Shown here one piece after another: positions 1 to 64,000 of a stretch of DNA of 64,000 nt. The notes under the pieces are model-generated. The model was not told where the DNA came from, did no database searches, and saw only the letters and a program-made list of their open reading frames with translations. The first letter of the stretch is position 1. Every line of letters starts with the position of its first letter. The stretch covers positions 124,001 to 188,000 of the forward strand of contig NZ_CP031313.1 in assembly GCF_004799685.1 (NCBI RefSeq), in the 5' to 3' direction. The position numbers and the translations under genes are program-made. This stretch comes from Halobellus limi. Its GTDB lineage: Archaea > Halobacteriota > Halobacteria > Halobacteriales > Haloferacaceae.

Positions 1-147
1 TTTAGTCGCCATATCCACACGCTCAGCAGCTTTGATGTGCTGGTAGGCTTGTCGAACCTGTTCTTCGGAGTTATCGAGATACCGCGCTGCAGCAGCGTAA
101 CCGAACTCTCGGACCGGTACCTCACCCATTCCACGACGACCGCCGTG
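1..147 (-). pseudogene. Tyrosine recombinase C-terminal fragment
   Basis: The minus strand encodes only the C-terminal end of a tyrosine recombinase, beginning at the HGGRRGMGE box that carries the catalytic HxxR. By eye it is about 85% identical in DNA to the same part of the intact integrase at 35706-36995. Similarity stops sharply at about position 147, where the polymerase remnant begins on the other strand. The gene runs off the left edge, so its true C-terminus is not visible. It is a recombination scar, not a working gene. Confidence 0.8.
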
Positions 148-1772
148 CAGGCGGCGTTTGAAGCACACGATCCGGACGTCCTGGTCTGCTCGACGTGCGA
201 GATTGTCCCGACCCTCCACGAGATGGCGACGGTTGCCGGCGTCGACGACTTCTCGCTGATTCGGTGGCCGGACGTCGACTACCAACAGCTCGCGACCCGG
301 TCGACGTACTCGAGCTACGGCCGCGTCGGCCACTCACCGGCGCGGTACACCGTGCCCGGACGGGCGATCATCGACGAGTCGAACACGTTCTTCTACGGGG
401 AGACGAACCTCGACGGCGTCCTCGACCTCGTGTCGCGCTCGAAAAAGCCCGTGCAGGAGCTCGCGTGGGCGTCGATCGGGAACGTGCTCACGGCGACCCA
501 GATCTGCGAAGCCCACGACTGCGGCGTCCTCGTTCCGTGGAACTCCTGGCGCCACGAATTCTACAAGCCCATGGGGACGCTCCACGACGCTGACCGCGGT
601 GGGTTCATCTTCGTCCCCGAGGTCGGCCTCCACGAGAACGTCCACGAGCTCGACTTTTCGAGTCTGTATCCGAACATCATCTGTAGGCGGAACGTCTCGC
701 CGGATGTCATCCGGTGTAACTGCCATAGCGACCGTGAGGACGTCCCCGGCCTTGGGTACTCGGTCTTCGACGACCGGGGCTACCTCGTCGACGTGCTTCA
801 ACCGATCATCGACGCCCGCGACGGAATCAAGCCGGCCATCTGTCGCGAGAAGGATCGGGATGATCCCGACGAAGGCCGACTGGTGGAGCTCGAGGGGCGG
901 TCGGGAGCGCTGAAGTGGATTCTCGTCGCCTGATTCGGCTATCAAGGATTCAGCAACGCAAAATTCGGCCGCATCGAGTGCCACGAGGCAATCAACGCAT
1001 TCGCTCGTGAGATTCTGCTGACGGCGAAACAACGGCTGGAAGCCGGCGGCTAGCGCGTCGTCCACGGCATCGTCGACTCCATCTGGGTGACCCCGACCCC
1101 CGACGTCGACGACGATGACCGCGAGGACCTCGAGACGCTCGCGACGGCGATCACGGAATGCGTCGAAATTCGGCTCGAACACGAAGCCCACTACGATTGG
1201 GTGGCGTTCGTGCCGCAGCGCGAGAGCGACGCCGGCACGTTGACGAAGTACTTCGGGAAGGTCGCCGGCGACGACGACTTCAAGATACGCGGTATCGAAG
1301 CTCGGCAGCGCTCGACCCCACCGTTCATCGAGGACGTCCAGCGGAACTGTCTCGAACGGCTCGACGCGACTCAATCTCCGGCCGCCGTACTCGACTGTCT
1401 TCAGGATGCGATCAAGCGCCTCCACGCTGGAACGGTGCCGGTTGAGCAGCTCGTCGAACGGAATCGTGTCTCCAAGCCACTCGAAGGGTATATGCAGAAC
1501 ACCCAGAACGTGGCGGCGCTAAAGTGGGCTCGCGAGCAGGACTTCGATGTCCACCCAGGACAGGACCTCGAGTACGTAGTTGTCGACGACGAGAAGACCT
1601 CAAGAGAGCGGGTCGCGGTGGCTCACGGGGAAGTCGATTCGTACGATCCATCGTACTATGAGACGCAACTCATCAGAGCTGTCAAGCGTGTACTGTCACC
1701 GCTGGGCTGGAATCGACGGAGATTCAGCGCGAAATCGCGGAAACTCGGGAAACGAACTTGGCCGCCTTCACC
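148..1772 (+). pseudogene. Decayed family B DNA polymerase
   Basis: This is the remnant of a replicative family B DNA polymerase of the kind found on haloarchaeal plasmids and chromosomes. Motif A (DFSSLYPNI, near 655) is intact. Motif B follows as LKWILVA-stop-FGYQG, and motif C reads HGIVDSIWV. Two in-frame stops, TGA at 931-933 and TAG at 1051-1053, fall where relatives have Cys and Trp, so each is one substitution away. A frame change near 1710 moves the reading to LESTEIQREIAETRE. The N-terminal part, including the start, is replaced by the integrase fragment, and an IS630 element cuts the 3' end. Clearly non-functional. Confidence 0.9.
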
Positions 1773-1774
1773 TA

Positions 1775-2828
1775 TAGTAGTGGTTAGAAATAGTTGCTCA
1801 CTTTTGGAAGAGAAAGCTGGTCGAGAGCGGTATCGATCGCCGTCGTGAGCTCGTTGAGCGAGTCAAAGAATCGGTTGCTGAGAGCGTCTTGGAGTTGTCT
1901 CCAGCACTCTTCGACAGGATTGAGTTCCGGCGAATACGCCGGCAACGTGACGAAGGCGAGGTCGTCACGGGCCGCCAGGTCCGTGACGGCCGACGCCTGG
2001 AAGTACGGCGCACCATCCAATACGACGATCAAATCTTCTTCGAATTCTTCGCATAACGCGAGAATGAAATGTTTCGCGTGATCGGCGGTAACGTACTCCT
2101 CGAACCGTGAGAAAAAGCAGTCACCGTCTTCGGTGATCGCACCAAGTAGACACGTCCAGTCGCGTTGACCGGACAGTTCGACACTCGGCCGCGTGCCGCG
2201 CGGAAACCACGCGGCACGCGGCTCGACCTGCACAGATTTCTTGGTTTGGTCGATACAGACTACTGTGGCGTCCATCTCCCGCCGCTTTTTTGATCTCGTC
2301 GTGGAACTCTTCCTGGTCGGATTCCTCGGCTTCGGCGGCTGTTCGACGTGGTTTTTGATAACTGAGTCCAGCTTCTTTGAGCAACCGCCGACAACTCGGG
2401 ATCGAGTATTCGACGCTGTACGTTTCTTCGAGAAATTCTTGGGCGAGCGCCGGCGTCCACGCCGGCGCGTCGATCCCGACTTCTTCAGGAGACTCGTTGA
2501 CGGTTTGTTCGAACTCTTCTTGCTGTGATTCTGAGAATTTTCTTTTTCTCCCGGACCGATGATCATCGGAGACGGCTTGCTCAAGCGACTCGTCGGTGTC
2601 GAGTCGCTTGAGCCAGCTATAGATCGTCCGTCGTTGAACATCGTACCACTCGGCTAGTTCAGTCTGCGAAACACCGTTTTTGTACGCTATTGCCGCTAAG
2701 AGCCGTTGCGTTGGTTTCTTTCCGTCCACGTTGTCGAGGGTGTCTTGCAGTTCCTCGACGGAGATCTCGTCGAGATGATCCACTAGTAGTTGCAACACAC
2801 TCTGAGTAAAAAATTCTACCGGATACTA
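1775..2828 (-). mobile_element. IS630-family insertion sequence, about 1,054 bp
   Basis: The element is bounded by imperfect inverted ends. The left begins TAGTAGTGGTTAGAA and the right, read inward, begins TAGTATCCGGTAGAA, and both continue to a shared CTCA. A TA dinucleotide flanks each side (1773-1774 and 2829-2830), the TA target duplication known for IS630/Tc1 elements. It encodes one transposase in two overlapping frames. It truncated the polymerase remnant on its left and abuts the ATG of the SMC-like gene on its right. Confidence 0.9.
1784..2798 (-). CDS. IS630-family transposase (two frames)
   Basis: The DDE transposase of the surrounding element. The first frame (2798 down to about 2290) encodes an N-terminal HTH region (SQTELAEWYDVQRRTIYSWL). 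The second (about 2290 down to 1784) encodes the catalytic part: CIDQTKK, VVLDGAPYF and SPELNPVEECW supply the D, D and E. The frames join at a run of six A (2286-2291, minus sense), and a +1 shift there gives an uninterrupted product of about 337 residues, normal for the family. This may be programmed slippage, as in other IS630 elements, or a mutation. The first frame starts with GTG at 2798. Confidence 0.85.
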
Positions 2829-2830
2829 TA

Positions 2831-4786
2831 ATGGCGACTTCCGAACAACTGACTGACTCCGCTCGTTTCTCTGTCGAGAACATCGGCGGTATCGACGACA
2901 CTAAAGTAGACATCCCACCCGGCGTGACGGTCCTCACGGGCAAGAACGCGACCAACCGTACCTCGTTTCTGCGGTCGATTATGGGCGCGATGGGCAGCCA
3001 GCGCGTCTCGCTGAAGGGTGACGCCGACACCGGCCGGATCGAACTCACGCTCGACGGGACGACGTACGAGCGAACGCTCACCCGCGCGGGCGACGGCGTC
3101 AGCTTCGAGGGCGACGCCTACCTCGACGACCCCGAGGTCGCGGATCTGTTCGCGTTCCTCTTAGAGACCAACGACGCCCGCCAAGCGGCCGCCCGCGGCG
3201 AACAGCTCCGAGACGTCATTATGCGCCCCGTCGACGTCGACGCCATTCGCTCCGAGATCCGCCGTCTCGAAGAGGAGAAAGGCGACATCAACGACGAACT
3301 CGCCCGCATCGAATCCGACAAGCGCGAACTCCCGGAACTCGAACAACGACGGACCCAACTCCGCGAGAAGATCGAGGAGAAACGCGCGGAACTCGCAGAA
3401 CTGGAGGACGAAATCGACGACAGCAGCCGCAACGTCGAGGAGGGCCGCAAAGAGCAAGCGGAACTCGAAGAGAAACTCCAGGAACTCCGCTCGACCCGCT
3501 CGGAACTGGAGTCGATCCGCCGGAAGATCGAACGCCAACAGGAGAGCATCGCCTCGCTGAAACGCGAGCGCGGCGACCTCGAAGACGACCTCGAGGAGCT
3601 GCCCGAGACGCCGATGGGCGACCACCGCGACCTCGAATCGGAGATCGAGCGACTGCGATCCGAACGCCAGGAGCTCAACTCCGAGATCAACGAACTCCGC
3701 AGCCTCATCCAGTACAACGAGGAGCGACTGGAAGCCGAAGATTACGAACTCCTCGAAGACGGTGGTGTCGCCACCGAAAGTGGCGATGGTGGTGGTGAAT
3801 CAGTAACCGATCAACTCGTCGCCTCCGACTCCGAAACGGTGGTGTGTTGGACCTGCGGCTCCTCCGTCGAGCGCGAGCAGATCGAATCGACCATCGAGCG
3901 GCTGAAGTCGCTCCGCACGGAGAAAGTCGAGGAACTGAACGGCGTCAAGAGCCGCCTCGAAGACCGGAAGCAACAGCAGCGAGAGGCGACGAAGAAACAG
4001 CGCAAGCGCTCGGAAATCGAGCAGAAACTCGACGACATCGAGTCGGAACTGGACCGCCGCGACGAGCAGATCGACGCGCTGAAAGAGAATCGCGAATCGC
4101 TGACCGACGAGGTCGAAGACCTCGAATCGGAGGTCGAGAGCCTCGAATCGGCGGACTTCGAGGAGATCCTCTCGCTGCACAAGGAGGCCAATCAACTCGA
4201 ATTCGAGATCGACAGCCTCGAATCCGACCTCGATGAGGTGACAGAGGAGATCGAGTCGATCGAGGCGGACGTCGAGCGGGCGGACGAGCTCCGCGAGGAG
4301 CGCTCGGAGCTGGTCGAGGAACTCACCGACCAACGGACGAAGATCGATCAGATCGAAGCGGAGGCCGTCGAGTCGTTCAACGAGCACATGGAGTCGATTC
4401 TGGACCTCCTGGGCTACGAGAACATCGAACGGATCTGGATCGAGCGGATCGAAGACGCTGGCGCGAGCGAGGGGCAGACGCGCTTCGAGCTGCACATCGT
4501 GCGGACGACCGAAAGCGGTGCGGCCTACGAGGACACGATCGCCCACCTTTCGGAAAGCGAACGTGAGGTAACGGGACTGATCTTCGCGCTGGCGGGCTAT
4601 CTCGTCCACGACCTCCACGAGACGGTGCCGTTTATGCTGTTGGACTCGCTAGAAGCGATCGACTCCGACCGGATCGCGGCGCTGGTGGAGTACTTCGCCG
4701 ATTACGCGGACTTCCTGGTGGTGGCGCTGCTGCCGGAAGACGCCCAGGCGCTCGACGACGAGTTCACTCGCGTTACGTCGATCTGA
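2831..4786 (+). CDS. Archaea-specific SMC-related protein (zinc-hook ATPase)
   Basis: A 651-residue Rad50/SMC-like ATPase of the haloarchaeal ASRP type. An N-terminal ATPase half carries a degenerate P-loop, GKNATNRTS (about residues 37-45), lacking the usual lysine. Two long acidic coiled coils (about 125-310 and 345-540) surround a CxxC zinc hook (CWTC, Cys339 and Cys342). The C-terminal half has a signature-like LSESEREVTGL and a Walker B-like FMLLDSLEAID. A role in DNA organisation or repair is inferred from Rad50/SMC relatives. The ATG directly follows the IS630 target site, so the native promoter was displaced; a TAAAAAATT in the IS end (about 2807-2815) could act as a TATA box. Confidence 0.9.
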   Translation: MATSEQLTDSARFSVENIGGIDDTKVDIPPGVTVLTGKNATNRTSFLRSIMGAMGSQRVSLKGDADTGRIELTLDGTTYERTLTRAGDGVSFEGDAYLDDPEVADLFAFLLETNDARQAAARGEQLRDVIMRPVDVDAIRSEIRRLEEEKGDINDELARIESDKRELPELEQRRTQLREKIEEKRAELAELEDEIDDSSRNVEEGRKEQAELEEKLQELRSTRSELESIRRKIERQQESIASLKRERGDLEDDLEELPETPMGDHRDLESEIERLRSERQELNSEINELRSLIQYNEERLEAEDYELLEDGGVATESGDGGGESVTDQLVASDSETVVCWTCGSSVEREQIESTIERLKSLRTEKVEELNGVKSRLEDRKQQQREATKKQRKRSEIEQKLDDIESELDRRDEQIDALKENRESLTDEVEDLESEVESLESADFEEILSLHKEANQLEFEIDSLESDLDEVTEEIESIEADVERADELREERSELVEELTDQRTKIDQIEAEAVESFNEHMESILDLLGYENIERIWIERIEDAGASEGQTRFELHIVRTTESGAAYEDTIAHLSESEREVTGLIFALAGYLVHDLHETVPFMLLDSLEAIDSDRIAALVEYFADYADFLVVALLPEDAQALDDEFTRVTSI

Positions 4787-4845
4787 TCCGTCGTCTGCTC
4801 GGTTCGCCCCGGGCTGCCTCGGACGACCGTTTTCTCGTCGTTCGG

Positions 4846-6027
4846 TCAGATGATACCAAGTTTTCGACCGACCTCGTCGTAGACACGCAAGGCCTCGTCG
4901 AGGTCTGTCTCGGTGAGTCCAACGTTTATTTGATTACGGATCCGTGCCCCACCGCGCGGAACCATCGGATAGACGATCGAGAGGGCGAAAACACCCTTCT
5001 CAAACAGTCTCTCGGCGAACTCTTTGGCCGTCTTGCTGTCTCCGATCATCACTGGAACGATCGGTGTTTCACCCGCTCCCGTATCGAACCCCAGATCCTC
5101 CAGTTCGGACTGGAAGTACTCGCGTTTCCGCCAAAGATCTCGGACGCGTTCGGGTTCTTCGTCGATAATCTCGAGAGCACACCTATTTGCAGCCGCGACG
5201 GCGGGTGGATAGCCAGCACTCAGCAGCCACGTTCTTGACGTGTTGTACGCGAAATCTACGACGTGTTGATCGCCAGCGAGCATCCCACCGAACCCGCCAC
5301 AGGCTTTGGAGAAACTACCCATCTGGAAGTCGATCTCTTCTTCGAGACCGAACTCGGCTGTAATTCCGTGGCCATCACCCAGAACCCCTTCACCGTGACA
5401 GTCGTCGACGTATGTCATCGCCTGATACTCCTCTGCGAGGCGGTGAATCTCGTCGAGTTTTGCCACGTCGCCGTCCATCGAGAACACGCCGTCAGTCACC
5501 ACGATGATCCGGTTGTAATCACTGCGCGCCGACCGCAGAACCCGCTCTAAATCGGCCATATCTGAATGTTCGTACACGAGAGAGTCAGCAGGCGAAAGTC
5601 GGATTCCGTCGATGATGCTCCCGTGATTGTATTCGTCGGAGACGTACACATCGCCGTCGTCCAGCAGCTGCGGAAGCAAGCCAGCGTTTACTGAGAATCC
5701 AGTTTGATACGACAGTCCTCCTTCGGTACCTTTGAACTCGGCGATGGCGTCGTGGAGTTCGTCCTGCAGTTCAGTGTACCCTGCGATCGACCAGTCGGAT
5801 CCCGCACCGACGCCGAATCTGTCTATCGCGTCCACGGCCGCCTCCCGGAGACGGACGTCGTTCGCCAGATCCAGATAGTTATTCGAGGCGAGCATAATCA
5901 CCTCTCGTCCTTCGACGACCGGCCTCGCCCGGGATGCCGTCTCTAATTGTTTGAGCGGCCACGTTTCGCCCTGTTCGTCCATTTCCTCGTACTTCCTGCG
6001 TAGGTATGAAGTTTTATTTCGTGTCAT
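4846..6027 (-). CDS. kbl: Glycine C-acetyltransferase (2-amino-3-ketobutyrate CoA ligase)
   Basis: A PLP-dependent alpha-oxoamine synthase of 393 residues, the usual length. SFSKACGG carries the PLP lysine, VDDCHGEGVLG the aspartate and histidine around the cofactor, and SNNYLDLA the N-terminal substrate region. It should cleave 2-amino-3-oxobutyrate with CoA into glycine and acetyl-CoA in the cytoplasm. BioF (8-amino-7-oxononanoate synthase) is a close relative, but the co-directional threonine dehydrogenase 160 bp upstream favours Kbl. The start is the ATG that follows a TTATTAGTAG promoter-like stretch. Confidence 0.88.
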   Translation of the reverse strand: MTRNKTSYLRRKYEEMDEQGETWPLKQLETASRARPVVEGREVIMLASNNYLDLANDVRLREAAVDAIDRFGVGAGSDWSIAGYTELQDELHDAIAEFKGTEGGLSYQTGFSVNAGLLPQLLDDGDVYVSDEYNHGSIIDGIRLSPADSLVYEHSDMADLERVLRSARSDYNRIIVVTDGVFSMDGDVAKLDEIHRLAEEYQAMTYVDDCHGEGVLGDGHGITAEFGLEEEIDFQMGSFSKACGGFGGMLAGDQHVVDFAYNTSRTWLLSAGYPPAVAAANRCALEIIDEEPERVRDLWRKREYFQSELEDLGFDTGAGETPIVPVMIGDSKTAKEFAERLFEKGVFALSIVYPMVPRGGARIRNQINVGLTETDLDEALRVYDEVGRKLGII

Positions 6028-6186
6028 TAGTTATTAGTAGTGTTTGTTACGGTTGTGTTACTGATATTGGTTCCTCGGCCCTCGATCACGGGAAGGGAAA
6101 CAGACGTTGACTCACAGACGGATATTTCGCCACCAACCGGTCAGCAGCACTCGGTGAATCCGTTCGGTGTCGGGCTCGAGGAGTAC

Positions 6187-7122
6187 TCATTCGGCCCCTC
6201 GCTGGAGGTTCTGAACCATCTCGTCGACGACCCGATCGAGATCGTACTCGGCTGACCATCCCCAGTCAGTCCGTGCGGCCGTGTCGTCGAGAGTGCTCGG
6301 CCACGAGTCCGCGATCGACTGTCGCTCGTCGGGTTCGTATCGGGCGTCGAACCGACCGATGCGCTCTTCGATTCGGTCGCTCAATTCACTCGCGGTGAAA
6401 CTCAGCGCCGAGATGTTGTACTCGCACTGAAACCGCAGGTCAGATTCATCCGCCCCCGCGAGATCGATGAGGGCATCGATCGCATCGGACATATACACCA
6501 TCGGGAGCCGCGTGTCCTCGCGAACGAAGTAGGTGTATTCGCCCTCGTCGACCGCCTCGTAGAAGGCGTCGACGGCGTAGTCGGTCGTTCCACCGTCTGG
6601 TCTGGTCTCGTGGCTCACGATTCCCGGGAGCCTGATACCCCGAACGTCCAAATCGTATTGCTGGTGATAATACGTCCCGAGATTCTCCGCCAGCACCTTC
6701 GTGATCCCGTACATCGTCGTCGGGGTGCGGATCGTGCGCTCGGACGGATTGTCCGGAGTCGCCGGCCCGTACACCGCGATCGAGCTCGGGACCACGATCC
6801 GGTTGAGCCCGTACTCTCGACCGACTTCGAGGACGTTGTGCAGTCCCTCGACGTTCACCTCGAACGCTCTGCCCGGGTTCTGTTCGCCGGCGGCGGACAG
6901 CAGTGCTGCCAGGTGGAACACGGTGTCGACATCGTACTCCTCGACGACCGATTCGATCTGAGAGCGATCCGTCACGTCGACGGGTTCGTACGGTGGTGAA
7001 ACACCTGGGTCAGGGTCGAGGTCACTGGCAACTACTTCTACTTTGTCGTATCGATTCCGGAGGGTCGGCGTGAGTTCCGAGCCGATTTGGCCGAGCGCTC
7101 CGGTGACTAGTATCGTATCCAT
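6187..7122 (-). CDS. tdh: L-threonine 3-dehydrogenase, SDR (epimerase-like) type
   Basis: A 311-residue extended short-chain dehydrogenase with an N-terminal Rossmann motif (GALGQIGSEL) and the catalytic YGITK (Tyr and Lys). The segment RLPGIVS ... GGTTDYAVDAFYEA ... RLPMVYMSDAI is characteristic of epimerase-like threonine dehydrogenases rather than sugar epimerases. It would oxidise threonine to 2-amino-3-oxobutyrate with NAD, feeding the Kbl enzyme encoded next. A TATA-like TTATAAATATAC (minus sense, about 7157-7168) lies about 35-45 bp upstream of the start. Confidence 0.87.
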   Translation of the reverse strand: MDTILVTGALGQIGSELTPTLRNRYDKVEVVASDLDPDPGVSPPYEPVDVTDRSQIESVVEEYDVDTVFHLAALLSAAGEQNPGRAFEVNVEGLHNVLEVGREYGLNRIVVPSSIAVYGPATPDNPSERTIRTPTTMYGITKVLAENLGTYYHQQYDLDVRGIRLPGIVSHETRPDGGTTDYAVDAFYEAVDEGEYTYFVREDTRLPMVYMSDAIDALIDLAGADESDLRFQCEYNISALSFTASELSDRIEERIGRFDARYEPDERQSIADSWPSTLDDTAARTDWGWSAEYDLDRVVDEMVQNLQRGAE

Positions 7123-7357
7123 TGCTGTGCATATGGGTGGACTGGGGGCAACAGGTTATAAATATACTAACCTGCAATAATTGTATACGTCTCTAATATG
7201 CATAATAGTAATCTATGTGGGCGAGTCTACAAGCAATCGACTCAGAGGACTGGGTATCGCTCGTCCCCAGAATCGTCAAACCTGCCGGAGCCCCGGGTTC
7301 GGGAGGTCTCAGTAGATTCATATATCTCAATACCGGATCAACTTCCGTGACCGCGGA
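7123..7357. promoter_or_regulatory. Divergent promoter region
   Basis: An AT-rich 235-bp gap between tdh (leftward) and the regulator-like gene (rightward). It holds a minus-strand TATA-like sequence at about 7157-7168 and a plus-strand TTCATATAT at about 7317-7325, some 33 bp before the ATG at 7358. Divergence suggests, but does not prove, that the right-hand gene regulates tdh-kbl. Confidence 0.5.
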
Positions 7358-8448
7358 ATGGATCTGCACTCCTCGTTCGATACACTGTCGAACGTGCTCA
7401 AAGAGTTCGATCGAAACGGCCGCTCCGTACGCCGGGTAGCGGTCACGGCTGAACGGCACGGGCCAGTGTCCGCAAGCGTGGAACTCGGCGTATCGACCCC
7501 GACCTCTTCGACGGGGACTCCACGCTGTCGGTCTCCGCTCCGACGGCATCGATAGACGACGTCGGACCGGTCCTCACGTTCCGGCTGGAGGACCTTTCGT
7601 CGACGCTGTTCTCGGCCATCGCGGAACGAGACGGCGACGAAGAACCCGGGATATCGATCTCGCCGAACGACGTCGAGACGAGTGACGGGAAGCTCCTGAT
7701 CGATCTTGAGGTCGAGGTCGCCGAAAGCGGGTCTCCCGACGGGAAAGCGTCGCACTCCATTGCTCCCTCTGCGTCGAGAGAGCCGGCGGATACTGAACGG
7801 GACGAATCCGAATACGAGCGGAAGGAGATCGAGTCGGCCCTCGATGCGGTGCGTAACGGATCCGTTCCCGTCTACGAGGACAGAGCGTACCTCAGTCGGT
7901 TGTACGAGCTCGCGGAGACCTTCGATCAGATGAGCGACGTGATCGAACTGGACGTCTCCGCCGAAACCGTTCGCCGGTATATGATGGATGTGGGCGTCCA
8001 CGTGCCGGGATCGAATGCGACACCCGACCGGAGTGAGTCCAGTGAGGCGACTGACGGGTCGCGAGAGTCGTTCGCTCAGCCAACACGGAGCGCCCAGTCG
8101 CGTTCGGCGCAGGAATCCGAAGCTTCCACGTCGGTTCAGACGGGGGCGTCACAACCCGAACCCGCCCAGACCGAACCCGACTGCGCGGAGCCGCTTCCGA
8201 CGGGTGAGCTGATCACGGACGGTGTCGGCTTGCCGGACGACGTTACTCTTCGTGAACTCGCCGAGATCGTTTCGGAGGCCAGGACTGTCCACGAGGTCCA
8301 TCGTCGCCTGGATCTCGATCACGAGGGAACGCGCGAACTGCTCCGTCATCTGAACGTGCTCGATCTCGTCGTCACTCGCACCTTTGGCGAAGCCGAGCGG
8401 GACGTGACCTTCGAAACCGTCGCCGAGCGGATCCGCGAGAGTACGTAA
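7358..8448 (+). pseudogene. Frameshifted regulator-like protein with HTH-like repeats
   Basis: Two frames encode pieces that fit one acidic protein of about 363 residues. The first starts at ATG 7358 (MDLHSSFDTLSNVLKEF). Coding character then passes to another frame near 7490-7500, as IDPDLFDGDSTLSVSA, which stays open to 8448. The C-terminal part has two helix-turn-helix-like stretches: FDQMSDVIELDVSAETVRRY and TVHEVHRRLDLDHEGTRELL. A Ser/Thr/Glu-rich linker lies between them. I do not recognise the family. A single base deletion, or a sequencing error, would explain the shift. If only the second frame is expressed, a start at GTG 7849 gives 199 residues. Confidence 0.55.
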
Positions 8449-8505
8449 TCAGTCGACACGCGCCTCGACGCTGGTTTCGGAGGGCTATTCAGCGACCCCG
8501 TTCGT

Positions 8506-9756
8506 CTATCGATCATCGAACGGCGGCATCGGGTACACGGTGTCTACCGAGTACTCGCTGTCCGTTTCGGGGTGGACCAACATCGGATCGCCCTCGTACC
8601 ACTGTCCGCATGCGGGCGTGATTTCGCCCTGAGCCGGCATCCCGGTGTCATCGAAGCCGAAATCCCCGAGAACGGTGTCGAACCGCTCGTTACGCAGCGC
8701 GTTCTGGATCTCCGTGTTTTCCGTCGAACCGGCCGTTTCGAGCGCCTGTGCAGCCACCTGCACCAGTCCGAACGCGTCCCCGACCACGTCGATCGGTACG
8801 GCATCCTTGGAGACACCGTCCTGCCCGTGGTAGAGATCCAGCAGATCATCGGTCCCCGTCGTATCGAGTCCACCGAGCCAGCCCACACCGCTGCTACCGA
8901 CATAGTTTCCCGTGTCCCCGAGTGCAGAACTCCAGGACCGAGGATCAGACGCCCGAACGAAGTTGATGAGCTTGGGATTGAACCCCTGGGTTTTCATCTG
9001 TCTAACTGCTGTGATGCCGTCCGGCGGAACCGGATTGGAGAGTACGGCGTCCGCGTTCTTCGATTTCGTCTGCGAAATCAGCGACGCGAAGTCGCTGGTC
9101 CCCACGGAGTATTTTTTGCGGAACACAACCTCGTAGTCCGTCCCTTCGAAGGTGTCCATCCAGTACTCGGCCATTTCGTTACCCCACCCAGAGTTCAATT
9201 CCCAGATGGCGAGCCGTCTTGGCGGTTCGGGCTGCAGGGTGTCGAACCACTCTTTGGTCGCCCGAGCGATGTCCCGGCTCTTCATAAAGGGAGCGAACGT
9301 CCACTCGTAGTCCTTCTCCTCGTGCGGTTCCATATAGGCGAAGGTGCTCCCAAGAAACGGCAGTTCCTGCTGTTCTGCGAACGCGCTCCCGGCGGTGACG
9401 AGCAGACTGGAGAAGCTTCCCCACAGCATCGCGACGTCGTTGTTCGAGACGATCTTGCGGAGTTTCGTCCGCGCCGTTTTGGCTTCTCCTTCGTCGTCTT
9501 TGACGATCAGTTCTAATTCTCTGCCGTTGACGCCGCCGTTGTTGTTGACGTGCTCGACACCGAGTTCGTAGCCCTGGAGGACCGACTTACCGGTCGCAGA
9601 GAGAGGGCCGGTCTTCGGCATCGTCGCGCCGATCTTTATCGGCCCCTCGCCCGACGAGGTCGTCGTCGTGCAACCTGCTAATCCAGCGGCACCTGCGACT
9701 GTCGCCCCACCGGTTTGTAGCACTGCTCTCCGAGTGAATCTACGGCTCTTCCTCAT
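8506..9756 (-). CDS. ABC transporter substrate-binding lipoprotein (LivJ/K type)
   Basis: A 416-residue periplasmic-binding protein of the branched-chain amino acid / amide type. The chosen ATG at 9756 begins MRKSRRFTRRAVLQTGG, a Tat signal, then the lipobox LAGC. The mature part starts PIKIGATMPKTGPLSATG, typical of LivJ/AmiC folds, followed by the LQGYELGVEHVNNNGG helix. It should capture an amino-acid-like or aromatic ligand outside the cell. No LivHMGF permease or ATPase genes lie beside it, so it is an orphan here or works with components elsewhere. Confidence 0.87.
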   Translation of the reverse strand: MRKSRRFTRRAVLQTGGATVAGAAGLAGCTTTTSSGEGPIKIGATMPKTGPLSATGKSVLQGYELGVEHVNNNGGVNGRELELIVKDDEGEAKTARTKLRKIVSNNDVAMLWGSFSSLLVTAGSAFAEQQELPFLGSTFAYMEPHEEKDYEWTFAPFMKSRDIARATKEWFDTLQPEPPRRLAIWELNSGWGNEMAEYWMDTFEGTDYEVVFRKKYSVGTSDFASLISQTKSKNADAVLSNPVPPDGITAVRQMKTQGFNPKLINFVRASDPRSWSSALGDTGNYVGSSGVGWLGGLDTTGTDDLLDLYHGQDGVSKDAVPIDVVGDAFGLVQVAAQALETAGSTENTEIQNALRNERFDTVLGDFGFDDTGMPAQGEITPACGQWYEGDPMLVHPETDSEYSVDTVYPMPPFDDR

Positions 9757-10006
9757 CGTACACAGTCGTTCCAAATAGTACCCAATTAATGTTTGGATGG
9801 CTGTGGAGGCAGTGTTCAAATACGCGGTTGCTGTGCGAAAACCGCCGATGGGTGTGGCTTACGAGGGAGTCTCACAACCGAGCCAAGTTCTGGCATTCTT
9901 AGCTGAACCGTATCGGTCGGCGGGTTCCTCATAAGGAGATTCGTGTCCGCGGCGATTCCAGCGCAATGGCGGTGTTTTTATATACTTGTATTCAGCAGAG
10001 ACACAT

Positions 10007-10372
10007 GTGATTGGTGAAATCGACCACATCGAGATCGAAGTCAGCGACGCTTCTGAGACTGCGGAGTTCCTCGAGAAGATCGGGTACGAACAGCACCGCC
10101 AGACGGAACACCACGGGGAGTCCTACGAGTACGTTCCCTCCGAAGGTGACGGTCCCCTCTTCGAGATTCACACGGTCTCGGGCGAGGAGACTCCGGGGAT
10201 CAACCACATCGCCTTCGCTGTCGACGACATCGAAGCAGTATCCCAGCGCCTCGAAGAGGCGGACGTAGATTCGATCGTCGGCCCCTACGACGTCGATAAG
10301 ACGGGACGGACGATTACGAACTTCCGGGACCCCGACGGGAACCGGTTCCAGGTCGTCTCCGACGAAGACTGA
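10007..10372 (+). CDS. Small VOC (glyoxalase/dioxygenase fold) protein
   Basis: A single vicinal-oxygen-chelate domain of about 121 residues with paired beta-alpha-beta-beta-beta units (IDHIEIEVSDASETAEF and INHIAFAVDDIEAVSQ) and the C-terminal DPDGNRFQVV strand that normally carries a metal-binding acid. The GTG at 10007 lies about 25-28 bp after TTTATATAC (9978-9986), which fits a leaderless transcript. The VOC superfamily includes glyoxalases, epimerases and ring-cleaving dioxygenases, so the reaction is open. Its place before an aldolase and an extradiol dioxygenase suggests the same pathway. Confidence 0.8.
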   Translation: MIGEIDHIEIEVSDASETAEFLEKIGYEQHRQTEHHGESYEYVPSEGDGPLFEIHTVSGEETPGINHIAFAVDDIEAVSQRLEEADVDSIVGPYDVDKTGRTITNFRDPDGNRFQVVSDED

Positions 10373-10457
10373 CCGGCGCGTCCAGCCGGGTACTCCACTC
10401 GTGGGTTTTTTTATCGACTCATCGAAATAGTTACTACAACCGCGTCACGAAGCCAGG

Positions 10458-11246
10458 ATGCGAATGGATCAGAGCAACAGCCTTCGTCGGACCATCGAAG
10501 ACGGTGGTATCGTCTATGGAGCGCGAGCGTCGACGTTCTCGCCGACCGTGATTGAAGTGTTCGGTGAACTGGGCGTCGATTTCGTCTGGCTCGACTTCGA
10601 GCATATGGGGCCCAGCCCGTACGACAGTCGAGTCTTCGAAGACCTCACCCGAGCGGCCGAGGCCGGTGGGACGGAACTCTTTGTTCGATTACCCAGCGGG
10701 GATCCACCGCTCATCAGGAAAGTGCTGGATGCCGGTGTACGCAATCTCCTCATTCCCCGCGTCGATTCGGCCGAGGAGGTCCGCAAAGCGGTCGAAGCGA
10801 CGCGGTTCGTGTACGACAGCAAACCCGGCGAACGCGGGAAAGCGAGCGGGCGGTCCAGTAACTGGGGTGCCGCCGATGGGTATATTCAGACCGAGGACAA
10901 CGAGGTCTGCCTCGGCGTGATGATCGAGAAGACGACTGCGGTCGACGAGCTCAAAGACATCCTCTCGGTCCCCGAGCTCGGGTTCGTGTTCATCGGCCCT
11001 TCCGACCTCTCGGTACAGATGGGCCACCCCGGCGAGAAGACACACCCCGAGGTGCTCGAGACGATCGAGAAGATCACCGACGCGTGCCACGAGGCCGACA
11101 TTCCGACGGGCGTCATCAAGACGGATCCGGACGAAATCGAGTCGGCTGTCGACGACGGGCACCAGATCCTCCGCGTCGGTGGGGACCTTGGCTCGATCAA
11201 GGAAACGCTCGGAGAGCGACTTAGGACGGTCCGCGACGACAACTGA
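10458..11246 (+). CDS. HpcH/HpaI-family aldolase
   Basis: A 262-residue class II pyruvate-type aldolase of the HpcH/HpaI family. Recognisable parts are FVWLDFEHMGP, FVRLPSGDPPLIRKVLDAG, NLLIPRVDSAEEV, the metal-binding VMIEKTTAV and FIGPSDLSVQMG. Members split 4-hydroxy-2-oxo acids or 2-dehydro-3-deoxy-glucarate into pyruvate and an aldehyde. Between a VOC protein and an extradiol dioxygenase, cleavage of a ring-opening product is plausible. An aldehyde dehydrogenase that could take the aldehyde is at 19376. Starts at 10458 and 10464 are both possible. Confidence 0.88.
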   Translation: MRMDQSNSLRRTIEDGGIVYGARASTFSPTVIEVFGELGVDFVWLDFEHMGPSPYDSRVFEDLTRAAEAGGTELFVRLPSGDPPLIRKVLDAGVRNLLIPRVDSAEEVRKAVEATRFVYDSKPGERGKASGRSSNWGAADGYIQTEDNEVCLGVMIEKTTAVDELKDILSVPELGFVFIGPSDLSVQMGHPGEKTHPEVLETIEKITDACHEADIPTGVIKTDPDEIESAVDDGHQILRVGGDLGSIKETLGERLRTVRDDN

Positions 11247-11383
11247 GACGCTCACCGTGATTATTTCGGGGTAGACGCTATCCTCTGGTATCGCGAGCGA
11301 TGATGCGTGACTACGGTAGTTCGTATCGGATTTCGGCGGCCAGTAGCAGTTGATTTATTTGGGTGCCGTCTGACCGTTTCACT

Positions 11384-12325
11384 ATGGCGCCTGAAGTCGC
11401 ACGGCTAGGCCACGTATCGCTCGAAACCCCGAATCTCGAAGAATCGCTGTCGTTCTTTCACGATGCCGTCGGACTGGAAATCGTCGATCGCGTCGACGAC
11501 ACCGTGTTCCTCCGTGCGGTAGACGAGCACGATCACCACTCACTCAGTCTGACCGAGGCCGACGCGGCACGTATCGACCACATCGGGTGGCAAACTGCCG
11601 AACCCGAGGACGTGAGGAAGTTCGCGAAGAAGTTCGAACAACAGGGATTCGACCTCACGTGGATCGAGGAGGACGAAGAACCCGGACAGGGCGAGGCGAT
11701 TCGGTTCGAGATACCGAACGGTCACCGGTTCGAGCTCTACGGGACGATGGAAAAGCCGGAGCCGCCGGCAAAGCGGCAATCGAAGCTCAAGAATCGCGTC
11801 TACGATCCGTCTGGAAACAACCCCGTCGCCCCCCATCGAATCGACCACGTCCAGGTCTGGGACCCCGACGGGTTCGAGTGCGCGGAGTGGATCCGCGACG
11901 AGCTTGGATTCCAGGTGCAGGAGTACTACGACGAAGCCGACGGCTCGAGATGGGGGACTTTTCTGAGCGCCTGTGAGGCGAAAATCGATATCGCGGTTGT
12001 CCAGTCAGAACACGAAGACGACCTTCCCGCACTTCACCACGTCGCCTATGCAGTGGATTCACCCAACGATCTGTTCGAGGCGCACAACGCGATGAACGAA
12101 CACGGGGTTCCCGTCGACGGAATCGGACAACACGGAATCTCACGAGGCGAATTTATGTATGCGCGGGATCCGATAAGCGGTCACCGGATCGAGTTCAACA
12201 CTGGCAGTTATCTCACGCTCGACCCTCACTGGGAACCGATCGCGTGGGAGGCAGGCGATATCAGCGACGGTGACGACCACCAGTGGATTGGTGGTATCGA
12301 CTCCCTCGACCGAGTCTACTACTGA
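11384..12325 (+). CDS. Extradiol-type dioxygenase (two VOC domains)
   Basis: A 313-residue two-domain VOC protein resembling catechol 2,3-dioxygenase / BphC. The expected metal ligands of the second domain are present: His in RIDHVQV, His in LHHVAYAV and Glu in GHRIEFNTGSYL. The N-terminal domain starts LGHVSLETPNLEESLSFF. It would cleave an ortho-dihydroxylated aromatic ring with O2. ATG 11384 was chosen because a TATA-like TGATTTATTT (11351-11360) precedes it by about 28 bp. It converges on the LigM-like gene across 100 bp. Confidence 0.83.
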   Translation: MAPEVARLGHVSLETPNLEESLSFFHDAVGLEIVDRVDDTVFLRAVDEHDHHSLSLTEADAARIDHIGWQTAEPEDVRKFAKKFEQQGFDLTWIEEDEEPGQGEAIRFEIPNGHRFELYGTMEKPEPPAKRQSKLKNRVYDPSGNNPVAPHRIDHVQVWDPDGFECAEWIRDELGFQVQEYYDEADGSRWGTFLSACEAKIDIAVVQSEHEDDLPALHHVAYAVDSPNDLFEAHNAMNEHGVPVDGIGQHGISRGEFMYARDPISGHRIEFNTGSYLTLDPHWEPIAWEAGDISDGDDHQWIGGIDSLDRVYY

Positions 12326-12425
12326 TTGCACAGCCGTCCGATGGAACGTCGGCGCCAATCGAAAATAAGACGGGTGCACGCAGGAATTTTCGACTCACAC
12401 GGCCGTTTCCGTCAAGACTCCGTCT

Positions 12426-13778
12426 TTATCGTGAGTCGTCGAGGTACGGACTCGGTGCGACCGTCGCGGAGATCTCCGTCTGCGAGTGGGCTTCGACCGT
12501 CGGATTAGGTGATTGACCGCCCTCCTCGCCCCAGACGAAGGTAACTTCCGTTCCGGGTTCGCTGTACTCTCGGTCGATCGAACAGATAGAGATCATCTCC
12601 CGGTCGCTGTAGGAGTACGCGAAACTCTTCGAGATACCGACAACCTCGCCGTCTTTGAGCACTTTGTCGTGGTGACCGCCCCACCGATCGCGGGGCAGAT
12701 CGATCGACTTGTGTGGGAGCGTGTCGTCGTCGAACAGCGACGCGAAGATGCCGATCGCGTCTTCGTCGTCCCAGACGAGCGTCACGCGGGTACGACCTGG
12801 GTCTGCCGCCTCGGCTTCGAGGGCCTCCCGTCCGATGAACTCGTGATCGAACTCGACCATATGATCGTAGCCAATGTCGAGCGGGCTCACGTAATAATCA
12901 CGAATATCGTCCGAGTGATAGCTTCCAGCGATCGAATACGTTCCTTCGTAGCTACTCGCACTCAGCCACTCGCGGTACGCTGCCATCTCTTCGCTGGTGT
13001 ATATCGCGGGGACGTGCGTCGTAACCCAGCCGAGCTTCACACTCAGCGGTTCGTACGCACGGGTCCCGAGCCGTTGGATGTCGTATTCTTGACCCGCTTC
13101 GAGGATCACATCTTTGATCAGGTCGGCGTGTTCGTACGGACCCTGCAGTTCAAAGCCGATCTCGCCGGCCATTCCGTGACGGAGTGCACGAACCTCTTCG
13201 CCTGCGATGGTAATTCGCTTGAAATTGAAGAACGGAATGTCGGTGAGAGACTCCTCGACGATCTCCTGCATCACGTCGAGGGCGTTCGGCCCCTGTACCT
13301 GGTAGGTGTAGAAATGCGGGTCGTCTTCGGTCTTCGATGACTTCGGATAAATCGTCTCGCTGACGTCGTACTCACCTGTCTCGGCGTGATACGCAAGCCA
13401 GTGTGCGGCGGGGATTTTTCCGCTCATCACGAATTTCTGTTCCTCGAGTCGCTGCAGTACTCCGTCTCCGATGAATTTGCCGTCGGGATTACACAGAATG
13501 GCTTGCTTGGCTTTCCCGACGTCGAATCCCTCAAAGCTGTTCGTACAGAGCTTCTTGAGAAGGTCGAACGAATCGGGACCCTCGATCACCTGGTCCATCT
13601 GGTGGTGTGAGAGATCCGCCAACACACACGTTTCGCGGGCGGCGCGAAGCTCGTCCATCCAGTTCGTGTACTCGCGTTTTACTTCCTGCGGCCAGACCCA
13701 CCGACCGCCGGCCTGTTGGAGCATTCCCACTGGATCCTGAGCTGCATCTAGAGCTGTCTGTAGGCTTCGGTCAGCCAT
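12426..13778 (-). CDS. LigM/DesA-like tetrahydrofolate-dependent O-demethylase (GcvT family)
   Basis: A 450-residue aminomethyltransferase-fold protein. Segments match, from memory, bacterial vanillate/3-O-methylgallate demethylase LigM: ALRHGMAGEIG, the GPYE motif, AIYTSEEMAAYREWL and YYVSPLDIGYDHMVEFDHEFIGR, ending VTFVWGEEGG. Such enzymes move a methyl group from an aryl methyl ether to tetrahydrofolate. DMSP demethylase and glycine cleavage T-protein share the fold, so the substrate is not certain. A TATA-like stretch, read leftward, at about 13800-13807 fits the ATG at 13778. It lies beside an IclR gene, and ring-cleavage enzymes are encoded nearby. Confidence 0.8.
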   Translation of the reverse strand: MADRSLQTALDAAQDPVGMLQQAGGRWVWPQEVKREYTNWMDELRAARETCVLADLSHHQMDQVIEGPDSFDLLKKLCTNSFEGFDVGKAKQAILCNPDGKFIGDGVLQRLEEQKFVMSGKIPAAHWLAYHAETGEYDVSETIYPKSSKTEDDPHFYTYQVQGPNALDVMQEIVEESLTDIPFFNFKRITIAGEEVRALRHGMAGEIGFELQGPYEHADLIKDVILEAGQEYDIQRLGTRAYEPLSVKLGWVTTHVPAIYTSEEMAAYREWLSASSYEGTYSIAGSYHSDDIRDYYVSPLDIGYDHMVEFDHEFIGREALEAEAADPGRTRVTLVWDDEDAIGIFASLFDDDTLPHKSIDLPRDRWGGHHDKVLKDGEVVGISKSFAYSYSDREMISICSIDREYSEPGTEVTFVWGEEGGQSPNPTVEAHSQTEISATVAPSPYLDDSR

Positions 13779-14028
13779 ACAGAGGTGAATACGTTTTCGT
13801 TATTTAAAACTATCGTCCAACCGGGGATAGAATGGGTGCCCGAACGGTGGACCATCGATTGTGCCTCCAAACGTCGTTGGTAGATTCTCCCGCCGAAACC
13901 ATCTGTACACGTCGTACGTTCCGGGATCTGGTATCGATCAGTCGTGCGGAGCTCTGACTCGGGCTCGACCGTCGGCGCAGACTTGTTCAGGAAATTCGTA
14001 ATGATCGTTTTTCTGATTCGTGTTTAAT

Positions 14029-14040
14029 ACTATTGAACAA
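14029..14040. promoter_or_regulatory. TTGAACAA-type operator candidate
   Basis: The sequence CTATTGAACAAT is nearly palindromic. A related TTCAATATTGTTGAACAA lies upstream of iclR (15018-15035). One copy upstream of each of the two genes suggests a shared regulator, most simply the IclR protein. Confidence 0.4.
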
Positions 14041-14074
14041 TTCTGCCGCCGGGAACTCTGCACGACGCCCAAGA

Positions 14075-14098
14075 TATAACAAATGTACATATGTTATA
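14075..14098. promoter_or_regulatory. 24-bp near-perfect palindrome (operator candidate 1)
   Basis: The half-sites are TATAACA and TGTTATA around an ATGTACAT centre, with one mismatched symmetric pair. The inner sequence AACAAATGTACATA recurs in inverted orientation at 14151-14172. The length and symmetry fit a dimeric regulator site. Confidence 0.6.
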
Positions 14099-14150
14099 AT
14101 TTGCATTCTGCCGGTGGAGTGCACTTGAGACACTGCCGTCAAGAATATTT

Positions 14151-14172
14151 ATAATGTATGTACATTTGTTAT
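14151..14172. promoter_or_regulatory. Second palindromic operator candidate
   Basis: Reverse-complement copy of the AACAAATGTACATA core found at 14075-14098. The two centres are 75 bp apart, about seven helical turns, which would allow cooperative binding. It lies just after the iclR stop codon. Confidence 0.55.
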
Positions 14173-14185
14173 TCTGACCCACGGC

Positions 14186-14956
14186 CTACAGACCGCTCTC
14201 GGAATATGTCAGTTTCAGTTCGATCTCGTTGGCTGCACCTTTCACGATGTCCGGTATCTCAGATGTGAACCGCTCGCCGACGAAGCGGTTTGCGGGTCCG
14301 GCGAGACTAATCGAGCAGACGACCTCTCCGTCGAGCAGGATTGGTGCAGCGACCGAGCGCATCCCCTCGACAGACTCCTCCTTGGAGTACGCGTGACCCC
14401 GCTCGCGTATCTGTTTTAGCTCCTCTCGCAGCTCGTCGGGGTCCGTGATCGTCTGTGGCGTCTTCCGCTCTAGCGATCGCTGTGAGATGATCTCTTCGAT
14501 TCGCTCCTGTGAGAGATGGGCGAATATCGCCTTCCCACTGGCTGTACAGTGGAGTCCCGACCGATCACCCATTGTGAGGTCTGTTCGGATCGCCCGATTT
14601 CCTTCCGTCCCATAGACGTACACGGCCTCTCCGAGTTCTTCTACGAAGCAGGCCGCCAGTTCACCCGTCGTGTCCGCCAGTTCCTCAACTTTCGATTTGA
14701 CGTTCGGGAACACGGGTTCGTTCCAGAGCGCGTACATTCCATATTGCAGGAACTGCAGACCGATCTGGTACTTTGCACCGTTCTGTACGACGAACTTGTT
14801 CTTCGCCAGGGTATTCAAATAGACCTGTACAGTACTCTTCGGCATATCTAGCTCCTGTGATAGTTCTGTGACCGTTTTTCCCCCGTTCGTTTTGAGGTGT
14901 TCAACCATCTTGAACACCTTGTCGACCGATTTGAGGGTGTTGTCGTGTTGAGCCAT
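14186..14956 (-). CDS. IclR-family transcriptional regulator
   Basis: A 256-residue regulator starting MAQHDNTLKSVDKVF. The N-terminal winged HTH (TVTELSQELDMPKSTVQVYL) is followed by the IclR effector domain, with LHCTASGKAIFAHL and the C-terminal SVAAPILLDGEVVCSISLAGP. IclR proteins bind small catabolites, often aromatic acids, and control breakdown genes. It sits between the demethylase-like gene and the divergent ABC transporter operon, and is the likely local regulator of both. The ATG at 14956 was preferred over upstream in-frame starts because it begins the conserved domain. Confidence 0.92.
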   Translation of the reverse strand: MAQHDNTLKSVDKVFKMVEHLKTNGGKTVTELSQELDMPKSTVQVYLNTLAKNKFVVQNGAKYQIGLQFLQYGMYALWNEPVFPNVKSKVEELADTTGELAACFVEELGEAVYVYGTEGNRAIRTDLTMGDRSGLHCTASGKAIFAHLSQERIEEIISQRSLERKTPQTITDPDELREELKQIRERGHAYSKEESVEGMRSVAAPILLDGEVVCSISLAGPANRFVGERFTSEIPDIVKGAANEIELKLTYSESGL

Positions 14957-15017
14957 ACCACGGAATTCGGTGCGACGCATTAACAATCTTGTTGTTCTCG
15001 CGGATCCAACGTCTTAG

Positions 15018-15035
15018 TTCAATATTGTTGAACAA
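15018..15035. promoter_or_regulatory. Palindromic motif in the iclR-transporter divergent region
   Basis: TTCAATATTGTTGAA is an imperfect inverted repeat continuing into ACAAAATGTTC. It lies 62 bp upstream of the iclR start and 90 bp upstream of the solute-binding protein start, well placed to control both. It shares TTGAACAA with 14029-14040. Confidence 0.5.
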
Positions 15036-15124
15036 AATGTTCGGTCCCACTTGTGCGTCTCTGTTCGGGGATAGTATCATATATGTTTGAAAATGTTTTA
15101 GTAGTACTATGTATACCCCTACCT

Positions 15125-16309
15125 ATGGGTGTCAATGACAGCCCGCTGTCTCGGAGAAAAGTAGTCAAAGCGCTTGCCGCAGGGACTGGAGTCGCAGGAC
15201 TTGCCGGCTGTTCCGGTGGTGGCGGTGGCTCGTCCGACGGCGACAGTGATAGCGGCGACAGCGGTTCCGGTGACGGAAGCACCACCAGCTCCAGCGGCGG
15301 CAGCTCCGGTGGGAACAAGGCAACCGTGCGCGTCACTGGCGGCGGCGGTAGCTGGGGAGAGGATCGCCAAGCGGCGTTCTTCGAACCGTTCGAAAACGGC
15401 GAACCGCCGTACGATGAGGAACACAATTACAAGTACATCACTGCTGCGTCCGGACAGTACACGACGGAGCTAAAACGTGACCCGAAGAACCCGGCGTACG
15501 AACTCGTCGAACTGGACGGACAGCGCGCCGAACTTCTCGGACAGAACGATGCCCTAATCAAACAGACGGAGTTCGATAACTACGACGACATTCCGCCTGC
15601 ATTCAAAAACGAGTATATGGGCGGGACTGTCTACTTCCCGCGTGGGATCGCCTACCGGGAGGACAAGACAGACAAGGAGTTCAACACCTGGGACTCGCTC
15701 ATCGACCCCGACCTCAAGGGGAAAGTCGGATTCGAGCCCTGGGACAACGCGGGCTCGAAGTACTTCTACGTCATCAACAAGATCAAGGGCGGTTCGCTCG
15801 ACAACATCGAACCCGGGCTGGAATGGCTCCGTGAGTTCGTCGAGACGACCGACCCAATCATCTTCGACCAGATCGACCAAGCCCTGAGTCTCTTTATGAA
15901 CGAGGAAATGTACGTCGCGCCGTTCCTCTCGGCGCGAACCGAGAACCTGGAAATCAATGAGGATATTCCGATGGGCTTCTCGGTCCCAGAGGGTGGATGC
16001 GTCCAGGACTACTGGGGATACCCGATCACCAAACACACCAGCGAGGACCGCCTGGAGGAGGCCAAAATACTCGGGAACGGAAATCTTGCTCCCGAACCGC
16101 AGGCTAAGTTCGCCGAAATTATGGGGTATCCACCGGCCAATCCGGCCGCAACCGAACTGATCCCGGACGAGACCCTAGAGAAGCATCCTATGATGAACCC
16201 CACCGAGGAACAAAGGGCCCGGTACGACGTCGGTATCGACTGGCTCCAAGTGGAACAACAGAAACAGGAAGACGGCCAGCGCTTCAAGGAGGTCCTCGCG
16301 GGCGGATAA
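15125..16309 (+). CDS. ABC transporter solute-binding lipoprotein (PotD/extracellular family 1)
   Basis: A 394-residue lipoprotein starting at ATG 15125 with MGVNDSPLSRRKVVKALAAG, a Tat signal, and a LAGC lipobox. A Gly/Ser/Asp-rich linker tethers the domain to the membrane. The mature part (VRVTGGGGSWGEDRQAAFF ... YFPRGIAYRED ... GKVGFEPWDN) is typical of polyamine/iron-type binding proteins. It is the first gene of a four-gene importer. Its ligand is unknown; the flanking catabolic genes suggest an organic substrate rather than a polyamine or metal. Confidence 0.9.
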   Translation: MGVNDSPLSRRKVVKALAAGTGVAGLAGCSGGGGGSSDGDSDSGDSGSGDGSTTSSSGGSSGGNKATVRVTGGGGSWGEDRQAAFFEPFENGEPPYDEEHNYKYITAASGQYTTELKRDPKNPAYELVELDGQRAELLGQNDALIKQTEFDNYDDIPPAFKNEYMGGTVYFPRGIAYREDKTDKEFNTWDSLIDPDLKGKVGFEPWDNAGSKYFYVINKIKGGSLDNIEPGLEWLREFVETTDPIIFDQIDQALSLFMNEEMYVAPFLSARTENLEINEDIPMGFSVPEGGCVQDYWGYPITKHTSEDRLEEAKILGNGNLAPEPQAKFAEIMGYPPANPAATELIPDETLEKHPMMNPTEEQRARYDVGIDWLQVEQQKQEDGQRFKEVLAGG

Positions 16310-16398
16310 TATCGGCGAGCGTCAGCGCGTCTGTGCGTGGTGTATTTTCTCCGCAAAGAATAAATATTAACGAGTCAATCTCAATCTAGAACCCAGAA

Positions 16399-17439
16399 AT
16401 GGCATTCGTAAGCATTCAGAACCTCCGAAAAACGTACGGGGACGTCGTCGCAGTGAACGATGTTTCATTAGACATCGAGGAAGGCGAGTTCGTCTCGATT
16501 CTCGGGCCGTCGGGATCCGGGAAGACGACGATGCTGAAGTCGATCGCCGGATTCGTCGAACCCACAGCGGGAAGCATCGTCGTCGCCGGGAACGAGATGA
16601 TCGGGCTGCCGCCCGAGGACCGAAATATGGGACTCGTGTTCCAGCGACTGGCTCTGTTCCCCCATATGTCTGTGTTCGACAACGTGGCGTTCGGGCTCCG
16701 ACATCGGGAGAACCTCACGGAGGCAGAGATGGAAGAGCGCGTCGCCGACATCCTCGAAGTCGTTTCACTCCCGGGTTACGAGGATCGTAACATCCAGAAT
16801 TTGAGCGGTGGGGAACAACAGCGTGTCGCGCTGGCCCGCGTCCTCGTCCTGGAGCCCGACTTGCTCCTCTACGACGAACCATTGTCAGACCTCGATCGCC
16901 AACTCCGAGAGCAGATGCGCCGTGAGATCAAAGACCTGCACGACAGGCTCGAGATCACGTCGATCTACGTGACACACAACCAGCGCGAGGCACTGACGCT
17001 GTCTGACCGCGTGCTCGTGCTTCACGAGGGCGAGAAGGTCCGGTACGCACCTCCGTCGGAGATCTACCAGGACCCACAGTCGAAGTTCGTCGCGAACTTC
17101 GTCGGCGATTCGAACTTCGTCTCTGTCACTACCGACGAGCAGAACGGCACGGTGACGTTCGAAAACGACGACATCTCGCTCCCGATGCACGAGGCGGATG
17201 CTGACGCAACTACGGACCTCCTCTACATCCGTCCCGAGGACATCACGATCAACCCCCCCAACGGAGAACGAGTCTACTCCGGAACTGTCCGCAGCACGGT
17301 CCACCTTGGCTCGGTGACCGAGTACAAGATCGAAGTGGGTGGTAACGAGTTCCTCACCACTAATCTGGGCGCACCGCAGTACACCAAAGGTGACAGCGTG
17401 ACCATTCGGTTCGAGGATTACGGGCTCGTGGAGGCGTAG
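16399..17439 (+). CDS. ABC transporter ATPase (PotA-like)
   Basis: A 346-residue ATPase with Walker A GPSGSGKTT, the Q-loop in GLVFQRLALFPH, ABC signature LSGGEQQRVALARVL, Walker B LLLYDEPLSDLD and the H-loop YVTHNQREAL. The extra C-terminal part from about residue 240 is the TOBE/OB regulatory domain typical of PotA/MalK-type importers (DLLYIRPEDITI). It energises uptake with the permeases encoded directly downstream; the gap to the next gene is one base. Confidence 0.93.
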   Translation: MAFVSIQNLRKTYGDVVAVNDVSLDIEEGEFVSILGPSGSGKTTMLKSIAGFVEPTAGSIVVAGNEMIGLPPEDRNMGLVFQRLALFPHMSVFDNVAFGLRHRENLTEAEMEERVADILEVVSLPGYEDRNIQNLSGGEQQRVALARVLVLEPDLLLYDEPLSDLDRQLREQMRREIKDLHDRLEITSIYVTHNQREALTLSDRVLVLHEGEKVRYAPPSEIYQDPQSKFVANFVGDSNFVSVTTDEQNGTVTFENDDISLPMHEADADATTDLLYIRPEDITINPPNGERVYSGTVRSTVHLGSVTEYKIEVGGNEFLTTNLGAPQYTKGDSVTIRFEDYGLVEA

Positions 17440-17440
17440 T

Positions 17441-18346
17441 ATGCTGGGTGCAATCACAGACTTCACTGACGATCTCGTCGGCCAGCCAAATCGGGTCTCG
17501 GACTGGCTGGATGAGTACCTTCCGGCCGTGCCACCGGCGGCGTACCTGCTGATCTTCCTGATTCTCCCGATCCTCTATGCGGTGTACATCAGCTTTTTCG
17601 AGTACAGCGCGACGACGATCATTTCGTGGAACTTCACCCTCGAACACTACGAACAGCTCCTGTTCGATTCCTTCTACCAGGGACTGCTCTGGTACACAGT
17701 CAGGCTCTCGATCATCGTGTCCGCGTTCTGCGTGATACTGGGATACCCACTTGGGTACTTTATTGCAACGACCACGCCGTTGCGTCGCCAATTGGCGCTA
17801 TTCGCAGTCTTCCTCCCGCTTATGGTCGGGACGGTAGTCCGAATCTACGGGTGGATCGTTCTGTTCGCTACCAACGGCGTGATCAACACCGTCCTCCAAG
17901 ATCTGCTGGGTTTCAAACTCACACTCTTGGGGAACACGCTGTCTGTCACGATCGGTCTAATCGGGGTATACCTCCCGCTCGTCGTCCTCCCCGTCTACTC
18001 GTCGATCGAAGATATCCCAGACTCGCTCGTTCCAGCCGCACGCAACCTCGGTGCGAATCAGCTCCAGGCGTTCTACAAGGTGACGTTCCGTCTGAGCCTG
18101 CCCGGTCTGCTCACCGGAACCATCTTTGTGTTCGTCCTCACAATGAACTCCATCGTGACGCCTGACTTGCTCGGCGGTCGCACGGATCTGACGATGGGGC
18201 TGATGATATACGACAACGCGGTGAAAAGCCTCAACTGGCCCTTCGCGAGCGCCGTCGGGACGGTCCTGACGATCACGACTACAGCGCTTGTGTACATCTA
18301 CTTTTCATTCGTCCGCGACCGAATGGGGGTTTCAGAATGGGACTGA
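17441..18346 (+). CDS. ABC transporter permease (PotB-like)
   Basis: A 301-residue inner-membrane permease with about six transmembrane segments. The cytoplasmic coupling loop is SLVPAARNLGANQLQAFYKV, matching the EAA motif of binding-protein-dependent transporters. It forms the translocation channel with the next gene product. Its stop codon overlaps the start of that gene. Confidence 0.9.
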   Translation: MLGAITDFTDDLVGQPNRVSDWLDEYLPAVPPAAYLLIFLILPILYAVYISFFEYSATTIISWNFTLEHYEQLLFDSFYQGLLWYTVRLSIIVSAFCVILGYPLGYFIATTTPLRRQLALFAVFLPLMVGTVVRIYGWIVLFATNGVINTVLQDLLGFKLTLLGNTLSVTIGLIGVYLPLVVLPVYSSIEDIPDSLVPAARNLGANQLQAFYKVTFRLSLPGLLTGTIFVFVLTMNSIVTPDLLGGRTDLTMGLMIYDNAVKSLNWPFASAVGTVLTITTTALVYIYFSFVRDRMGVSEWD

Positions 18347-19212
18347 TGGCGATTATGAGCGTTCTTTCGGCCGTACTGACCGGACGAAACTCTCGGTCGC
18401 TCTCGGCTCCGGCAGTCGTAGCCGGCCGAGCGCTCTACTACGGGCTGCTCGGACTCGCGGTATCGACACTGGTTCTTCCAATCATAATCGTGATCGGCAT
18501 TTCGCTCAACCCGACCCAGTCACAGGCATTCCCACCATCAGGGATCTCCTTGCGCTGGTATCAGGAGTTCCTCGTGAGCCCGTTCTTCGAGCCGTTCTTT
18601 TTCGTGAGCCTACCGATTGCGATCGCCACCGCCACGATCTCGACGGTCCTCGGAATCCTCGCCGCGTACGTCGTTGTCCGCCGTGACGTGCCGTTCGAGA
18701 ACGAGGTCGTGATGTACTTCATTTCTCCCCTCATCATCCCGCCGGCGATCATCGCGCTCGCGCTGATGATTACGCTTAATTTCAACTTCCTGAATTTTGT
18801 TCCGACGTCCGCAAAGCTCGTCGTGGGCCACGTGGTCATCACGATCCCGTACACGTTCCTTACAGCGATGACAGCGATCGAATCGGTCGATACCGAACTC
18901 GTCGAAGGGGCGCGAAACCTCGGCGCGACCAAGTTCCAGGCGTTCCGGAAAATAACGCTCCCGTTGATGAAAAGCGGGGTCATCTCCGGATTCCTGCTGG
19001 CGTTCATTCTTTCGTTCACGGACTCACTGGTCGCACTGTTCCTCTCAAGCGGAAGCTCGACGACGCTGCCGGTCGAAATATTCCTCTTCCTGCAGTACGA
19101 ATCGTCACCGCTAGTGGCGGCTACTGCCTCGGTTCAGATTCTCTTGGTCCTGGTCCTCGTGGTGCTGATCGGCCGCCTGATTGGCTTCAAAGCCGCCGCC
19201 GTTAGCTCCTGA
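18337..19212 (+). CDS. ABC transporter permease (PotC-like)
   Basis: A 291-residue permease with about six membrane spans and an EAA loop (ELVEGARNLGATKFQAFRKI). It overlaps the upstream permease by 10 bases, a sign of translational coupling. It completes the four-component importer (binding protein, ATPase, two permeases). The aldehyde dehydrogenase follows after about 160 bp with its own promoter-like sequence. Confidence 0.9.
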   Translation: MGLMAIMSVLSAVLTGRNSRSLSAPAVVAGRALYYGLLGLAVSTLVLPIIIVIGISLNPTQSQAFPPSGISLRWYQEFLVSPFFEPFFFVSLPIAIATATISTVLGILAAYVVVRRDVPFENEVVMYFISPLIIPPAIIALALMITLNFNFLNFVPTSAKLVVGHVVITIPYTFLTAMTAIESVDTELVEGARNLGATKFQAFRKITLPLMKSGVISGFLLAFILSFTDSLVALFLSSGSSTTLPVEIFLFLQYESSPLVAATASVQILLVLVLVVLIGRLIGFKAAAVSS

Positions 19213-19375
19213 GACGGGCTTCGTTCCGCTCAAATTTTCCTCATCTCCCGCTGTGGTGGAGATCCGGTCTCCCAGCGGCCGTGTGACAAATGCACAGATA
19301 CCTGTTCTCCGTTCGACCTCGATCGTTCCGGCCCAGAGGCTAATTATTTATTCCTGTGGTTCGATCCCTCAATTG

Positions 19376-20824
19376 ATGAGCCAGGATTTCAGTGATATGC
19401 CTCTCTACATCGACGGCGAGTGGCACACACCGGCGAGCGACGACAGCATTCCCGTATCTGATCCGACTACGGGAACAGAAGTGGATTCAGTACCGTCCGC
19501 GACGACAGACGACGTCCGACGAGCCACGGAAGCGGCGCGGGCCGCGCAACCCGACTGGGAGCGACGCCCGGCGAAGGAACGCGGCGATCTGATCCGTGAG
19601 ATTGCAGATCTCCTTGAGGACTATGCCGAACCACTGGCGGAGACGCTCGTCACCGAGCAGGGAAAGACGTATTCGGTGGCGGAATACGAGATCCGCGCGG
19701 CCGCAGACATCGCACGGTATATGTCGGAGTGGGACCGTCGGATCGAAGGCGACGTGGTTCCGGGAAGCGAACCGCGTCAGTCGATCAATCTGCTGCGAAA
19801 GCCGTATGGAGTGGTTGCGGGGATCATCCCCTGGAACTTCCCGGTATCCGTCTTCGTGCGAAAGTTCGCACCGGCCCTTGTCACGGGCAACACGACGGTC
19901 CTGAAACCGAGTGAACTGACTCCGCTGACGACGCTCGAACTTGTCGACGTCATCGACCGTGAGGTCGATCTTCCACCGGGTGTTCTGAACGTCGTGACCG
20001 GCGGCGGCGCGGTCGGGGCCGGACTCGTGAGCGACGACGAGGTGGACTACGTGACGATGACCGGTAACGTCGAGACCGGGAAGGCGATTATGCGCAACGC
20101 CGCAGACGACCTCACCCGGGTCTCGCTCGAACTCGGCGGGAAGGCGCCAGCGATCGTCTGCGCGGACGCCGACGTCGAGAGCGCGGTCGAAAACATCGTC
20201 GCCTCGCGGACGATCAACGCGGGACAGGCCTGTACGTGCGTCGAGCGCGTCTACGTCCACTCCGACGTCCGCGAGGAGTTCCAAGCGCAGTTCGTCGCGG
20301 CGATGGAGGCGCTCGAAATCGGCGACCCGAGGGACGACCCCGATATGGGGCCGCAGGTGAGCGCGGGGGAACTCGAAAAGACGCAGGCAGCGATCCGAGG
20401 CGCGGTCGAGCAGGGGGCAACAGTCCTGACGGGCGGGGAGTCGGTCACGGAGCCGCCCACCTCCGGCGGTCACTGGGTGGAACCGACCGTTCTCGGCGAC
20501 GTCGACCAGGAGATGGACGTCGTCAGCGAGGAGGTCTTCGGACCAGTCGCGCCCATCGTCGAGGTCGATTCCGTGGATCAGGCTGTCGCGTACGCCAACG
20601 ATTCACGGTACGGGCTCTCCTCCTATGTCTTCACCGAGAGCTACCGAGACGCGATGCAGATCGCGGAGGATCTCGACTTCGGCGAGACGTTTATCAACGG
20701 GAGCGGCGGCGCGCAACAGGGCCACCACATCGGCTGGAACGAGTCCGGCCTGGGCGGCGAAGACGGGAAACACGGCGCGCTGAAGTACACCCAGATCAAG
20801 TCGGTCTACCACAATTTCCAGTAG
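19376..20824 (+). CDS. NAD(P)-dependent aldehyde dehydrogenase
   Basis: A 482-residue aldehyde dehydrogenase. The fold motifs are PWNFPVSVFVRK, the catalytic-base region LELGGKAP and the nucleophilic cysteine in NAGQACTCVERV. It resembles succinate-semialdehyde, lactaldehyde and glycolaldehyde dehydrogenases. The substrate is probably an aldehyde from the aldolase encoded at 10458. ATG 19376 was chosen over upstream in-frame codons because TAATTATTTA lies about 30 bp before it and MSQDFSDMPLYIDGEW matches the usual N-terminus. Confidence 0.92.
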   Translation: MSQDFSDMPLYIDGEWHTPASDDSIPVSDPTTGTEVDSVPSATTDDVRRATEAARAAQPDWERRPAKERGDLIREIADLLEDYAEPLAETLVTEQGKTYSVAEYEIRAAADIARYMSEWDRRIEGDVVPGSEPRQSINLLRKPYGVVAGIIPWNFPVSVFVRKFAPALVTGNTTVLKPSELTPLTTLELVDVIDREVDLPPGVLNVVTGGGAVGAGLVSDDEVDYVTMTGNVETGKAIMRNAADDLTRVSLELGGKAPAIVCADADVESAVENIVASRTINAGQACTCVERVYVHSDVREEFQAQFVAAMEALEIGDPRDDPDMGPQVSAGELEKTQAAIRGAVEQGATVLTGGESVTEPPTSGGHWVEPTVLGDVDQEMDVVSEEVFGPVAPIVEVDSVDQAVAYANDSRYGLSSYVFTESYRDAMQIAEDLDFGETFINGSGGAQQGHHIGWNESGLGGEDGKHGALKYTQIKSVYHNFQ

Positions 20825-20902
20825 TGTCTGACCCTGCCGCGACGGCGACGCCGCATCCCGACTAGTCGGTACATATAATAACGGGTAGGCTGACTTTTCG
20901 GT

Positions 20903-21802
20903 ATGGTTGAGACCACTGCCGGAGTCGTCGGACTCGGCAAGATGGGCGGCAATATGGCGAAGCACCTCCTTGACGAGGGCTTCGAGGTGTACGGACACGA
21001 CCTCCAGCCGGAGGCCCGTGAAGCGTTCGCGGACTACGGCGGGATCGTCGCCGACAGCGGCCGTGACGTCGCCCGCCAGAGTGACGTCACGATCACAAGT
21101 CTACCGAACTCGGAGATCGTGAAAGGCGTCTACACCGGCGAGGGAGGGCTGGCCCACGAATCCGTCGAGACCACCTTCCTGGAGATGAGCACGATCGCGC
21201 CGCCGACGACCGAAGCTGTCGCCGAGGCTGTCGAGGGCACCCCCGCCGAGATTCTGGATGCGCCGATCACGGGCGGACCGGAAAACTCGCGTGACGGGAC
21301 TCTCACGGGCCTCGTCGGTGGAAAAGAGGCCGTCTTCGAATCCGAGCACGCACAGAACGTGTTGCAGGCCCTCTGTGCGGAACTCCACTACGCCGGATCT
21401 TCCGGGGCCGGACACGCGATGAAACTTCTGAACAACACGATGTCGATGGGGAACCTGCTTCTGGCAATGGAGACAGTCGCGCTCGGCGCCCGGTACGGTA
21501 TCGACAGCGAGCGTCTCTGGGACATCCTCGGGAACGCCAGCGCCACTTCGGTGGCGTTCGAGAGCCGAATGCCGCGCGTGCTCGAACGGGACTTCGAGGC
21601 GGGGTTCAGCGTCGACTTCGCGCGGAAAGACGTCGGTCTTGCGGTCGATATGGCGGACTCGGAGGACTTCCCGATGGTGATGGGAAGCCTGGTCCACCGC
21701 CTGTACACGCGAGCCAGCGACGAGGGATTCGGTGAGGAAGACGTGGGTGCGGTCGTGAAGATGTTCGAGCAGGAACTGGAAGACCGGGTCGGCGAAGAGT
21801 AA
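20903..21802 (+). CDS. 3-hydroxyisobutyrate dehydrogenase-like reductase
   Basis: A 299-residue beta-hydroxyacid dehydrogenase. The Rossmann motif is GVVGLGKMGGNMAKHL, the substrate-binding signature DAPITGGPENSRDGTL, and the catalytic lysine lies in HAMKLLNN. Family members act on 3-hydroxyisobutyrate, tartronate semialdehyde or related hydroxyacids with NAD(P). It sits between the aldehyde dehydrogenase and the MBL hydrolase, so it probably interconverts a semialdehyde and a hydroxyacid of the same pathway. Confidence 0.88.
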   Translation: MVETTAGVVGLGKMGGNMAKHLLDEGFEVYGHDLQPEAREAFADYGGIVADSGRDVARQSDVTITSLPNSEIVKGVYTGEGGLAHESVETTFLEMSTIAPPTTEAVAEAVEGTPAEILDAPITGGPENSRDGTLTGLVGGKEAVFESEHAQNVLQALCAELHYAGSSGAGHAMKLLNNTMSMGNLLLAMETVALGARYGIDSERLWDILGNASATSVAFESRMPRVLERDFEAGFSVDFARKDVGLAVDMADSEDFPMVMGSLVHRLYTRASDEGFGEEDVGAVVKMFEQELEDRVGEE

Positions 21803-21804
21803 CG

Positions 21805-22599
21805 TTACTCGTCGAGACGGCTGTACAGTTCGTCGGCGTCGATGGTCTTTCGATCGTTCGCGTGGATCGATCGATCCTCGCCGCTGAAATTCGACTCGAA
21901 GTTGACGTAGCGTTCGAGCTTCTTGGAGGCATCCTCGAACACCGGGGTTCCGTGATTGAGGAGCGCGACGTCGAACTCGTAGTCGAGTAGTTTGTCGAGG
22001 TTCTTTTCGGCTTCGACAGCCGCCTCCGGTGGCTGGTTCGTGTGTGTCGCCTGCGGCGGATGAAGGAGATAGCCCGGCGGCAAACCGCGACGATCCGAAC
22101 CGGAGACGGTATCGGCACAGTGCGCGATCCCAGCTTCCTCGTCGACGAGCACAGAATTCCCGGGCGAGTGACCGGGGACGTGGACGGTCTCGAACCGCCC
22201 GATCTGTTCCCTGTCGCCGAAGAGGTGGTCCGGTTCGGTCTCGATGTCGATCCCGTAGTCGTCGATCTCGACCACGTTGTCCTCTTCTGGCACCCACGTT
22301 TCCGGGTCGTAGCGTTCGACGACCTCGTCGAACGCGCCGACGTGGTCTAAGTGCCGGTGAGTGATGATGAGCCGTTCAGGTTCGATGCCGATCTCTTCGA
22401 TCCCCTCGAAGAGGTATTCGGCGCGATTTTGGAAACAGGTGTCGACCAGCGTGGGGACGTCGCCGGGCAGGTCGAAAAAGTACGAGCGGTGGCGTTCGCC
22501 CTGGGTGATGTCGGGGCCTTCCTCGGCAGTCTGCCAGGTGATGTCGTAGACGGTATCGGCGATATCGAGCGTTCTAACCACTGGAGCACTCTCGGGCAT
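21805..22599 (-). CDS. MBL-fold metallo-hydrolase
   Basis: A 264-residue metallo-beta-lactamase-fold protein with the metal-binding HRHLDHVG, a second histidine in VPGHSPGN, a bridging acid in HCADTVSG and a late histidine in LLNHGTPVF. The dinuclear-metal core is therefore complete. Such enzymes hydrolyse thioesters, lactones or esters, and a lactone or glutathione-like thioester from the catabolic cluster is plausible. It converges on the reductase gene with two bases between stop codons. Confidence 0.85.
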   Translation of the reverse strand: MPESAPVVRTLDIADTVYDITWQTAEEGPDITQGERHRSYFFDLPGDVPTLVDTCFQNRAEYLFEGIEEIGIEPERLIITHRHLDHVGAFDEVVERYDPETWVPEEDNVVEIDDYGIDIETEPDHLFGDREQIGRFETVHVPGHSPGNSVLVDEEAGIAHCADTVSGSDRRGLPPGYLLHPPQATHTNQPPEAAVEAEKNLDKLLDYEFDVALLNHGTPVFEDASKKLERYVNFESNFSGEDRSIHANDRKTIDADELYSRLDE

Positions 22600-22758
22600 A
22601 CGAGGAGAGATTCCATCGAGATATAAATAGCTATCGTCACTTGACTCGCCGCTCCGCCGGGTTACGCACCGACGGGCCGCCCGAATCCCGTCGTGTTCCG
22701 CCTCAGTCTCCGAATTGTTTTTGTGGCGGTGGGACGCAGTCGTAGACGGTAGTCAACG

Positions 22759-23760
22759 ATGAGCAACGATTACAGCCAGTGCAAGCGTCGAGTCCACGAG
22801 TTCTCTCAGGCGATTCGGAACACCGGAGCCGACCAGATCGGAGACCTGTTGGGCGACTATTACCATCCGGACGCGGAGTGGTACGGTCCCGCGCCGGTCG
22901 GACGGCTCACCGGCCGCGACGAGATCAGTCGCGGCTACTGGGCGCCGCTCCTCGAATCGTTCCCAGACCTCGAACAGAACGATTACATCCTCTTCGGCGG
23001 GGAGTTTCGGGACAGTACGTGGGTGTGTGCCGCCGGCAACTTCGTCGGGACGTTCGAGAACGACTGGCTCGGCGTCCCCGCGACCGGGCACGCGACGTGG
23101 CTCAGGCACGGCACCTTCCATCGGTTCGAGGACGGGAAGATCGCGGAGACCCGTCTGTTCGTCGACGTGCTCGACGTGCTGCGGCAGGCCGGCTATCAGT
23201 TCGTGCCCGCGCTCGCCCCGGAGGTCGTCATCCCCGGGCCGACGACGCAGGACGGACTCCTCCTCGACGGTGCGGACGCCGCCGAAACGGAGCAGACGCT
23301 GGAACTGGTCGAGGGAATGATCTTCGAGGGGTTGGAATCCTACGAAGACGCGGGCATCGACGGGATGGGAATGGACGAGTACTGGCACGAGGACTTTATG
23401 TGGTACGGCCCCGCCGGCATCGGTTCGACCCGCGGTATCGACGGCTTCCAGGCGTACCATCAGGAGCCGTTCCTCGAAGCGTTCCCCGACAGAGAAGCCG
23501 ACAGTGACGACATCCGACTGGCCGAGGGAACCTACTGTGCGTGGACCGGGTGGCCGAGTCTTGAGGCGACACACCTCGGCGACGGTTGGTTGGGACTGCC
23601 CGCAACTGACGAATCGGTGGAAATGCGCGTGATGGATTTCTGGCGTCGTGAGGGCGACCTCCTCGCGGAGAACTGGGTGTTCATCGATATGATCCACCTT
23701 CTGGATCAACTCGGCGTCGACATCCTCGAGCGCGTTCGGAACGAGAAACAGTACTTTTGA
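22759..23760 (+). CDS. Double-domain SnoaL-like protein, paralogue 1
   Basis: A 333-residue protein made of two NTF2/SnoaL-like domains (about 10-150 and 185-320). Domain 1 contains DYYHPDAEWYGP, FPDLEQNDYILF and WVCAAGNFVGTFENDWLGVP. Domain 2 contains WHEDFMWYGPAGIGSTRGI and GLPATDESVEMRVMDFW. SnoaL domains form cone-like barrels used by polyketide cyclases, isomerases and hydratases. No signal peptide, so probably cytoplasmic. It is the first of four tandem paralogues. Function unknown; the fused duplication implies an internal pseudo-dimer. Confidence 0.8.
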   Translation: MSNDYSQCKRRVHEFSQAIRNTGADQIGDLLGDYYHPDAEWYGPAPVGRLTGRDEISRGYWAPLLESFPDLEQNDYILFGGEFRDSTWVCAAGNFVGTFENDWLGVPATGHATWLRHGTFHRFEDGKIAETRLFVDVLDVLRQAGYQFVPALAPEVVIPGPTTQDGLLLDGADAAETEQTLELVEGMIFEGLESYEDAGIDGMGMDEYWHEDFMWYGPAGIGSTRGIDGFQAYHQEPFLEAFPDREADSDDIRLAEGTYCAWTGWPSLEATHLGDGWLGLPATDESVEMRVMDFWRREGDLLAENWVFIDMIHLLDQLGVDILERVRNEKQYF

Positions 23761-23824
23761 GCGCTCGCGTTACCGATAGTATTTTGTTCGACTCGAAACG
23801 AAGCTTATCCGATCGGTGATAGCA

Positions 23825-24844
23825 ATGCCTACAACCAGAGTGAAAAACAAACAGACAGCATACGAGTTCTCCAATAACGTTCACGAAACGACTCACGAAA
23901 ACGTCGACGACCTGATCGCGGAGTACGTCCACGAGGACGTCCAGTGGCACGGTTCGGCACCGGTCGACACGCTCGCGGGCAGGAGCGAATTGGTGTCCGA
24001 GTTCTGGGAGCCCCTCCTGAAGGCGTTCCCGGATCTCGAAAAGAACGACTACATCCTGTTCGCCGGCGAGTTCGAGGGCGACGAATGGGTCTGTGCGACC
24101 GGCAATCTCGTCGGGACGTTCGAGAACGACTGGCTCGACATCCCCGCGACGGGCCACGCCACGTGGATCCGCTACGGCGAGTTCCACCGGTTCGAGGACG
24201 GGAAAATCGCCGAGACTCGAACTATCGTCGACGTGCTGGACGTGCTTCGACAGGCCGGCTATCAGTTCGTTCCGTCTCTCGCCCCCGAAGTAGTCATACC
24301 GGGACCGACGACCCAAGACGGGATCCTTCTCGACGAGCAGGACGAGGAAGATACCCAGCAGACGATGGAACTGGTAGAGGGAATGCTGTTCGACGGGCTG
24401 AATTCCTACGAGGAAGAGGGCCTCGAGAATATGGGGATGGAACGGTACTGGCACGAGGACTTTATGTGGTACGGCCCCGCGGGAATCGGCAGTACCCGCG
24501 GGATCGACGGGTTCCAAGAGTTCCATCAAAACCCGTTCCTGCGGGCGTTCCCTGACCGAGAGGTTGGGCATCACGACTCGCGTATCGCCGAGGGGAATTT
24601 CTGTGCCTCGACCGGATGGCCCGCCGTCGTGGGGACCCACCTCGGCGACGGCTGGCTGGGATTGCCAGCGACTGGGAATTCGACAGATATGCGCGTCATC
24701 GACGTGTGGCGGCGAGAGGGTGATCTCCTCGCAGAGAACTGGGTCTTCATCGATATGATCGACCTGCTCAACCAGCTCGGCGTCGACGTGTTTGAACGCC
24801 TCCGCGAGAATCCGCGGTCTGTTCGGCGGTCCTCCGCGCCATAA
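23825..24844 (+). CDS. Double-domain SnoaL-like protein, paralogue 2
   Basis: A 339-residue paralogue of the gene before it, with the same two-domain plan. Domain 1 (EYVHEDVQWHGS, FPDLEKNDYILF, ENDWLDIPATGHATW) and domain 2 (WHEDFMWYGPAGIGSTRGI) keep nearly all the shared motifs, including an invariant linker region, QAGYQFVPSLAPEVVIPGP. The start is ATG 23825. The protein ends in a short basic tail not shared with paralogue 1. It lies 64 bp downstream of that gene in the same direction. Confidence 0.8.
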   Translation: MPTTRVKNKQTAYEFSNNVHETTHENVDDLIAEYVHEDVQWHGSAPVDTLAGRSELVSEFWEPLLKAFPDLEKNDYILFAGEFEGDEWVCATGNLVGTFENDWLDIPATGHATWIRYGEFHRFEDGKIAETRTIVDVLDVLRQAGYQFVPSLAPEVVIPGPTTQDGILLDEQDEEDTQQTMELVEGMLFDGLNSYEEEGLENMGMERYWHEDFMWYGPAGIGSTRGIDGFQEFHQNPFLRAFPDREVGHHDSRIAEGNFCASTGWPAVVGTHLGDGWLGLPATGNSTDMRVIDVWRREGDLLAENWVFIDMIDLLNQLGVDVFERLRENPRSVRRSSAP

Positions 24845-24929
24845 CTTGGCGAAAGCACGCGGTCGGACGCACCGCCCCGTGCGGTAGTTATTTTTGCGTG
24901 TGAGCGATTCTCTTAGTCGAGACTGAAAT

Positions 24930-25940
24930 ATGGCAGCTGAACGTAAGCAAGTAGTCCACGAGTTCTCACAGTCCATCCACGACGTGACGGCAGAGAGTGT
25001 CGATGACCTCCTCGAGGAGTTCTACCACGATGACGCGGAGTGGTACGGCCCTGAGCCACTCAACGAGTTGAACGGTGTCGAATCGATAGCCCAAGGATGC
25101 TGGGACCCACTCTTGACTGCGTTTCCCGACCTCGAAAAGAACGACTACATCCTCCTCGAGGGTGAGTTCGAAGGCGAGCAGTGGGTCAGTGCGGCAGGGA
25201 CGCTTGTCGGGACGTTTGATGAAGACTGGCTCGACATCCCTGCAACCGGGCGTACGACTTGGATCCAGTACGGTGCACTCCATCGCGTAGTGGACGGGAA
25301 AATAGCAGAGACGCGGATGTTGTTTGACGTGCTTGATGTGATGCGACAGGCGGGCTACCGATTTATTCCGGCACTTGCGCCCGAAGTCGTCCGACCAGGC
25401 CCAGCAACACAGGACGGACTCCTATTTGACGAGCAGGAAGAATCAGATTCCGAACAGACCCTCCAGATGGTTGAGGATATGATCTTCGAGGGGTTAGGTT
25501 CGTACGATGGAAAGAATCTGGATGTTATGGATATGGACGCATACTGGCATAAGGATTTTATGTGGTACGGCCCGGCGGGGATCGGTACCACCCGTGGCGT
25601 CGACGGGTTTCAGGAGTTCCACCAAGGGCCGTGGCTGGAAGCCTTTCCCGACCGCGGAACCGGGGGGAACGCCATCCGTGTTGCCGAAGGCGACTACTGT
25701 GCGTGGACGGCGTGGCCGAGCGGTGAAGCCACGCATCGCGGGGACGGCTTGTTTGGCCTCCCGAGCACTGGTGAGACAGTAACTTTCCGCGTCATCGACT
25801 TCTGGCGGCGGGAGGGACACCTGCTGGCGGAGAACTGGATCTTCATCGATATGATCAACCTGCTCAACCAGCTCGGCGTCGACGTCTTCGAACGGCTCCG
25901 GGACAATCCGGAATCGATTCGGTGGACGGGGACGCCGTGA
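24930..25940 (+). CDS. Double-domain SnoaL-like protein, paralogue 3
   Basis: A 336-residue member of the tandem family and visibly the most divergent. DEDWLDIPATGRTTW replaces the usual GHATW, and WHKDFMWYGPAGIGTTRGV replaces WHEDF. Codon choice is less GC-rich than in its neighbours between about 25200 and 25550. A TATA-like TAGTTATTTTTG (about 24885-24896) lies 35-45 bp upstream of the ATG, so it may have its own promoter. The changed positions suggest a different substrate or relaxed constraint. Confidence 0.78.
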   Translation: MAAERKQVVHEFSQSIHDVTAESVDDLLEEFYHDDAEWYGPEPLNELNGVESIAQGCWDPLLTAFPDLEKNDYILLEGEFEGEQWVSAAGTLVGTFDEDWLDIPATGRTTWIQYGALHRVVDGKIAETRMLFDVLDVMRQAGYRFIPALAPEVVRPGPATQDGLLFDEQEESDSEQTLQMVEDMIFEGLGSYDGKNLDVMDMDAYWHKDFMWYGPAGIGTTRGVDGFQEFHQGPWLEAFPDRGTGGNAIRVAEGDYCAWTAWPSGEATHRGDGLFGLPSTGETVTFRVIDFWRREGHLLAENWIFIDMINLLNQLGVDVFERLRDNPESIRWTGTP

Positions 25941-26154
25941 TGGGTCCGAACCGGGACCTGTCGCGGGGTCCCGAAGCGAGTGTCTAACTACCACTACAAC
26001 TCGGCTCGAATCGTCCTCATTCCCGGATAAGCCGCCGCGCACGAGACGCCACGAGTACGTCCCGTCTTTTTTCCTGATTGCCTCGGCGACGCCTCGCACC
26101 GACTTCTGACCGACACTTATTTGTCTGTGTTACGCACCAGCTTAGGTGAGTGAT

Positions 26155-27144
26155 ATGACCACGGAACGCAAGCGGTTAGTCCACGAGTTCTCTCAGGAGA
26201 TCCACGACGCGAGCGCGGCGAACGTCGGTGACCTTCTCACCGACTACTACCACGCCGACGCAGAGTGGCACGGCCCTGAACCTATCAACGCGGTAGAAGG
26301 ATCCGACGCGATCGCCGACGCGTACTGGGGGCCGCTCCTCGAATCGTTCCCGGACCTCGAAAAGAACGACTACATCCTGTTCGCCGGCGAGTTCGAGGGC
26401 GGCGAGTGGGTCTGTGCGGCCGGTAACCTGGTCGGGACGTTTGAGGACGACTGGCTGGAGATTCCCGCGACCGGACACGCGACGTGGCTCCGGTACGGCG
26501 AGTTCCACCGCGTCGTGGACGGCAAAATCGCCGAGACCCGCTTGCTCGTCGACGTCCTCGACGTGATGCGGCAGGCGGGCTACCAGTTCGTTCCCGCGCT
26601 CGCTCCCGAAGTCGTCATCCCCGGGCCGACGACGCAGGACGGCGTCCTCCTCGACGAACAGGACGACGAGGCGTCCGAAAAGACGCTCCAGGTGGTCGAG
26701 GGGATGATCGACAGCCTCCACGACTACGAGGAGGAGGGCCTCGACGGGATGGGCCTCGAGAAGTTCTGGCACGAGGACTTTATGTGGTACGGACCGGCGG
26801 GGACGGGAACGACCCGCGGAATCGACGGCTTCCAGGAATACCACCAGGCACCTTTCCTCGAAGCCTTCCCCGACCGCGAGGGCGGCGACCACGTCGCTCG
26901 GTTCGCCGAGGGCAACTACTGCGCCTCGACGGGATGGCCGTCGGTCGAGGCGACGCATCTTGGGGACGGATGGATGGGACTTCCGGCGACCGACGAACCC
27001 GTTGGTATGCGGGTGATGGACTTCTGGCGTCGCGAGGGTGACAAACTCGCCGAGAACTGGGTCCTCATCGACAAGATCGATCTGCTCCAACAGATGGGTG
27101 TCGACGTCTTCGACCGGCTTCGTAACGATCAACAGTATTTCTGA
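26155..27144 (+). CDS. Double-domain SnoaL-like protein, paralogue 4
   Basis: A 329-residue paralogue with DYYHADAEWHGP, FPDLEKNDYILF and EDDWLEIPATGHATW in domain 1, and WHEDFMWYGPAGTGTTRGI in domain 2. ATG 26155 is preferred to an upstream GTG because CACTTATTTG lies about 35 bp before it. About 210 bp separate it from paralogue 3. It ends RLRNDQQYF, close to paralogue 1 (RVRNEKQYF), so those two may be each other's nearest relatives within the array. Confidence 0.8.
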   Translation: MTTERKRLVHEFSQEIHDASAANVGDLLTDYYHADAEWHGPEPINAVEGSDAIADAYWGPLLESFPDLEKNDYILFAGEFEGGEWVCAAGNLVGTFEDDWLEIPATGHATWLRYGEFHRVVDGKIAETRLLVDVLDVMRQAGYQFVPALAPEVVIPGPTTQDGVLLDEQDDEASEKTLQVVEGMIDSLHDYEEEGLDGMGLEKFWHEDFMWYGPAGTGTTRGIDGFQEYHQAPFLEAFPDREGGDHVARFAEGNYCASTGWPSVEATHLGDGWMGLPATDEPVGMRVMDFWRREGDKLAENWVLIDKIDLLQQMGVDVFDRLRNDQQYF

Positions 27145-27348
27145 TCCTCGGGAGACAGAGACGCTCCAGCGAACGGATTCGATCCGAACGAGAGGGGAGA
27201 GGGGGTCAAATGTAGCGTAATCTTTAAAACCTAAGATGTGAATCACTCAGTAGGGTTTAGTAGTGATACGACCAAGCTTTGATACTTCGATGAATTCGGA
27301 TGCGGGCATCGATCACGGGATAGCGGAGACAGCCACGGGGACGCGCCA

Positions 27349-27828
27349 ATGACAGAAGACTGGCGCACTGCGGACGAGCTCGACGTTGAGCGGATGATCC
27401 GCCAGAGTACCAGAGAGATCTGGGACGAGAAACTCGTCGGGAAGATCTACGAGTATTACGACGACGACGTAGTCGTCCACGGCGGCGAGGGAGACATCGT
27501 CGGTTCCGAGGCGCTCGTCGAAGACACCCTGGCGCGGTTGAACGCGTTCCCCGAGACGGAGATGAACATCGAGAAAATCATCTGGGAGGGCAACCCCGAA
27601 GACGGGTACTACACTTCGATGGTGCGGACGATCACCGCCGAGAACACCGGTCCGACGGAGTACGGACCACCGACCGGAAAGACGATGGAAGACAACCTCG
27701 GTATCGCAAACTGTCTCATCCAGAAGGTCGACGGCGAGTGGAAGTACGTCGAAGAGTGGATCGCCTACGACAAAATCGGCTACATCAAAGCGGTTACCGA
27801 CGACGACGATCCGATCCACGACTACTGA
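27349..27828 (+). CDS. Single-domain SnoaL/NTF2-like protein
   Basis: A 159-residue protein with one SnoaL-like domain: IYEYYDDDVVVHGGEGDIVGSEALVEDTLARL, a central FPETEMNIEKIIWEGN and a C-terminal VDGEWKYVEEWIAYDKIGYIKAV. It resembles one half of the double-domain neighbours in layout but not closely in sequence. It lies 204 bp after paralogue 4 in the same direction, so it may join the same process. The function is unknown. Confidence 0.72.
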   Translation: MTEDWRTADELDVERMIRQSTREIWDEKLVGKIYEYYDDDVVVHGGEGDIVGSEALVEDTLARLNAFPETEMNIEKIIWEGNPEDGYYTSMVRTITAENTGPTEYGPPTGKTMEDNLGIANCLIQKVDGEWKYVEEWIAYDKIGYIKAVTDDDDPIHDY

Positions 27829-27994
27829 GTGGATTCGGTCCTTTGCCATAATTCGATTTTGCGTACTGTGTTTGCGGTTTTGAATTGAGGGACACCTCGG
27901 TAACGCCCTATGCTAACAGAGGATATCGGCGGAGATACAAACCAGGACCACACAATAATAAGCGTGGTCTCTACGTACAGTGTTTTTGTAGACT

Positions 27995-29152
27995 ATGATA
28001 GGAAGCGATGAGCGTATCCTTACGACTCACGTTGGGAGCCTCCCGCGCACGGACGAATTGATCCAATTAATACATCGACGAGGCCAAGATGAAACGGTTG
28101 ACCAGACCGAACTTGATAGTGCCATCGCGGAGGCGACGGAACGAGCCATCCAACGGCAAGCCGAAGTTGGCATAGATATCGGGAACGACGGGGAACAGTC
28201 GCGGCCTGGTTTTCATATCTACGTCTCCGATCGCCTCGAGGGCTTTAGCGAGCAAACGATCCCTCGCCCACGATGGGCAGATGTTGAAGACTTCCCCACC
28301 TACGCCGGAAAAGCCTTTCCAGATATCGTCTCGGAAGCACAAACCCGACCGGTGGCTGTTGAGGAAGTACGATACGGGGATGGCTCGATCGTCGAAAGAG
28401 AAATTGAGCGATGCCGAGAGATCCGCGATCGTACAGGGGTGCAGTTCGAGGGGACGTTTATGACTGCAGCCTCACCGGGCGTCATCGCTTCCTCGCTTGG
28501 GAATCAGTACTACGATTCGAACGACGAATTCACATTCGCGTTGGCAAGAGAAATGCGGAAAGAGTACGAGCGAATCGCCGACGCGGGGATGATCTTACAG
28601 ATTGACGCCCCCGACGTGCTCTCAGAGCGACATCGGAAATTCAAAAATCAATCCATCGATGAGTTCAAAACACGAGTCCGTCAGCGTATCAAAGCGATCA
28701 ACGAGGCTACGCAAGGCATCCCGGCGAAACAGATTCGATTACACTGCTGCTGGGGTAACTATGAGGGGCCCCATCACAGGGACGTTCCTCTAGAGGAAAT
28801 TCTTCCTCTTCTGTACGAAGCCAACGTCGGCGGGTTGTTGATCGAATACGCCAACCCACGGCACCACCACGAGTGGCGAGCGTTCGCCGAACATCCGCTG
28901 CCGGATGATTGGCAGTTAATCCCGGGTGTTGTCGATGTTAAGACGAATATTATCGAACACCCACAGACGGTTGCAGATCGTATCGGCACGTTGGCTGAGG
29001 TAGTTGGCGATCCCACCCGAATACTCGCGGCACCTGATTGTGGACTTGCGACGTTGGCAGGGCACCATACCGTCGACCCAGAGATTGCGTGGGCTAAATT
29101 AGAAACGCTCTCAAAAGGGGCTGAACGAGCGAGCAAAGACCTCCTGTCATAA
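27995..29152 (+). CDS. MetE C-terminal-like methyltransferase (cobalamin-independent methionine synthase II family)
   Basis: A 385-residue zinc methyl/alkyl-transferase of the MetE-C / epoxyalkane:CoM transferase group. Likely zinc ligands are His and Cys in LHCCWGNYEGPHH, Glu in LLIEYANP and Cys in APDCGLATL. The N-terminus THVGSLPRTDEL is typical. In MetE the methyl donor is methyl-tetrahydrofolate. Here, downstream of a LigM-like demethylase that would make methyl-tetrahydrofolate, it could regenerate folate or demethylate a substrate, but that is inference. Codon use is more AT-rich than in the genes to its left. Confidence 0.82.
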   Translation: MIGSDERILTTHVGSLPRTDELIQLIHRRGQDETVDQTELDSAIAEATERAIQRQAEVGIDIGNDGEQSRPGFHIYVSDRLEGFSEQTIPRPRWADVEDFPTYAGKAFPDIVSEAQTRPVAVEEVRYGDGSIVEREIERCREIRDRTGVQFEGTFMTAASPGVIASSLGNQYYDSNDEFTFALAREMRKEYERIADAGMILQIDAPDVLSERHRKFKNQSIDEFKTRVRQRIKAINEATQGIPAKQIRLHCCWGNYEGPHHRDVPLEEILPLLYEANVGGLLIEYANPRHHHEWRAFAEHPLPDDWQLIPGVVDVKTNIIEHPQTVADRIGTLAEVVGDPTRILAAPDCGLATLAGHHTVDPEIAWAKLETLSKGAERASKDLLS

Positions 29153-29161
29153 ATACTGGAA

Positions 29162-30100
29162 TTAATCAAGTTCAGTTAGTGAGTCAATCTCTTCGAGTGC
29201 TTCAGTCGCGACATCTCCCAACTCACCCGCCTCAATATGTGAGTACCGTTCTCTAACCATCTCCTCCGAATTGTCAAGATACCGGGCAGCTACCGTATAC
29301 CTGAACGCCCGCACAAGTACCTCTCCCATCCCGCGTCGACCACCGTGCGGAGCAAGATAATCGTGTTTCGGGTGGTCGATATCGATCTCTGCGGTCTCCG
29401 AGAGCCGTTGGAGAATCGACCGTGCGCCGTCCGTCGTGATCGACGGCGGCCGAATGTCCTCATCGAGTGCCAGTAACAGGTCGCGAGCGTATTCTTCACG
29501 GCGCTCAGTAATTGCTTCCGGGCGTTCTCCCCGCTCTTCGAGCTCATCCTGAACGAGCCCGGCAAGCGTCCGTTGGTCGAACGTCGGAAACACCGGCCAG
29601 CGCTCCGTCGGTAGGTCCATCAGCTGGCGATAGCTCCGCAGCGGCGAGATCACCGGGTCGGGAAGACTCGCGGCGTCCCACTGCTGTTTCTTCCGGTAGA
29701 CGTCCATACTCCCGTCGTCGAGGGAGAGGTCTTCCCAGCGGACGCCGCGCCGGCGCGGGTCGTTTGGATCTCGGAGGAGTTCGCCGACGCGGACGGCGGT
29801 GTACGCGAGGATGAACACCAGAGCCCGGTCACGAGCCGCCTTCAGCGCCGCGTAGCGTCCTCGCTGCTTGTCGAGGAGGTCAGTATCCTCTGGGAGTGTC
29901 GTGTACGCCTCGACGGCGTCGCGGGCCCGTTCGTCGACGTGGCGGGTGAGGGCATAGCGCTGTTCGGATGTCCAGGCCTGCTGGTCACCGGGCTTGAGGC
30001 CGTCGTCCTCCGGCAGCGGCGCCATTGCACTCGCCCGCTGGGCGTAGTGTGCCTCGAGGTATCCCTCGTTGACACACCAGCCACACCACTGGTAGTTGAG
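29162..30100 (-). pseudogene. N-terminally truncated tyrosine recombinase
   Basis: A XerC/D-like integrase retaining its catalytic domain: Arg in LAYTAVRVGELL, HxxR in APHGGRRGMGEVL and Tyr in VRERYSHIEAGE. Compared with the intact integrase at 35706-36995, similarity begins only at YQWCGWCVNEGYL. The SAM-like DNA-binding half (about 120 residues) is missing and the sequence upstream of about 30100 is unrelated. It ends 9 bp from the MetE-like stop codon. Without its arm-binding domain it is probably inactive. Confidence 0.82.
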
Positions 30101-30217
30101 ACTGGCCGTCCTAATGCATATGGTATTGCTGAGATTGATACATACGTTCGTGAATACGCCCGGCTCGGCAGTAGTCGGTACGACGGACCTAATATGACGG
30201 CTGTACATCTTCGATAA
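30101..30217 (+). pseudogene. Possible C-terminal fragment of an unknown protein
   Basis: Directly beyond the integrase breakpoint the plus strand reads GRPNAYGIAEIDTYVREY and on to a stop at 30217. The stretch has protein-like composition with no start of its own. It looks like the tail of a gene cut when the truncated integrase arrived, but I do not recognise the family. Confidence 0.25.
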
Positions 30218-30304
30218 CCCGGAGTATTGTTGCAGAGCAATGGAGCAGATCAGAATCACGCTTAATCACCCCGAGAAGGGAGGGAGTGATAGGGCCCCAC
30301 CCGT

Positions 30305-31300
30305 CTATTTGAGTAGCGAGTCAGACATCCGTTTCGGGAAGCCCACAACTAGCTGATAGAAGCTCAGCTGTTCCACATCATCGCCCTCACGGAGGTAAGA
30401 GCGTGTTCGCTGGCTGATTATTTCGACGGAGATGACGAGTCCCACTATAAATAGAATCGTCGCCATCATATTTGTGAAATTGAATGTTTGTTGCTCGATC
30501 GTTAGCGTCACTCCAAGGCCACCCGCTCCAATGATACCGAGACTGACCGCAGACCGGACGTTATTCTCCAGAACAAACATTGCCCATGCGATGAACGGTC
30601 GGATCATCTGTGGAATCATTCCAAACGTGATTATCTGAGGCTTGCCTGCGCCAGTGCTTCTAATTCCTTCGATGGGTCCGTCATCGACCTCTTCAAGTTC
30701 GTCAGTGAGTAGTCGGCCCAGTTCTCCGATAGTGTCTGTACCGAGAGCGAGTGTTGCGGTCACTGGAGTTATACCGCCTAAGGGAACGTATATCAGCGCC
30801 CAGACGAGCGCCGGAATCGACCGAATAATACTCATCACGCCCCGGAAGAGGAAATTGAGTGGAAACGGGGTGACCCGCTCGTTTCCGAGGATACCGAACA
30901 GCAGTGCCAGCGGCGCGCCCATAATTGTACCCGCGAGCGCAATCGCCAGCGTAATTCCAGCTTCTCCTACCAACCCAGCTTCGTTCATGAACCGGTAGTA
31001 GCGGCCGAGGTCAACGAAGGGAATCACGCCGAAATACAGCTTCGGCGGGAAATACTGTGCGAGTGCCTCGATGAACTGAGGCCAATACTCCACCCATTCT
31101 GTCCTCCAGAACCCAGCCGCGTTCAATGAGAGGTACAGTAGTACCGCAATGCCGGTCAATAGAGCTGACTGAGACAGCCGACGTATCAGTCGGGCACGCT
31201 TCAATTCGCTGTGCCGTTGTTTGACGGCTGAATCCTCTTGAGTATCACCGAAGAATCGTCGAAGTATCCTCTCGACGAGCCCATCGCGATCAGTACTCAT
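30305..31300 (-). CDS. phnE: Phosphonate-type ABC transporter permease
   Basis: A 331-residue membrane permease of the PhnE type. After a charged N-terminal region and one membrane span, a five- or six-helix core carries GVIPFVDLGRYYRF, IRSIPALVWALIYVPLGGI and the coupling loop IRSTGAGKPQIITFGMIPQ. ITFGMIPQMIRPFIAW is characteristic of phosphonate/phosphite permeases. It overlaps the upstream ATPase gene by four bases. It is the last gene of phnD-phnC-phnE. Confidence 0.87.
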   Translation of the reverse strand: MSTDRDGLVERILRRFFGDTQEDSAVKQRHSELKRARLIRRLSQSALLTGIAVLLYLSLNAAGFWRTEWVEYWPQFIEALAQYFPPKLYFGVIPFVDLGRYYRFMNEAGLVGEAGITLAIALAGTIMGAPLALLFGILGNERVTPFPLNFLFRGVMSIIRSIPALVWALIYVPLGGITPVTATLALGTDTIGELGRLLTDELEEVDDGPIEGIRSTGAGKPQIITFGMIPQMIRPFIAWAMFVLENNVRSAVSLGIIGAGGLGVTLTIEQQTFNFTNMMATILFIVGLVISVEIISQRTRSYLREGDDVEQLSFYQLVVGFPKRMSDSLLK

Positions 31301-32097
31301 AATTCAGTTCTCATATTGGCGGCTTCGGTCTGTGTTGATTCGTTCAACTCGGTAGCCTCGGTCCCTTCACGGAGTTCTTCTGTCTGGATCTCACCGTAAA
31401 TCTCCTCGATAATCGAGGGTGTGAGTTCCGAGCGCGAGCCCACAAACATCACTTCACCGTCTTTCATACCGATGAACTGCTCGCCGAACTCCCGGGCGAT
31501 ATTGACTTGATGGAGGCTTGCCAGCGTCGTGAGGTCGCGTTTTTTTGCAGTCTCACGAAAGTACGTCATTACCGTTTCAGCACTGGCAGGGTCCAGACTT
31601 GCGACGGGTTCGTCGGCGAGGAGGAGCGTCGGTTGCTGAACCAACGCGCGTGCGATCCCGACGCGTTGTTGCTGACCTCCGCTCATACGATTCACTTTTT
31701 GATCTGCCTCGTCGAGCAATCCGACTGTGTCCAGTGCCTCTAGTGCGAGTTCTCGATCCTCGGTAGGCTGTAAATTGAGCAGGCTCCGAAGGTATCCAGT
31801 TCGATTGAATGTCCCGGTCAGGGCATTATCGTAGGCACTCAGCTCATCGACGAGGTTGTGTTGCTGGAACACCATTCCAACGTCCGACCGCGAGTTGGTG
31901 ATCTCCTGATCGTCGAGATACACACTCCCCGAAGTGGGTTCAGTCAACCCGTTGAGGATCCGCAACAGCGTCGACTTACCAGCCCCAGACTCACCGAGCA
32001 CGACAGCAAAGCTCCCATCGGGGACTTCGAAGGAGACGTTTGCCAGGGCTGTCGTGTCCCCGTACTCCTTGGTTAAATCCTGTACGCGGAGGACCAT
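31297..32097 (-). CDS. phnC: Phosphonate-type ABC transporter ATPase
   Basis: A 266-residue ATPase with Walker A GESGAGKST, Q-loop GMVFQQHNLVDELS, signature MSGGQQQRVGIARAL and Walker B LLLADEPVASLDP. The QQHNLV region and the NALTGTFNRTGYLRSLL insertion are typical of PhnC-type ATPases. It lies six bases after phnD and overlaps phnE. The last 30 residues form an acidic, Thr-rich tail. Confidence 0.9.
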   Translation of the reverse strand: MVLRVQDLTKEYGDTTALANVSFEVPDGSFAVVLGESGAGKSTLLRILNGLTEPTSGSVYLDDQEITNSRSDVGMVFQQHNLVDELSAYDNALTGTFNRTGYLRSLLNLQPTEDRELALEALDTVGLLDEADQKVNRMSGGQQQRVGIARALVQQPTLLLADEPVASLDPASAETVMTYFRETAKKRDLTTLASLHQVNIAREFGEQFIGMKDGEVMFVGSRSELTPSIIEEIYGEIQTEELREGTEATELNESTQTEAANMRTEL

Positions 32098-32103
32098 ATG
32101 CAG

Positions 32104-33132
32104 TTACAGGTCCCCTAAATCAACACCGAGCGTGTTGATCACGTCGAGAATGGGCTGGTAATCCTCGTTACTACCCGGCGAAACCGCACTGATTGGGTTG
32201 TCCACGTCTCCGTCCGGCTCCCGTAGCGTCCCCTCGTCGATCGAGAGAATCGCCTCTTCGATGTCGGAGCGTAGCGGGTGTTCCCAGTTGCTGCGCGCGA
32301 TGATGGGCGAGAGGGGGAGCGACTGCGACGCTTGGACCAGTTCCAACTCTGTCGAACTCGACCCGACGTCGTCGTCCCATCGGCCGGACCGTTCGCGCAC
32401 CCGGTCTGGCCACTGGTCTTCCGAGATGTACTCCAAAAGAACAGCGATATCACAGCCGACAGCGGCGAACTCGTCCCGGTTAAGGAAGTTCTCTATCGCG
32501 CCGGCCTGGCCACTCGTCCATGTGCCGTCGTAGTCCACCGGGTCGCCGTATGGGGCCTCTCCAGTGTCGAGTCCGGCCTGGTTGAGCATGTAGTTGGGGT
32601 ACAGCGACCCGCTCGTCGAGAGCCGGTCAGCGAACACGATGCTCTCCCCCTCAAGATCTGAAAGCTCCTCGATATCGGAGTCCGGACGCGTCGCGATTCC
32701 GGAGAAGTACACCGACGCACCACCTTCGTTGACGATGCCGACGACATCAATCTCCTCAGGATTCGCGAGCAACACGATGTCGCTGCGCGTCATCTCAGCT
32801 TGGTCGTTGAGGAGCGACTGGCCGATTCCCGAAGTACTATCTGCGAAATCGACGTTCAGGTCCAGCTCCTCAACTTGCGAGTTAACGTACTCCGAGAACG
32901 GTTCCCACATCTCTTCAGTGTCTCCTGGAGTCTCACCAGGCGTCTCTAGGAACGTGATTGGCTCATAGTCGTTGCCCGACGACCCGCTGGTCGAGCCGGA
33001 CTCACTATCAGAGCCATCATCAGAACTACCGTCGGAACCATCACTACCACTGCCTGAGCTACAGCCTGCGAGGCCCGCGGTCAGTGCTACCCCAGTACTC
33101 TGCAGTACGCGACGGCGTGTCTTATCTGGCAT
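32104..33132 (-). CDS. phnD: Phosphonate-type substrate-binding lipoprotein
   Basis: A 342-residue lipoprotein starting MPDKTRRRVLQSTGVAL at ATG 33132, with a Tat-type signal, lipobox LAGC and a Ser/Asp/Gly-rich linker. The mature part (PITFLETPGETPGDTEEMWEPFSEYVN ... YFSGIATRPDSDIEELSDLEGESIVFADRLSTSG) follows PhnD/PtxB-type proteins. These bind phosphonates, phosphite or phosphate esters. No C-P lyase, phosphonatase or phosphite dehydrogenase gene is in the window, so the ligand cannot be chosen. Confidence 0.87.
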   Translation of the reverse strand: MPDKTRRRVLQSTGVALTAGLAGCSSGSGSDGSDGSSDDGSDSESGSTSGSSGNDYEPITFLETPGETPGDTEEMWEPFSEYVNSQVEELDLNVDFADSTSGIGQSLLNDQAEMTRSDIVLLANPEEIDVVGIVNEGGASVYFSGIATRPDSDIEELSDLEGESIVFADRLSTSGSLYPNYMLNQAGLDTGEAPYGDPVDYDGTWTSGQAGAIENFLNRDEFAAVGCDIAVLLEYISEDQWPDRVRERSGRWDDDVGSSSTELELVQASQSLPLSPIIARSNWEHPLRSDIEEAILSIDEGTLREPDGDVDNPISAVSPGSNEDYQPILDVINTLGVDLGDL

Positions 33133-33300
33133 CACATATCGCTCGGGAAGATTATTGAAAAAGGGCTTATAATTGTTATAACTAGAGCTACGTACTGCCA
33201 TATCGAAGATTATGGTACAATAGTAGTATATACCACAATCTTCACCTACGTCCTCTCTGGTCAAACAAGTTGTTGAACGAGCCCTGGTCAGCACTTTGTA

Positions 33301-34122
33301 ATGTCTCAGACTCGCGATTCTCGGCGAACAGTCTTCCGACGCATCGCAAGTCAACGACACGCTGATTGGCCGGTATACGATTCAACACCACTGTACGACC
33401 GAAGCTCGCTTGACGGGCTGGAATCGGATATCAGAATTGTCTCGTAGACCTGGTTCAGACACGACAGCCACGGGTCGGTCGAGAACTTCGTCCGGCTACT
33501 CCCGCTAGCGTATTTCCGATTCGACACGCACGACCGGTACGCAGAGTCAACTCGCTACGGGATGGATACCCTCTTTCGCGTCTTCATCTTGAAAGAATGC
33601 CACGGGTGGGACCACGAGACAGCGCTGATCGAGTATCTTGAGTGTCGCCCGGTACTCTGCGAGCAGTTAGGCTTAGAAAGTGTCCCGAACCAGTCGACGC
33701 TGTGGCGCAGTTGGCACGAACGGTTCACTGCCGAGTTTCGCAGTACAGTCGAGACAGCTGCGCGGACCATTCTCATCAAATCCCAGGACACGGGTGTTGC
33801 CGTCCCACGCGAACCAGAACGGCGTCTTTCATCCTACGGTGACGAGGAGAACGAATCGGACCCACACGATCAAGCTGTCCTTGATGAAGCGGCAACGATT
33901 ACGGATCACGTCAGTCGCGTTGTCTTCCCGGCATTCTCACTGGATCGAGGTGAGGGCTGTGAGATTCACGAGAATGCTTACTGGGACCTGCAGACGTATC
34001 TCGGACTTCGTGAGCGCCTCGCGGCCAACGAGGGCGCTCGGAGTTTCACCTACGAGTCGACCCGTGAGCGGACGGCCTTTCCCCTTGTCCTAGAGGTAGC
34101 GCTCGAACGACTCGGAGAGTGA
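33301..34122 (+). pseudogene. Broken ISH-type transposase (N-terminal part)
   Basis: The reading starts MSQTRDSRRTVFRRIASQRH and runs in one frame, apart from a TAG at 33445-33447, through LLPLAYFRFDTHDRYAEST, KECHGWDHETALIEYL and VPNQSTLWRSWHERF. This matches the N-terminal region of a common haloarchaeal DDE transposase. Similarity is lost after YESTRERT, near 34075, before the catalytic domain. The gene therefore has both a nonsense codon and a 3' truncation. I found no convincing inverted ends. Confidence 0.75.
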
Positions 34123-34188
34123 GGTCAATGGCGTCCGTTCTGTCGGTGTATTCCGGTCCATAGTGCTCTCCTGAACTGTTGAATGTAG

Positions 34189-34698
34189 TCAGTCACACAG
34201 ACAGACGCCGCCTTCCCGAATCTGGCTCACTGCGAACTGATGGACAGCGCCGGCGAGGTCAGTCATTGCTTCCGCCTGCTCTTCGGTTGGACGCCCGCCG
34301 CCGTAATAACTCTCTGTCCGGTTTTCGCTGTAGAGGTTCTTCATCGCCTCTGCAGTCTCCCGCTCAAACAACCCGATCTGGTGGGCACGCTCGTAGCTGA
34401 ACTGGTGGTCCTGAAAGTCCTGAAGCATATCGTTCGTCATCGCGAGCGCGTACGCCTCGATCGACCGTTCGATCGCGCCGAAACAGACCTCGATGACGGC
34501 CGTGTAGTACCCATCCTGTGACTGGAGAGTGTCAACGACCTCAAGGAGGCGGCACGCTTTCGTCAGTTGTGTCTTCCAGTCTTCGTCGGCACTAATCCCG
34601 TCCTCGAACGCTGTTCGACCGCGTCCGACCATCTCGAAGGCATCCTGTGCACGGTCGAGTGCTGTGAGCACAGCGGTCGGGTCCGAGCCGTTACTCAT
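34189..34698 (-). CDS. HEPN-domain protein (putative toxin)
   Basis: A 169-residue helical protein starting MSNGSDPTAVLTALDRAQDAF, encoded directly downstream of a MNT nucleotidyltransferase and overlapping it by 8 bases. That arrangement is typical of HEPN-MNT toxin-antitoxin modules, where HEPN is usually an RNase. The usual Rx4-6H active site is not obvious: the matching C-terminal region reads NRTESYYGGGRP, with tyrosines instead of histidine. It may be a HEPN subgroup with altered chemistry or an inactive partner. Confidence 0.78.
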   Translation of the reverse strand: MSNGSDPTAVLTALDRAQDAFEMVGRGRTAFEDGISADEDWKTQLTKACRLLEVVDTLQSQDGYYTAVIEVCFGAIERSIEAYALAMTNDMLQDFQDHQFSYERAHQIGLFERETAEAMKNLYSENRTESYYGGGRPTEEQAEAMTDLAGAVHQFAVSQIREGGVCLCD

Positions 34699-35386
34699 CA
34701 GAGGCTCCTTCCTCCAAGAGGAGGTTCTCGACGGTTTCGAAGTCATTCGTCTTGTAGACCGGAATCCCTGAAACGACGATCTCTCGGATGTCTTCGGTGT
34801 ACGCCGGGATCCCCTGGACGACCTCGACATCGATATCGTAGGCGTATCGGTCACCATCGAACTCCGTATCTTCGAGGTCACGGGCAATGGTGTTCGCTTC
34901 TCGTTGGCTTGCGGCCCGCCCAGACCGGGTTAGCACCCAGAGATCGATATCGCTCTGTCGGTCAGCCTCGCCCCGAGCCACACTCCCATAGAGGATGATG
35001 CCGACGACGTCGTTGATGTTCTCACGAAGCTCCGTAACCGCAGCTTTGACGGGTTGATGATACTCTGGTTGGGGGATTCGGAGGATCGGATCGTCTGGAA
35101 TCGACAGGCGCTGCCTGTTGATCTGGACGAGTCGCTGGTTGCTTTCGGGCGATTCGACAACCAAGTCGTTCGCGCTGAGAACGTTTACTGCCCGTCGGAC
35201 GGACTGGTGTGAGTGACCAATTTGTGTCGCGAGTTCTCGCAATGAGAAGTCACTGAATCGGTGATTTGTTAAAAAGAGAAGGACGTCGCTCGTCGCCTTG
35301 TGTTTGAATAAAGTCGGATCTGAAGGGGGTATTGAAAGAGAAATAGCTACCCCAGACGAATTCGCACTATCCGTCTCGTGGTTCAT
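34691..35386 (-). CDS. MNT nucleotidyltransferase with N-terminal winged HTH (putative antitoxin)
   Basis: A 231-residue protein. Residues about 25-95 form a winged HTH (FSLRELATQIGHSHQSVRRAV). The rest is a minimal nucleotidyltransferase with GSVARGEADRQSDIDLWVL, the GSx10DxD catalytic motif, and a later aspartate in YDIDVEVV. In known pairs the MNT protein AMPylates the HEPN toxin. The fused HTH would let it repress its own operon. The ATG at 35386 is about 25-30 bp from a leftward TTTATATAG, so the transcript is probably leaderless. Confidence 0.85.
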   Translation of the reverse strand: MNHETDSANSSGVAISLSIPPSDPTLFKHKATSDVLLFLTNHRFSDFSLRELATQIGHSHQSVRRAVNVLSANDLVVESPESNQRLVQINRQRLSIPDDPILRIPQPEYHQPVKAAVTELRENINDVVGIILYGSVARGEADRQSDIDLWVLTRSGRAASQREANTIARDLEDTEFDGDRYAYDIDVEVVQGIPAYTEDIREIVVSGIPVYKTNDFETVENLLLEEGASDE

Positions 35387-35705
35387 ATGCCGTATCACGG
35401 ACCACTACTATATAAACATTATATGTGAGTCGGAATAGACCTAAATATCCACCTGGCAGCAACGGACGTGCGGAGAATGGGCCCAGGCATCTGGTCTCTC
35501 ACGAGGACTCCCCCGCCATCTCCACGGACTGGGCTGAGGCGACCCAGAGAAATCTCGAACCCCGTTCGTGGTGGCTCTACCCCGGGAAAGCATCTTTCTG
35601 AGCCGATTGCAGCATTCGTGCTTCACCGACAGCGGCGGGGTACTTCAAAATGGTCGTGATTACGGCGAGAATCAAGAGCTGCTAGTTTGGTGGATAAAAC
35701 AGGAA

Positions 35706-36995
35706 CTATTTCGAATCTTGATTAACCCGTTGGTCCGTTTTTGAAAGTGCCTCAGTCGCCATATCTGCCCGTTCAGCAGCCTCAATGTGCTGGTATGCCT
35801 GCCGGACTTGTTCCTCGGAGTTATCGAGGTACCGCGCTGCAGCAGCGTAGCCGAATTCTCGGACCAGTACCTCACCCATCCCACGACGGCCGCCGTGAGG
35901 AGCGAGATAGTCGTGACGATCATCGTTAACATCGATGTCAGCGGCGTCAGTGAGCCGCTGAAGAACACGTCGAGCCCCGTCAGTCGTCAATCCTGGTGGG
36001 GCATCAAGTTCGTGTTCGGCCCCCGCAAGCAGATCGGGCCAAGTTGATCGAACACTTTCGACCATATCCTCGTTGAGACCACGTTCAGCAAGCCCAGATT
36101 GAACGTGAGAGGACAGTGTCGGCCGATGCAGTGTCGTGAATACTGGCCACTCTTCAGGCGGGTCCAATAGTTGCTTGTACCGACGAAGGGGGCCAAGAAC
36201 GGGTTCTGGCAATGAGGCTTCCTTCCACTGTTGATTTTTCCGGTAGACTGTTGCACTGCGGTCCTCGAGGGAGACGTCGCGCCAGCGTAGTCCATCCCGT
36301 CCTGGTCGTTCGTCATTCGGATCACGGAGGAACTCTGCAGCTCGTAAACCCGTGTACGCTAACAGATACGCAAGCGCGCGGTCGCGGCACCGTTTGATTG
36401 CCTCGAAACGAGCTCGGACCTTCTCGTTCCACAGATCACCCTCAGGGTCCTCGACTTCATCGTACGGAACCTCAATATCACCGAAGGTATCGATCGCAGC
36501 ACTCGCTTCTGCGTCGACAAATCGCGTGAGCAGGTCTCGATCTGTTGAGTCCCACGCCTGTTGGTCACCTGGACGACGGTTATTGCTGTCTGGAAGAGGA
36601 TCTTCGGCGTCTGACTCCCGAGCGTAGTGCCGCGAAATGTACCCTTGCCCGTGCGCCCACCCACACCACGAAGCCACGTACGCGTAGTAGGTGTTGATTG
36701 TCGAGTGGGAGTACCCCGACCCGCGAAGGTAGCGTGCGTAGTCGCCGAACACGGTTGCGTCGAGATCAGCGAAGGTGACGGGTGGCGCCTCTACGATCCC
36801 GTTCCACGACGTCGCTGGATCTGCGTTGGCCGGGTCGGCTGTCTTCCCGAGCGCCCAGCTGTGGAAGCGGTCGAGTTCTCGCTCTGTGTTGCGACGGTAG
36901 TTACCGCTCTCACCCGTGTCGCCTTTGCCCTTGTCTGTGAGGAACTTCTGGAAGGTCTGTTGAATCGGTGTATCGGGGCTACGTCGGCCGCTCAT
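35706..36995 (-). CDS. Tyrosine recombinase / integrase (intact)
   Basis: A 429-residue site-specific recombinase. The N-terminal SAM-like domain (about 10-125) has FGDYARYLRGSGYSHSTINT. The catalytic domain has Arg in LAYTGLRAAEFLRDP, a Lys-containing beta strand (VYRKNQQWKEA), HxxR in APHGGRRGMGE and the nucleophile in VRQAYQHIEAAE. It is the only complete copy of the three related recombinases in the window. It probably integrates or resolves a plasmid or island. No tRNA target was seen next to it. Confidence 0.92.
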   Translation of the reverse strand: MSGRRSPDTPIQQTFQKFLTDKGKGDTGESGNYRRNTERELDRFHSWALGKTADPANADPATSWNGIVEAPPVTFADLDATVFGDYARYLRGSGYSHSTINTYYAYVASWCGWAHGQGYISRHYARESDAEDPLPDSNNRRPGDQQAWDSTDRDLLTRFVDAEASAAIDTFGDIEVPYDEVEDPEGDLWNEKVRARFEAIKRCRDRALAYLLAYTGLRAAEFLRDPNDERPGRDGLRWRDVSLEDRSATVYRKNQQWKEASLPEPVLGPLRRYKQLLDPPEEWPVFTTLHRPTLSSHVQSGLAERGLNEDMVESVRSTWPDLLAGAEHELDAPPGLTTDGARRVLQRLTDAADIDVNDDRHDYLAPHGGRRGMGEVLVREFGYAAAARYLDNSEEQVRQAYQHIEAAERADMATEALSKTDQRVNQDSK

Positions 36996-37540
36996 AGTTG
37001 AGAGAAGGGTTCGCGCATAGTTTCTGATTTGGCTCGGTTGGGGGGTACGGGTAGGTTCTACAAAAAGTTACTCGTGATTACTCAACTAAGCACGAGTAAA
37101 TAGAACGGGTATATTTTGGCCACTCTCAGACAGTAGTTCCGTAAATCCACCTGAAAAGGCCAGAATCGGCAATTGAGGGTTAAATAAATCATATACTGCT
37201 ATATGAAATTTAGTTCTCGACCGGGCCAATGGACTATGCAATAATCAGGCGCACAGAGTGACCCTGTTAATATTCAACAGCAATTAGAACACCTGCATAC
37301 CGTAATTTGGAACAATTGACGTCACATAGAAGGTAAAAATTCCGCGGTCGTATTGTCAACACACCCGTTTTCGAGATAGGTACTGAGAACTGTGATCAGC
37401 TCACCTCGAGGCCTGTGGTAACTATATCAATCGGTCCAATCGCCATATCGAATCAGTCGCGATCGATATAGACTTTAGAGTGTGTCTGACGGTACGTCAG
37501 TGTCTTGTCCCGATGATCTGTATTAGCTTTCTATGTAGTA
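36996..37540. other. Non-coding AT-rich region before the iterons
   Basis: This gap is clearly more AT-rich than the surroundings and has no convincing gene on either strand. One outlying half-site, ATCTGT (37516-37521), precedes the iteron clusters. It could hold the control region for the integrase promoter or part of a replication or partition centre. Confidence 0.5.
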
Positions 37541-37765
37541 AATCTGTAACAGATATCTGTACCGGTGATCTGTAATGGGTCGCCGTAGGAGTTTCCAGTG
37601 GGTAAGATTGTTGGGTCTGTTCCAGAAATCTATTACAGATAGCTGTTACAGATATAAAGAACAGATATCTGTGATGCCCACCAATATGCCACACAATCAC
37701 AACACAACGCCCATTGCAGAGATTAGGTACAGATAACTATTACAGATATCTGTTACAGATATTCG
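37541..37765. repeat. Nine 13-bp iterons in three clusters (parS/ori candidate)
   Basis: The unit is close to TTACAGATATCTG. Cluster I (37541-37575) carries three units in reverse orientation, with ATCTGT at 37542, 37555 and 37568. Cluster II (37633-37671) has three direct units, with ACAGAT at 37635, 37648 and 37661. Cluster III (37727-37765) has three more, at 37729, 37742 and 37755, plus a degenerate fourth. Clusters start 92 and 94 bp apart. Perfect ACAGATATCTGT palindromes occur at 37549, 37661 and 37742. Just downstream are a TATA-like TTTATGC and the parA start, which suggests a centromere and/or operator. Confidence 0.88.
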
Positions 37766-37817
37766 AAGCGGATGTCTGACACAGGTTTATGCGATAGGAG
37801 ATAGATACATCGAGCGT

Positions 37818-38813
37818 ATGATCACGGCCGTAGTCTACTCGGAATCAGGCGGAACGTACAAGACGACTATGACCGCCAACCTCGCAGTTGCGCTTGAGCG
37901 GATGGGGCTCAATACACTCGTACTGGATCTTGATCCACAGGAGGGGAACCTAACGAGCCTCTTTGATGTCGGTGAACATCGAAACGATCCAGACGCCGAC
38001 AACCTAGTCAAACACATTCTCGATATGCCTGATGGGGATTTTCAGGAGTTGATCGAGACAACAGCAGAAGGCGTCGACATTGTTCCAAGTCACGATATGC
38101 TCGGTGACTTTACGTCGAACCTCGAGCAGAAGATTGCCTATGAGACGGGAATGCAAAATATAAGCCGCGAAGAGTATCCTCGGTTCGAACTCCTGTATGA
38201 ACTCCTCTGGAATAAGCAGAAACTCCAGGAGAAATACGATGCCGTCCTCATCGACCCGAACGCCCGGGCGGAGGACTTGCTGTATAATGCGATTTACGCC
38301 CTGCGAACGCTCGTCGCACCCGTCAAACCAGCTGGGAAAGGAAATCTGAGCCTAGAAGGACTTGAGGAACTCGTCGGAAATATGGAGAGCCAGCTCGATA
38401 TCGAGATCGGGCTGTCCTGTGTCGTACCCTCGGGAGTTGGCCAAACGAATGCTCACCAGCAGTATCAACAACAGTTCGAGAACACGGATGCATTCGCCAC
38501 CCCAGTCACCATCGGGAATCGAGAAAGCCTTATGGACGCTATGTGGGAAGCCAGAGGATCCGCATTCAAGGTTGTCGAAGAACGGTGGAAAACGTACGAA
38601 AAAGACGGTGAAATGGTGAGCGAATCCGGTCAACGACGGATACGAAACCGGGAGATCGAGACGCTGCGGAAGTTGTACGAACTTGCGTGGTTCATTGCCA
38701 CCGATACGTTCGATGCGAAGGTCGATCCAGTGCTGGAACTCGATATTCAGGACTACGAGACGAGGACGATCAATCTTCGAGATGACGAGGCAACGGAGGC
38801 GACAACCATATGA
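37818..38813 (+). CDS. parA: ParA-like partition ATPase
   Basis: A 331-residue ParA/MinD-type ATPase. The P-loop reads SESGGTYKTTMTANLAVAL, so the signature lysine of the deviant Walker A motif (normally KGG) is replaced by serine. LVLDLDPQEGNLTSLF is the switch I/A' region and AVLIDPNARAEDLLYN the Walker B region. It should drive segregation of the replicon by binding DNA and a partner protein. The next gene overlaps it by four bases, and iterons sit directly upstream. Confidence 0.9.
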   Translation: MITAVVYSESGGTYKTTMTANLAVALERMGLNTLVLDLDPQEGNLTSLFDVGEHRNDPDADNLVKHILDMPDGDFQELIETTAEGVDIVPSHDMLGDFTSNLEQKIAYETGMQNISREEYPRFELLYELLWNKQKLQEKYDAVLIDPNARAEDLLYNAIYALRTLVAPVKPAGKGNLSLEGLEELVGNMESQLDIEIGLSCVVPSGVGQTNAHQQYQQQFENTDAFATPVTIGNRESLMDAMWEARGSAFKVVEERWKTYEKDGEMVSESGQRRIRNREIETLRKLYELAWFIATDTFDAKVDPVLELDIQDYETRTINLRDDEATEATTI

Positions 38814-39301
38814 GCAACTTCAAATCCGGGTCCGGAAATCTCGATTTCGGTGGGGACGATGAGAAAGAAGAGGAACCCAACTCGTCTACTGAATCCACAA
38901 AGGCAAAAGACGAGAGTCACACTGCAGAGTCGACAGAATCAGAAACAGCCCGCGCAGCCTCCGCAGACGACCAGCCTACAAAAACGACGAGTACTTCGAG
39001 GGACTCAAAACGGGAGGACCAAATCCAAACAGCGACAACAACCTCCTCCGGAACGGAGACGTATCCGTACTTTGTCCGGCGGAATAATGTTGGCGACGAA
39101 CGCGACACACGTCTCGAAATCCACGTCCGCGACAAGGTAGCCGAACAAGAAGGCAAATTCAGGAATAAACTGGCCGAACATCTCGGAGCGAACGAAATCT
39201 CAAAAACAGATGCCCGAGAGTTCGCCCTGCTCGCAGCATTTCACAATCCCGAACAGGTTGCTGAGTTGATGCGGGAGGAAGGGTTCGGTACGCTCGGGTG
39301 A
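38810..39301 (+). CDS. Small ParA-partner protein (putative centromere binder)
   Basis: A 163-residue protein overlapping the parA stop. The first 85 residues are a disordered stretch rich in Ser, Thr, Glu and Lys. The C-terminal 75 residues are conserved-looking and helical (YPYFVRRNNVGDERDTRLEIHVRDKVAEQE, then ISKTDAREFALLAAF). Its position and architecture match adaptor or ParB-like partners of haloarchaeal plasmid ParA proteins. Binding to the iterons upstream of parA is the simplest proposal but is inference. Confidence 0.72.
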   Translation: MSNFKSGSGNLDFGGDDEKEEEPNSSTESTKAKDESHTAESTESETARAASADDQPTKTTSTSRDSKREDQIQTATTTSSGTETYPYFVRRNNVGDERDTRLEIHVRDKVAEQEGKFRNKLAEHLGANEISKTDAREFALLAAFHNPEQVAELMREEGFGTLG

Positions 39302-39430
39302 GAGAGGTAATCTCGATCTTCGATTTTAGAATGCCCCTAGAACTGTGGAATCTATATATGGGAATTTCGGCTCTGGTGAATCGTCAGACGGCGCTTGATT
39401 TCACGGTTTCACTGCTCGCTTGATATTATG

Positions 39431-40127
39431 GGTCGTGTTTAGTTAAGGATGAAGAGTGAGGCGGGAGAATTTCTTGCTGGTCTATGGCAGAAATCGCCCG
39501 CCTCAGCGGATGCACGGACTGGATTGATTTGGATTTTGTGGAGCGACAGCGGACACCCGAGCGTGCGATGAAGCTCGGTATTCAGCTCCAGTTAGCGGGG
39601 CTGTCGCTGTCGAATACCGTCTCTATTCTCGACAAGTTGGGTGTCGAGCGCTCTCGCAAGGCAATCTATGACTGGGGGCAGAAGGCCAATCTACAGCCCA
39701 TAGATGGGCGAAGCCCGAATCACGTTGCGCTCGATGAAACCGCGATTCGAATCAATGACCAGCAATTCTGGCTGTACGCCGCCGCCGATCCCGACACAAA
39801 CGATCTGCTGCATCTGCGACTCTTTGCAACGACAACGACCGTATTAACCGAGATCTTTCTGCGAGAACTCCGCCAGAAACACAATGTCGAATCTGCTGTG
39901 TTTCTGGTCGATGGCGCTCAACACCTCCAAACTGCACTGGCCAGAGCTGGCCTCCGATTTCAAACTGAACGAGATGGAAATCGGAACGCCATCAAACGAA
40001 TCTTTCGAGAGCTCAAGCGCAGAACTTCCTCGTTCTCAAACTGTTTTAGCCACGTTGAGCTGCAAACTGCCGAAAATTGGCTCCAAGCATTTGTCGCCTG
40101 GTTCAATGCTCCAAACTAAACACGATC
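39431..40127 (+). mobile_element. IS6-type ISH element, 697 bp, with 8-bp target duplication
   Basis: The ends are GGTCGTGTTTAGTT (left) and its near-perfect inverse (right, one mismatch). The 8-bp ATATTATG occurs directly outside both ends (39423-39430 and 40128-40135), the duplication length typical of IS6/IS26-like elements. It sits inside the IS5 transposase gene and is therefore the younger insertion. The size equals that of the IS6-type element at 59780-60476. Confidence 0.92.
39484..40119 (+). CDS. IS6-family transposase (copy 1)
   Basis: A 211-residue DDE transposase. HVALDETAIRIND, FLVDGAQHL and RIFRELKRRT supply the D, D and E. The N-terminal HTH lies in LAGLSLSNTVSILDKLGVERSRKAIYDW. 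It is full length for haloarchaeal IS6-like elements and shows no lesion, so the element may be active. It is clearly related to, but distinct from, copy 2 at 59833. Confidence 0.92.
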   Translation: MAEIARLSGCTDWIDLDFVERQRTPERAMKLGIQLQLAGLSLSNTVSILDKLGVERSRKAIYDWGQKANLQPIDGRSPNHVALDETAIRINDQQFWLYAAADPDTNDLLHLRLFATTTTVLTEIFLRELRQKHNVESAVFLVDGAQHLQTALARAGLRFQTERDGNRNAIKRIFRELKRRTSSFSNCFSHVELQTAENWLQAFVAWFNAPN

Positions 40128-41167
40128 ATATTATGAACGACACATTTCAAGACAAGCTCACGAAATTCTCGATACCACGTTCGCGCACGCACGGTGTCGC
40201 CGTGCGTGCGCTTGATCGACGAGAAGACAGTCTCACACATCGATCTCTGGCGGTATCGAGGCCCATCGACCCGCGTGTTATGCGCGTGGTCGATGGGCCG
40301 GAAGATGCGATACTTAATCAGCGGTCTCACGTCTTCTTCATGCAGTTTCTGGCGTAAATCCATCCAATCGTAGCCCTTGTCGGCGGCGAGGCTGGGCAGG
40401 TCGCCTGCGTTGCGGCAGGCGACCTGCCAGCCGAGCTGTGTGTCGTGTGTTTTCTCGGTCGTACAGTGAACGTCAAGGACAGCTTGAGATTCTGTATCGA
40501 CGAGAGCGGTCGCTTTGAGTGTTTGAACGCGATAATTCGTCCGGCGGCAGTAGTGCTTGCTGGCGTTTTCGCGGTCGAAAAACGTGGCGTCGATGGCGGC
40601 GTGACCTGAGAGGTCGTGCAGCTGCGCCAACAGGCGCAGCAGCACTCGTCAGACCTTCATCTCGAAGCTATCAAACGCCTTTACCAATATTGAGTGGTCA
40701 GGGAGATCGCCCTCTTCGAGGCCGATCTCGGCCAATATATGCGGCATTTCGCTCAGCAGACCGAGAGCGTTGCGGTACGACTCATCGAGGTAAATCCGTA
40801 GACAGTGCAGCGATACAAGAGCGTAATCGGCGAAGCCGCCACCCCCTTCGGGGGCGGCGACTTCGACTCGGCCACCAACAATATTTTTAGCTAACGTGAC
40901 CGCTTTGCTCGTGAAGCGGGAGATTCTCGACATAACCACCGCGGGTTTCCCGCTTCACCTCCTTTGATTTGACGACCTATCCTGCCGCGGTACAGCGATT
41001 CACCAGAGCCGTTTAATTGGGAATCGGGGGTCGGAACCAGGTTGAGAAGAATACCGCTCGTCTTTTGAACAGCAATCCCGTGGTTGAATCTCACCTTGCT
41101 CCCCTAACGCTGGTATTAGAAGACCCTGTGTTGGTTACGGCTCAACCCGAGAGCCTGACGGCACCTA

Positions 41168-41209
41168 CTAACCAACAATTAATAGCTATCGTCACTGAGT
41201 GTTGGTTAG
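41168..41209. repeat. Inverted repeat A (CTAACCAACA / TGTTGGTTAG)
   Basis: Perfect 10-bp arms (41168-41177 and 41200-41209) are separated by 22 bp. A further TGTTGGTTA lies at 41129-41137. The same arms recur at 46561-46605 and 62749-62788, each time upstream of a small gene. The next gene here starts at 41289. Confidence 0.75.
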
Positions 41210-41288
41210 CCTCTCTCAGAAACAATGAGACAGACACCGACCTCACGACCGACTGGTATACGGGGGTCGGCCACCATACTCCACGATA

Positions 41289-41552
41289 ATGCCGGGTGAC
41301 GCGAAAGCAGAACTGTACCAGTGTCTCGCAGCCACGGCCGAACGGCCAGTTGATCGCACCCCAAGTCGCCTGTTAGGTGAGGCCCAGGCGGTCGCTGACG
41401 ATCTACGCGAAATCGATGATCCGGCGGTGGTCGCCGATCGCGCCAGCGTTGTTGTCGAACTCCTCTCGAAGATCGACGGGACGGGCGATCCTGAGGCGGA
41501 TGCGGAGGTGGCTCGAGCCCAGGAACTGGCTGAGACCCTGGCTGGCGAGTGA
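41289..41552 (+). CDS. Small acidic helical protein, unknown
   Basis: An 87-residue protein starting MPGDAKAELYQCLAATAERP, rich in Ala, Glu and Asp, predicted to be mostly helical. TGGTATACGGGG (about 41254-41265) is a possible TATA box 25-35 bp before the ATG, fitting a leaderless gene. I do not recognise the family. Inverted repeat A lies about 80-120 bp upstream and may control it. Confidence 0.6.
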   Translation: MPGDAKAELYQCLAATAERPVDRTPSRLLGEAQAVADDLREIDDPAVVADRASVVVELLSKIDGTGDPEADAEVARAQELAETLAGE

Positions 41553-41651
41553 GAATCCGAACACTACCTAGTCAAGGATTTCCATTGATCCAATCTTTCA
41601 GGTCGCTGAAAAAGGCGGTGAAGACTGAGTTGAATTCATTTATATAATACA

Positions 41652-41719
41652 GTGGAAGTCGATGATCTCCCAGCACCTGTGAGACGTATTGTAAATAACT
41701 GTCTGGATGGCGAACGGTC
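41652..41719 (+). pseudogene. Possible 5' end of a gene cut by a MITE
   Basis: TTTATATAATA (41639-41649) is a strong TATA box. Shortly after it an open frame begins GTG with MEVDDLPAPVRRIVNNCLDG and runs straight into the left end of the MITE-like element at 41720. No continuation was recognised beyond the element. This may be the start of a gene destroyed by the insertion. Confidence 0.3.
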
Positions 41720-41919
41720 GTGTTTAGTTAAGCGTCAGAGTAATACTTTGCGTAGAGTTTCTGTACGTTCCAAAATTGGGTGTCCAAATGATTTTGCAGT
41801 TACGATTAGTAACTTAATCAACGTCACCACCACGAACGGAATGAAAGCGTATGAGACTACCCGAAACGCCACGAATTAGGTTTCGTACAAAATAATTACT
41901 CACAGTATTAACTAAACAC
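41720..41919. mobile_element. 200-bp MITE-like element with IS6-type ends
   Basis: Both ends read inward as GTGTTTAGTTAA, followed after a mismatched stretch by GAGTAAT. The first ten bases match the ends of the IS6-type element at 39431-40127 (GTGTTTAGTT). The 200-bp interior has no transposase and no convincing gene. It is probably mobilised in trans by an IS6-type transposase. A matching 8-bp target duplication was not seen. Confidence 0.75.
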
Positions 41920-41935
41920 CACCTCGATTCCCCCG

Positions 41936-42475
41936 TCACACATAAGTAATCTCACCCGATGAGCCTCGTCTTTCCTCTGGGTTCTGACACTGATTCGACC
42001 AGGGTTCGATGGGCTTCACTCGTAGCTCTCCGAAGCCGTACTTCGAGTGACTGCCAACCCGGAGGATGCCGTTCTTCGCGGTCTCCACCGGACGGTCGCC
42101 CTCGTAGGCGACCACCTGCCCGTGGTCCTCGGTCTGAAGCTTGTACCTCTCACGTTGTTCCAGCACCTTCTCCTCGCGTTCACGGAGATCGCGGCGATCC
42201 TCCTTCCACCACCACGGCACGTCCTGGTCGTGAGCGTTCAGGTACTCCGACTCCAACACGAACGGCGATCACGAGTTCGAGGATGAACGCCTCGCCGTCT
42301 TCGAGACGCGAGTAGTCCAACACCTCCAGGTCTACGGCCTGCGTGTCTTTCAGCCGCGTGATGCCGTAGCCGTAGTTGCGTTCTCGTCGAGCGGGAGGGC
42401 ATCGTCCCGGTCGGCGTGGAGGTACGCGTTGATGTACCACTTCGTCGTCTGCTGTTGCGAGTCGACGGCTACTGT
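41936..42475 (-). pseudogene. Multiply frameshifted gene with RAMP-like C-terminus
   Basis: Three frames carry successive pieces of one protein: QQTTKWYINAYLHADRDDALP, then RNYGYGITRLKDTQAVDLEV through DGEAFILELV, then SPFVLESEYLNAHDQDVPWW, ending ILRVGSHSKYGFGELRVKP. Frame changes lie near 42395 and 42265. The final Gly-rich GSHSKYGFGELR resembles the C-terminal loop of RAMP (Cas5/6/7-type) proteins, but no cas gene or CRISPR array is near. The family assignment is a guess; the decay is clear. Confidence 0.5.
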
Positions 42476-42519
42476 TGAAATCCCGCCACAGTGACTCCTC
42501 TCCTGTAGGACGACCAGCG

Positions 42520-43179
42520 TTAATCCGAACGCCAGTCGGTGATATCTGTGACGGTCTCGTTTTCGAGGTCGACTGTGGCAGAGTAATACATCTCGCCGGT
42601 GGAAGGGTTGCGGATCCTGATGGTGGCCTCGTCTTTGACGTATTCTGGATGACGGTCGATGGTGACCGTACCTGTCTCGTCACTGTCTTCGACTGTGAGG
42701 GTGAACGTCTCCTCTCCCTCGGCTGTCTCACTTTCCATCGAGGTACTATTGAGGCCGGTGAAGGTCGTGGTCTGGCCAGAGTCCACGGTCAGTTTGTGGA
42801 TCGGTTCAACGATCAGTTCGTACTGTTCCAGGTCCTGAAGTACCTGCTGTACGGTCGCGTTGTTATGGGCGATTGCTTTGGCGTGACTGCGTTCGCTGTC
42901 CGTCAGTGGGTCCTCAGTCTCTGTGTTCACCTGATAGGTTCCACTTCCTTGTTGTTCGATTTCGATACTGTCGATCCGGGTTATGTTGTCGACGATGGTA
43001 ACCTGCTGATCACCCTGTTCGACAGTGACGTTGTCTTCAGACACGACGAACGCTGTACCCACCCCGGAAGCGGCGTGAGGAGTAGTGGCACCGACCGCGG
43101 TGCCGATGACAGCGAGCCCGACACCGAGAACGGCAAGGACCACCAACAGGGTGAGACGGGACTGTAGATCGGATGTCAT
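42520..43179 (-). CDS. Exported or membrane-anchored protein with PepSY-like features
   Basis: A 219-residue protein with an N-terminal membrane segment (LLVVLAVLGVGLAVIGTAVG), then an Asp/Glu/Thr-rich extracellular part. One module contains DSIEIEQQGSGTYQVNTETED. A later one (ATIRIRNPSTGEMYYSATVDLENETV) resembles PepSY-type folds. It is divergent from the membrane HTH regulator at 43328, with an 11-bp repeat array between them. It shares two motif blocks, in opposite order, with the exported protein at 44080. The function is unknown. Confidence 0.65.
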   Translation of the reverse strand: MTSDLQSRLTLLVVLAVLGVGLAVIGTAVGATTPHAASGVGTAFVVSEDNVTVEQGDQQVTIVDNITRIDSIEIEQQGSGTYQVNTETEDPLTDSERSHAKAIAHNNATVQQVLQDLEQYELIVEPIHKLTVDSGQTTTFTGLNSTSMESETAEGEETFTLTVEDSDETGTVTIDRHPEYVKDEATIRIRNPSTGEMYYSATVDLENETVTDITDWRSD

Positions 43180-43221
43180 TGGTGTTTTGGACTTAGGTGA
43201 AAGACCACATCAGTACTGCGT

Positions 43222-43276
43222 GAAACCGGTTGGGAAACGGTTGGAAATGCGTTTCACAGGCGTTTCATCCCGGTTT
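43222..43276. repeat. Five 11-bp operator-like repeats (array 1)
   Basis: Consecutive 11-mers GAAACCGGTTG, GGAAACGGTTG, GAAATGCGTTT, CACAGGCGTTT and CATCCCGGTTT have an exact 11-bp period, so they lie on one face of the helix. They occupy the divergent promoter region between the exported protein gene (start 43179) and the regulator gene (start 43328). Confidence 0.7.
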
Positions 43277-43327
43277 TACAGCGAAAGAGCGATACGCATT
43301 AGACGGAGTGCTCATTACCCTGTTCAT

Positions 43328-43915
43328 ATGGACTTGTCAGCCCTCCACGGTAAGCGCCTTATCGCGGCGTCCGCGTTCGTCGCCGCGGTCCTCGTGCTTG
43401 CCATCCAACTGATCACCCCCTCTCCGGTTATGGTCTCTATCGGTGACAACGGCGCGCAAACCACCCAGCTCGGCCAGTACTTCACTTACACCGACGTCGC
43501 CCTCATCACTGTCGCAGCCTCCCTCCTCGGTGCCAGCGGCACCTACCTCTTACTCCACGACCACACCACCACAGTCCCGACAACCGAGTCAGCGACACCG
43601 CCTCCCATCGCAAACGGCGGAGAACACCCACCGACACGACAAGCGGTTAGTGACGGACCCGGCAGCGACACTGTCCAGCACAACACAACGGCCCCTGAGG
43701 AACGGTGGGAGGACACGGTTGACCGGTTACACAACAACGAGGAAATAGTCTACACCGTCGTGCTTGAAGCCGGTGGTGAACTTCCACAACGGGATATCGT
43801 CGAGGGAACCGAGTTGTCTAAGGCCACGGTCAGCCGAACCTTGGATACCCTCGAAAGCAAGGGCCTGGTCGAGCGGAAACGCAAAGGGATGGGTAACGTC
43901 GTCGTCCTCACATAA
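43328..43915 (+). CDS. Membrane-anchored HTH transcriptional regulator
   Basis: A 195-residue protein with two N-terminal membrane segments (LIAASAFVAAVLVLAIQLI and VALITVAASLLGASGTYLLL), a Pro/Thr-rich cytoplasmic linker and a C-terminal winged HTH (LPQRDIVEGTELSKATVSRTLDTLESKGLV). This architecture is common in haloarchaeal one-component membrane regulators. The short extracellular loop (about 35 residues) could sense a signal or the flanking exported proteins. ATG 43328 starts MDLSALHGKR. Repeat arrays lie on both sides. Confidence 0.85.
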   Translation: MDLSALHGKRLIAASAFVAAVLVLAIQLITPSPVMVSIGDNGAQTTQLGQYFTYTDVALITVAASLLGASGTYLLLHDHTTTVPTTESATPPPIANGGEHPPTRQAVSDGPGSDTVQHNTTAPEERWEDTVDRLHNNEEIVYTVVLEAGGELPQRDIVEGTELSKATVSRTLDTLESKGLVERKRKGMGNVVVLT

Positions 43916-43934
43916 TCTTCGGTGAACCACCGGC

Positions 43935-43968
43935 TGAAACGGGTTCCAAACCGGTTCCGTAATGCGTT
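43935..43968. repeat. Three 11/12-bp operator-like repeats (array 2)
   Basis: The units GAAACGGGTTC, CAAACCGGTTC and CGTAATGCGTTT follow the same scheme as array 1, and ATGCGTTTC is shared exactly. The array lies between the regulator stop and the exported protein gene at 44080, where it could control that gene. Confidence 0.65.
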
Positions 43969-44079
43969 TCCAATCAATCACTTTCAGGTCTTTCATCTAA
44001 CGGTCTACGTGGAGAGCCCCCTCCTCCAGGGTTTGGAGGTTTCGGTGGTGTCTCCACGCTACCAGGTGATTGACGAACT

Positions 44080-44739
44080 ATGCGCACGAAACTTGCCCTC
44101 CTCGCGGTCGCCGCACTGCTCGCTCTCGGTACGGGTAGTGTCGTCGCCGCAATGGACACCCCTACGGCCGACACAGCGTCGGATGATGCATTGCCAGCCA
44201 ACTACACCGTTGACGTCATCAACTCCGGAGAGGTGAGTGATGAAGAGGTCGATCAGGTCATCGAGACGGCTTGGGCGAACCATACAGTCCGGAGTTACTT
44301 CGATGAGGTAACTGCCGTTCATTTCGAGGTATGGGCCTCAGAGTTGGACGAGAATGTGATCCACGTCAAGATTGCTCCGATTGAGGAGCCGGACGAGACA
44401 CGGGTCATCACCGACGTCAACCTCTCAAAGAAGCAGGTCACCTACATCGATGAACCGGTGAAACTCAACGCCTCCAACGCCATCACGATCGACGCCACCG
44501 ACTACGATCTCAACGATACGGAACACAGTCAGAACACGAACAATGAAGAAAACGCCACGAGACTCACAGCTGACCAAGCCACCCAGATAGAGCTGAACGA
44601 GAGCTCGATTGAACGTGGCGGAGACGGCACCTTCACCCTCGAAGTCGAAGACGACGACGAAACCACCACGACCGTCCCCTCAGAAGAGATTATCAGGATC
44701 GACCTGTCTCCAGAGAACCAGACAGTCAACGGCGAATAA
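44080..44739 (+). CDS. Exported PepSY-like protein
   Basis: A 219-residue protein with a Sec-type signal (LALLAVAALLALGTGSVVAA, cleavage likely after AMA/AAM) and an acidic mature part. The first block (AWANHTVRSYFDEV ... VITDVNLSKKQVTYI) looks PepSY-like. The second (NESSIERGGDGTFTLEVEDD) resembles the N-terminal block of the protein at 42520. The same length, shared blocks and shared operator-like arrays suggest the two exported proteins act together under the regulator encoded between them. Confidence 0.65.
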   Translation: MRTKLALLAVAALLALGTGSVVAAMDTPTADTASDDALPANYTVDVINSGEVSDEEVDQVIETAWANHTVRSYFDEVTAVHFEVWASELDENVIHVKIAPIEEPDETRVITDVNLSKKQVTYIDEPVKLNASNAITIDATDYDLNDTEHSQNTNNEENATRLTADQATQIELNESSIERGGDGTFTLEVEDDDETTTTVPSEEIIRIDLSPENQTVNGE

Positions 44740-45004
44740 CACTAACCGACATTAAAACACGCTCCAGTTCTCTTTCTTTCTAATAGGGTTTCAACAGAGC
44801 CAGTTGTGCATAGTACGCAACGGTTCCCGAGAGAGGCAACAACAGCACCCCAACGCGACTGCATTGAGCACAAAAGGGCGCGATGAGCATCTTGATGTTC
44901 TCGTTTCGTGGAATCTGTTGGTCGGGCGCAATAATGTTCGGAACCGGTTCTTTGAGCTTCCAGGAACAATCTATAGCGGTTTCAGGGTAAAATGAGTCTT
45001 GAGT

Positions 45005-45856
45005 TCAGTACTGTGGGTTCGTATTTTCTTGATCGGGTCGGTCAGCAGTCGATGCAGAATCAAGATCAGCAAAAAATTGCATCGTTGCGAAATTCAAACC
45101 GAGGCCGATGAAACCGCCAGCGAGAATACCAACCAAGAGCCCGAGGACGGGCACGTTCACGACGATCCCAGTCGCTACCGGAGACACAGCGAACACGAAC
45201 AGCGAAAAGCCGATGGCGTACGTGAGATACGGTCCCCCTTCGATTGCAAGCGCGTACGATGCCCGAGCCGCGTCAACGAGTCCTCGATCTCGAATGACGA
45301 TCAGATACGGCGTTCCATAGAAGAGGTACGCCACAATCAGGAAGATTACCATCCCTGGAAGAAGAACCAATAGCGCTGCACCACTGAGGCTGCCAGTGAG
45401 TGACTCAACCCCGAACACTCCCACTGCAAGCGGCAGTAACACGAGGAATGGAATCGTAGTCAACACCAGAAACGGGAGAAAATACGTACGACTGTTTTGG
45501 AGAAACGCGTACGGATTACCATCGAGGGCATTGCTGAGACTGCCGAAATAACCCGCTTGGATCGTTGCCTGAGCGATCACCAAGAGAGGAACCGTGAGGA
45601 ACACGAATGGCAGCAGCTCGATCGGCAGCCCAGTATTCACGGACACACCGGAATTAGGGACGCTGACGAACTGCCACACAGTGATGACCGAAAGCGGAAA
45701 CCCGAGTTTGAACCCAATGTGGCCGCCATCGAACGTGGTGATCGCTGTGATCTTGTTCGTATCTAATAGCGCAAACAGGATCGGAACGAGTACCAACACC
45801 AGATGCTCACTCGCACGACTCATCCCTGCCGAAAGGCGTGTCAGAAAACTCGGCAT
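45005..45856 (-). CDS. Multi-pass membrane protein, unknown
   Basis: A 283-residue hydrophobic protein with about six membrane spans, including LIVIRDRGLVDAARASYALA between helices and a final Gly-rich hairpin (VPVLGLLVGILAGGFIGLGLNF). The N-terminus RASEHLVLVLVPILFALLD starts the first span. This plan occurs in uncharacterised haloarchaeal membrane proteins. No motif points to a substrate. Upstream sequence to 46235 holds no related gene. Confidence 0.7.
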   Translation of the reverse strand: MPSFLTRLSAGMSRASEHLVLVLVPILFALLDTNKITAITTFDGGHIGFKLGFPLSVITVWQFVSVPNSGVSVNTGLPIELLPFVFLTVPLLVIAQATIQAGYFGSLSNALDGNPYAFLQNSRTYFLPFLVLTTIPFLVLLPLAVGVFGVESLTGSLSGAALLVLLPGMVIFLIVAYLFYGTPYLIVIRDRGLVDAARASYALAIEGGPYLTYAIGFSLFVFAVSPVATGIVVNVPVLGLLVGILAGGFIGLGLNFATMQFFADLDSASTADRPDQENTNPQY

Positions 45857-46235
45857 TAGAGCCCCTCTTCAGTTTCTATTGGAGTGCACAGACCAGTCGA
45901 AGGTGACCAGTTGTGGACCGAAGATGTGCGTCGAGGCCGTAATAACGAGGCGATCAGAGTGGTCGCAACAGAGTGGGGAACCATTTACGACGAAGTCTAT
46001 CAGAATGGTAGTTAATCCCTTCTGTGACTCAAACAGCTGCAGAGTAACGGACCGGGGCCCCAACCGATAGCAAGTAAACGGGTGTCGATTAGTCCGTATG
46101 CACTGTGAGCCCACCCCCCGTCATCTCAACTCCACCCGCTCGCGTGTATTCGACGCCTACTGATCGAAGAAACTGACCAATCGTAGTGGAGAATCACCAC
46201 GAAACGGAGATCCGGATAGTGGGTACGAACTCGGA
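45857..46235. other. 379-bp gap without a recognised gene
   Basis: Several short open frames occur on both strands, but none has haloarchaeal acidic composition or a recognisable domain. No terminal repeats were seen. It may contain the promoter of the membrane protein to its left. Confidence 0.5.
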
Positions 46236-46547
46236 TCAGACCGGGCCTTTGTATTTGGATTTGATTTTGTCGCCTTCCCGCCACTGCCAGTAGTAGTAGC
46301 GGTTGTCGTTGATCTCCTTGATCGTAATCGTTGCTTTCGAGGGGACGTCGTCAGGGAGGTCCTCGGGGCGCTCCTCAGGTGTATCGGTGTCAGCTGCAGC
46401 GTCAAGGCGCTCCGCTCTGGCTTTGTGTTCTGCCAAGGCCTCGGCGTAGCGTGCAACCTCCTCAAGAAGTTCAGGCGAATACTCTTGGAGCGTCGTAACC
46501 GCTTCAACAGGGAGCTCAGTCGGTGGCGTGGGTGGCTCGTAGGACAT
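46236..46547 (-). CDS. Small haloarchaeal plasmid-type protein (DUF6788-like)
   Basis: A 103-residue protein. An acidic helical N-terminal half (ELLEEVARYAEALAEHKARAERLD) is followed by a conserved C-terminal motif ATITIKEINDNRYYYWQW and a GDKIKSKYKGPV tail, seen in a family of small haloarchaeal proteins that often sit on plasmids. The role is unknown. The basic, aromatic end could bind nucleic acid. Inverted repeat B lies 14-58 bp upstream of its start and probably overlaps its promoter. Confidence 0.7.
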   Translation of the reverse strand: MSYEPPTPPTELPVEAVTTLQEYSPELLEEVARYAEALAEHKARAERLDAAADTDTPEERPEDLPDDVPSKATITIKEINDNRYYYWQWREGDKIKSKYKGPV

Positions 46548-46560
46548 CGTTGTGACTCGT

Positions 46561-46605
46561 CTTAACCAACGAAGAGCCGGAGAAACAATAGCTCTGTTGG
46601 TTAAG
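46561..46605. repeat. Inverted repeat B (CTTAACCAAC / GTTGGTTAAG)
   Basis: 10-bp perfect arms (46561-46570 and 46596-46605), with matching AGAGC/GCTCT next to them after a 2-bp bulge. The spacing resembles repeats A and C. It sits immediately upstream of the small gene starting at 46547. Confidence 0.75.
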
Positions 46606-46658
46606 ATGATGGTTGTCTTCTGGTGTGTGAGTCAATCAACATCAAATCGAGTCGATAA

Positions 46659-46683
46659 AACACCCCTCGTTGCCGGTGTAAAC
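46659..46683 (-). promoter_or_regulatory. Isolated ORB-like element
   Basis: Read leftward this is TTTACACCGGCAACGAGGGG then TGT, differing from the origin repeats near 60.6-61.2 kb at only a few positions. It lies about 14 kb from those repeats and 54 bp from inverted repeat B. It may be a secondary Orc1 binding site or a relic of a rearranged origin. Confidence 0.65.
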
Positions 46684-46890
46684 ATCTCTGAGAAGACTGC
46701 TCGACGCTGTTCGTTGTTGTCTAGAAGGAAATTGTGTGATCCAATTACCCAACAAAGAACGAGATCTTGACCCCTGCGGGTGTCGAACACTGGTACCGGA
46801 ACGACAGCGACGATCGTGGGTCGTTTTTGTATGTGGTCCCGAAAGGCGACGACGAGATCACCCTCCAGGAGTAATCGCACCGGGAACAGA

Positions 46891-47214
46891 CTACCGATCG
46901 GTCGCAATCTGCAGAGAATACGCGATACACAGGAGCCCGGCAAGCTGGATTACCCTGACGAGGAGACGCACGACATTCTGGAGGTCAATCGGAATAATAC
47001 GGAAGGCGAGCAGCCCTTGTCCGGTGACTGCAAGCGTGTACGTGACACCAAAGAGCAGGATCATCCCGACCGAGAGCCACCGCATCGAGCGTTCATCATT
47101 CCGTCTCAGCCCGCGGTACGCTTGGTAGCCAATATAGAGTCCGATTAGCGCCGAGGCCGTTGCTGCCAGCCCCGCAAGCAGCCCAACAGGGGAGCCGAGT
47201 CCGACAACGGACAT
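46891..47214 (-). CDS. Small membrane protein (DUF7521-like)
   Basis: A 107-residue protein with three predicted membrane spans: GLLAGLAATASALIGLYIGY, LSVGMILLFGVTYTLAVTG and VIQLAGLLCIAYSLQIAT. A conserved-looking loop, YQAYRGLRRNDERSMRWLS, lies between spans one and two. It is encoded directly after a winged-HTH regulator, its ATG overlapping that gene's TGA. This regulator/membrane protein pair recurs in haloarchaea. The function is unknown. Confidence 0.72.
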   Translation of the reverse strand: MSVVGLGSPVGLLAGLAATASALIGLYIGYQAYRGLRRNDERSMRWLSVGMILLFGVTYTLAVTGQGLLAFRIIPIDLQNVVRLLVRVIQLAGLLCIAYSLQIATDR

Positions 47215-47579
47215 CAGAACTTCCCCCACAGGCGCGTCAACTGATCTGCGACGTCGTCACTTTCTGGCCCTCGGTTGAGGTCCCATCGGAGTTCACCATC
47301 CGAAATAGTGACCTCAAATCGATGCAACCTGGACACGTACACCGTCTCGTGATGGCCATCCGATCGCGGTCGGGTCCGCTCACCAACGAGATCGACATCG
47401 CTCAAACGGTCGAGCCGTCGATAAATCGACGACGTGGAAAGCCCACAGTGCTCACTCAGTTCGGTAGCCGACATTGGCCGGTCGCTGGTCGCCACCAGAA
47501 TCGACCGTGTGTGCTCGTCGTCCAACAACGCGACGACGGTCGCGAGGTCCACGTCGGCCATCTCTTGCTCAGATCTCAT
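47214..47579 (-). CDS. ArsR-like winged-HTH regulator
   Basis: A 121-residue regulator. The HTH lies in MSATELSEHCGLSTSSIYRRLDRLSDVDLV, preceded by LLDDEHTRSILVATSDRP, typical of haloarchaeal ArsR/MarR-like proteins that respond to a membrane partner or stress. The C-terminal RFEVTISDGELRW is the wing region. The ATG at 47579 starts MRSEQEMADVDL. It is translationally coupled to the small membrane protein. Confidence 0.82.
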   Translation of the reverse strand: MRSEQEMADVDLATVVALLDDEHTRSILVATSDRPMSATELSEHCGLSTSSIYRRLDRLSDVDLVGERTRPRSDGHHETVYVSRLHRFEVTISDGELRWDLNRGPESDDVADQLTRLWGKF

Positions 47580-47670
47580 TAGGTATGTACAAAAGTACTG
47601 TATTCCAGACACGAGCACATCGCAGGAGAACCACTGTCGGCCCCCGTTTACTGGCACCCGTGCGGCGACA

Positions 47671-48915
47671 TCACGCATCGGTTTCCCCCCGCAAGTCCAC
47701 GGTAAAGAGTACGTGGAAATGAGTGCCGCCCGTCGAGTACACGAGGGAGATGCCCTCTGCATCCAGGTGATCGCTCAGATCGACGGTCGCCTCCGCACCA
47801 GGTGACACTGAATCATCGTCGCTGTCCGACCAGAGGGGCTGTTTCTCGAGTTCGCCAAAGTCCTCCGGGCGATCGAGGTCGTAATAAAGCCGGTCCGCGG
47901 AGACCGACTCACCAGCCTCGTGTCGAAACGTGACGCGCGTTGCGTCCGCGTCTTGGGTCACACCCCACGTCACTTGTGGGAGGTCGTACTCGGGCGCAAT
48001 CTCGGTATTTGAGTTGAATGGGACTTGCGCTTCAACCGTCGCAAGCGACCCGTCGATCTGGACGTCAAACGTTTCGGCTTCCGTAGTGAATCGATATCCA
48101 CCTTCTTTCAGCGCCTGCTTCAGCGCTGATTCCGCCGGCACACGGTCGTTCTCGTAGTGATAAGTGACGACTTGATACGCCGTCTCGCCATCGAATCTGA
48201 ATGCATCGGCGAGCATCGCTGGTCGGCCTGTCGGATCGTGGATGTCCGTGTTGACGAGGAGATGAGCGTTCCCACCAGCGGCCGTTGTGAGCTGTTCGAA
48301 CCGTGCGTTCTCCTCGTGATATCGAGGCCGTTCCCCAGCGCCGGCATCGATCACCGCCTCGAGCTTTGGCTGGTCGTGTTGTTGTACACTCGTCCAGACA
48401 ACGACGCCGTCGCCGACAGCGACACGACGGGGCACGTCCGAACGAGCGAACACAACGTAGTCTCGATACTGGCCAGTGCGTTCGTAGCCGCTGTCAGTGA
48501 TGGTCTGAGTGACCTGCGTCCGGTCGAAGGAGGCCTCGATGACGGTGCCGAAGATCGAATCAACGAGGAGGTCGTAGTTCTCGAAGCCGATGCCAAAGTA
48601 ATTGATATTCGCCTTACTGTAGGCACGCCGCGCGATGAACTCCTCGGGAGCGTCGGGTCGAGGAGCGGTCGGCTGTACGGTGGCGAAAGAATACCGATCG
48701 GGTGGGGATTCTACACTCGTTGGTGCGGGGAGCCATCGTCGATACGCCGGATCACCCCCGCTTGGGACAGTCAGGCGACCATAGCGCTGATTGCCACCGA
48801 GTGGGGGGAGACTGGAGAGACATCCAGCAGTCAGTAGTGGGAGAGCTGCACCGCCGGCAGCGAGGAGCTGTCGACGTGTTCGGTCGTTGGAGGGCCGATG
48901 TCGTTGTGGGGACAT
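47671..48915 (-). CDS. Tat-exported lipoprotein, unknown
   Basis: A 414-residue protein starting MSPQRHRPSNDRTRRQLLAAGG, a Tat signal, with a lipobox-like LTAGC. The large extracellular part has two similar-looking halves with repeated YERTGQYRDYVVFARSD and YQVVTYHYENDRVPAESALKQAL themes, and a C-terminal beta domain (ATRVTFRHEAGESVSADRLYY). I do not recognise a catalytic motif. It lies upstream of the ArsR-like pair in the same direction but is separated by about 90 bp. Confidence 0.72.
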   Translation of the reverse strand: MSPQRHRPSNDRTRRQLLAAGGAALPLLTAGCLSSLPPLGGNQRYGRLTVPSGGDPAYRRWLPAPTSVESPPDRYSFATVQPTAPRPDAPEEFIARRAYSKANINYFGIGFENYDLLVDSIFGTVIEASFDRTQVTQTITDSGYERTGQYRDYVVFARSDVPRRVAVGDGVVVWTSVQQHDQPKLEAVIDAGAGERPRYHEENARFEQLTTAAGGNAHLLVNTDIHDPTGRPAMLADAFRFDGETAYQVVTYHYENDRVPAESALKQALKEGGYRFTTEAETFDVQIDGSLATVEAQVPFNSNTEIAPEYDLPQVTWGVTQDADATRVTFRHEAGESVSADRLYYDLDRPEDFGELEKQPLWSDSDDDSVSPGAEATVDLSDHLDAEGISLVYSTGGTHFHVLFTVDLRGETDA

Positions 48916-49148
48916 ACCGCAGTCTAACACTGAAGCCTCACGGCTGTATAAGTGAAGTCTCAGCCTCAGCCGAGTGCAGTCCGTCGATATGTTTTTATAT
49001 CCGAGTGGATGGATGCACTCGCACCTGAAATCCGGACTACTGTGGCGGGGGCACAGAGTCCAAAGCGAGTACGAAATACACCGGAAATATGGGAAACGCA
49101 GTCAGAATAACGAGGGCAGCCGACCACGGAGCCGGAAGATGATGGCAT

Positions 49149-49811
49149 TTACCTCGATTGGCCAGCAATTTTGTGAGCCATTCGTGCGTGCGCTTTCTGT
49201 AGGTGGGCCGCTGCCGTAGAGGAGGCACAATCCAACTCCGCAGCAACGTCTTCGACAGACGCAGTACGCGGAACCTCGTAGTATCCAAGGTCAACGGCGA
49301 CCGTCACTGCCTCTCGTTGACGTTCGGTTAGGAGCGATGCAGAGACGTCCAATCCCTGCCCGTATGCACTGAGCTGTTCGATCTGCACATCAAATTCGGC
49401 GGGGAACTCATCAACGACCGCCTGAATATCCTCTGGCCGGCCGATGATCTCCATTCTCGTGTCTCCACCGTCGGTAAATTCGATCGGTGGGATAGTGAGT
49501 ATGCGGCGGTGAAGAAACGGTTCTCGAAACACAGCATCTTCCTCGCGGGTCGCGTGTTCGACGTACACATAAAACGACTCACTGTCGAGATGGGCGGTCG
49601 CGTAGTCGGTGACGAAAGGGGCATCCTCAAGGGCAGCACTGTATGCTTCGTGGTCACCGACGACGCGGAAGAGCATCACGTCAATTTCCTCGGGCGTCGT
49701 CGTCCAGTTCCACAACTGCGTGAGAGATGCGTCGTCGCTCTCCATCAAAAACTCGTGCATCGGATTTCGGGAGGCCGACGGTTCTCGAACCGTGAGTTGG
49801 ACGTATTTCAT
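49149..49811 (-). CDS. Bat-type HTH regulator 1
   Basis: A 220-residue protein ending in the HTH_10 domain of bacterio-opsin-activator-type regulators: LTERQREAVTVAVDLGYYEVPRTASVEDVAAELDCASSTAAAHLQKAHARM. The N-terminal 140 residues form the usual sensor-like region. It is divergent from the orphan NuoCD gene (start 49960) with 148 bp between starts, and may regulate it. A TATA-like sequence lies leftward near 49830. Confidence 0.88.
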   Translation of the reverse strand: MKYVQLTVREPSASRNPMHEFLMESDDASLTQLWNWTTTPEEIDVMLFRVVGDHEAYSAALEDAPFVTDYATAHLDSESFYVYVEHATREEDAVFREPFLHRRILTIPPIEFTDGGDTRMEIIGRPEDIQAVVDEFPAEFDVQIEQLSAYGQGLDVSASLLTERQREAVTVAVDLGYYEVPRTASVEDVAAELDCASSTAAAHLQKAHARMAHKIAGQSR

Positions 49812-49959
49812 TTTCTGCTGGGTGTGGTATATTAAAGGACGCGAGTGTGTCCGACTAAATTATTTTCCAAGTTAATAGATAACTATCAGACGTTATGGTA
49901 CCGGGATGCCCCGTACGTGAATCGGGTTTGACTACAGTTGGAGTGTGGTGGTGACAACG

Positions 49960-51639
49960 ATGAGCCTACCAAATCCCGAGCAATCGCCGCAGGCGATCGA
50001 GCACTCACCAAACAGCCTCTACGACGAGATTGTAGCCCTACTAGGAGACCGAGTGATCGCTCACGAAGAGCACCTCAATGCCGACGGGTTCGTGATCAGA
50101 CCCGACACAGTGCGGGACGTTCTCCAAGATCTCAAGACGGAAGCAGGGTTTGATCACCTCTCCTGTATCACCGCCCAGGAGTATCCGGATCGATACGAAA
50201 CCATCTACCATCTGAAGAGCTATGCGGACCCGACGCGCGAACTGTCGATCGTGGTGCCGACGCCAACAGGAAAGCCAAAAAGCCAGAGCGCCGAGCCAGT
50301 ATTTCGAACGGCCGAATGGCACGAACGAGAGGCGTACGATCTCGTCGGGATCTCCTACGACGACCACCCGGATTTACGGAGGATTCTTCTCCCGGAAACG
50401 TGGCACGGCCACCCCCTCTCACAGAATTACGATCAGGACCGTCCACAAATCGTCCCGTTGGAAGAACACGCCAACCCGCTCGACGAGGACCACCGTGGGT
50501 CGGGTGCGGAGTCGGATACGATGTTTCTCAATATCGGTCCGCATCACCCGTCTACGCACGGCGTCCTTCACGTAAAGACCGTTCTCGACGGAGAAGTTGT
50601 GGTCGATGTCGAGCCAGACATTGGCTACATTCACCGGTGTGAAGAGCAGATGTGCCAGCAGGGAACGTATCGGCATCAGATTATGCCGTATCCCGATCGG
50701 TGGGACTGGAGCGGCGCGGGCCTGCTGAACGAGTGGGCGTATGCTCGAACTGCAGAGACACTAGCCGATATCGACGTCCCCGAGTACGCGAAGATAATCC
50801 GGACGATGTCGGCGGAGCTCTCGCGGATGCTCTCACACTATCTGGCCGTCGGGACGTACGCGTTGGACGTCATCGGCGAATTCACTGCGGCGTTTATGTA
50901 CGCTATCAAGGATAGGGAGCGGGTCCAGTCGCTCTTGGAGGATTTGACCGGTCAGCGATTGATGTTCAACTACTTCCGGCTGGGTGGCGTCGCGTGGGAT
51001 CTCCCGGAGCCACGCGCGGAGTTCCTCGAAGCAGTCCGCGAGTTTGTGGCGACGGTCCCCGAACGGATCGATGAGTATCAGGATCTGCTTATCAATAACG
51101 AGGTGTTCCAGTTGCGGACGATCGATACTGGCGTGCTCGATCCCGAAGCTGCCAAATCGTACGGGTGTACGGGGCCTGTCGTCCGCGGTTCGGGGGTCGA
51201 TTATGATCTCCGCCGCGACGATCCGTACGGGTATTACGAGGAACTCGACTGGGAGGTCGTCACGCAGGACGGTTGTGACAACTTCGCCCGGTTGCTCGTC
51301 CGCCTCTACGAGCTTGCTGAATCGGCGAAGATCATCGACCAATGTGCCGATCTGCTTGAAGAGTGGCCTGCGGCGGACCGAACAGTGCAGGCAAACGTTC
51401 CGCGAACTCTCAAACCCGGTCCCGACGTCGAGATATACAACGCTGTGGAGGCGGCCAAGGGTGAACTCGGTATCTACATCCGGGCAGACGGCACGGACAC
51501 GCCCGCGCGGTTCAAAATCCGGGGCCCGTCGTTCTCGAACCTCTCGGCACTCCCAGAAATGGCCGAAGGAGAGTTCGTCGCCGACCTTGTTGCAACCATC
51601 GGGAGTCTCGATACGATTATGGGGGAGGTCGATCGATAA
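49960..51639 (+). CDS. nuoCD: Orphan NADH-quinone oxidoreductase subunit CD
   Basis: A 559-residue fused NuoC-NuoD protein. The C part (about 20-160) ends in AEWHEREAYDLVGISYDDHPDLRRIL. The D part starts at LNIGPHHPSTHGVLH and includes the quinone-site region IGYIHRCEEQM and a C-terminal GELGIYIRADGTDTPARFKI. In complex I this pair links the electron-transfer arm to quinone. No other nuo gene is present, so it is probably an extra copy that substitutes for or modifies the chromosomal subunit. ATG 49960 begins MSLPNPEQSPQ. Confidence 0.92.
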   Translation: MSLPNPEQSPQAIEHSPNSLYDEIVALLGDRVIAHEEHLNADGFVIRPDTVRDVLQDLKTEAGFDHLSCITAQEYPDRYETIYHLKSYADPTRELSIVVPTPTGKPKSQSAEPVFRTAEWHEREAYDLVGISYDDHPDLRRILLPETWHGHPLSQNYDQDRPQIVPLEEHANPLDEDHRGSGAESDTMFLNIGPHHPSTHGVLHVKTVLDGEVVVDVEPDIGYIHRCEEQMCQQGTYRHQIMPYPDRWDWSGAGLLNEWAYARTAETLADIDVPEYAKIIRTMSAELSRMLSHYLAVGTYALDVIGEFTAAFMYAIKDRERVQSLLEDLTGQRLMFNYFRLGGVAWDLPEPRAEFLEAVREFVATVPERIDEYQDLLINNEVFQLRTIDTGVLDPEAAKSYGCTGPVVRGSGVDYDLRRDDPYGYYEELDWEVVTQDGCDNFARLLVRLYELAESAKIIDQCADLLEEWPAADRTVQANVPRTLKPGPDVEIYNAVEAAKGELGIYIRADGTDTPARFKIRGPSFSNLSALPEMAEGEFVADLVATIGSLDTIMGEVDR

Positions 51640-51935
51640 TGGCATCAATTCGGTCTGTTCGCAACACAACCGGTGAGGAAGTCGTCTGTATTGCCTGCGG
51701 TGACACGATCTCGCGTTCGGATGCCCGCGAATACGATAAATACGGGGACCGATGGGACCGCGAGGGGAAGACCTTCGAGTACCTCTGTAAGCCGTGTCAC
51801 CGCGACTGTTGTCACCAACCACGAACGGGGCTCGAAGAAACGCTGATCAACGCGGGAGCTGGTGAAACCGAGCAACCCACCTTTCTTCGACAGTATCGAC
51901 GACTCGCCGCAGACAGTCAACAGACAGAATCGTAG
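51639..51935 (+). CDS. Small zinc-ribbon protein
   Basis: A 98-residue protein with CIACGDTISRSDAREYDKYG and LCKPCHRDCCHQ, two Cys pairs that should bind zinc. Its start overlaps the last base of the nuoCD stop codon, so the two are translationally coupled. The family is known in haloarchaea without a defined role. It could assist or modify the NuoCD protein, judging only from the coupling. Confidence 0.78.
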   Translation: MASIRSVRNTTGEEVVCIACGDTISRSDAREYDKYGDRWDREGKTFEYLCKPCHRDCCHQPRTGLEETLINAGAGETEQPTFLRQYRRLAADSQQTES

Positions 51936-52103
51936 AGATATTCCCTCGAGGAGCGTATGTGAGTGTGGACCGAAACGGGTGGCCTACCTTCGATCTAGGA
52001 GATCAGCAGTAGTCCTGATTTTACCGGCTGATGTTGCACCGCGCCGCCCGCCCCCGTTCGCCAAAGGAAGATCGGACAGCCGATTGCTACCGCTCCGATG
52101 TGG

Positions 52104-52994
52104 TCACTCGACGATAATCGCTCCTCGCATTCCCAGAGTTTCGTGAGGATCACACCGATATCGATACGTTCCAGATTCTGCGAACGTCTGTGTGAACTGC
52201 ACACCTGACGTCGAAACGACGCCATCAGTGCCGATATCGTGATCCTCGAACGTCACTGTATGAGGGCCACTGCCGGCCCACTGCCATTCGACAGTCGTCC
52301 CGGAAGCGATCTTCAGTACTGGTGGCGTAAACACGAACGGGTTGTTGGTATCTGGTGCGCCGACAGTAACTGTCGCCGTGTCAGTGTCGGTGCGATCGAC
52401 GACGTCACCGGTGAAATTAGGCGCTCTGGCGACCCAATCATCAACCGCAGGATAGCCCGTCGAAGGTACCTCTTCGACGATTACTGCTCCCTTCATTCCG
52501 GCGTCTTGGTCTGGCTCGGATATGAACTGATAGACACCGGGCTCCTCGAAGATGTAGTGATAACTAGTGCCCGATTGGGCGTTCGGCGTGCCGCTATCGA
52601 ACGTGCCGTCGACGGCGACCACGTTGTGTTCGTCACCGTGGCCGGTCCAGTCCCAGCGGACGTTCGTCATCGGTCGCACGTGGATGACCGGCGGATCAAA
52701 TGCAAGCGCATCGCCAACCGGTTCACCAACGGTGATCGTCGGCTGGACACCCGCACCGAACCGTTTCGGGGTGCCGTCATACCCGTTCGCATCCGCGAGC
52801 CACGTTTCCAGTGATTCCATAGGAGTCGTGGATGTGCTTGCCGTGTCCGTTGCCGTCGATGGCTCCGTCGTTGGAGGGGCCGGTCCCGTCGATGGTTCCG
52901 CTGCGTCAGTTGTCGTAAGACAGCCAGCCATACCGAGAAAGCCAGCGAGGGCGGTTCCTTTGAGGTACGACCGTCGGGAGGGAGACCAATTCAT
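52104..52994 (-). CDS. Two-domain halocyanin-like lipoprotein
   Basis: A 296-residue exported cupredoxin starting MNWSPSRRSYLKG (Tat) with lipobox MAGC and a Thr/Pro-rich linker. Domain 2 keeps all type-1 copper ligands: His in GPHTVTF, then Cys, His and Met in RCDPHETLGMRG. Domain 1 keeps HNVVAV and the methionine but reads FISEPDQDAGM, so Cys and His are lost and it probably cannot bind copper normally. It should carry electrons outside the membrane, perhaps linked to the nearby respiratory gene. Confidence 0.9.
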   Translation of the reverse strand: MNWSPSRRSYLKGTALAGFLGMAGCLTTTDAAEPSTGPAPPTTEPSTATDTASTSTTPMESLETWLADANGYDGTPKRFGAGVQPTITVGEPVGDALAFDPPVIHVRPMTNVRWDWTGHGDEHNVVAVDGTFDSGTPNAQSGTSYHYIFEEPGVYQFISEPDQDAGMKGAVIVEEVPSTGYPAVDDWVARAPNFTGDVVDRTDTDTATVTVGAPDTNNPFVFTPPVLKIASGTTVEWQWAGSGPHTVTFEDHDIGTDGVVSTSGVQFTQTFAESGTYRYRCDPHETLGMRGAIIVE

Positions 52995-53127
52995 CGCAAC
53001 TGTGCGTTTTGACAAACTAGAGGAGTATGGATTGGGTGAAAGTCACAGATTGGTACTCGGAGGCATATTTATTACCAGAGCGTGAATCCATTTAGCGTTA
53101 GGCAACGTTAAGCACCATTTCCACAGG

Positions 53128-53784
53128 TTACTGCACGATAGCCGTGAATACCCGTCGTTCGATTTTTCGTAGATGTTCACCAGCCGTTGTCGGAGCGATA
53201 TCGAGTTGCTCCGCGATGGATTCGTGTGTCGCTTCTCGGGGCAGTTCATAATATCCAACGTCCAAGGCCGTCTCGAGTACTTCTCGTTGCCGAGCCGTGA
53301 GCAGTCGCGTCAACGCGTGCTGATCCGGTGAGTATGAACCGGTTTCGAGCACTTCGATCTCGAACGGGGCGTCGTCAGTCAACGAGTCGAATAGATCCTG
53401 TAAGTCGAGTTCATCACCGAGATATGTGATTCGGAGCGACCCGTCGGCGTTGATCTGGATCGGCGTGTCAACGACGATTCCCGGCCTGTCGCCCCGTCGC
53501 ATCAGTTCCGCTGTCGGCGGTGACAGCTCGAATTGGGTCACTGCCATCCACCGCTCTGTTCCGGAAACTAGGAACTCTTTGACGTACGGTGATGCCTGCA
53601 TAACCTCAATGTAGCTCGACTGGTCACCGCTTCCCTCAGCGAGCATCAGAACGGTGTCATCATCGAGAAGTTCGACGTGGTGGATCGCTTCTCGGGCGAA
53701 CGATGTCGCCTCTCCGAGCGCTTCACCGAGCGGATGCAACGGGCCTGTTCCGGCCGCTTCGGCGCGAACTGTGAGATACCGCAT
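53128..53784 (-). CDS. Bat-type HTH regulator 2
   Basis: A 218-residue regulator with the C-terminal HTH_10 domain LTARQREVLETALDVGYYELPREATHESIAEQLDIAPTTAGEHLRKIERR. The N-terminal region is a separate sensor-like domain. ATG 53784 (MRYLTVRAEAAG) was preferred because a leftward TTATTTATT (about 53804-53812) lies 20-28 bp upstream. It diverges from the FAD monooxygenase run and may control it. Confidence 0.88.
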   Translation of the reverse strand: MRYLTVRAEAAGTGPLHPLGEALGEATSFAREAIHHVELLDDDTVLMLAEGSGDQSSYIEVMQASPYVKEFLVSGTERWMAVTQFELSPPTAELMRRGDRPGIVVDTPIQINADGSLRITYLGDELDLQDLFDSLTDDAPFEIEVLETGSYSPDQHALTRLLTARQREVLETALDVGYYELPREATHESIAEQLDIAPTTAGEHLRKIERRVFTAIVQ

Positions 53785-53867
53785 TGGTCTCTTCCACGTA
53801 TCGAATAAATAAAGAACTGTGTATACAGGGCAGTAACCCTTGTCCTCTGACTCACCTAGCGTGAGAT

Positions 53868-55076
53868 ATGGGACGACGTGATGAGGACCCGCCGATCGCC
53901 ATCGTCGGCGGTGGTATCTGTGGACTGACAACGGCGCTGGCACTCGAACAGCGAGGCTTCACTGTCGATGTGTATGAGGCTACAGCGGAGTACCAACCAG
54001 TCGGTGCAGGGATTCTCCTCCAAACGAACGCGTTGGTTGCCCTCGAAACGCTCGGCCTCGCCGATGAGATATGTGACGCGGGGAGATCGCTCTCTGACGT
54101 CCAAATCCGCTCACCAACCGGCCGGGTGTTGCAAACGTTCGACCTCGATGCCGAACAGAACGCGTTCGGCCATCGTTACGTTGCGATCCATCGAGCGAAG
54201 TTACTCAAAATTCTCCGTCAAAACCTCACATCACCGATACACAACGGGAAGCGGTGTACGCAGGTATCAGACCCACACAGACCAACGGTTCACTTCGACG
54301 ATGGAACACACATCGATCCAGGCATTGTTATCGGTGCTGACGGGATCAATTCAACCGTACGTGACGCAATCACAACAGTATCGAAACGGTCCATAGATAC
54401 GACTGTTTTTAGGGCAGTCACATCGGTCTCACTGCCCAAACAACATCAAGCAACTGGATTCGAGGTATGGGGGAACGGTACATACACTGGAGGGGCTCCG
54501 ATCGGAGACAGTCGGTTCTATTGGTTTGCGACGGCCCCAACAGAGCTCGCAGAAACAGCATCTGCCACCGACCTCCAAGCGTCTTTCGCAGATTATCCCG
54601 AGCCAATCCCAGCAATCATCGATGCACTGACTAACGACGAGGTCATCACAACTGGATTAAGCGACCTTCCAGCGGTACCCCGGTGGCACTGTGGATCAAC
54701 GGTACTCGCCGGCGATGCCGTACACGGAATGTTGCCGTTCGCCGGCCAAGGTGCCGCACAGTCGATAGAAGATGCAGTCACGCTCGCAGCTACGCTTGAC
54801 TCACACACGAGAGTCACTGACGCGTTTGCAAACTACGAATCAAGACGAGCCAACCGGGCAGACCGAGTCCGTGCCGAATCGCACCGCCTCGGGCGCTTGG
54901 GAACGATGCAGTCCTCACTGGCCTGTCGCCTACGGAATACAGCAGTTTCGATACTACCAGAGGCAGTATTCAAACGATTCCGCCATCGTCGAGTCGCCGA
55001 TGCATCAGTTCCACCGGTTGCGCAGGTGCATACGAGACCGCACAACGATCGAACAGGAGGTAAACCATCGTTATGA
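53868..55076 (+). CDS. FAD-dependent monooxygenase
   Basis: A 402-residue flavoprotein of the salicylate-hydroxylase/UbiH group: Rossmann motif IAIVGGGICGLTTALALEQRG, the DG motif VIGADGINSTVRDAI and the FAD-ribityl motif VLAGDAVHGMLPFAGQGAAQ. It would hydroxylate or epoxidise an aromatic or isoprenoid substrate with NAD(P)H and O2. It is the first gene of a five-gene run and overlaps the next by four bases. Codon choice is more AT-rich than elsewhere in the window. Confidence 0.88.
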   Translation: MGRRDEDPPIAIVGGGICGLTTALALEQRGFTVDVYEATAEYQPVGAGILLQTNALVALETLGLADEICDAGRSLSDVQIRSPTGRVLQTFDLDAEQNAFGHRYVAIHRAKLLKILRQNLTSPIHNGKRCTQVSDPHRPTVHFDDGTHIDPGIVIGADGINSTVRDAITTVSKRSIDTTVFRAVTSVSLPKQHQATGFEVWGNGTYTGGAPIGDSRFYWFATAPTELAETASATDLQASFADYPEPIPAIIDALTNDEVITTGLSDLPAVPRWHCGSTVLAGDAVHGMLPFAGQGAAQSIEDAVTLAATLDSHTRVTDAFANYESRRANRADRVRAESHRLGRLGTMQSSLACRLRNTAVSILPEAVFKRFRHRRVADASVPPVAQVHTRPHNDRTGGKPSL

Positions 55077-55450
55077 CGAGCGTGATCCTCCCAACGCGGA
55101 ATTGGACGCTAACGGTCGAAGACACCGCGGATGTAATTGATGATCCGAGCGAGCTCATCATCGTCTGCGACGGGGCAGACGATCCCGTCATCAATGCGGC
55201 CCCCAACTGGAAGACAGTGGGTCCAGCGGGTGAGCCGGATGGGTGCTCAGAGGGCGCCCACGCGCTCGCAACCGGGATAGAGGTGGCCACTGACGACATT
55301 ATCGTTTGGACGTGCGATGACGTTAATCGGGATACGACATGGCTTGATCGACTTCCAACCCACGCACGAACGCACGCAGTCGCTCAGACAGCGCAAAAGC
55401 CGATTTTTACCCCCAGACAGAATACAACATTCCGATTCAGCATTTCATAG
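55073..55450 (+). pseudogene. Truncated family 2 glycosyltransferase
   Basis: A 125-residue product matching the N-terminal part of GT-A glycosyltransferases: SVILPTRNWTLTVEDTADVI, ELIIVCDGADDPV and IVWTCDDVNRDTTWLDRL. The rest of the catalytic and membrane regions is missing, and the metal-binding acids are altered (TCDDV). It ends 7 bp before the TlpA-like gene. Probably a remnant or a vestigial gene kept in the operon. Confidence 0.6.
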
Positions 55451-55457
55451 ACAACGT

Positions 55458-56036
55458 ATGCCCTCCAATAACCGCAGAGAATTCCTTGCAACGGTCAGTA
55501 CCGGATTCGCAGTAAGCCTGACTGGGTGTGCCAGTCAGGTATCCCGCCCGGCAACCACATCACAGTCTCGAACCGACACAACAGCCAACAACAGCGAGAC
55601 AGCCACGAATTCCACGTTGGCTCTCCCGTCAGTCGTCACCCACGACGACTTCCCAGATGGTGAGGTCACCCTCAAACCGGACGGGAAAATCGTACTGTTG
55701 AACTTCTTTGCGACGTGGTGTCGCCCGTGTCAGGAAGAAATGCCGGATTTCCGAAAATTGCGGGAAGCGTACGATACTGAGACACTTCATATGGTATCAA
55801 TCACACCGGAAGTGGATGAGACCCTCATCAGGCAGTTTTGGGACGAGTACGAAGGCACGTGGCCAGTCGTGAACGATCCGGGGTTAGTTGCCACTGACCG
55901 ATGGAACGCGAATAGCTATCCGACGAACCTCGTATTCGACAGTGATGGAACCCCTGCAACAGGTGAGGAACCAGCAGTCAGCGCACGAACGTTCGAGGAG
56001 TTCAAGTCCGTAATTGAGCCGTTACTGGAGGCGTGA
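55458..56036 (+). CDS. TlpA-like thioredoxin lipoprotein
   Basis: A 192-residue extracellular thiol-disulfide protein. The start MPSNNRREFLATVSTGF is a Tat signal with lipobox LTGC, then a Thr/Ser-rich linker and a thioredoxin domain with the active-site FFATWCRPCQEEMPDF. It should reduce disulfides outside the membrane, for example in cytochrome or copper-site maturation. Electrons would come from the CcdA-like protein encoded three bases downstream. Confidence 0.9.
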   Translation: MPSNNRREFLATVSTGFAVSLTGCASQVSRPATTSQSRTDTTANNSETATNSTLALPSVVTHDDFPDGEVTLKPDGKIVLLNFFATWCRPCQEEMPDFRKLREAYDTETLHMVSITPEVDETLIRQFWDEYEGTWPVVNDPGLVATDRWNANSYPTNLVFDSDGTPATGEEPAVSARTFEEFKSVIEPLLEA

Positions 56037-56038
56037 GA

Positions 56039-56782
56039 ATGGCTGCACTTGCGCTTTCGGCCCTCTTTGGGCTCGCGTTTTCCGCTGGAGCAGCGACCTT
56101 CTTCGCTCCGTGTGCCTTTCCGCTACTCCCCGGATACCTCTCGTATTTTCTGAGTGATACTGTATCCACTGTCGATGCTGGATCCCCACCTTCGGCAACA
56201 GGGACAGGTACAGTCGTCGCACGGATCCGCCGCCCACTCACTCGTGCAGTGCTCCTGAGTGCCTTCGCTGGGGCCGGGATGACAGTCGTGTACGGGAGCC
56301 TCGCAGGCACAACAGTGTTTCTCGGTGCACAAGCGCTGGCTGAGATCGCACTGATGGAACTCATCGTTGGCAGTTTCTTCGTTGTCGCCGGGAGCCTGAT
56401 GATGGTTGGCTGGAAGCCGTCCAAGTCGATTGTCCGCCTTCCAGAGCGAAAACGGTCACTCAGCGGATTCTTCGTCTTCGGTGCGCTGTACGCGGGTGCT
56501 GCAGCAGGGTGTACTGCGCCGTTGTTCGTCGCCATTATTCTTCAGGGGATGTCTGCTGGTCCGATTCTCGGTGTCTCGCTTGCATTCACCTATGCGATCG
56601 GAATGGGTACCGTGCTTGCCGTATTCACGTGCGTAACGGCCCTCGGTGGCTCGTCGATCACGGCCACGCTTAGGTCTCACACCCGCACAATCTATCGGAT
56701 TGCCGGCGGGCTTCTCGTCTGTTCTGGTGCCGCAGAGATCTATTATTACTTCTACGGCTTTCCGGGGGTGCTGCCCCAGTGA
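56039..56782 (+). CDS. CcdA/DsbD-like membrane thiol transporter
   Basis: A 247-residue membrane protein with six predicted spans. The conserved redox cysteines are in FFAPCAFPLLPGYLSYF and AAAGCTAPLFVAI. CcdA proteins pass electrons from cytoplasmic thioredoxin to exported thiol proteins, here presumably the TlpA-like lipoprotein encoded just upstream. ATG 56039 follows that gene's stop by two bases. The next gene overlaps by four bases. Confidence 0.9.
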   Translation: MAALALSALFGLAFSAGAATFFAPCAFPLLPGYLSYFLSDTVSTVDAGSPPSATGTGTVVARIRRPLTRAVLLSAFAGAGMTVVYGSLAGTTVFLGAQALAEIALMELIVGSFFVVAGSLMMVGWKPSKSIVRLPERKRSLSGFFVFGALYAGAAAGCTAPLFVAIILQGMSAGPILGVSLAFTYAIGMGTVLAVFTCVTALGGSSITATLRSHTRTIYRIAGGLLVCSGAAEIYYYFYGFPGVLPQ

Positions 56783-57522
56783 AACGAGTTACACAGTTCG
56801 CGGCAGTCTGTGTCGTCTGTCTGTTGCTCACAGCAGGATGTACTGCACCAACAAACGTTCCACCGTCATCTCCCGAATTGACGGAGGATGATGTAACGGA
56901 TACGAGCGCGTTGATCCAAGCGCATACTGACACACTTCGATCGCAACCATTCACTGTCCGGTCCACGACAACAATTCGAGATACGAACAACACGTTCACC
57001 GCTACGATCAATCGGTCGTGGCGCGTTGATCCGCGACAGTCCGTGCGGGCGCTCGCAATCCGGACCCCAACAGCCACCGGCGATGCTCCGAGAAGCTATC
57101 AGCAGGCTCCAGAACGGATCTCAGCGTGGCGGCACGGAAACGAGACGACCGTTCGTATCGAATCAGATACGGGGGTCCAAGTCCGGCAAGTACAGTTACT
57201 CAACACCTCGGTCAGACTCAACAGGGTGCTCCATCGGCAACTCATCTACAGGTACAGCACTCGGCAGAACACAACAGTCGAGACGCTCACCCGAAACGGG
57301 ACCCAATTCTACCGGATGATGGCGAATTTGAACGACACGCACGTCTCTTCAAATGCATCGATGACACTACTTGTGAACCAGCGGGGATACGTCCAGCAGA
57401 TCAAGACGAGACAAACCGTCGCGTACCGCTCTGGGCCACGGGTAATCACGGAAACAGTCCGATTCAGCCGCGTCGATAACACCAGAGTGGAACCACCGTC
57501 GTGGGTTGAGACTGGTGCCTAA
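56779..57522 (+). CDS. Haloarchaeal lipoprotein (DUF7537-like)
   Basis: A 247-residue lipoprotein with signal VTQFAAVCVVCLLLTAGC, then an Asn/Thr-rich beta-strand domain (TVRSTTTIRDTNNTFTATIN ... NGTQFYRMMAN). The layout resembles LolA/LppX-like haloarchaeal lipoproteins of unknown function. It starts with GTG overlapping the CcdA-like stop, so it is the last gene of the redox run. It may bind a lipid or shield a membrane substrate. Confidence 0.7.
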   Translation: MKRVTQFAAVCVVCLLLTAGCTAPTNVPPSSPELTEDDVTDTSALIQAHTDTLRSQPFTVRSTTTIRDTNNTFTATINRSWRVDPRQSVRALAIRTPTATGDAPRSYQQAPERISAWRHGNETTVRIESDTGVQVRQVQLLNTSVRLNRVLHRQLIYRYSTRQNTTVETLTRNGTQFYRMMANLNDTHVSSNASMTLLVNQRGYVQQIKTRQTVAYRSGPRVITETVRFSRVDNTRVEPPSWVETGA

Positions 57523-57724
57523 TCTCCCCTCAGCCCGCTTGACGAATCGCGTGGAGTGTCTCTGTAACAGTCGCATAGACGTCAGTCCCTACCCGGTGTG
57601 GAACCTCTCAATTCAAAGCAAGCCAGATATTGAAAAACAGCTGGGCAGCACTGAAGTACAGCATCCGCACGGACCGATCTGAAGACAGACATCGGCCCAT
57701 AAAATCGTGTTTTAAGCACCGGAG

Positions 57725-57931
57725 ATGAGCCGTGTGGAAGCGCTCGAGCGGGAAGTAGCAACGATAGCGAATACGTGCCTATTTAATGTGACCGGGCATC
57801 CCGCGATGACCGTCCCGTGCGGTAAGCCAGAAGGGCTGCCGGTAGGACTGATGCTTGTCGGAAATCACTTCGATGAGACAACGTTGTTCACGCTTGCTGC
57901 TGCCATCGAGGACACACTCGATTACGTGTAG
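57725..57931 (+). pseudogene. Amidase C-terminal fragment
   Basis: A 68-residue open frame matching only the end of amidase-signature enzymes (FNVTGHPAMTVPCG, then GLPVGLMLVGNHFDE). The Ser-Ser-Lys catalytic core, which would lie far upstream, is absent. The preceding 200 bp show no further amidase sequence, so this is a deletion remnant. Confidence 0.75.
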
Positions 57932-57966
57932 TCGATATCATCTCTGGGGTCGAACTGCGAGACAGC

Positions 57967-58563
57967 TCACACCTGTCGTTCGCTGATCTCCGCCGCGATG
58001 CGATCGCCGGGGTCACGGAGTTCGCCGGATTCGACCCCGTAGACGTACCCGGAGATGGTGACATCGTCTGGGACGAACGCCGACTGACGGAGGAACTCCA
58101 CCTGGGCAGTGCAGGCTGCATCGATGTCGTCGGTCATCTTCACCCAGTCGATCAGATCGGCATCGCCGATCGTGAGTTCGGGGAGCGACGGGTCAAGGTC
58201 TACGGTTTCGAGGTCACCGACCTGGGCTTCGAGTCCCTCACGGACCGCTGTATCGGGTGCGCTCATCATCCCACAGTCCGTGTGGTTGATGACGATGATT
58301 TCGTCGGTATCGAAGAAGTTCGTCGTCAGAGCAGCCGATCGAATAACGTCGTCTGTGACCTTCCCACCGGCGTTCCGGTAGATCTGTGCATCGCCCAGTT
58401 CCAGTCCGAGGACCTCTTCGACGGGAATGCGCTCGTCCATACAGGCGATGACGAGGAGCTTCTTGTTTGTGGGGACATCTTTGCGTCGGCGACGAGCCCA
58501 GTCGGAGCGATCGGTGACCGTCTCATCGACGTGCTCGTGGTGATGTTCGTGTGAATGTGACAT
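57967..58563 (-). CDS. Beta-class carbonic anhydrase
   Basis: A 198-residue protein with zinc and active-site motifs ACMDERIPVE (Cys and the Asp-Arg dyad), YRNAGGKVTDDV and INHTDCGMM (His and Cys). It interconverts CO2 and bicarbonate. An unusual His-rich start, MSHSHEHHHEHVDE, could bind or store zinc. The spacing of motifs is normal for short beta/gamma-like prokaryotic forms. It stands alone, with no carboxylase nearby. Confidence 0.88.
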   Translation of the reverse strand: MSHSHEHHHEHVDETVTDRSDWARRRRKDVPTNKKLLVIACMDERIPVEEVLGLELGDAQIYRNAGGKVTDDVIRSAALTTNFFDTDEIIVINHTDCGMMSAPDTAVREGLEAQVGDLETVDLDPSLPELTIGDADLIDWVKMTDDIDAACTAQVEFLRQSAFVPDDVTISGYVYGVESGELRDPGDRIAAEISERQV

Positions 58564-58690
58564 CAGTTCACGTACGCCCTGGACTGGCAGAGTCGTTCGG
58601 GTAGTGAACAGCGTTGCCGTGGTCTATGACGGTACAGACCCGTGAGAAGATCGCTCGGGCATCTGATTCCAACACCCGAGTCAGGCAGGG

Positions 58691-59179
58691 TTACTGGGAC
58701 TCTTCGCCTGCCTGCTCATCGTACTCGGGTGGCGTGATGATCATCCGAGGAACAACGCCATTGAATGAGTTGCCAACGAGATCGCCGAGCGGCGAGATTA
58801 CCTGGTGGAGGATCCCAGATTCCAAGTGTTGCATAAATTCTCGATCGACATCCCGGTAGGAACCGTTGTTCCACTCCTCGTAGTGTGGTGAAAACTCATC
58901 GGGCTCGCCGGGGATGAAGATCTGTGTCAGTGCGTGGATGTGGCCAAATTCGTCGGCGTCATCTGGATCAGAGATCTGCCACGGGGCGTCACCGTCCCGA
59001 TACAGATCAAGTTCCAACTCCGCTTCACACGTCAGGCCAGCCGGATCCTCGCACAACTCGGGGTTCTGCACTGTAAACTGGCTTGAAACCTGTCCGTGAA
59101 CGGTATGTCCGACTTCCGGAGTGATGTCAATGTCTACGGACTCGACGTAGTACTCCGGAAGCTCTAGGTCAGGGATCAT
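58691..59179 (-). CDS. Acidic protein of unknown function, coupled to an HTH regulator
   Basis: A 162-residue acidic protein starting MIPDLELPEYYVESVDIDI, without signal peptide or membrane span. It has conserved-looking tracts DEFGHIHALTQIFIPGEPDE and DREFMQHLESGILHQVI. Its start overlaps the stop of the upstream regulator gene by four bases. I do not recognise the family. The coupling suggests that it is the effector or target of that regulator. Confidence 0.65.
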   Translation of the reverse strand: MIPDLELPEYYVESVDIDITPEVGHTVHGQVSSQFTVQNPELCEDPAGLTCEAELELDLYRDGDAPWQISDPDDADEFGHIHALTQIFIPGEPDEFSPHYEEWNNGSYRDVDREFMQHLESGILHQVISPLGDLVGNSFNGVVPRMIITPPEYDEQAGEESQ

Positions 59180-59640
59180 TGAGTTGGCGAGTCTCGCGCA
59201 CGCCTGTGAGTAGCTGGTTGACGCCGGTGATAGGATTCAACAACTGGTTCTTCGCCAGTCTCTTTGTCTTGGTAGTTGTCCACTGGTTCGAACTGATCGC
59301 GCTGGCCATCGAAGGAATCGACAGAGCCGAGCGATTCCAGGAGATGGTGTACGAACCGCGAGCCAAACTCACTGACGGTATAGTACGAGTCATAGGGCCC
59401 GTCATCACCAACTGCAGTGCGCTTTCGCACGAGCCCTGCAACCGTGAGTGCGTCGAGGGCATTCGTCGTTTGGGAGGACGTGAGGTCAAGACGCTGTTTG
59501 AGCTCAGTAAAGGACTGTGGCCCTTCCTCAAGTAGGGTTGCAATGACGGCTTTCCCGTGTTTCTGGCTCAATGCATCAATGGCTTGCCGAATCTCCAGCG
59601 GGAAGAGTTCCTCCCGCTGCGTGGCTAGATCGTTGGACAT
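59176..59640 (-). CDS. Winged-HTH transcriptional regulator
   Basis: A 154-residue regulator from ATG 59640 (MSNDLATQREELFPL). The winged HTH is SQKHGKAVIATLLEEGPQSFTELKQRLDLTSSQTTNALDALTVAGLVRKR, with a wing YDSYYTVSEFGSRFV. It resembles MarR/HxlR-like haloarchaeal proteins. The C-terminus is basic and probably disordered. The TTAGTATTAATC sequence around 59752-59763 could hold its promoter, though the IS element begins at 59780. Confidence 0.8.
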   Translation of the reverse strand: MSNDLATQREELFPLEIRQAIDALSQKHGKAVIATLLEEGPQSFTELKQRLDLTSSQTTNALDALTVAGLVRKRTAVGDDGPYDSYYTVSEFGSRFVHHLLESLGSVDSFDGQRDQFEPVDNYQDKETGEEPVVESYHRRQPATHRRARDSPTQ

Positions 59641-59779
59641 AGTGTCGTCTCTTTCGTCTTCCCCCAGCCGTTTCGTTCGAACCCCTGGTACCCAGATACG
59701 GCTGTTAATCCGGGCTCTCTTGTTGTCTTCAGTACAGTATTCTGTACCCGTTAGTATTAATCTTTGTACTAACCAGTGT

Positions 59780-60476
59780 GGCACTGTTCAGATAAGGTCG
59801 AAAAGTGAGGCGGGCGTAGTTTCTTGGTGCCTATGCCAGAAACCAGCCGCCTCACCGAACCTAGCGACTTCCCCGAGTTAGGATTTGTGGAGCGAGAAGC
59901 GACACCCGAGTCAGCGATGAAGCTCGGTATCCAACTGCATTTAGCGGGATTGTCGCTGGCGGATACCGTCTCAGTCCTCGCTGGCCTGGGTGTCGAGCGA
60001 TGTCGTTCCACCGTTCACAACTGGATTCAGAAGGCCGATCTACAGCCCACAGAGGGACAAAATCCGAATTACGTCGCGGTTGACGAGACCGTAATTCGAG
60101 TAAATGACCAGCGCTACTGGCTGTTTGCGGCGGTCGATCCCGACACGAACCGCCTGCTGCACGTGCGACTGTTCCCGACCAGAACTTCCGCGCTAACCGA
60201 GATGTTCCTCGCAGAACTCTGCGAGAAACATCTCGTTTCCGACGCGATATTCCTGATCGATAGCGCACCCTGGCTGCAGGCGGCCTGCCATCGCCACTCG
60301 CTCCGATTCCAACACGTCACCCACGGGAATCGGAATGCCGTCGAACGCGTGTTCGAAGAGCTGAAACGCCGAACAGAGGCGTTTGCGAACCACTTCAGAC
60401 ATGCTGATCCGAACACTGCAGAAACGTGGCTGCAAGCGTTCGCCGTCTGTTTTAATCAGCTAATCTGAACAATGCC
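59780..60476 (+). mobile_element. IS6-type ISH element, 697 bp (copy 2)
   Basis: Ends GGCACTGTTCAGAT (left) and, inverted, GGCATTGTTCAGAT (right) bound exactly 697 bp, the same length as the element at 39431-40127. The flanking 8-mers (ACCAGTGT and CGGTGCAG) do not match, so flanking DNA has probably been rearranged since insertion, for example by replicon fusion or deletion. The element lies next to the origin repeats. Confidence 0.88.
59833..60468 (+). CDS. IS6-family transposase (copy 2)
   Basis: A 211-residue DDE transposase with YVAVDETVIRVND, FLIDSAPWLQ and RVFEELKRRTEAF supplying the D, D and E, and an N-terminal HTH (LADTVSVLAGLGVERCRSTVHNW). It shares about two thirds of its residues by eye with copy 1. 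No frameshift or stop is seen, so it may be active. Confidence 0.92.
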   Translation: MPETSRLTEPSDFPELGFVEREATPESAMKLGIQLHLAGLSLADTVSVLAGLGVERCRSTVHNWIQKADLQPTEGQNPNYVAVDETVIRVNDQRYWLFAAVDPDTNRLLHVRLFPTRTSALTEMFLAELCEKHLVSDAIFLIDSAPWLQAACHRHSLRFQHVTHGNRNAVERVFEELKRRTEAFANHFRHADPNTAETWLQAFAVCFNQLI

Positions 60477-60605
60477 CGGTGCAGAAACGAACTCGCAGAC
60501 AGACCACTCGACAAACACAAAGATTGAACAATCGGACAATCTGATGGAGGTTCCGAATACCGATTGATGGCTGAGAGATAGGTTCAGGACTGCCGATCGA
60601 ACGGA

Positions 60606-60630
60606 CACACCCCTCATTGCCGCTGTAAAT
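60606..60630 (-). promoter_or_regulatory. ORB 1
   Basis: Read leftward: TTTACAGCGGCAATGAGGGG then TGTG. Same orientation as ORB 2, from which it is 148 bp away. Confidence 0.82.
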
Positions 60631-60753
60631 AATCGCCGGAGAAGTGCCGGCTGTCCATTGTCCCACCAGAGAGTCGTTCGGATCGGGGCCTGGTGAAGTT
60701 AGCTGACGTGAAGACACACATCGGCGGTCGACCGACTAAGACAGACCCGCAGA

Positions 60754-60778
60754 CACACCCCTCGTTGCCGCTGTAAAC
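60754..60778 (-). promoter_or_regulatory. ORB 2
   Basis: Read leftward: TTTACAGCGGCAACGAGGGG then TGTG, differing from ORB 1 at one core position. It is the left border of the AT-rich spacer. Confidence 0.84.
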
Positions 60779-61056
60779 TGCTGTTAATATGGGGTATAGA
60801 ATCTCAAACACATTTTGGCCAATATCTTCCTCTACCACGTTGCAGCTGCTTTCCCCTAGTTTTATATTGTATCGTGTTGTTTGCTACCGTACTGCAATTT
60901 GGCGTACCAAGACGGCAACGCGTTTGGCGTCGAAAACCCGAAATCAAGGTCTGCATATCAAGTTTCCCCTGTGGTGTTTTCTCCGTTTAGTTCGGTTGGG
61001 ACCCCGATACAATAGTAGTTCCCTCATTTTCGATTGGAACCCCTGTCTATTGCGTC

Positions 61057-61081
61057 ATTACAGCGGCAACACGGGGTGTGG
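61057..61081 (+). promoter_or_regulatory. ORB 3
   Basis: Reads ATTACAGCGGCAACACGGGG then TGTG: the inverse orientation of ORBs 1 and 2 and the right border of the spacer. Confidence 0.84.
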
Positions 61082-61102
61082 GAGTGCGGGGCCACCTTCT
61101 CC

Positions 61103-61128
61103 TTTACAGCGGCACTCCGGGGTTGTGG
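61103..61128 (+). promoter_or_regulatory. ORB 4
   Basis: Reads TTTACAGCGGCACTCCGGGG then TTGTGG, 46 bp after ORB 3 in the same direction. The G-rich end carries one extra base. Confidence 0.78.
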
Positions 61129-61207
61129 ATTCAGAAATCCTATGTTTAACGGTCGCTCACGGGAGTCTCTTCGATTTCCGTGAATCGAACCCAAATTACT
61201 GCTGCTG

Positions 61208-61230
61208 CTTACAGCGGCACTCCGGTGGAC
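61208..61230 (+). promoter_or_regulatory. ORB 5 (degenerate)
   Basis: Reads CTTACAGCGGCACTCCGGTG then GAC, keeping the core but losing the G-run. It lies just upstream of the orc1 start and may give autoregulation. Confidence 0.7.
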
Positions 61231-61264
61231 AAAATTGAAATAGAAGGGTTGTGAGGGTGCTGAT

Positions 61265-62461
61265 ATGAGTGAGTCCGAGTCATTCTTCGGTGATCCGGAC
61301 CCGATTTTCGCTGACAAGGAACTCCTTCGGGTGAGCCACCTTCCGGAGGGTGACCGGATTATCGGGCGCGATCAGGAACTCCAGAAGCTTGCGAACGCGA
61401 TCAAAGATGCCCAGCGTGGAGGCACCCCAAACAACGTCTTGATCTACGGCAAGACAGGGACCGGAAAGAGCCTCTGCTCGAAGTACATCACTCGCGATCT
61501 CACGCAGGCAGCCGCCGACAACGGGATCAAGGTCGGGGTCGCATACGTCGATTGTTTTCAGGAATCGACCGAGACACAGACCGTTCGGACGATTGCCCAA
61601 GCACTCAACGACCCCACTCAGACCGATATCACGGTCCCGCACACTGGCGTGAGTACCTCGGATTACTACCGCCGTCTCTGGGATATTCTCGATGCGCGAC
61701 TCGATGTGGGGCTCGTCATTCTCGACGAGATCGACAAACTCGAGGACGATAACGTGTTGATGCAGCTGTCGCGGGCCGCTGAAGCCGGGAAGGTCACCGA
61801 AAGTACCCTCGGTGTCATTGGCATCAGTAACAAGATTCGATACAAGGACTCGCTGAACGAGCGCGTCAAATCGAGTCTATCTGAGCGTGACTTCGTGTTT
61901 CCACCGTACGATGCGAACCAACTTCGTGAGATTCTCCGGTCCCGTGCCGACGCGTTCCGTGAAGGTGTCCTCGACGAGGACGTCATTCCCAAAGTCGCTG
62001 CCCTCGCCGCCAAAGAACACGGGGACGCACGCAAGGCGATCGATATCCTTCGCTACGCAGGCGAGATTGCGGACGAACACGGCGATGATACGGTGCGTGT
62101 TGAGTACGTCGACGAGGCACACGACCGCGAAGAGCAGGCGCGGCTCTCCGAACTCATCGCCAAGCAGCCAGAGCATTCAAAATATCTGTTGCAAGCACTG
62201 TCGTTGCAGGCCCAGGAGGCCCCTGATGACGATTCTGCGATCCCCACGAAGGACATCTATTCGATGTACGAACTCGTATGTGAACGGAACGGGGTCGATC
62301 CACTGAAGATGCGGCGCGTCCGCGATTTACTCTCCGAACTGGCGTTTCTCTCGCTCATCGAGCAAGAGCGTAAAGGCCGTGGGAAGGGCAAAGGCGCCCA
62401 CACAGTGAACCAGCTCGTCGATGAACCAGAGGTCGTCGTCGAGGCGTGTAAGTCTGCCTGA
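61265..62461 (+). CDS. orc1: Orc1/Cdc6 replication initiator
   Basis: A 398-residue AAA+ initiator. Walker A is YGKTGTGKS, Walker B LVILDEIDKLED, sensor 1 lies in LGVIGISNKIRY, and DARKAIDILRYAGEIA contains sensor 2. A C-terminal winged-helix region (about 300-390) includes MRRVRDLLSELAFLSLIE for ORB recognition. It should bind the adjacent ORB repeats and recruit the replicative helicase. The position directly beside the repeats marks it as the replicon's own initiator. Confidence 0.95.
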   Translation: MSESESFFGDPDPIFADKELLRVSHLPEGDRIIGRDQELQKLANAIKDAQRGGTPNNVLIYGKTGTGKSLCSKYITRDLTQAAADNGIKVGVAYVDCFQESTETQTVRTIAQALNDPTQTDITVPHTGVSTSDYYRRLWDILDARLDVGLVILDEIDKLEDDNVLMQLSRAAEAGKVTESTLGVIGISNKIRYKDSLNERVKSSLSERDFVFPPYDANQLREILRSRADAFREGVLDEDVIPKVAALAAKEHGDARKAIDILRYAGEIADEHGDDTVRVEYVDEAHDREEQARLSELIAKQPEHSKYLLQALSLQAQEAPDDDSAIPTKDIYSMYELVCERNGVDPLKMRRVRDLLSELAFLSLIEQERKGRGKGKGAHTVNQLVDEPEVVVEACKSA

Positions 62462-62563
62462 TGAGTTCGCTGGTGGGTTTTTCTCCGAGTTCGCTAGTAA
62501 TAGTGGAGTGCGTCGCCCGACGCCGAGATCTTCATTGCTCTTCTGATTACGGACGGGCCAATT

Positions 62564-62698
62564 TCACTCGGAATTCACCGCGATATCGACGGCTGAGATT
62601 GTGACGGCCTCGTATACCCGGTCTTTCATCGTCCGGCTCTCCATTTCTGCCTCCCATTCGCCGGTGAGATCGATATTCGGCGACCTCTTCTTGTTCAT
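62564..62698 (-). pseudogene. N-terminal fragment of a winged-HTH regulator
   Basis: A 44-residue open frame, MNKKRSPNIDLTGEWEAEME continuing SRTMKDRVYEAVT, whose start resembles haloarchaeal winged-HTH regulators (RTMKDRVYEAV...). It then ends at a stop after SAVDIAVNSE, before the recognition helix. It is probably a truncated gene. Inverted repeat C lies 50-90 bp upstream. Confidence 0.45.
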
Positions 62699-62748
62699 TG
62701 CTCACTGATACTCATCTTAATTTGCGCCCACACACATTTCTTATTCGA

Positions 62749-62788
62749 CTAACCAACAATGGGCTCAAAAGAAGGCGCTGTTGGTTAG
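62749..62788. repeat. Inverted repeat C (CTAACCAACA / TGTTGGTTAG)
   Basis: Perfect 10-bp arms at 62749-62758 and 62779-62788, identical to the arms of repeat A and nearly identical to repeat B. The rest of the gap from 62699 to 63123 contains nothing else that I recognise. Confidence 0.75.
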
Positions 62789-63123
62789 AGATCTCGATGT
62801 CGTGTTCGTCATCTACGACTCTAGCTGATCCTTCAACCTGGTCACTCGAGATATCGATTCGCGAGTGCCATCGTCCTTGATGATTCGCTGTGTGTACGTG
62901 AAAGCAGAGACTAGGAAACGCTCAGTTTAGGTGAACTATAGAGCGAATCAGGCCGCAAAGTCTATGATCCTCGTCAGAAGCACCGTGGCCGGTACAGAGG
63001 GTGAGTGCAGCACGAACGCGAGAGATGCGCCCCTATGTAGAACCTCTGGGCCTCATCGTCGTTACTGCAACCTGAGTTTGTCCCTTCAGAGCTTATTATG
63101 CCCTTCTCACACACTTCGTATCT

Positions 63124-63627
63124 ATGTCCTCTGAGGAACGACAACCTACCTCTGCCCCGAGTCGAGACGACATACTGGTCACCTTCCGTACTATGCTTCT
63201 CGGGTCGAAACGAGGGAGACCTCAAGAGGCTCTACTGATTGGTCTGGGACTCGGACTCTTCGCTCTGACGTTCCTCGCGTATGAACTCAATATCTTCTAC
63301 CACTCTGGTGGCGTCGTCTTCATTCCGTTTCACGCCGCCTTCCTCGGAGTGGCCGCTGCGTTCTGGACGGGGTACAGTCGAACCGGACTACTCGCTGGTT
63401 GGGTACTCACGTACCTCTCGTTCCTGGGGTGGCGGACGGAGTGGGCGACGGATATTTCGCCCCGGCCATTCATCGAACGCATAGCCTATGTCGTCCAACC
63501 AGACGGATTGGTTGCTCTCGCCATCATCGGAGTCGGAGTAGCGGTAATCGGGTTCACTGCGGGCACGCTCGCCCGAAAGGGCATTGACGCGCTTCGGACC
63601 GGACCTCAAACAGCCACCAACGACTGA
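63124..63627 (+). CDS. Membrane protein of unknown function
   Basis: A 167-residue protein with a polar N-terminus (about 35 residues) and four predicted membrane spans: ALLIGLGLGLFALTFLAYEL, VVFIPFHAAFLGVAAAFWTG, LLAGWVLTYLSFLGW and LVALAIIGVGVAVIGFTAGT. No catalytic or transport motif was recognised. It stands alone, with a possible TATA-like TTATTATGCCC (about 63092-63102) 20-30 bp before the ATG. Confidence 0.65.
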   Translation: MSSEERQPTSAPSRDDILVTFRTMLLGSKRGRPQEALLIGLGLGLFALTFLAYELNIFYHSGGVVFIPFHAAFLGVAAAFWTGYSRTGLLAGWVLTYLSFLGWRTEWATDISPRPFIERIAYVVQPDGLVALAIIGVGVAVIGFTAGTLARKGIDALRTGPQTATND

Positions 63628-64000
63628 TTGGATGCACGCAAAACGTTACGTGAATCGCTGCGGGAAAGAGGAGTGCGTGGCCGATTCGCGCTGTGTATGC
63701 ACCACGGTTGCATAATTATCTATTGAGACTGGTAGTTTCTCAAGCATCCAGTCCCCAGCGGTAGTTTCGGTGGTGATTTCATCCACTTATGTGATGAAAC
63801 CAACCGGAGATGATTCGCATAAATCTTTCACGATGAGGAAGATAGAAATCAGGACCCGCTTCAGTCGACCCATCGACGATGTGAGCAGCTATAATTATAT
63901 TTAATTAGATTTTACTATCTGGAGAATGGCCGAAGACGTATGGAACAACACCGCAGATCGTTAGCCAAGGCAACGACGTACCGATTGTTTGCTACCTCTG
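63628..64000. other. Terminal gap without a recognised gene
   Basis: The last 373 bp contain an AT-rich stretch (AATTATATTTAATTAGATTT, about 63892-63911) that looks like a promoter reading rightward. The sequence after it (ATGGCCGAAGACGTATGGAA, from 63926) may start a gene that continues past the window edge. Confidence 0.4.

Follow-up and report, generated by a model that had tools for sequence, protein, structure and literature searches.

Membrane-bound transcription regulators are already known: proteins that combine at least one transmembrane (TM) region with a DNA-binding domain have been surveyed as transmembrane transcription regulators, and that survey counts 1,384 archaeal examples (PMC10269533). 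Few of the archaeal membrane-bound regulators have known operators, and their reception of signals from outside the cell is mostly open. ArnR and ArnR1 of Sulfolobus are one-component regulators of this kind with two TM helices; they form oligomers and depend on two operator boxes that precede the core promoter (TCGAC-N5-GTCGA in the case of ArnR, within −43 to −84 of the target of this membrane-bound activator), and the targets of ArnR are surface filaments (PMC6396743). In the bacterial ToxR/ToxS and TcpP/TcpH pairs, the gene of a membrane-tethered wHTH regulator stands beside the gene of an anchored, outward-facing partner by which the regulator is controlled (see PMC11323476).

Here we describe a module, widespread in haloarchaea, that brings its own candidate operator, one near-constant exported partner and variable outputs. 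Built around a membrane regulator (REG), an exported protein (E1) and an array of short repeats, it probably forms a self-contained circuit, one that detects some condition outside the cell and in response turns on surface proteins of its own. Neither such a haloarchaeal unit nor its exported partners and operators are described in the available text of the survey cited above. We found no paper on DUF7343, none on the locus tags (old-style tags being guessed) and, among the papers searched, no account of the REG–E1–array module, which is apparently undescribed. With this module, genes so far called "hypothetical" or given the generic label "MarR family" become a testable system, also in the culturable Haloferax mediterranei and Haloarcula hispanica.

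The locus and its membrane regulator

The unit occupies positions 42520–44739 of the window (the whole 64 kb stretch of DNA analysed), where REG is flanked by the genes of two exported proteins, E1 and E2 (table 1). An earlier note had described a two-span membrane HTH protein between two exported 219-residue proteins, and this is borne out by the open reading frames, the hydrophobic spans and a Pfam wHTH match. The setting is plasmid-like: a ParA-type gene and remnants of transposases lie nearby and suggest a plasmid or an integrated element. Parts of the broken coding remnants next to E1 are found again beside the module in loci L004/L010 and L005, and the remnants have a glycine-rich end that we take to be reminiscent of RAMP/Cas proteins. 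On the other side, the multi-span membrane protein adjoining the unit matches no family above its curated cut-off and is not kept with the module.

Table 1. Features of the unit and its surroundings (positions in the window)
Feature	Position	Strand	Size or content	Placement and reading	Basis
ParA-type partition ATPase	37818–38813				
Transposase-like fragments	39484–40645	both		3' of the ParA-type ATPase	
Broken coding remnants	41936–42519	−	LKDTQAVDLEVLDYSRLEDGEAFIL..., HSKYGFGELRVKP		
E1	42520–43179	−	219 aa	divergent from REG	ORF
GGTCTTTCACC	43196–43206	−		about 15 nt from array 1 towards E1; probable part of E1 core promoter	alignment of 13 intergenic regions, plasmid loci
Array 1	43222–43276	.	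five 11-bp units: GAAACCGGTTG GGAAACGGTTG GAAATGCGTTT CACAGGCGTTT CATCCCGGTTT	between E1 and REG	
AGCGAAAGAGCGATACGCATTAGA	43280–43303	+	conserved stretch	before REG; probable REG core promoter	intergenic alignment
REG	ATG 43328, stop 43913–43915	+	195 aa	membrane regulator	ORF, Pfam
Array 2	43936–43970	.	three units: GAAACGGGTTC, CAAACCGGTTC, ATGCGTTTC	between REG and E2	
CCAATCAA ... GGTCTTTCA	43970–43995	+	conserved	before E2; probable E2 core promoter	intergenic alignment, plasmid loci
E2	44080–44739	+	219 aa	3' of REG	ORF
Multi-span membrane protein	45005–45856	−	283 aa	adjoining the unit	

In a Pfam search, the C-terminal wHTH of REG, at about residues 126–195, matches PF24034 (DUF7343; 1.3e-13) and MarR_2 (2.7e-9), and a score of 51.0 bits against the DUF7343 gathering threshold of 27.6 places the protein in that family. 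Inspection and conservation locate the hydrophobic spans at about residues 11–29 and 57–76, flanking a predicted outside loop of 27 residues (30–56, TPSPVMVSIGDNGAQTTQLGQYFTYTD). The wHTH is the most conserved part in an alignment of REG sequences (3.35 bits), the loop (2.79 bits) matches the TM spans (2.98 and 2.78 bits) and the linker is variable (2.13 bits). Since a single chain combines a TM region with a DNA-binding domain, REG falls within the definition of a transmembrane transcription regulator (PMC10269533) and is predicted to act from the membrane; our reading is that of a transmembrane one-component regulator whose wHTH would bind DNA.

REG shares two TM helices with ArnR and ArnR1, but the architecture is reversed: in ArnR an N-terminal HTH is combined with a HAMP-like and a sensing domain and with C-terminal TM helices (PMC6396743), whereas the TM segments of REG are N-terminal, its wHTH is C-terminal and a domain search gave no HAMP match. 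The candidate operators are likewise unlike the ArnR boxes, consisting of AAACNNGTT-type units every 11 bp, and the neighbours of REG are exported partners in place of surface filaments. Nor does REG have the N-terminal wHTH, single TM segment and outside domain of a ToxR-type regulator, since its own wHTH is C-terminal and two TM spans enclose a short loop; ToxR and TcpP belong to other, bacterial protein families, and the likeness we draw is one of gene arrangement and not of homology. Further REG copies occur in Halorubrum sp. Atlit-26R, where a second REG-like protein, about one-third identical to the REG of the window, is encoded at a distance of about 4 kb from the first, on one and the same contig (L009:9191–9937), and a third copy lies in locus L005.

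Repeat arrays and promoter-like elements

The earlier note counted eight 11-bp units, five on one side of REG and three on the other. In array 1 the spacing of the GTT cores (43229, 43240, 43251, 43262 and 43273) is exactly 11 bp, but in array 2 (43943, 43954 and 43966) it is 11 and then 12 bp. The 64 kb window, both strands considered, has no five-core 11-bp chain other than array 1, whose lag-11 self-match was equalled in none of 2000 shuffles of the E1–REG intergenic region. Array 2 is weak when taken alone (30 of 2000 shuffles), yet it resembles array 1 and is conserved across loci, and exact copies of the two-unit pattern GAAACNNGTTNNNAANNNGTT occur nowhere in the 3.75 Mb genome except at these two arrays. 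The central unit is a perfect palindrome, GAAACGCGTTTC, in many relatives. Chance repeats are ruled out by the shuffles, the genome-wide search and the conservation across genomes.

Each array is accompanied by conserved promoter-like elements (table 1). The element GGTCTTTCA is common to the putative promoters of E1 and E2 and lies 15–16 nt beyond the respective array towards either gene; within the element before REG, CGAAA is similar to a TFB recognition element. The promoters of the unit show no recognizable strong TATA box. Array 1 spans −43 to −97 relative to the start codon of E1. Many haloarchaeal transcripts are leaderless or nearly so and, if the E1 transcript is nearly leaderless, array 1 would lie just upstream of the BRE/TATA region.

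Distribution and gene orders

REG is found in 76 of the 391 sampled genomes of the class (30 of 86 genera), with homologous loci in Halorubrum, Halopenitus, Haloferax mediterranei, Haloarcula, Halomontanus, Halostella and Halomicrobium, several of them on named plasmids. In Haloferax mediterranei the genes of the unit are E6P09_RS15890, RS15895 and RS15900 of pHME505. Two gene orders were identified, and the array is kept in both. In type A, the order seen in the window, E1 is divergent from REG and E2 usually follows 3', although some type-A loci are without E2; in type B, a gene for an exported protein of about 320 residues (X) is divergent from an E1–REG operon and the array lies between X and E1. 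The expectation that the gene triplet is conserved in haloarchaea therefore holds for REG and E1, which are nearly constant, and fails for E2, which is confined to one gene order and sometimes missing even there. This pattern suggests an invariant core of REG, E1 and array, with E2 or X as the variable output. An origin in viruses was considered and rejected, as no relative of E1 was found in viral contigs and no relative of REG in phages.

The association of genes and array was examined in both directions. Starting from the protein, an E1 homologue stands beside REG in 80 of 85 REG loci, an adjacency that recalls ToxS (the anchoring of E1 being predicted from its sequence), and 73 of the 85 pass an array model trained on 13 type-A sequences (pass, score ≥16; never >6.5 in 25 shuffled loci). 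As 12 of the 85 loci belong to the training set, the count becomes 61 of 73 when these are left out. In 71 of the 73 passing loci the best array lies no more than 250 nt upstream of E1, and further sites are found mostly just 3' of REG, before E2. None of the five REG loci that lack E1 passes the model (Fisher p = 2.4e-5, for related genomes that are not independent samples); in seven loci with both REG and E1 the array is weak or altered by the model, and in at least one of these (L051) it is visible. The five loci with neither a recognizable E1 nor a passing array are L054, L155, L156, L158 and L159; L054 has a divergent 243-residue exported protein instead of E1, with a looser repeat upstream. 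Starting from DNA alone, the bare pattern GAAACGCGTTTCANNNNNGTTTCA occurs in 27 of the 391 genomes (6 of them already known from the family search) and the reversed control pattern in none; REG and E1 lie within 1.5 kb of all 30 fetched sites, which cover all 27 genomes.

The two findings that would have spoken against the unit, genes that never occur together and repeats that are not conserved, were thus both looked for, and the opposite was seen. The self-contained unit proposed in the earlier note is real and recurrent, its genes co-occurring and its arrays conserved and specific to it, so that one naturally reads the unit as placing both exported proteins under the common control of REG. 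That the array should keep to the module in so many genera would be difficult to account for if none of the module's products used it, even allowing that the genomes are related and not independent. The pairing of REG with the array as regulator and operator is hence well supported by co-conservation, from which we infer physical binding.

Proposed mechanism and alternatives

Our preferred interpretation, which we consider reasonably probable, is a self-contained one-component membrane signalling module in which REG binds the arrays, controls itself and the exported genes and has E1 as its partner. Two TM helices would hold the short conserved loop outside the cell and the wHTH inside, where the latter would bind the tandem units cooperatively; with one unit per helical turn, REG dimers would be aligned on one face of the DNA. 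Since E1, REG and E2 (or X) each have units upstream, REG may control its own gene together with its exported partners. A signal would be received through the loop and TM region, and E1 is the best candidate for passing it from outside through the membrane to REG, by analogy with ToxS–ToxR and TcpH–TcpP; E2 and X could be secreted outputs or further signal-binding proteins. Two other DUF7343 proteins (L087:388–1761 and L088:310–1725, same genome) resemble REG in that a low-complexity linker joins the C-terminal wHTH to a TM segment, but they carry a signal peptide, an outside domain, the TM segment, a long acidic linker and the wHTH in one chain, whereas the outside domain of REG apparently comes from a separate gene. 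These single-chain relatives agree with a scheme in which REG would obtain in trans, from E1, what they carry in cis. REG could also act without E1, as the five homologues lacking a recognizable E1 indicate.

Within this scheme REG is most likely an activator, a call that rests on geometry: array 1 is placed much like the ArnR boxes and would, with a nearly leaderless E1 transcript, lie just upstream of the BRE/TATA region, which favours activation without proving it, and the missing strong TATA box suggests dependence on an activator. The main competing interpretation, to which we give a clearly smaller though appreciable weight, makes REG a membrane-tethered repressor of the E1, REG and E2 promoters that holds until an outside signal arrives, with E1 as a feedback inhibitor and not a co-sensor. 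Many members of the MarR-type wHTH family are autorepressors, the arrays also adjoin the promoter of REG itself and an E1 gene divergent from or operonic with REG would suit a negative feedback pair; however, the conserved promoter-like elements are not covered by the arrays, which lie upstream of them at the distance known for archaeal activators, and the weakness of the TATA region again points away from repression. Less probable still is a reading in which the signal consists of the exported proteins: REG would read the amount or state of E1 and E2 (or X) outside and feed back on their genes, and archaea would then possess a closed circuit for surface sensing or cell-to-cell signalling, with a private operator.

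Another regulator might bind the arrays, with REG merely a target that acts elsewhere or without DNA; the case for binding by REG comes from sequence comparison, which leaves this reading a slim chance. Against it, the pattern lies beside REG and E1 only, across 391 genomes, the array and E1 are absent together where REG stands alone, and the other regulator would have to be equally co-inherited, while the neighbourhoods inspected contain no second recurrent regulator gene. One could also imagine, given the ParA-type gene and transposase remnants, that hypothetical genes with low-complexity promoter DNA came together by chance on a plasmid, but we regard this as practically discounted: REG is spread over many genera, the gene order and the arrays are met again on plasmids as well as on large chromosomal contigs, the periodicity was not reached in shuffled DNA, and the forward locus test and reverse DNA search refute it.

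The exported proteins

The two proteins flanking REG are both exported but do not appear equivalent. E1 has a hydrophobic N-terminal segment followed by an alpha-beta domain; its small residues G19, A23, G26 and G30, invariant in A1, have the spacing seen in TM helices that pack together, and inspection of the sequence showed no conserved site of cleavage, so that E1 is probably anchored in the membrane by its N-terminal helix. E2 looks cleaved and released: its N-terminus is a signal peptide of classical type, apparently cleavable (..VVAA|M..), whose last residues are a conserved AA pair, and behind it come a single folded alpha-beta domain (about 40–127) and a variable tail.

Neither protein of the window belongs to a Pfam or NCBIfam family above the curated cut-off, and their relatives and X gave only weak, chance-level Pfam matches. 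AlphaFold models of both are of low confidence overall (pLDDT about 51; E1 is confident at about 90–128 and 180–219 only), and searches with these low-confidence models found no PDB fold at E ≤ 0.001. The confident parts of the two models share one order, in which two helices precede four strands; E1 adds a long insert. That order raised the suspicion of PepSY or another known exported domain, which was dropped as no Pfam member and no significant fold matched. Recent duplication was rejected as well, direct BLASTP giving only E = 0.075; the profiles of E1 and E2 match at 82% over 38 columns (95% with type-A members only), which weakly suggests a shared ancient core. The E1 proteins of types A and B are homologous (hhalign, 99.5%), and the E2 profile weakly matches some E1 and X frames. 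X itself (L034:2674–3645, L037:2996–3949, L039:2881–3867) has no Pfam assignment and has the array in common with the E1–REG operon; in some loci its frame is the one that the E2 profile also matches.
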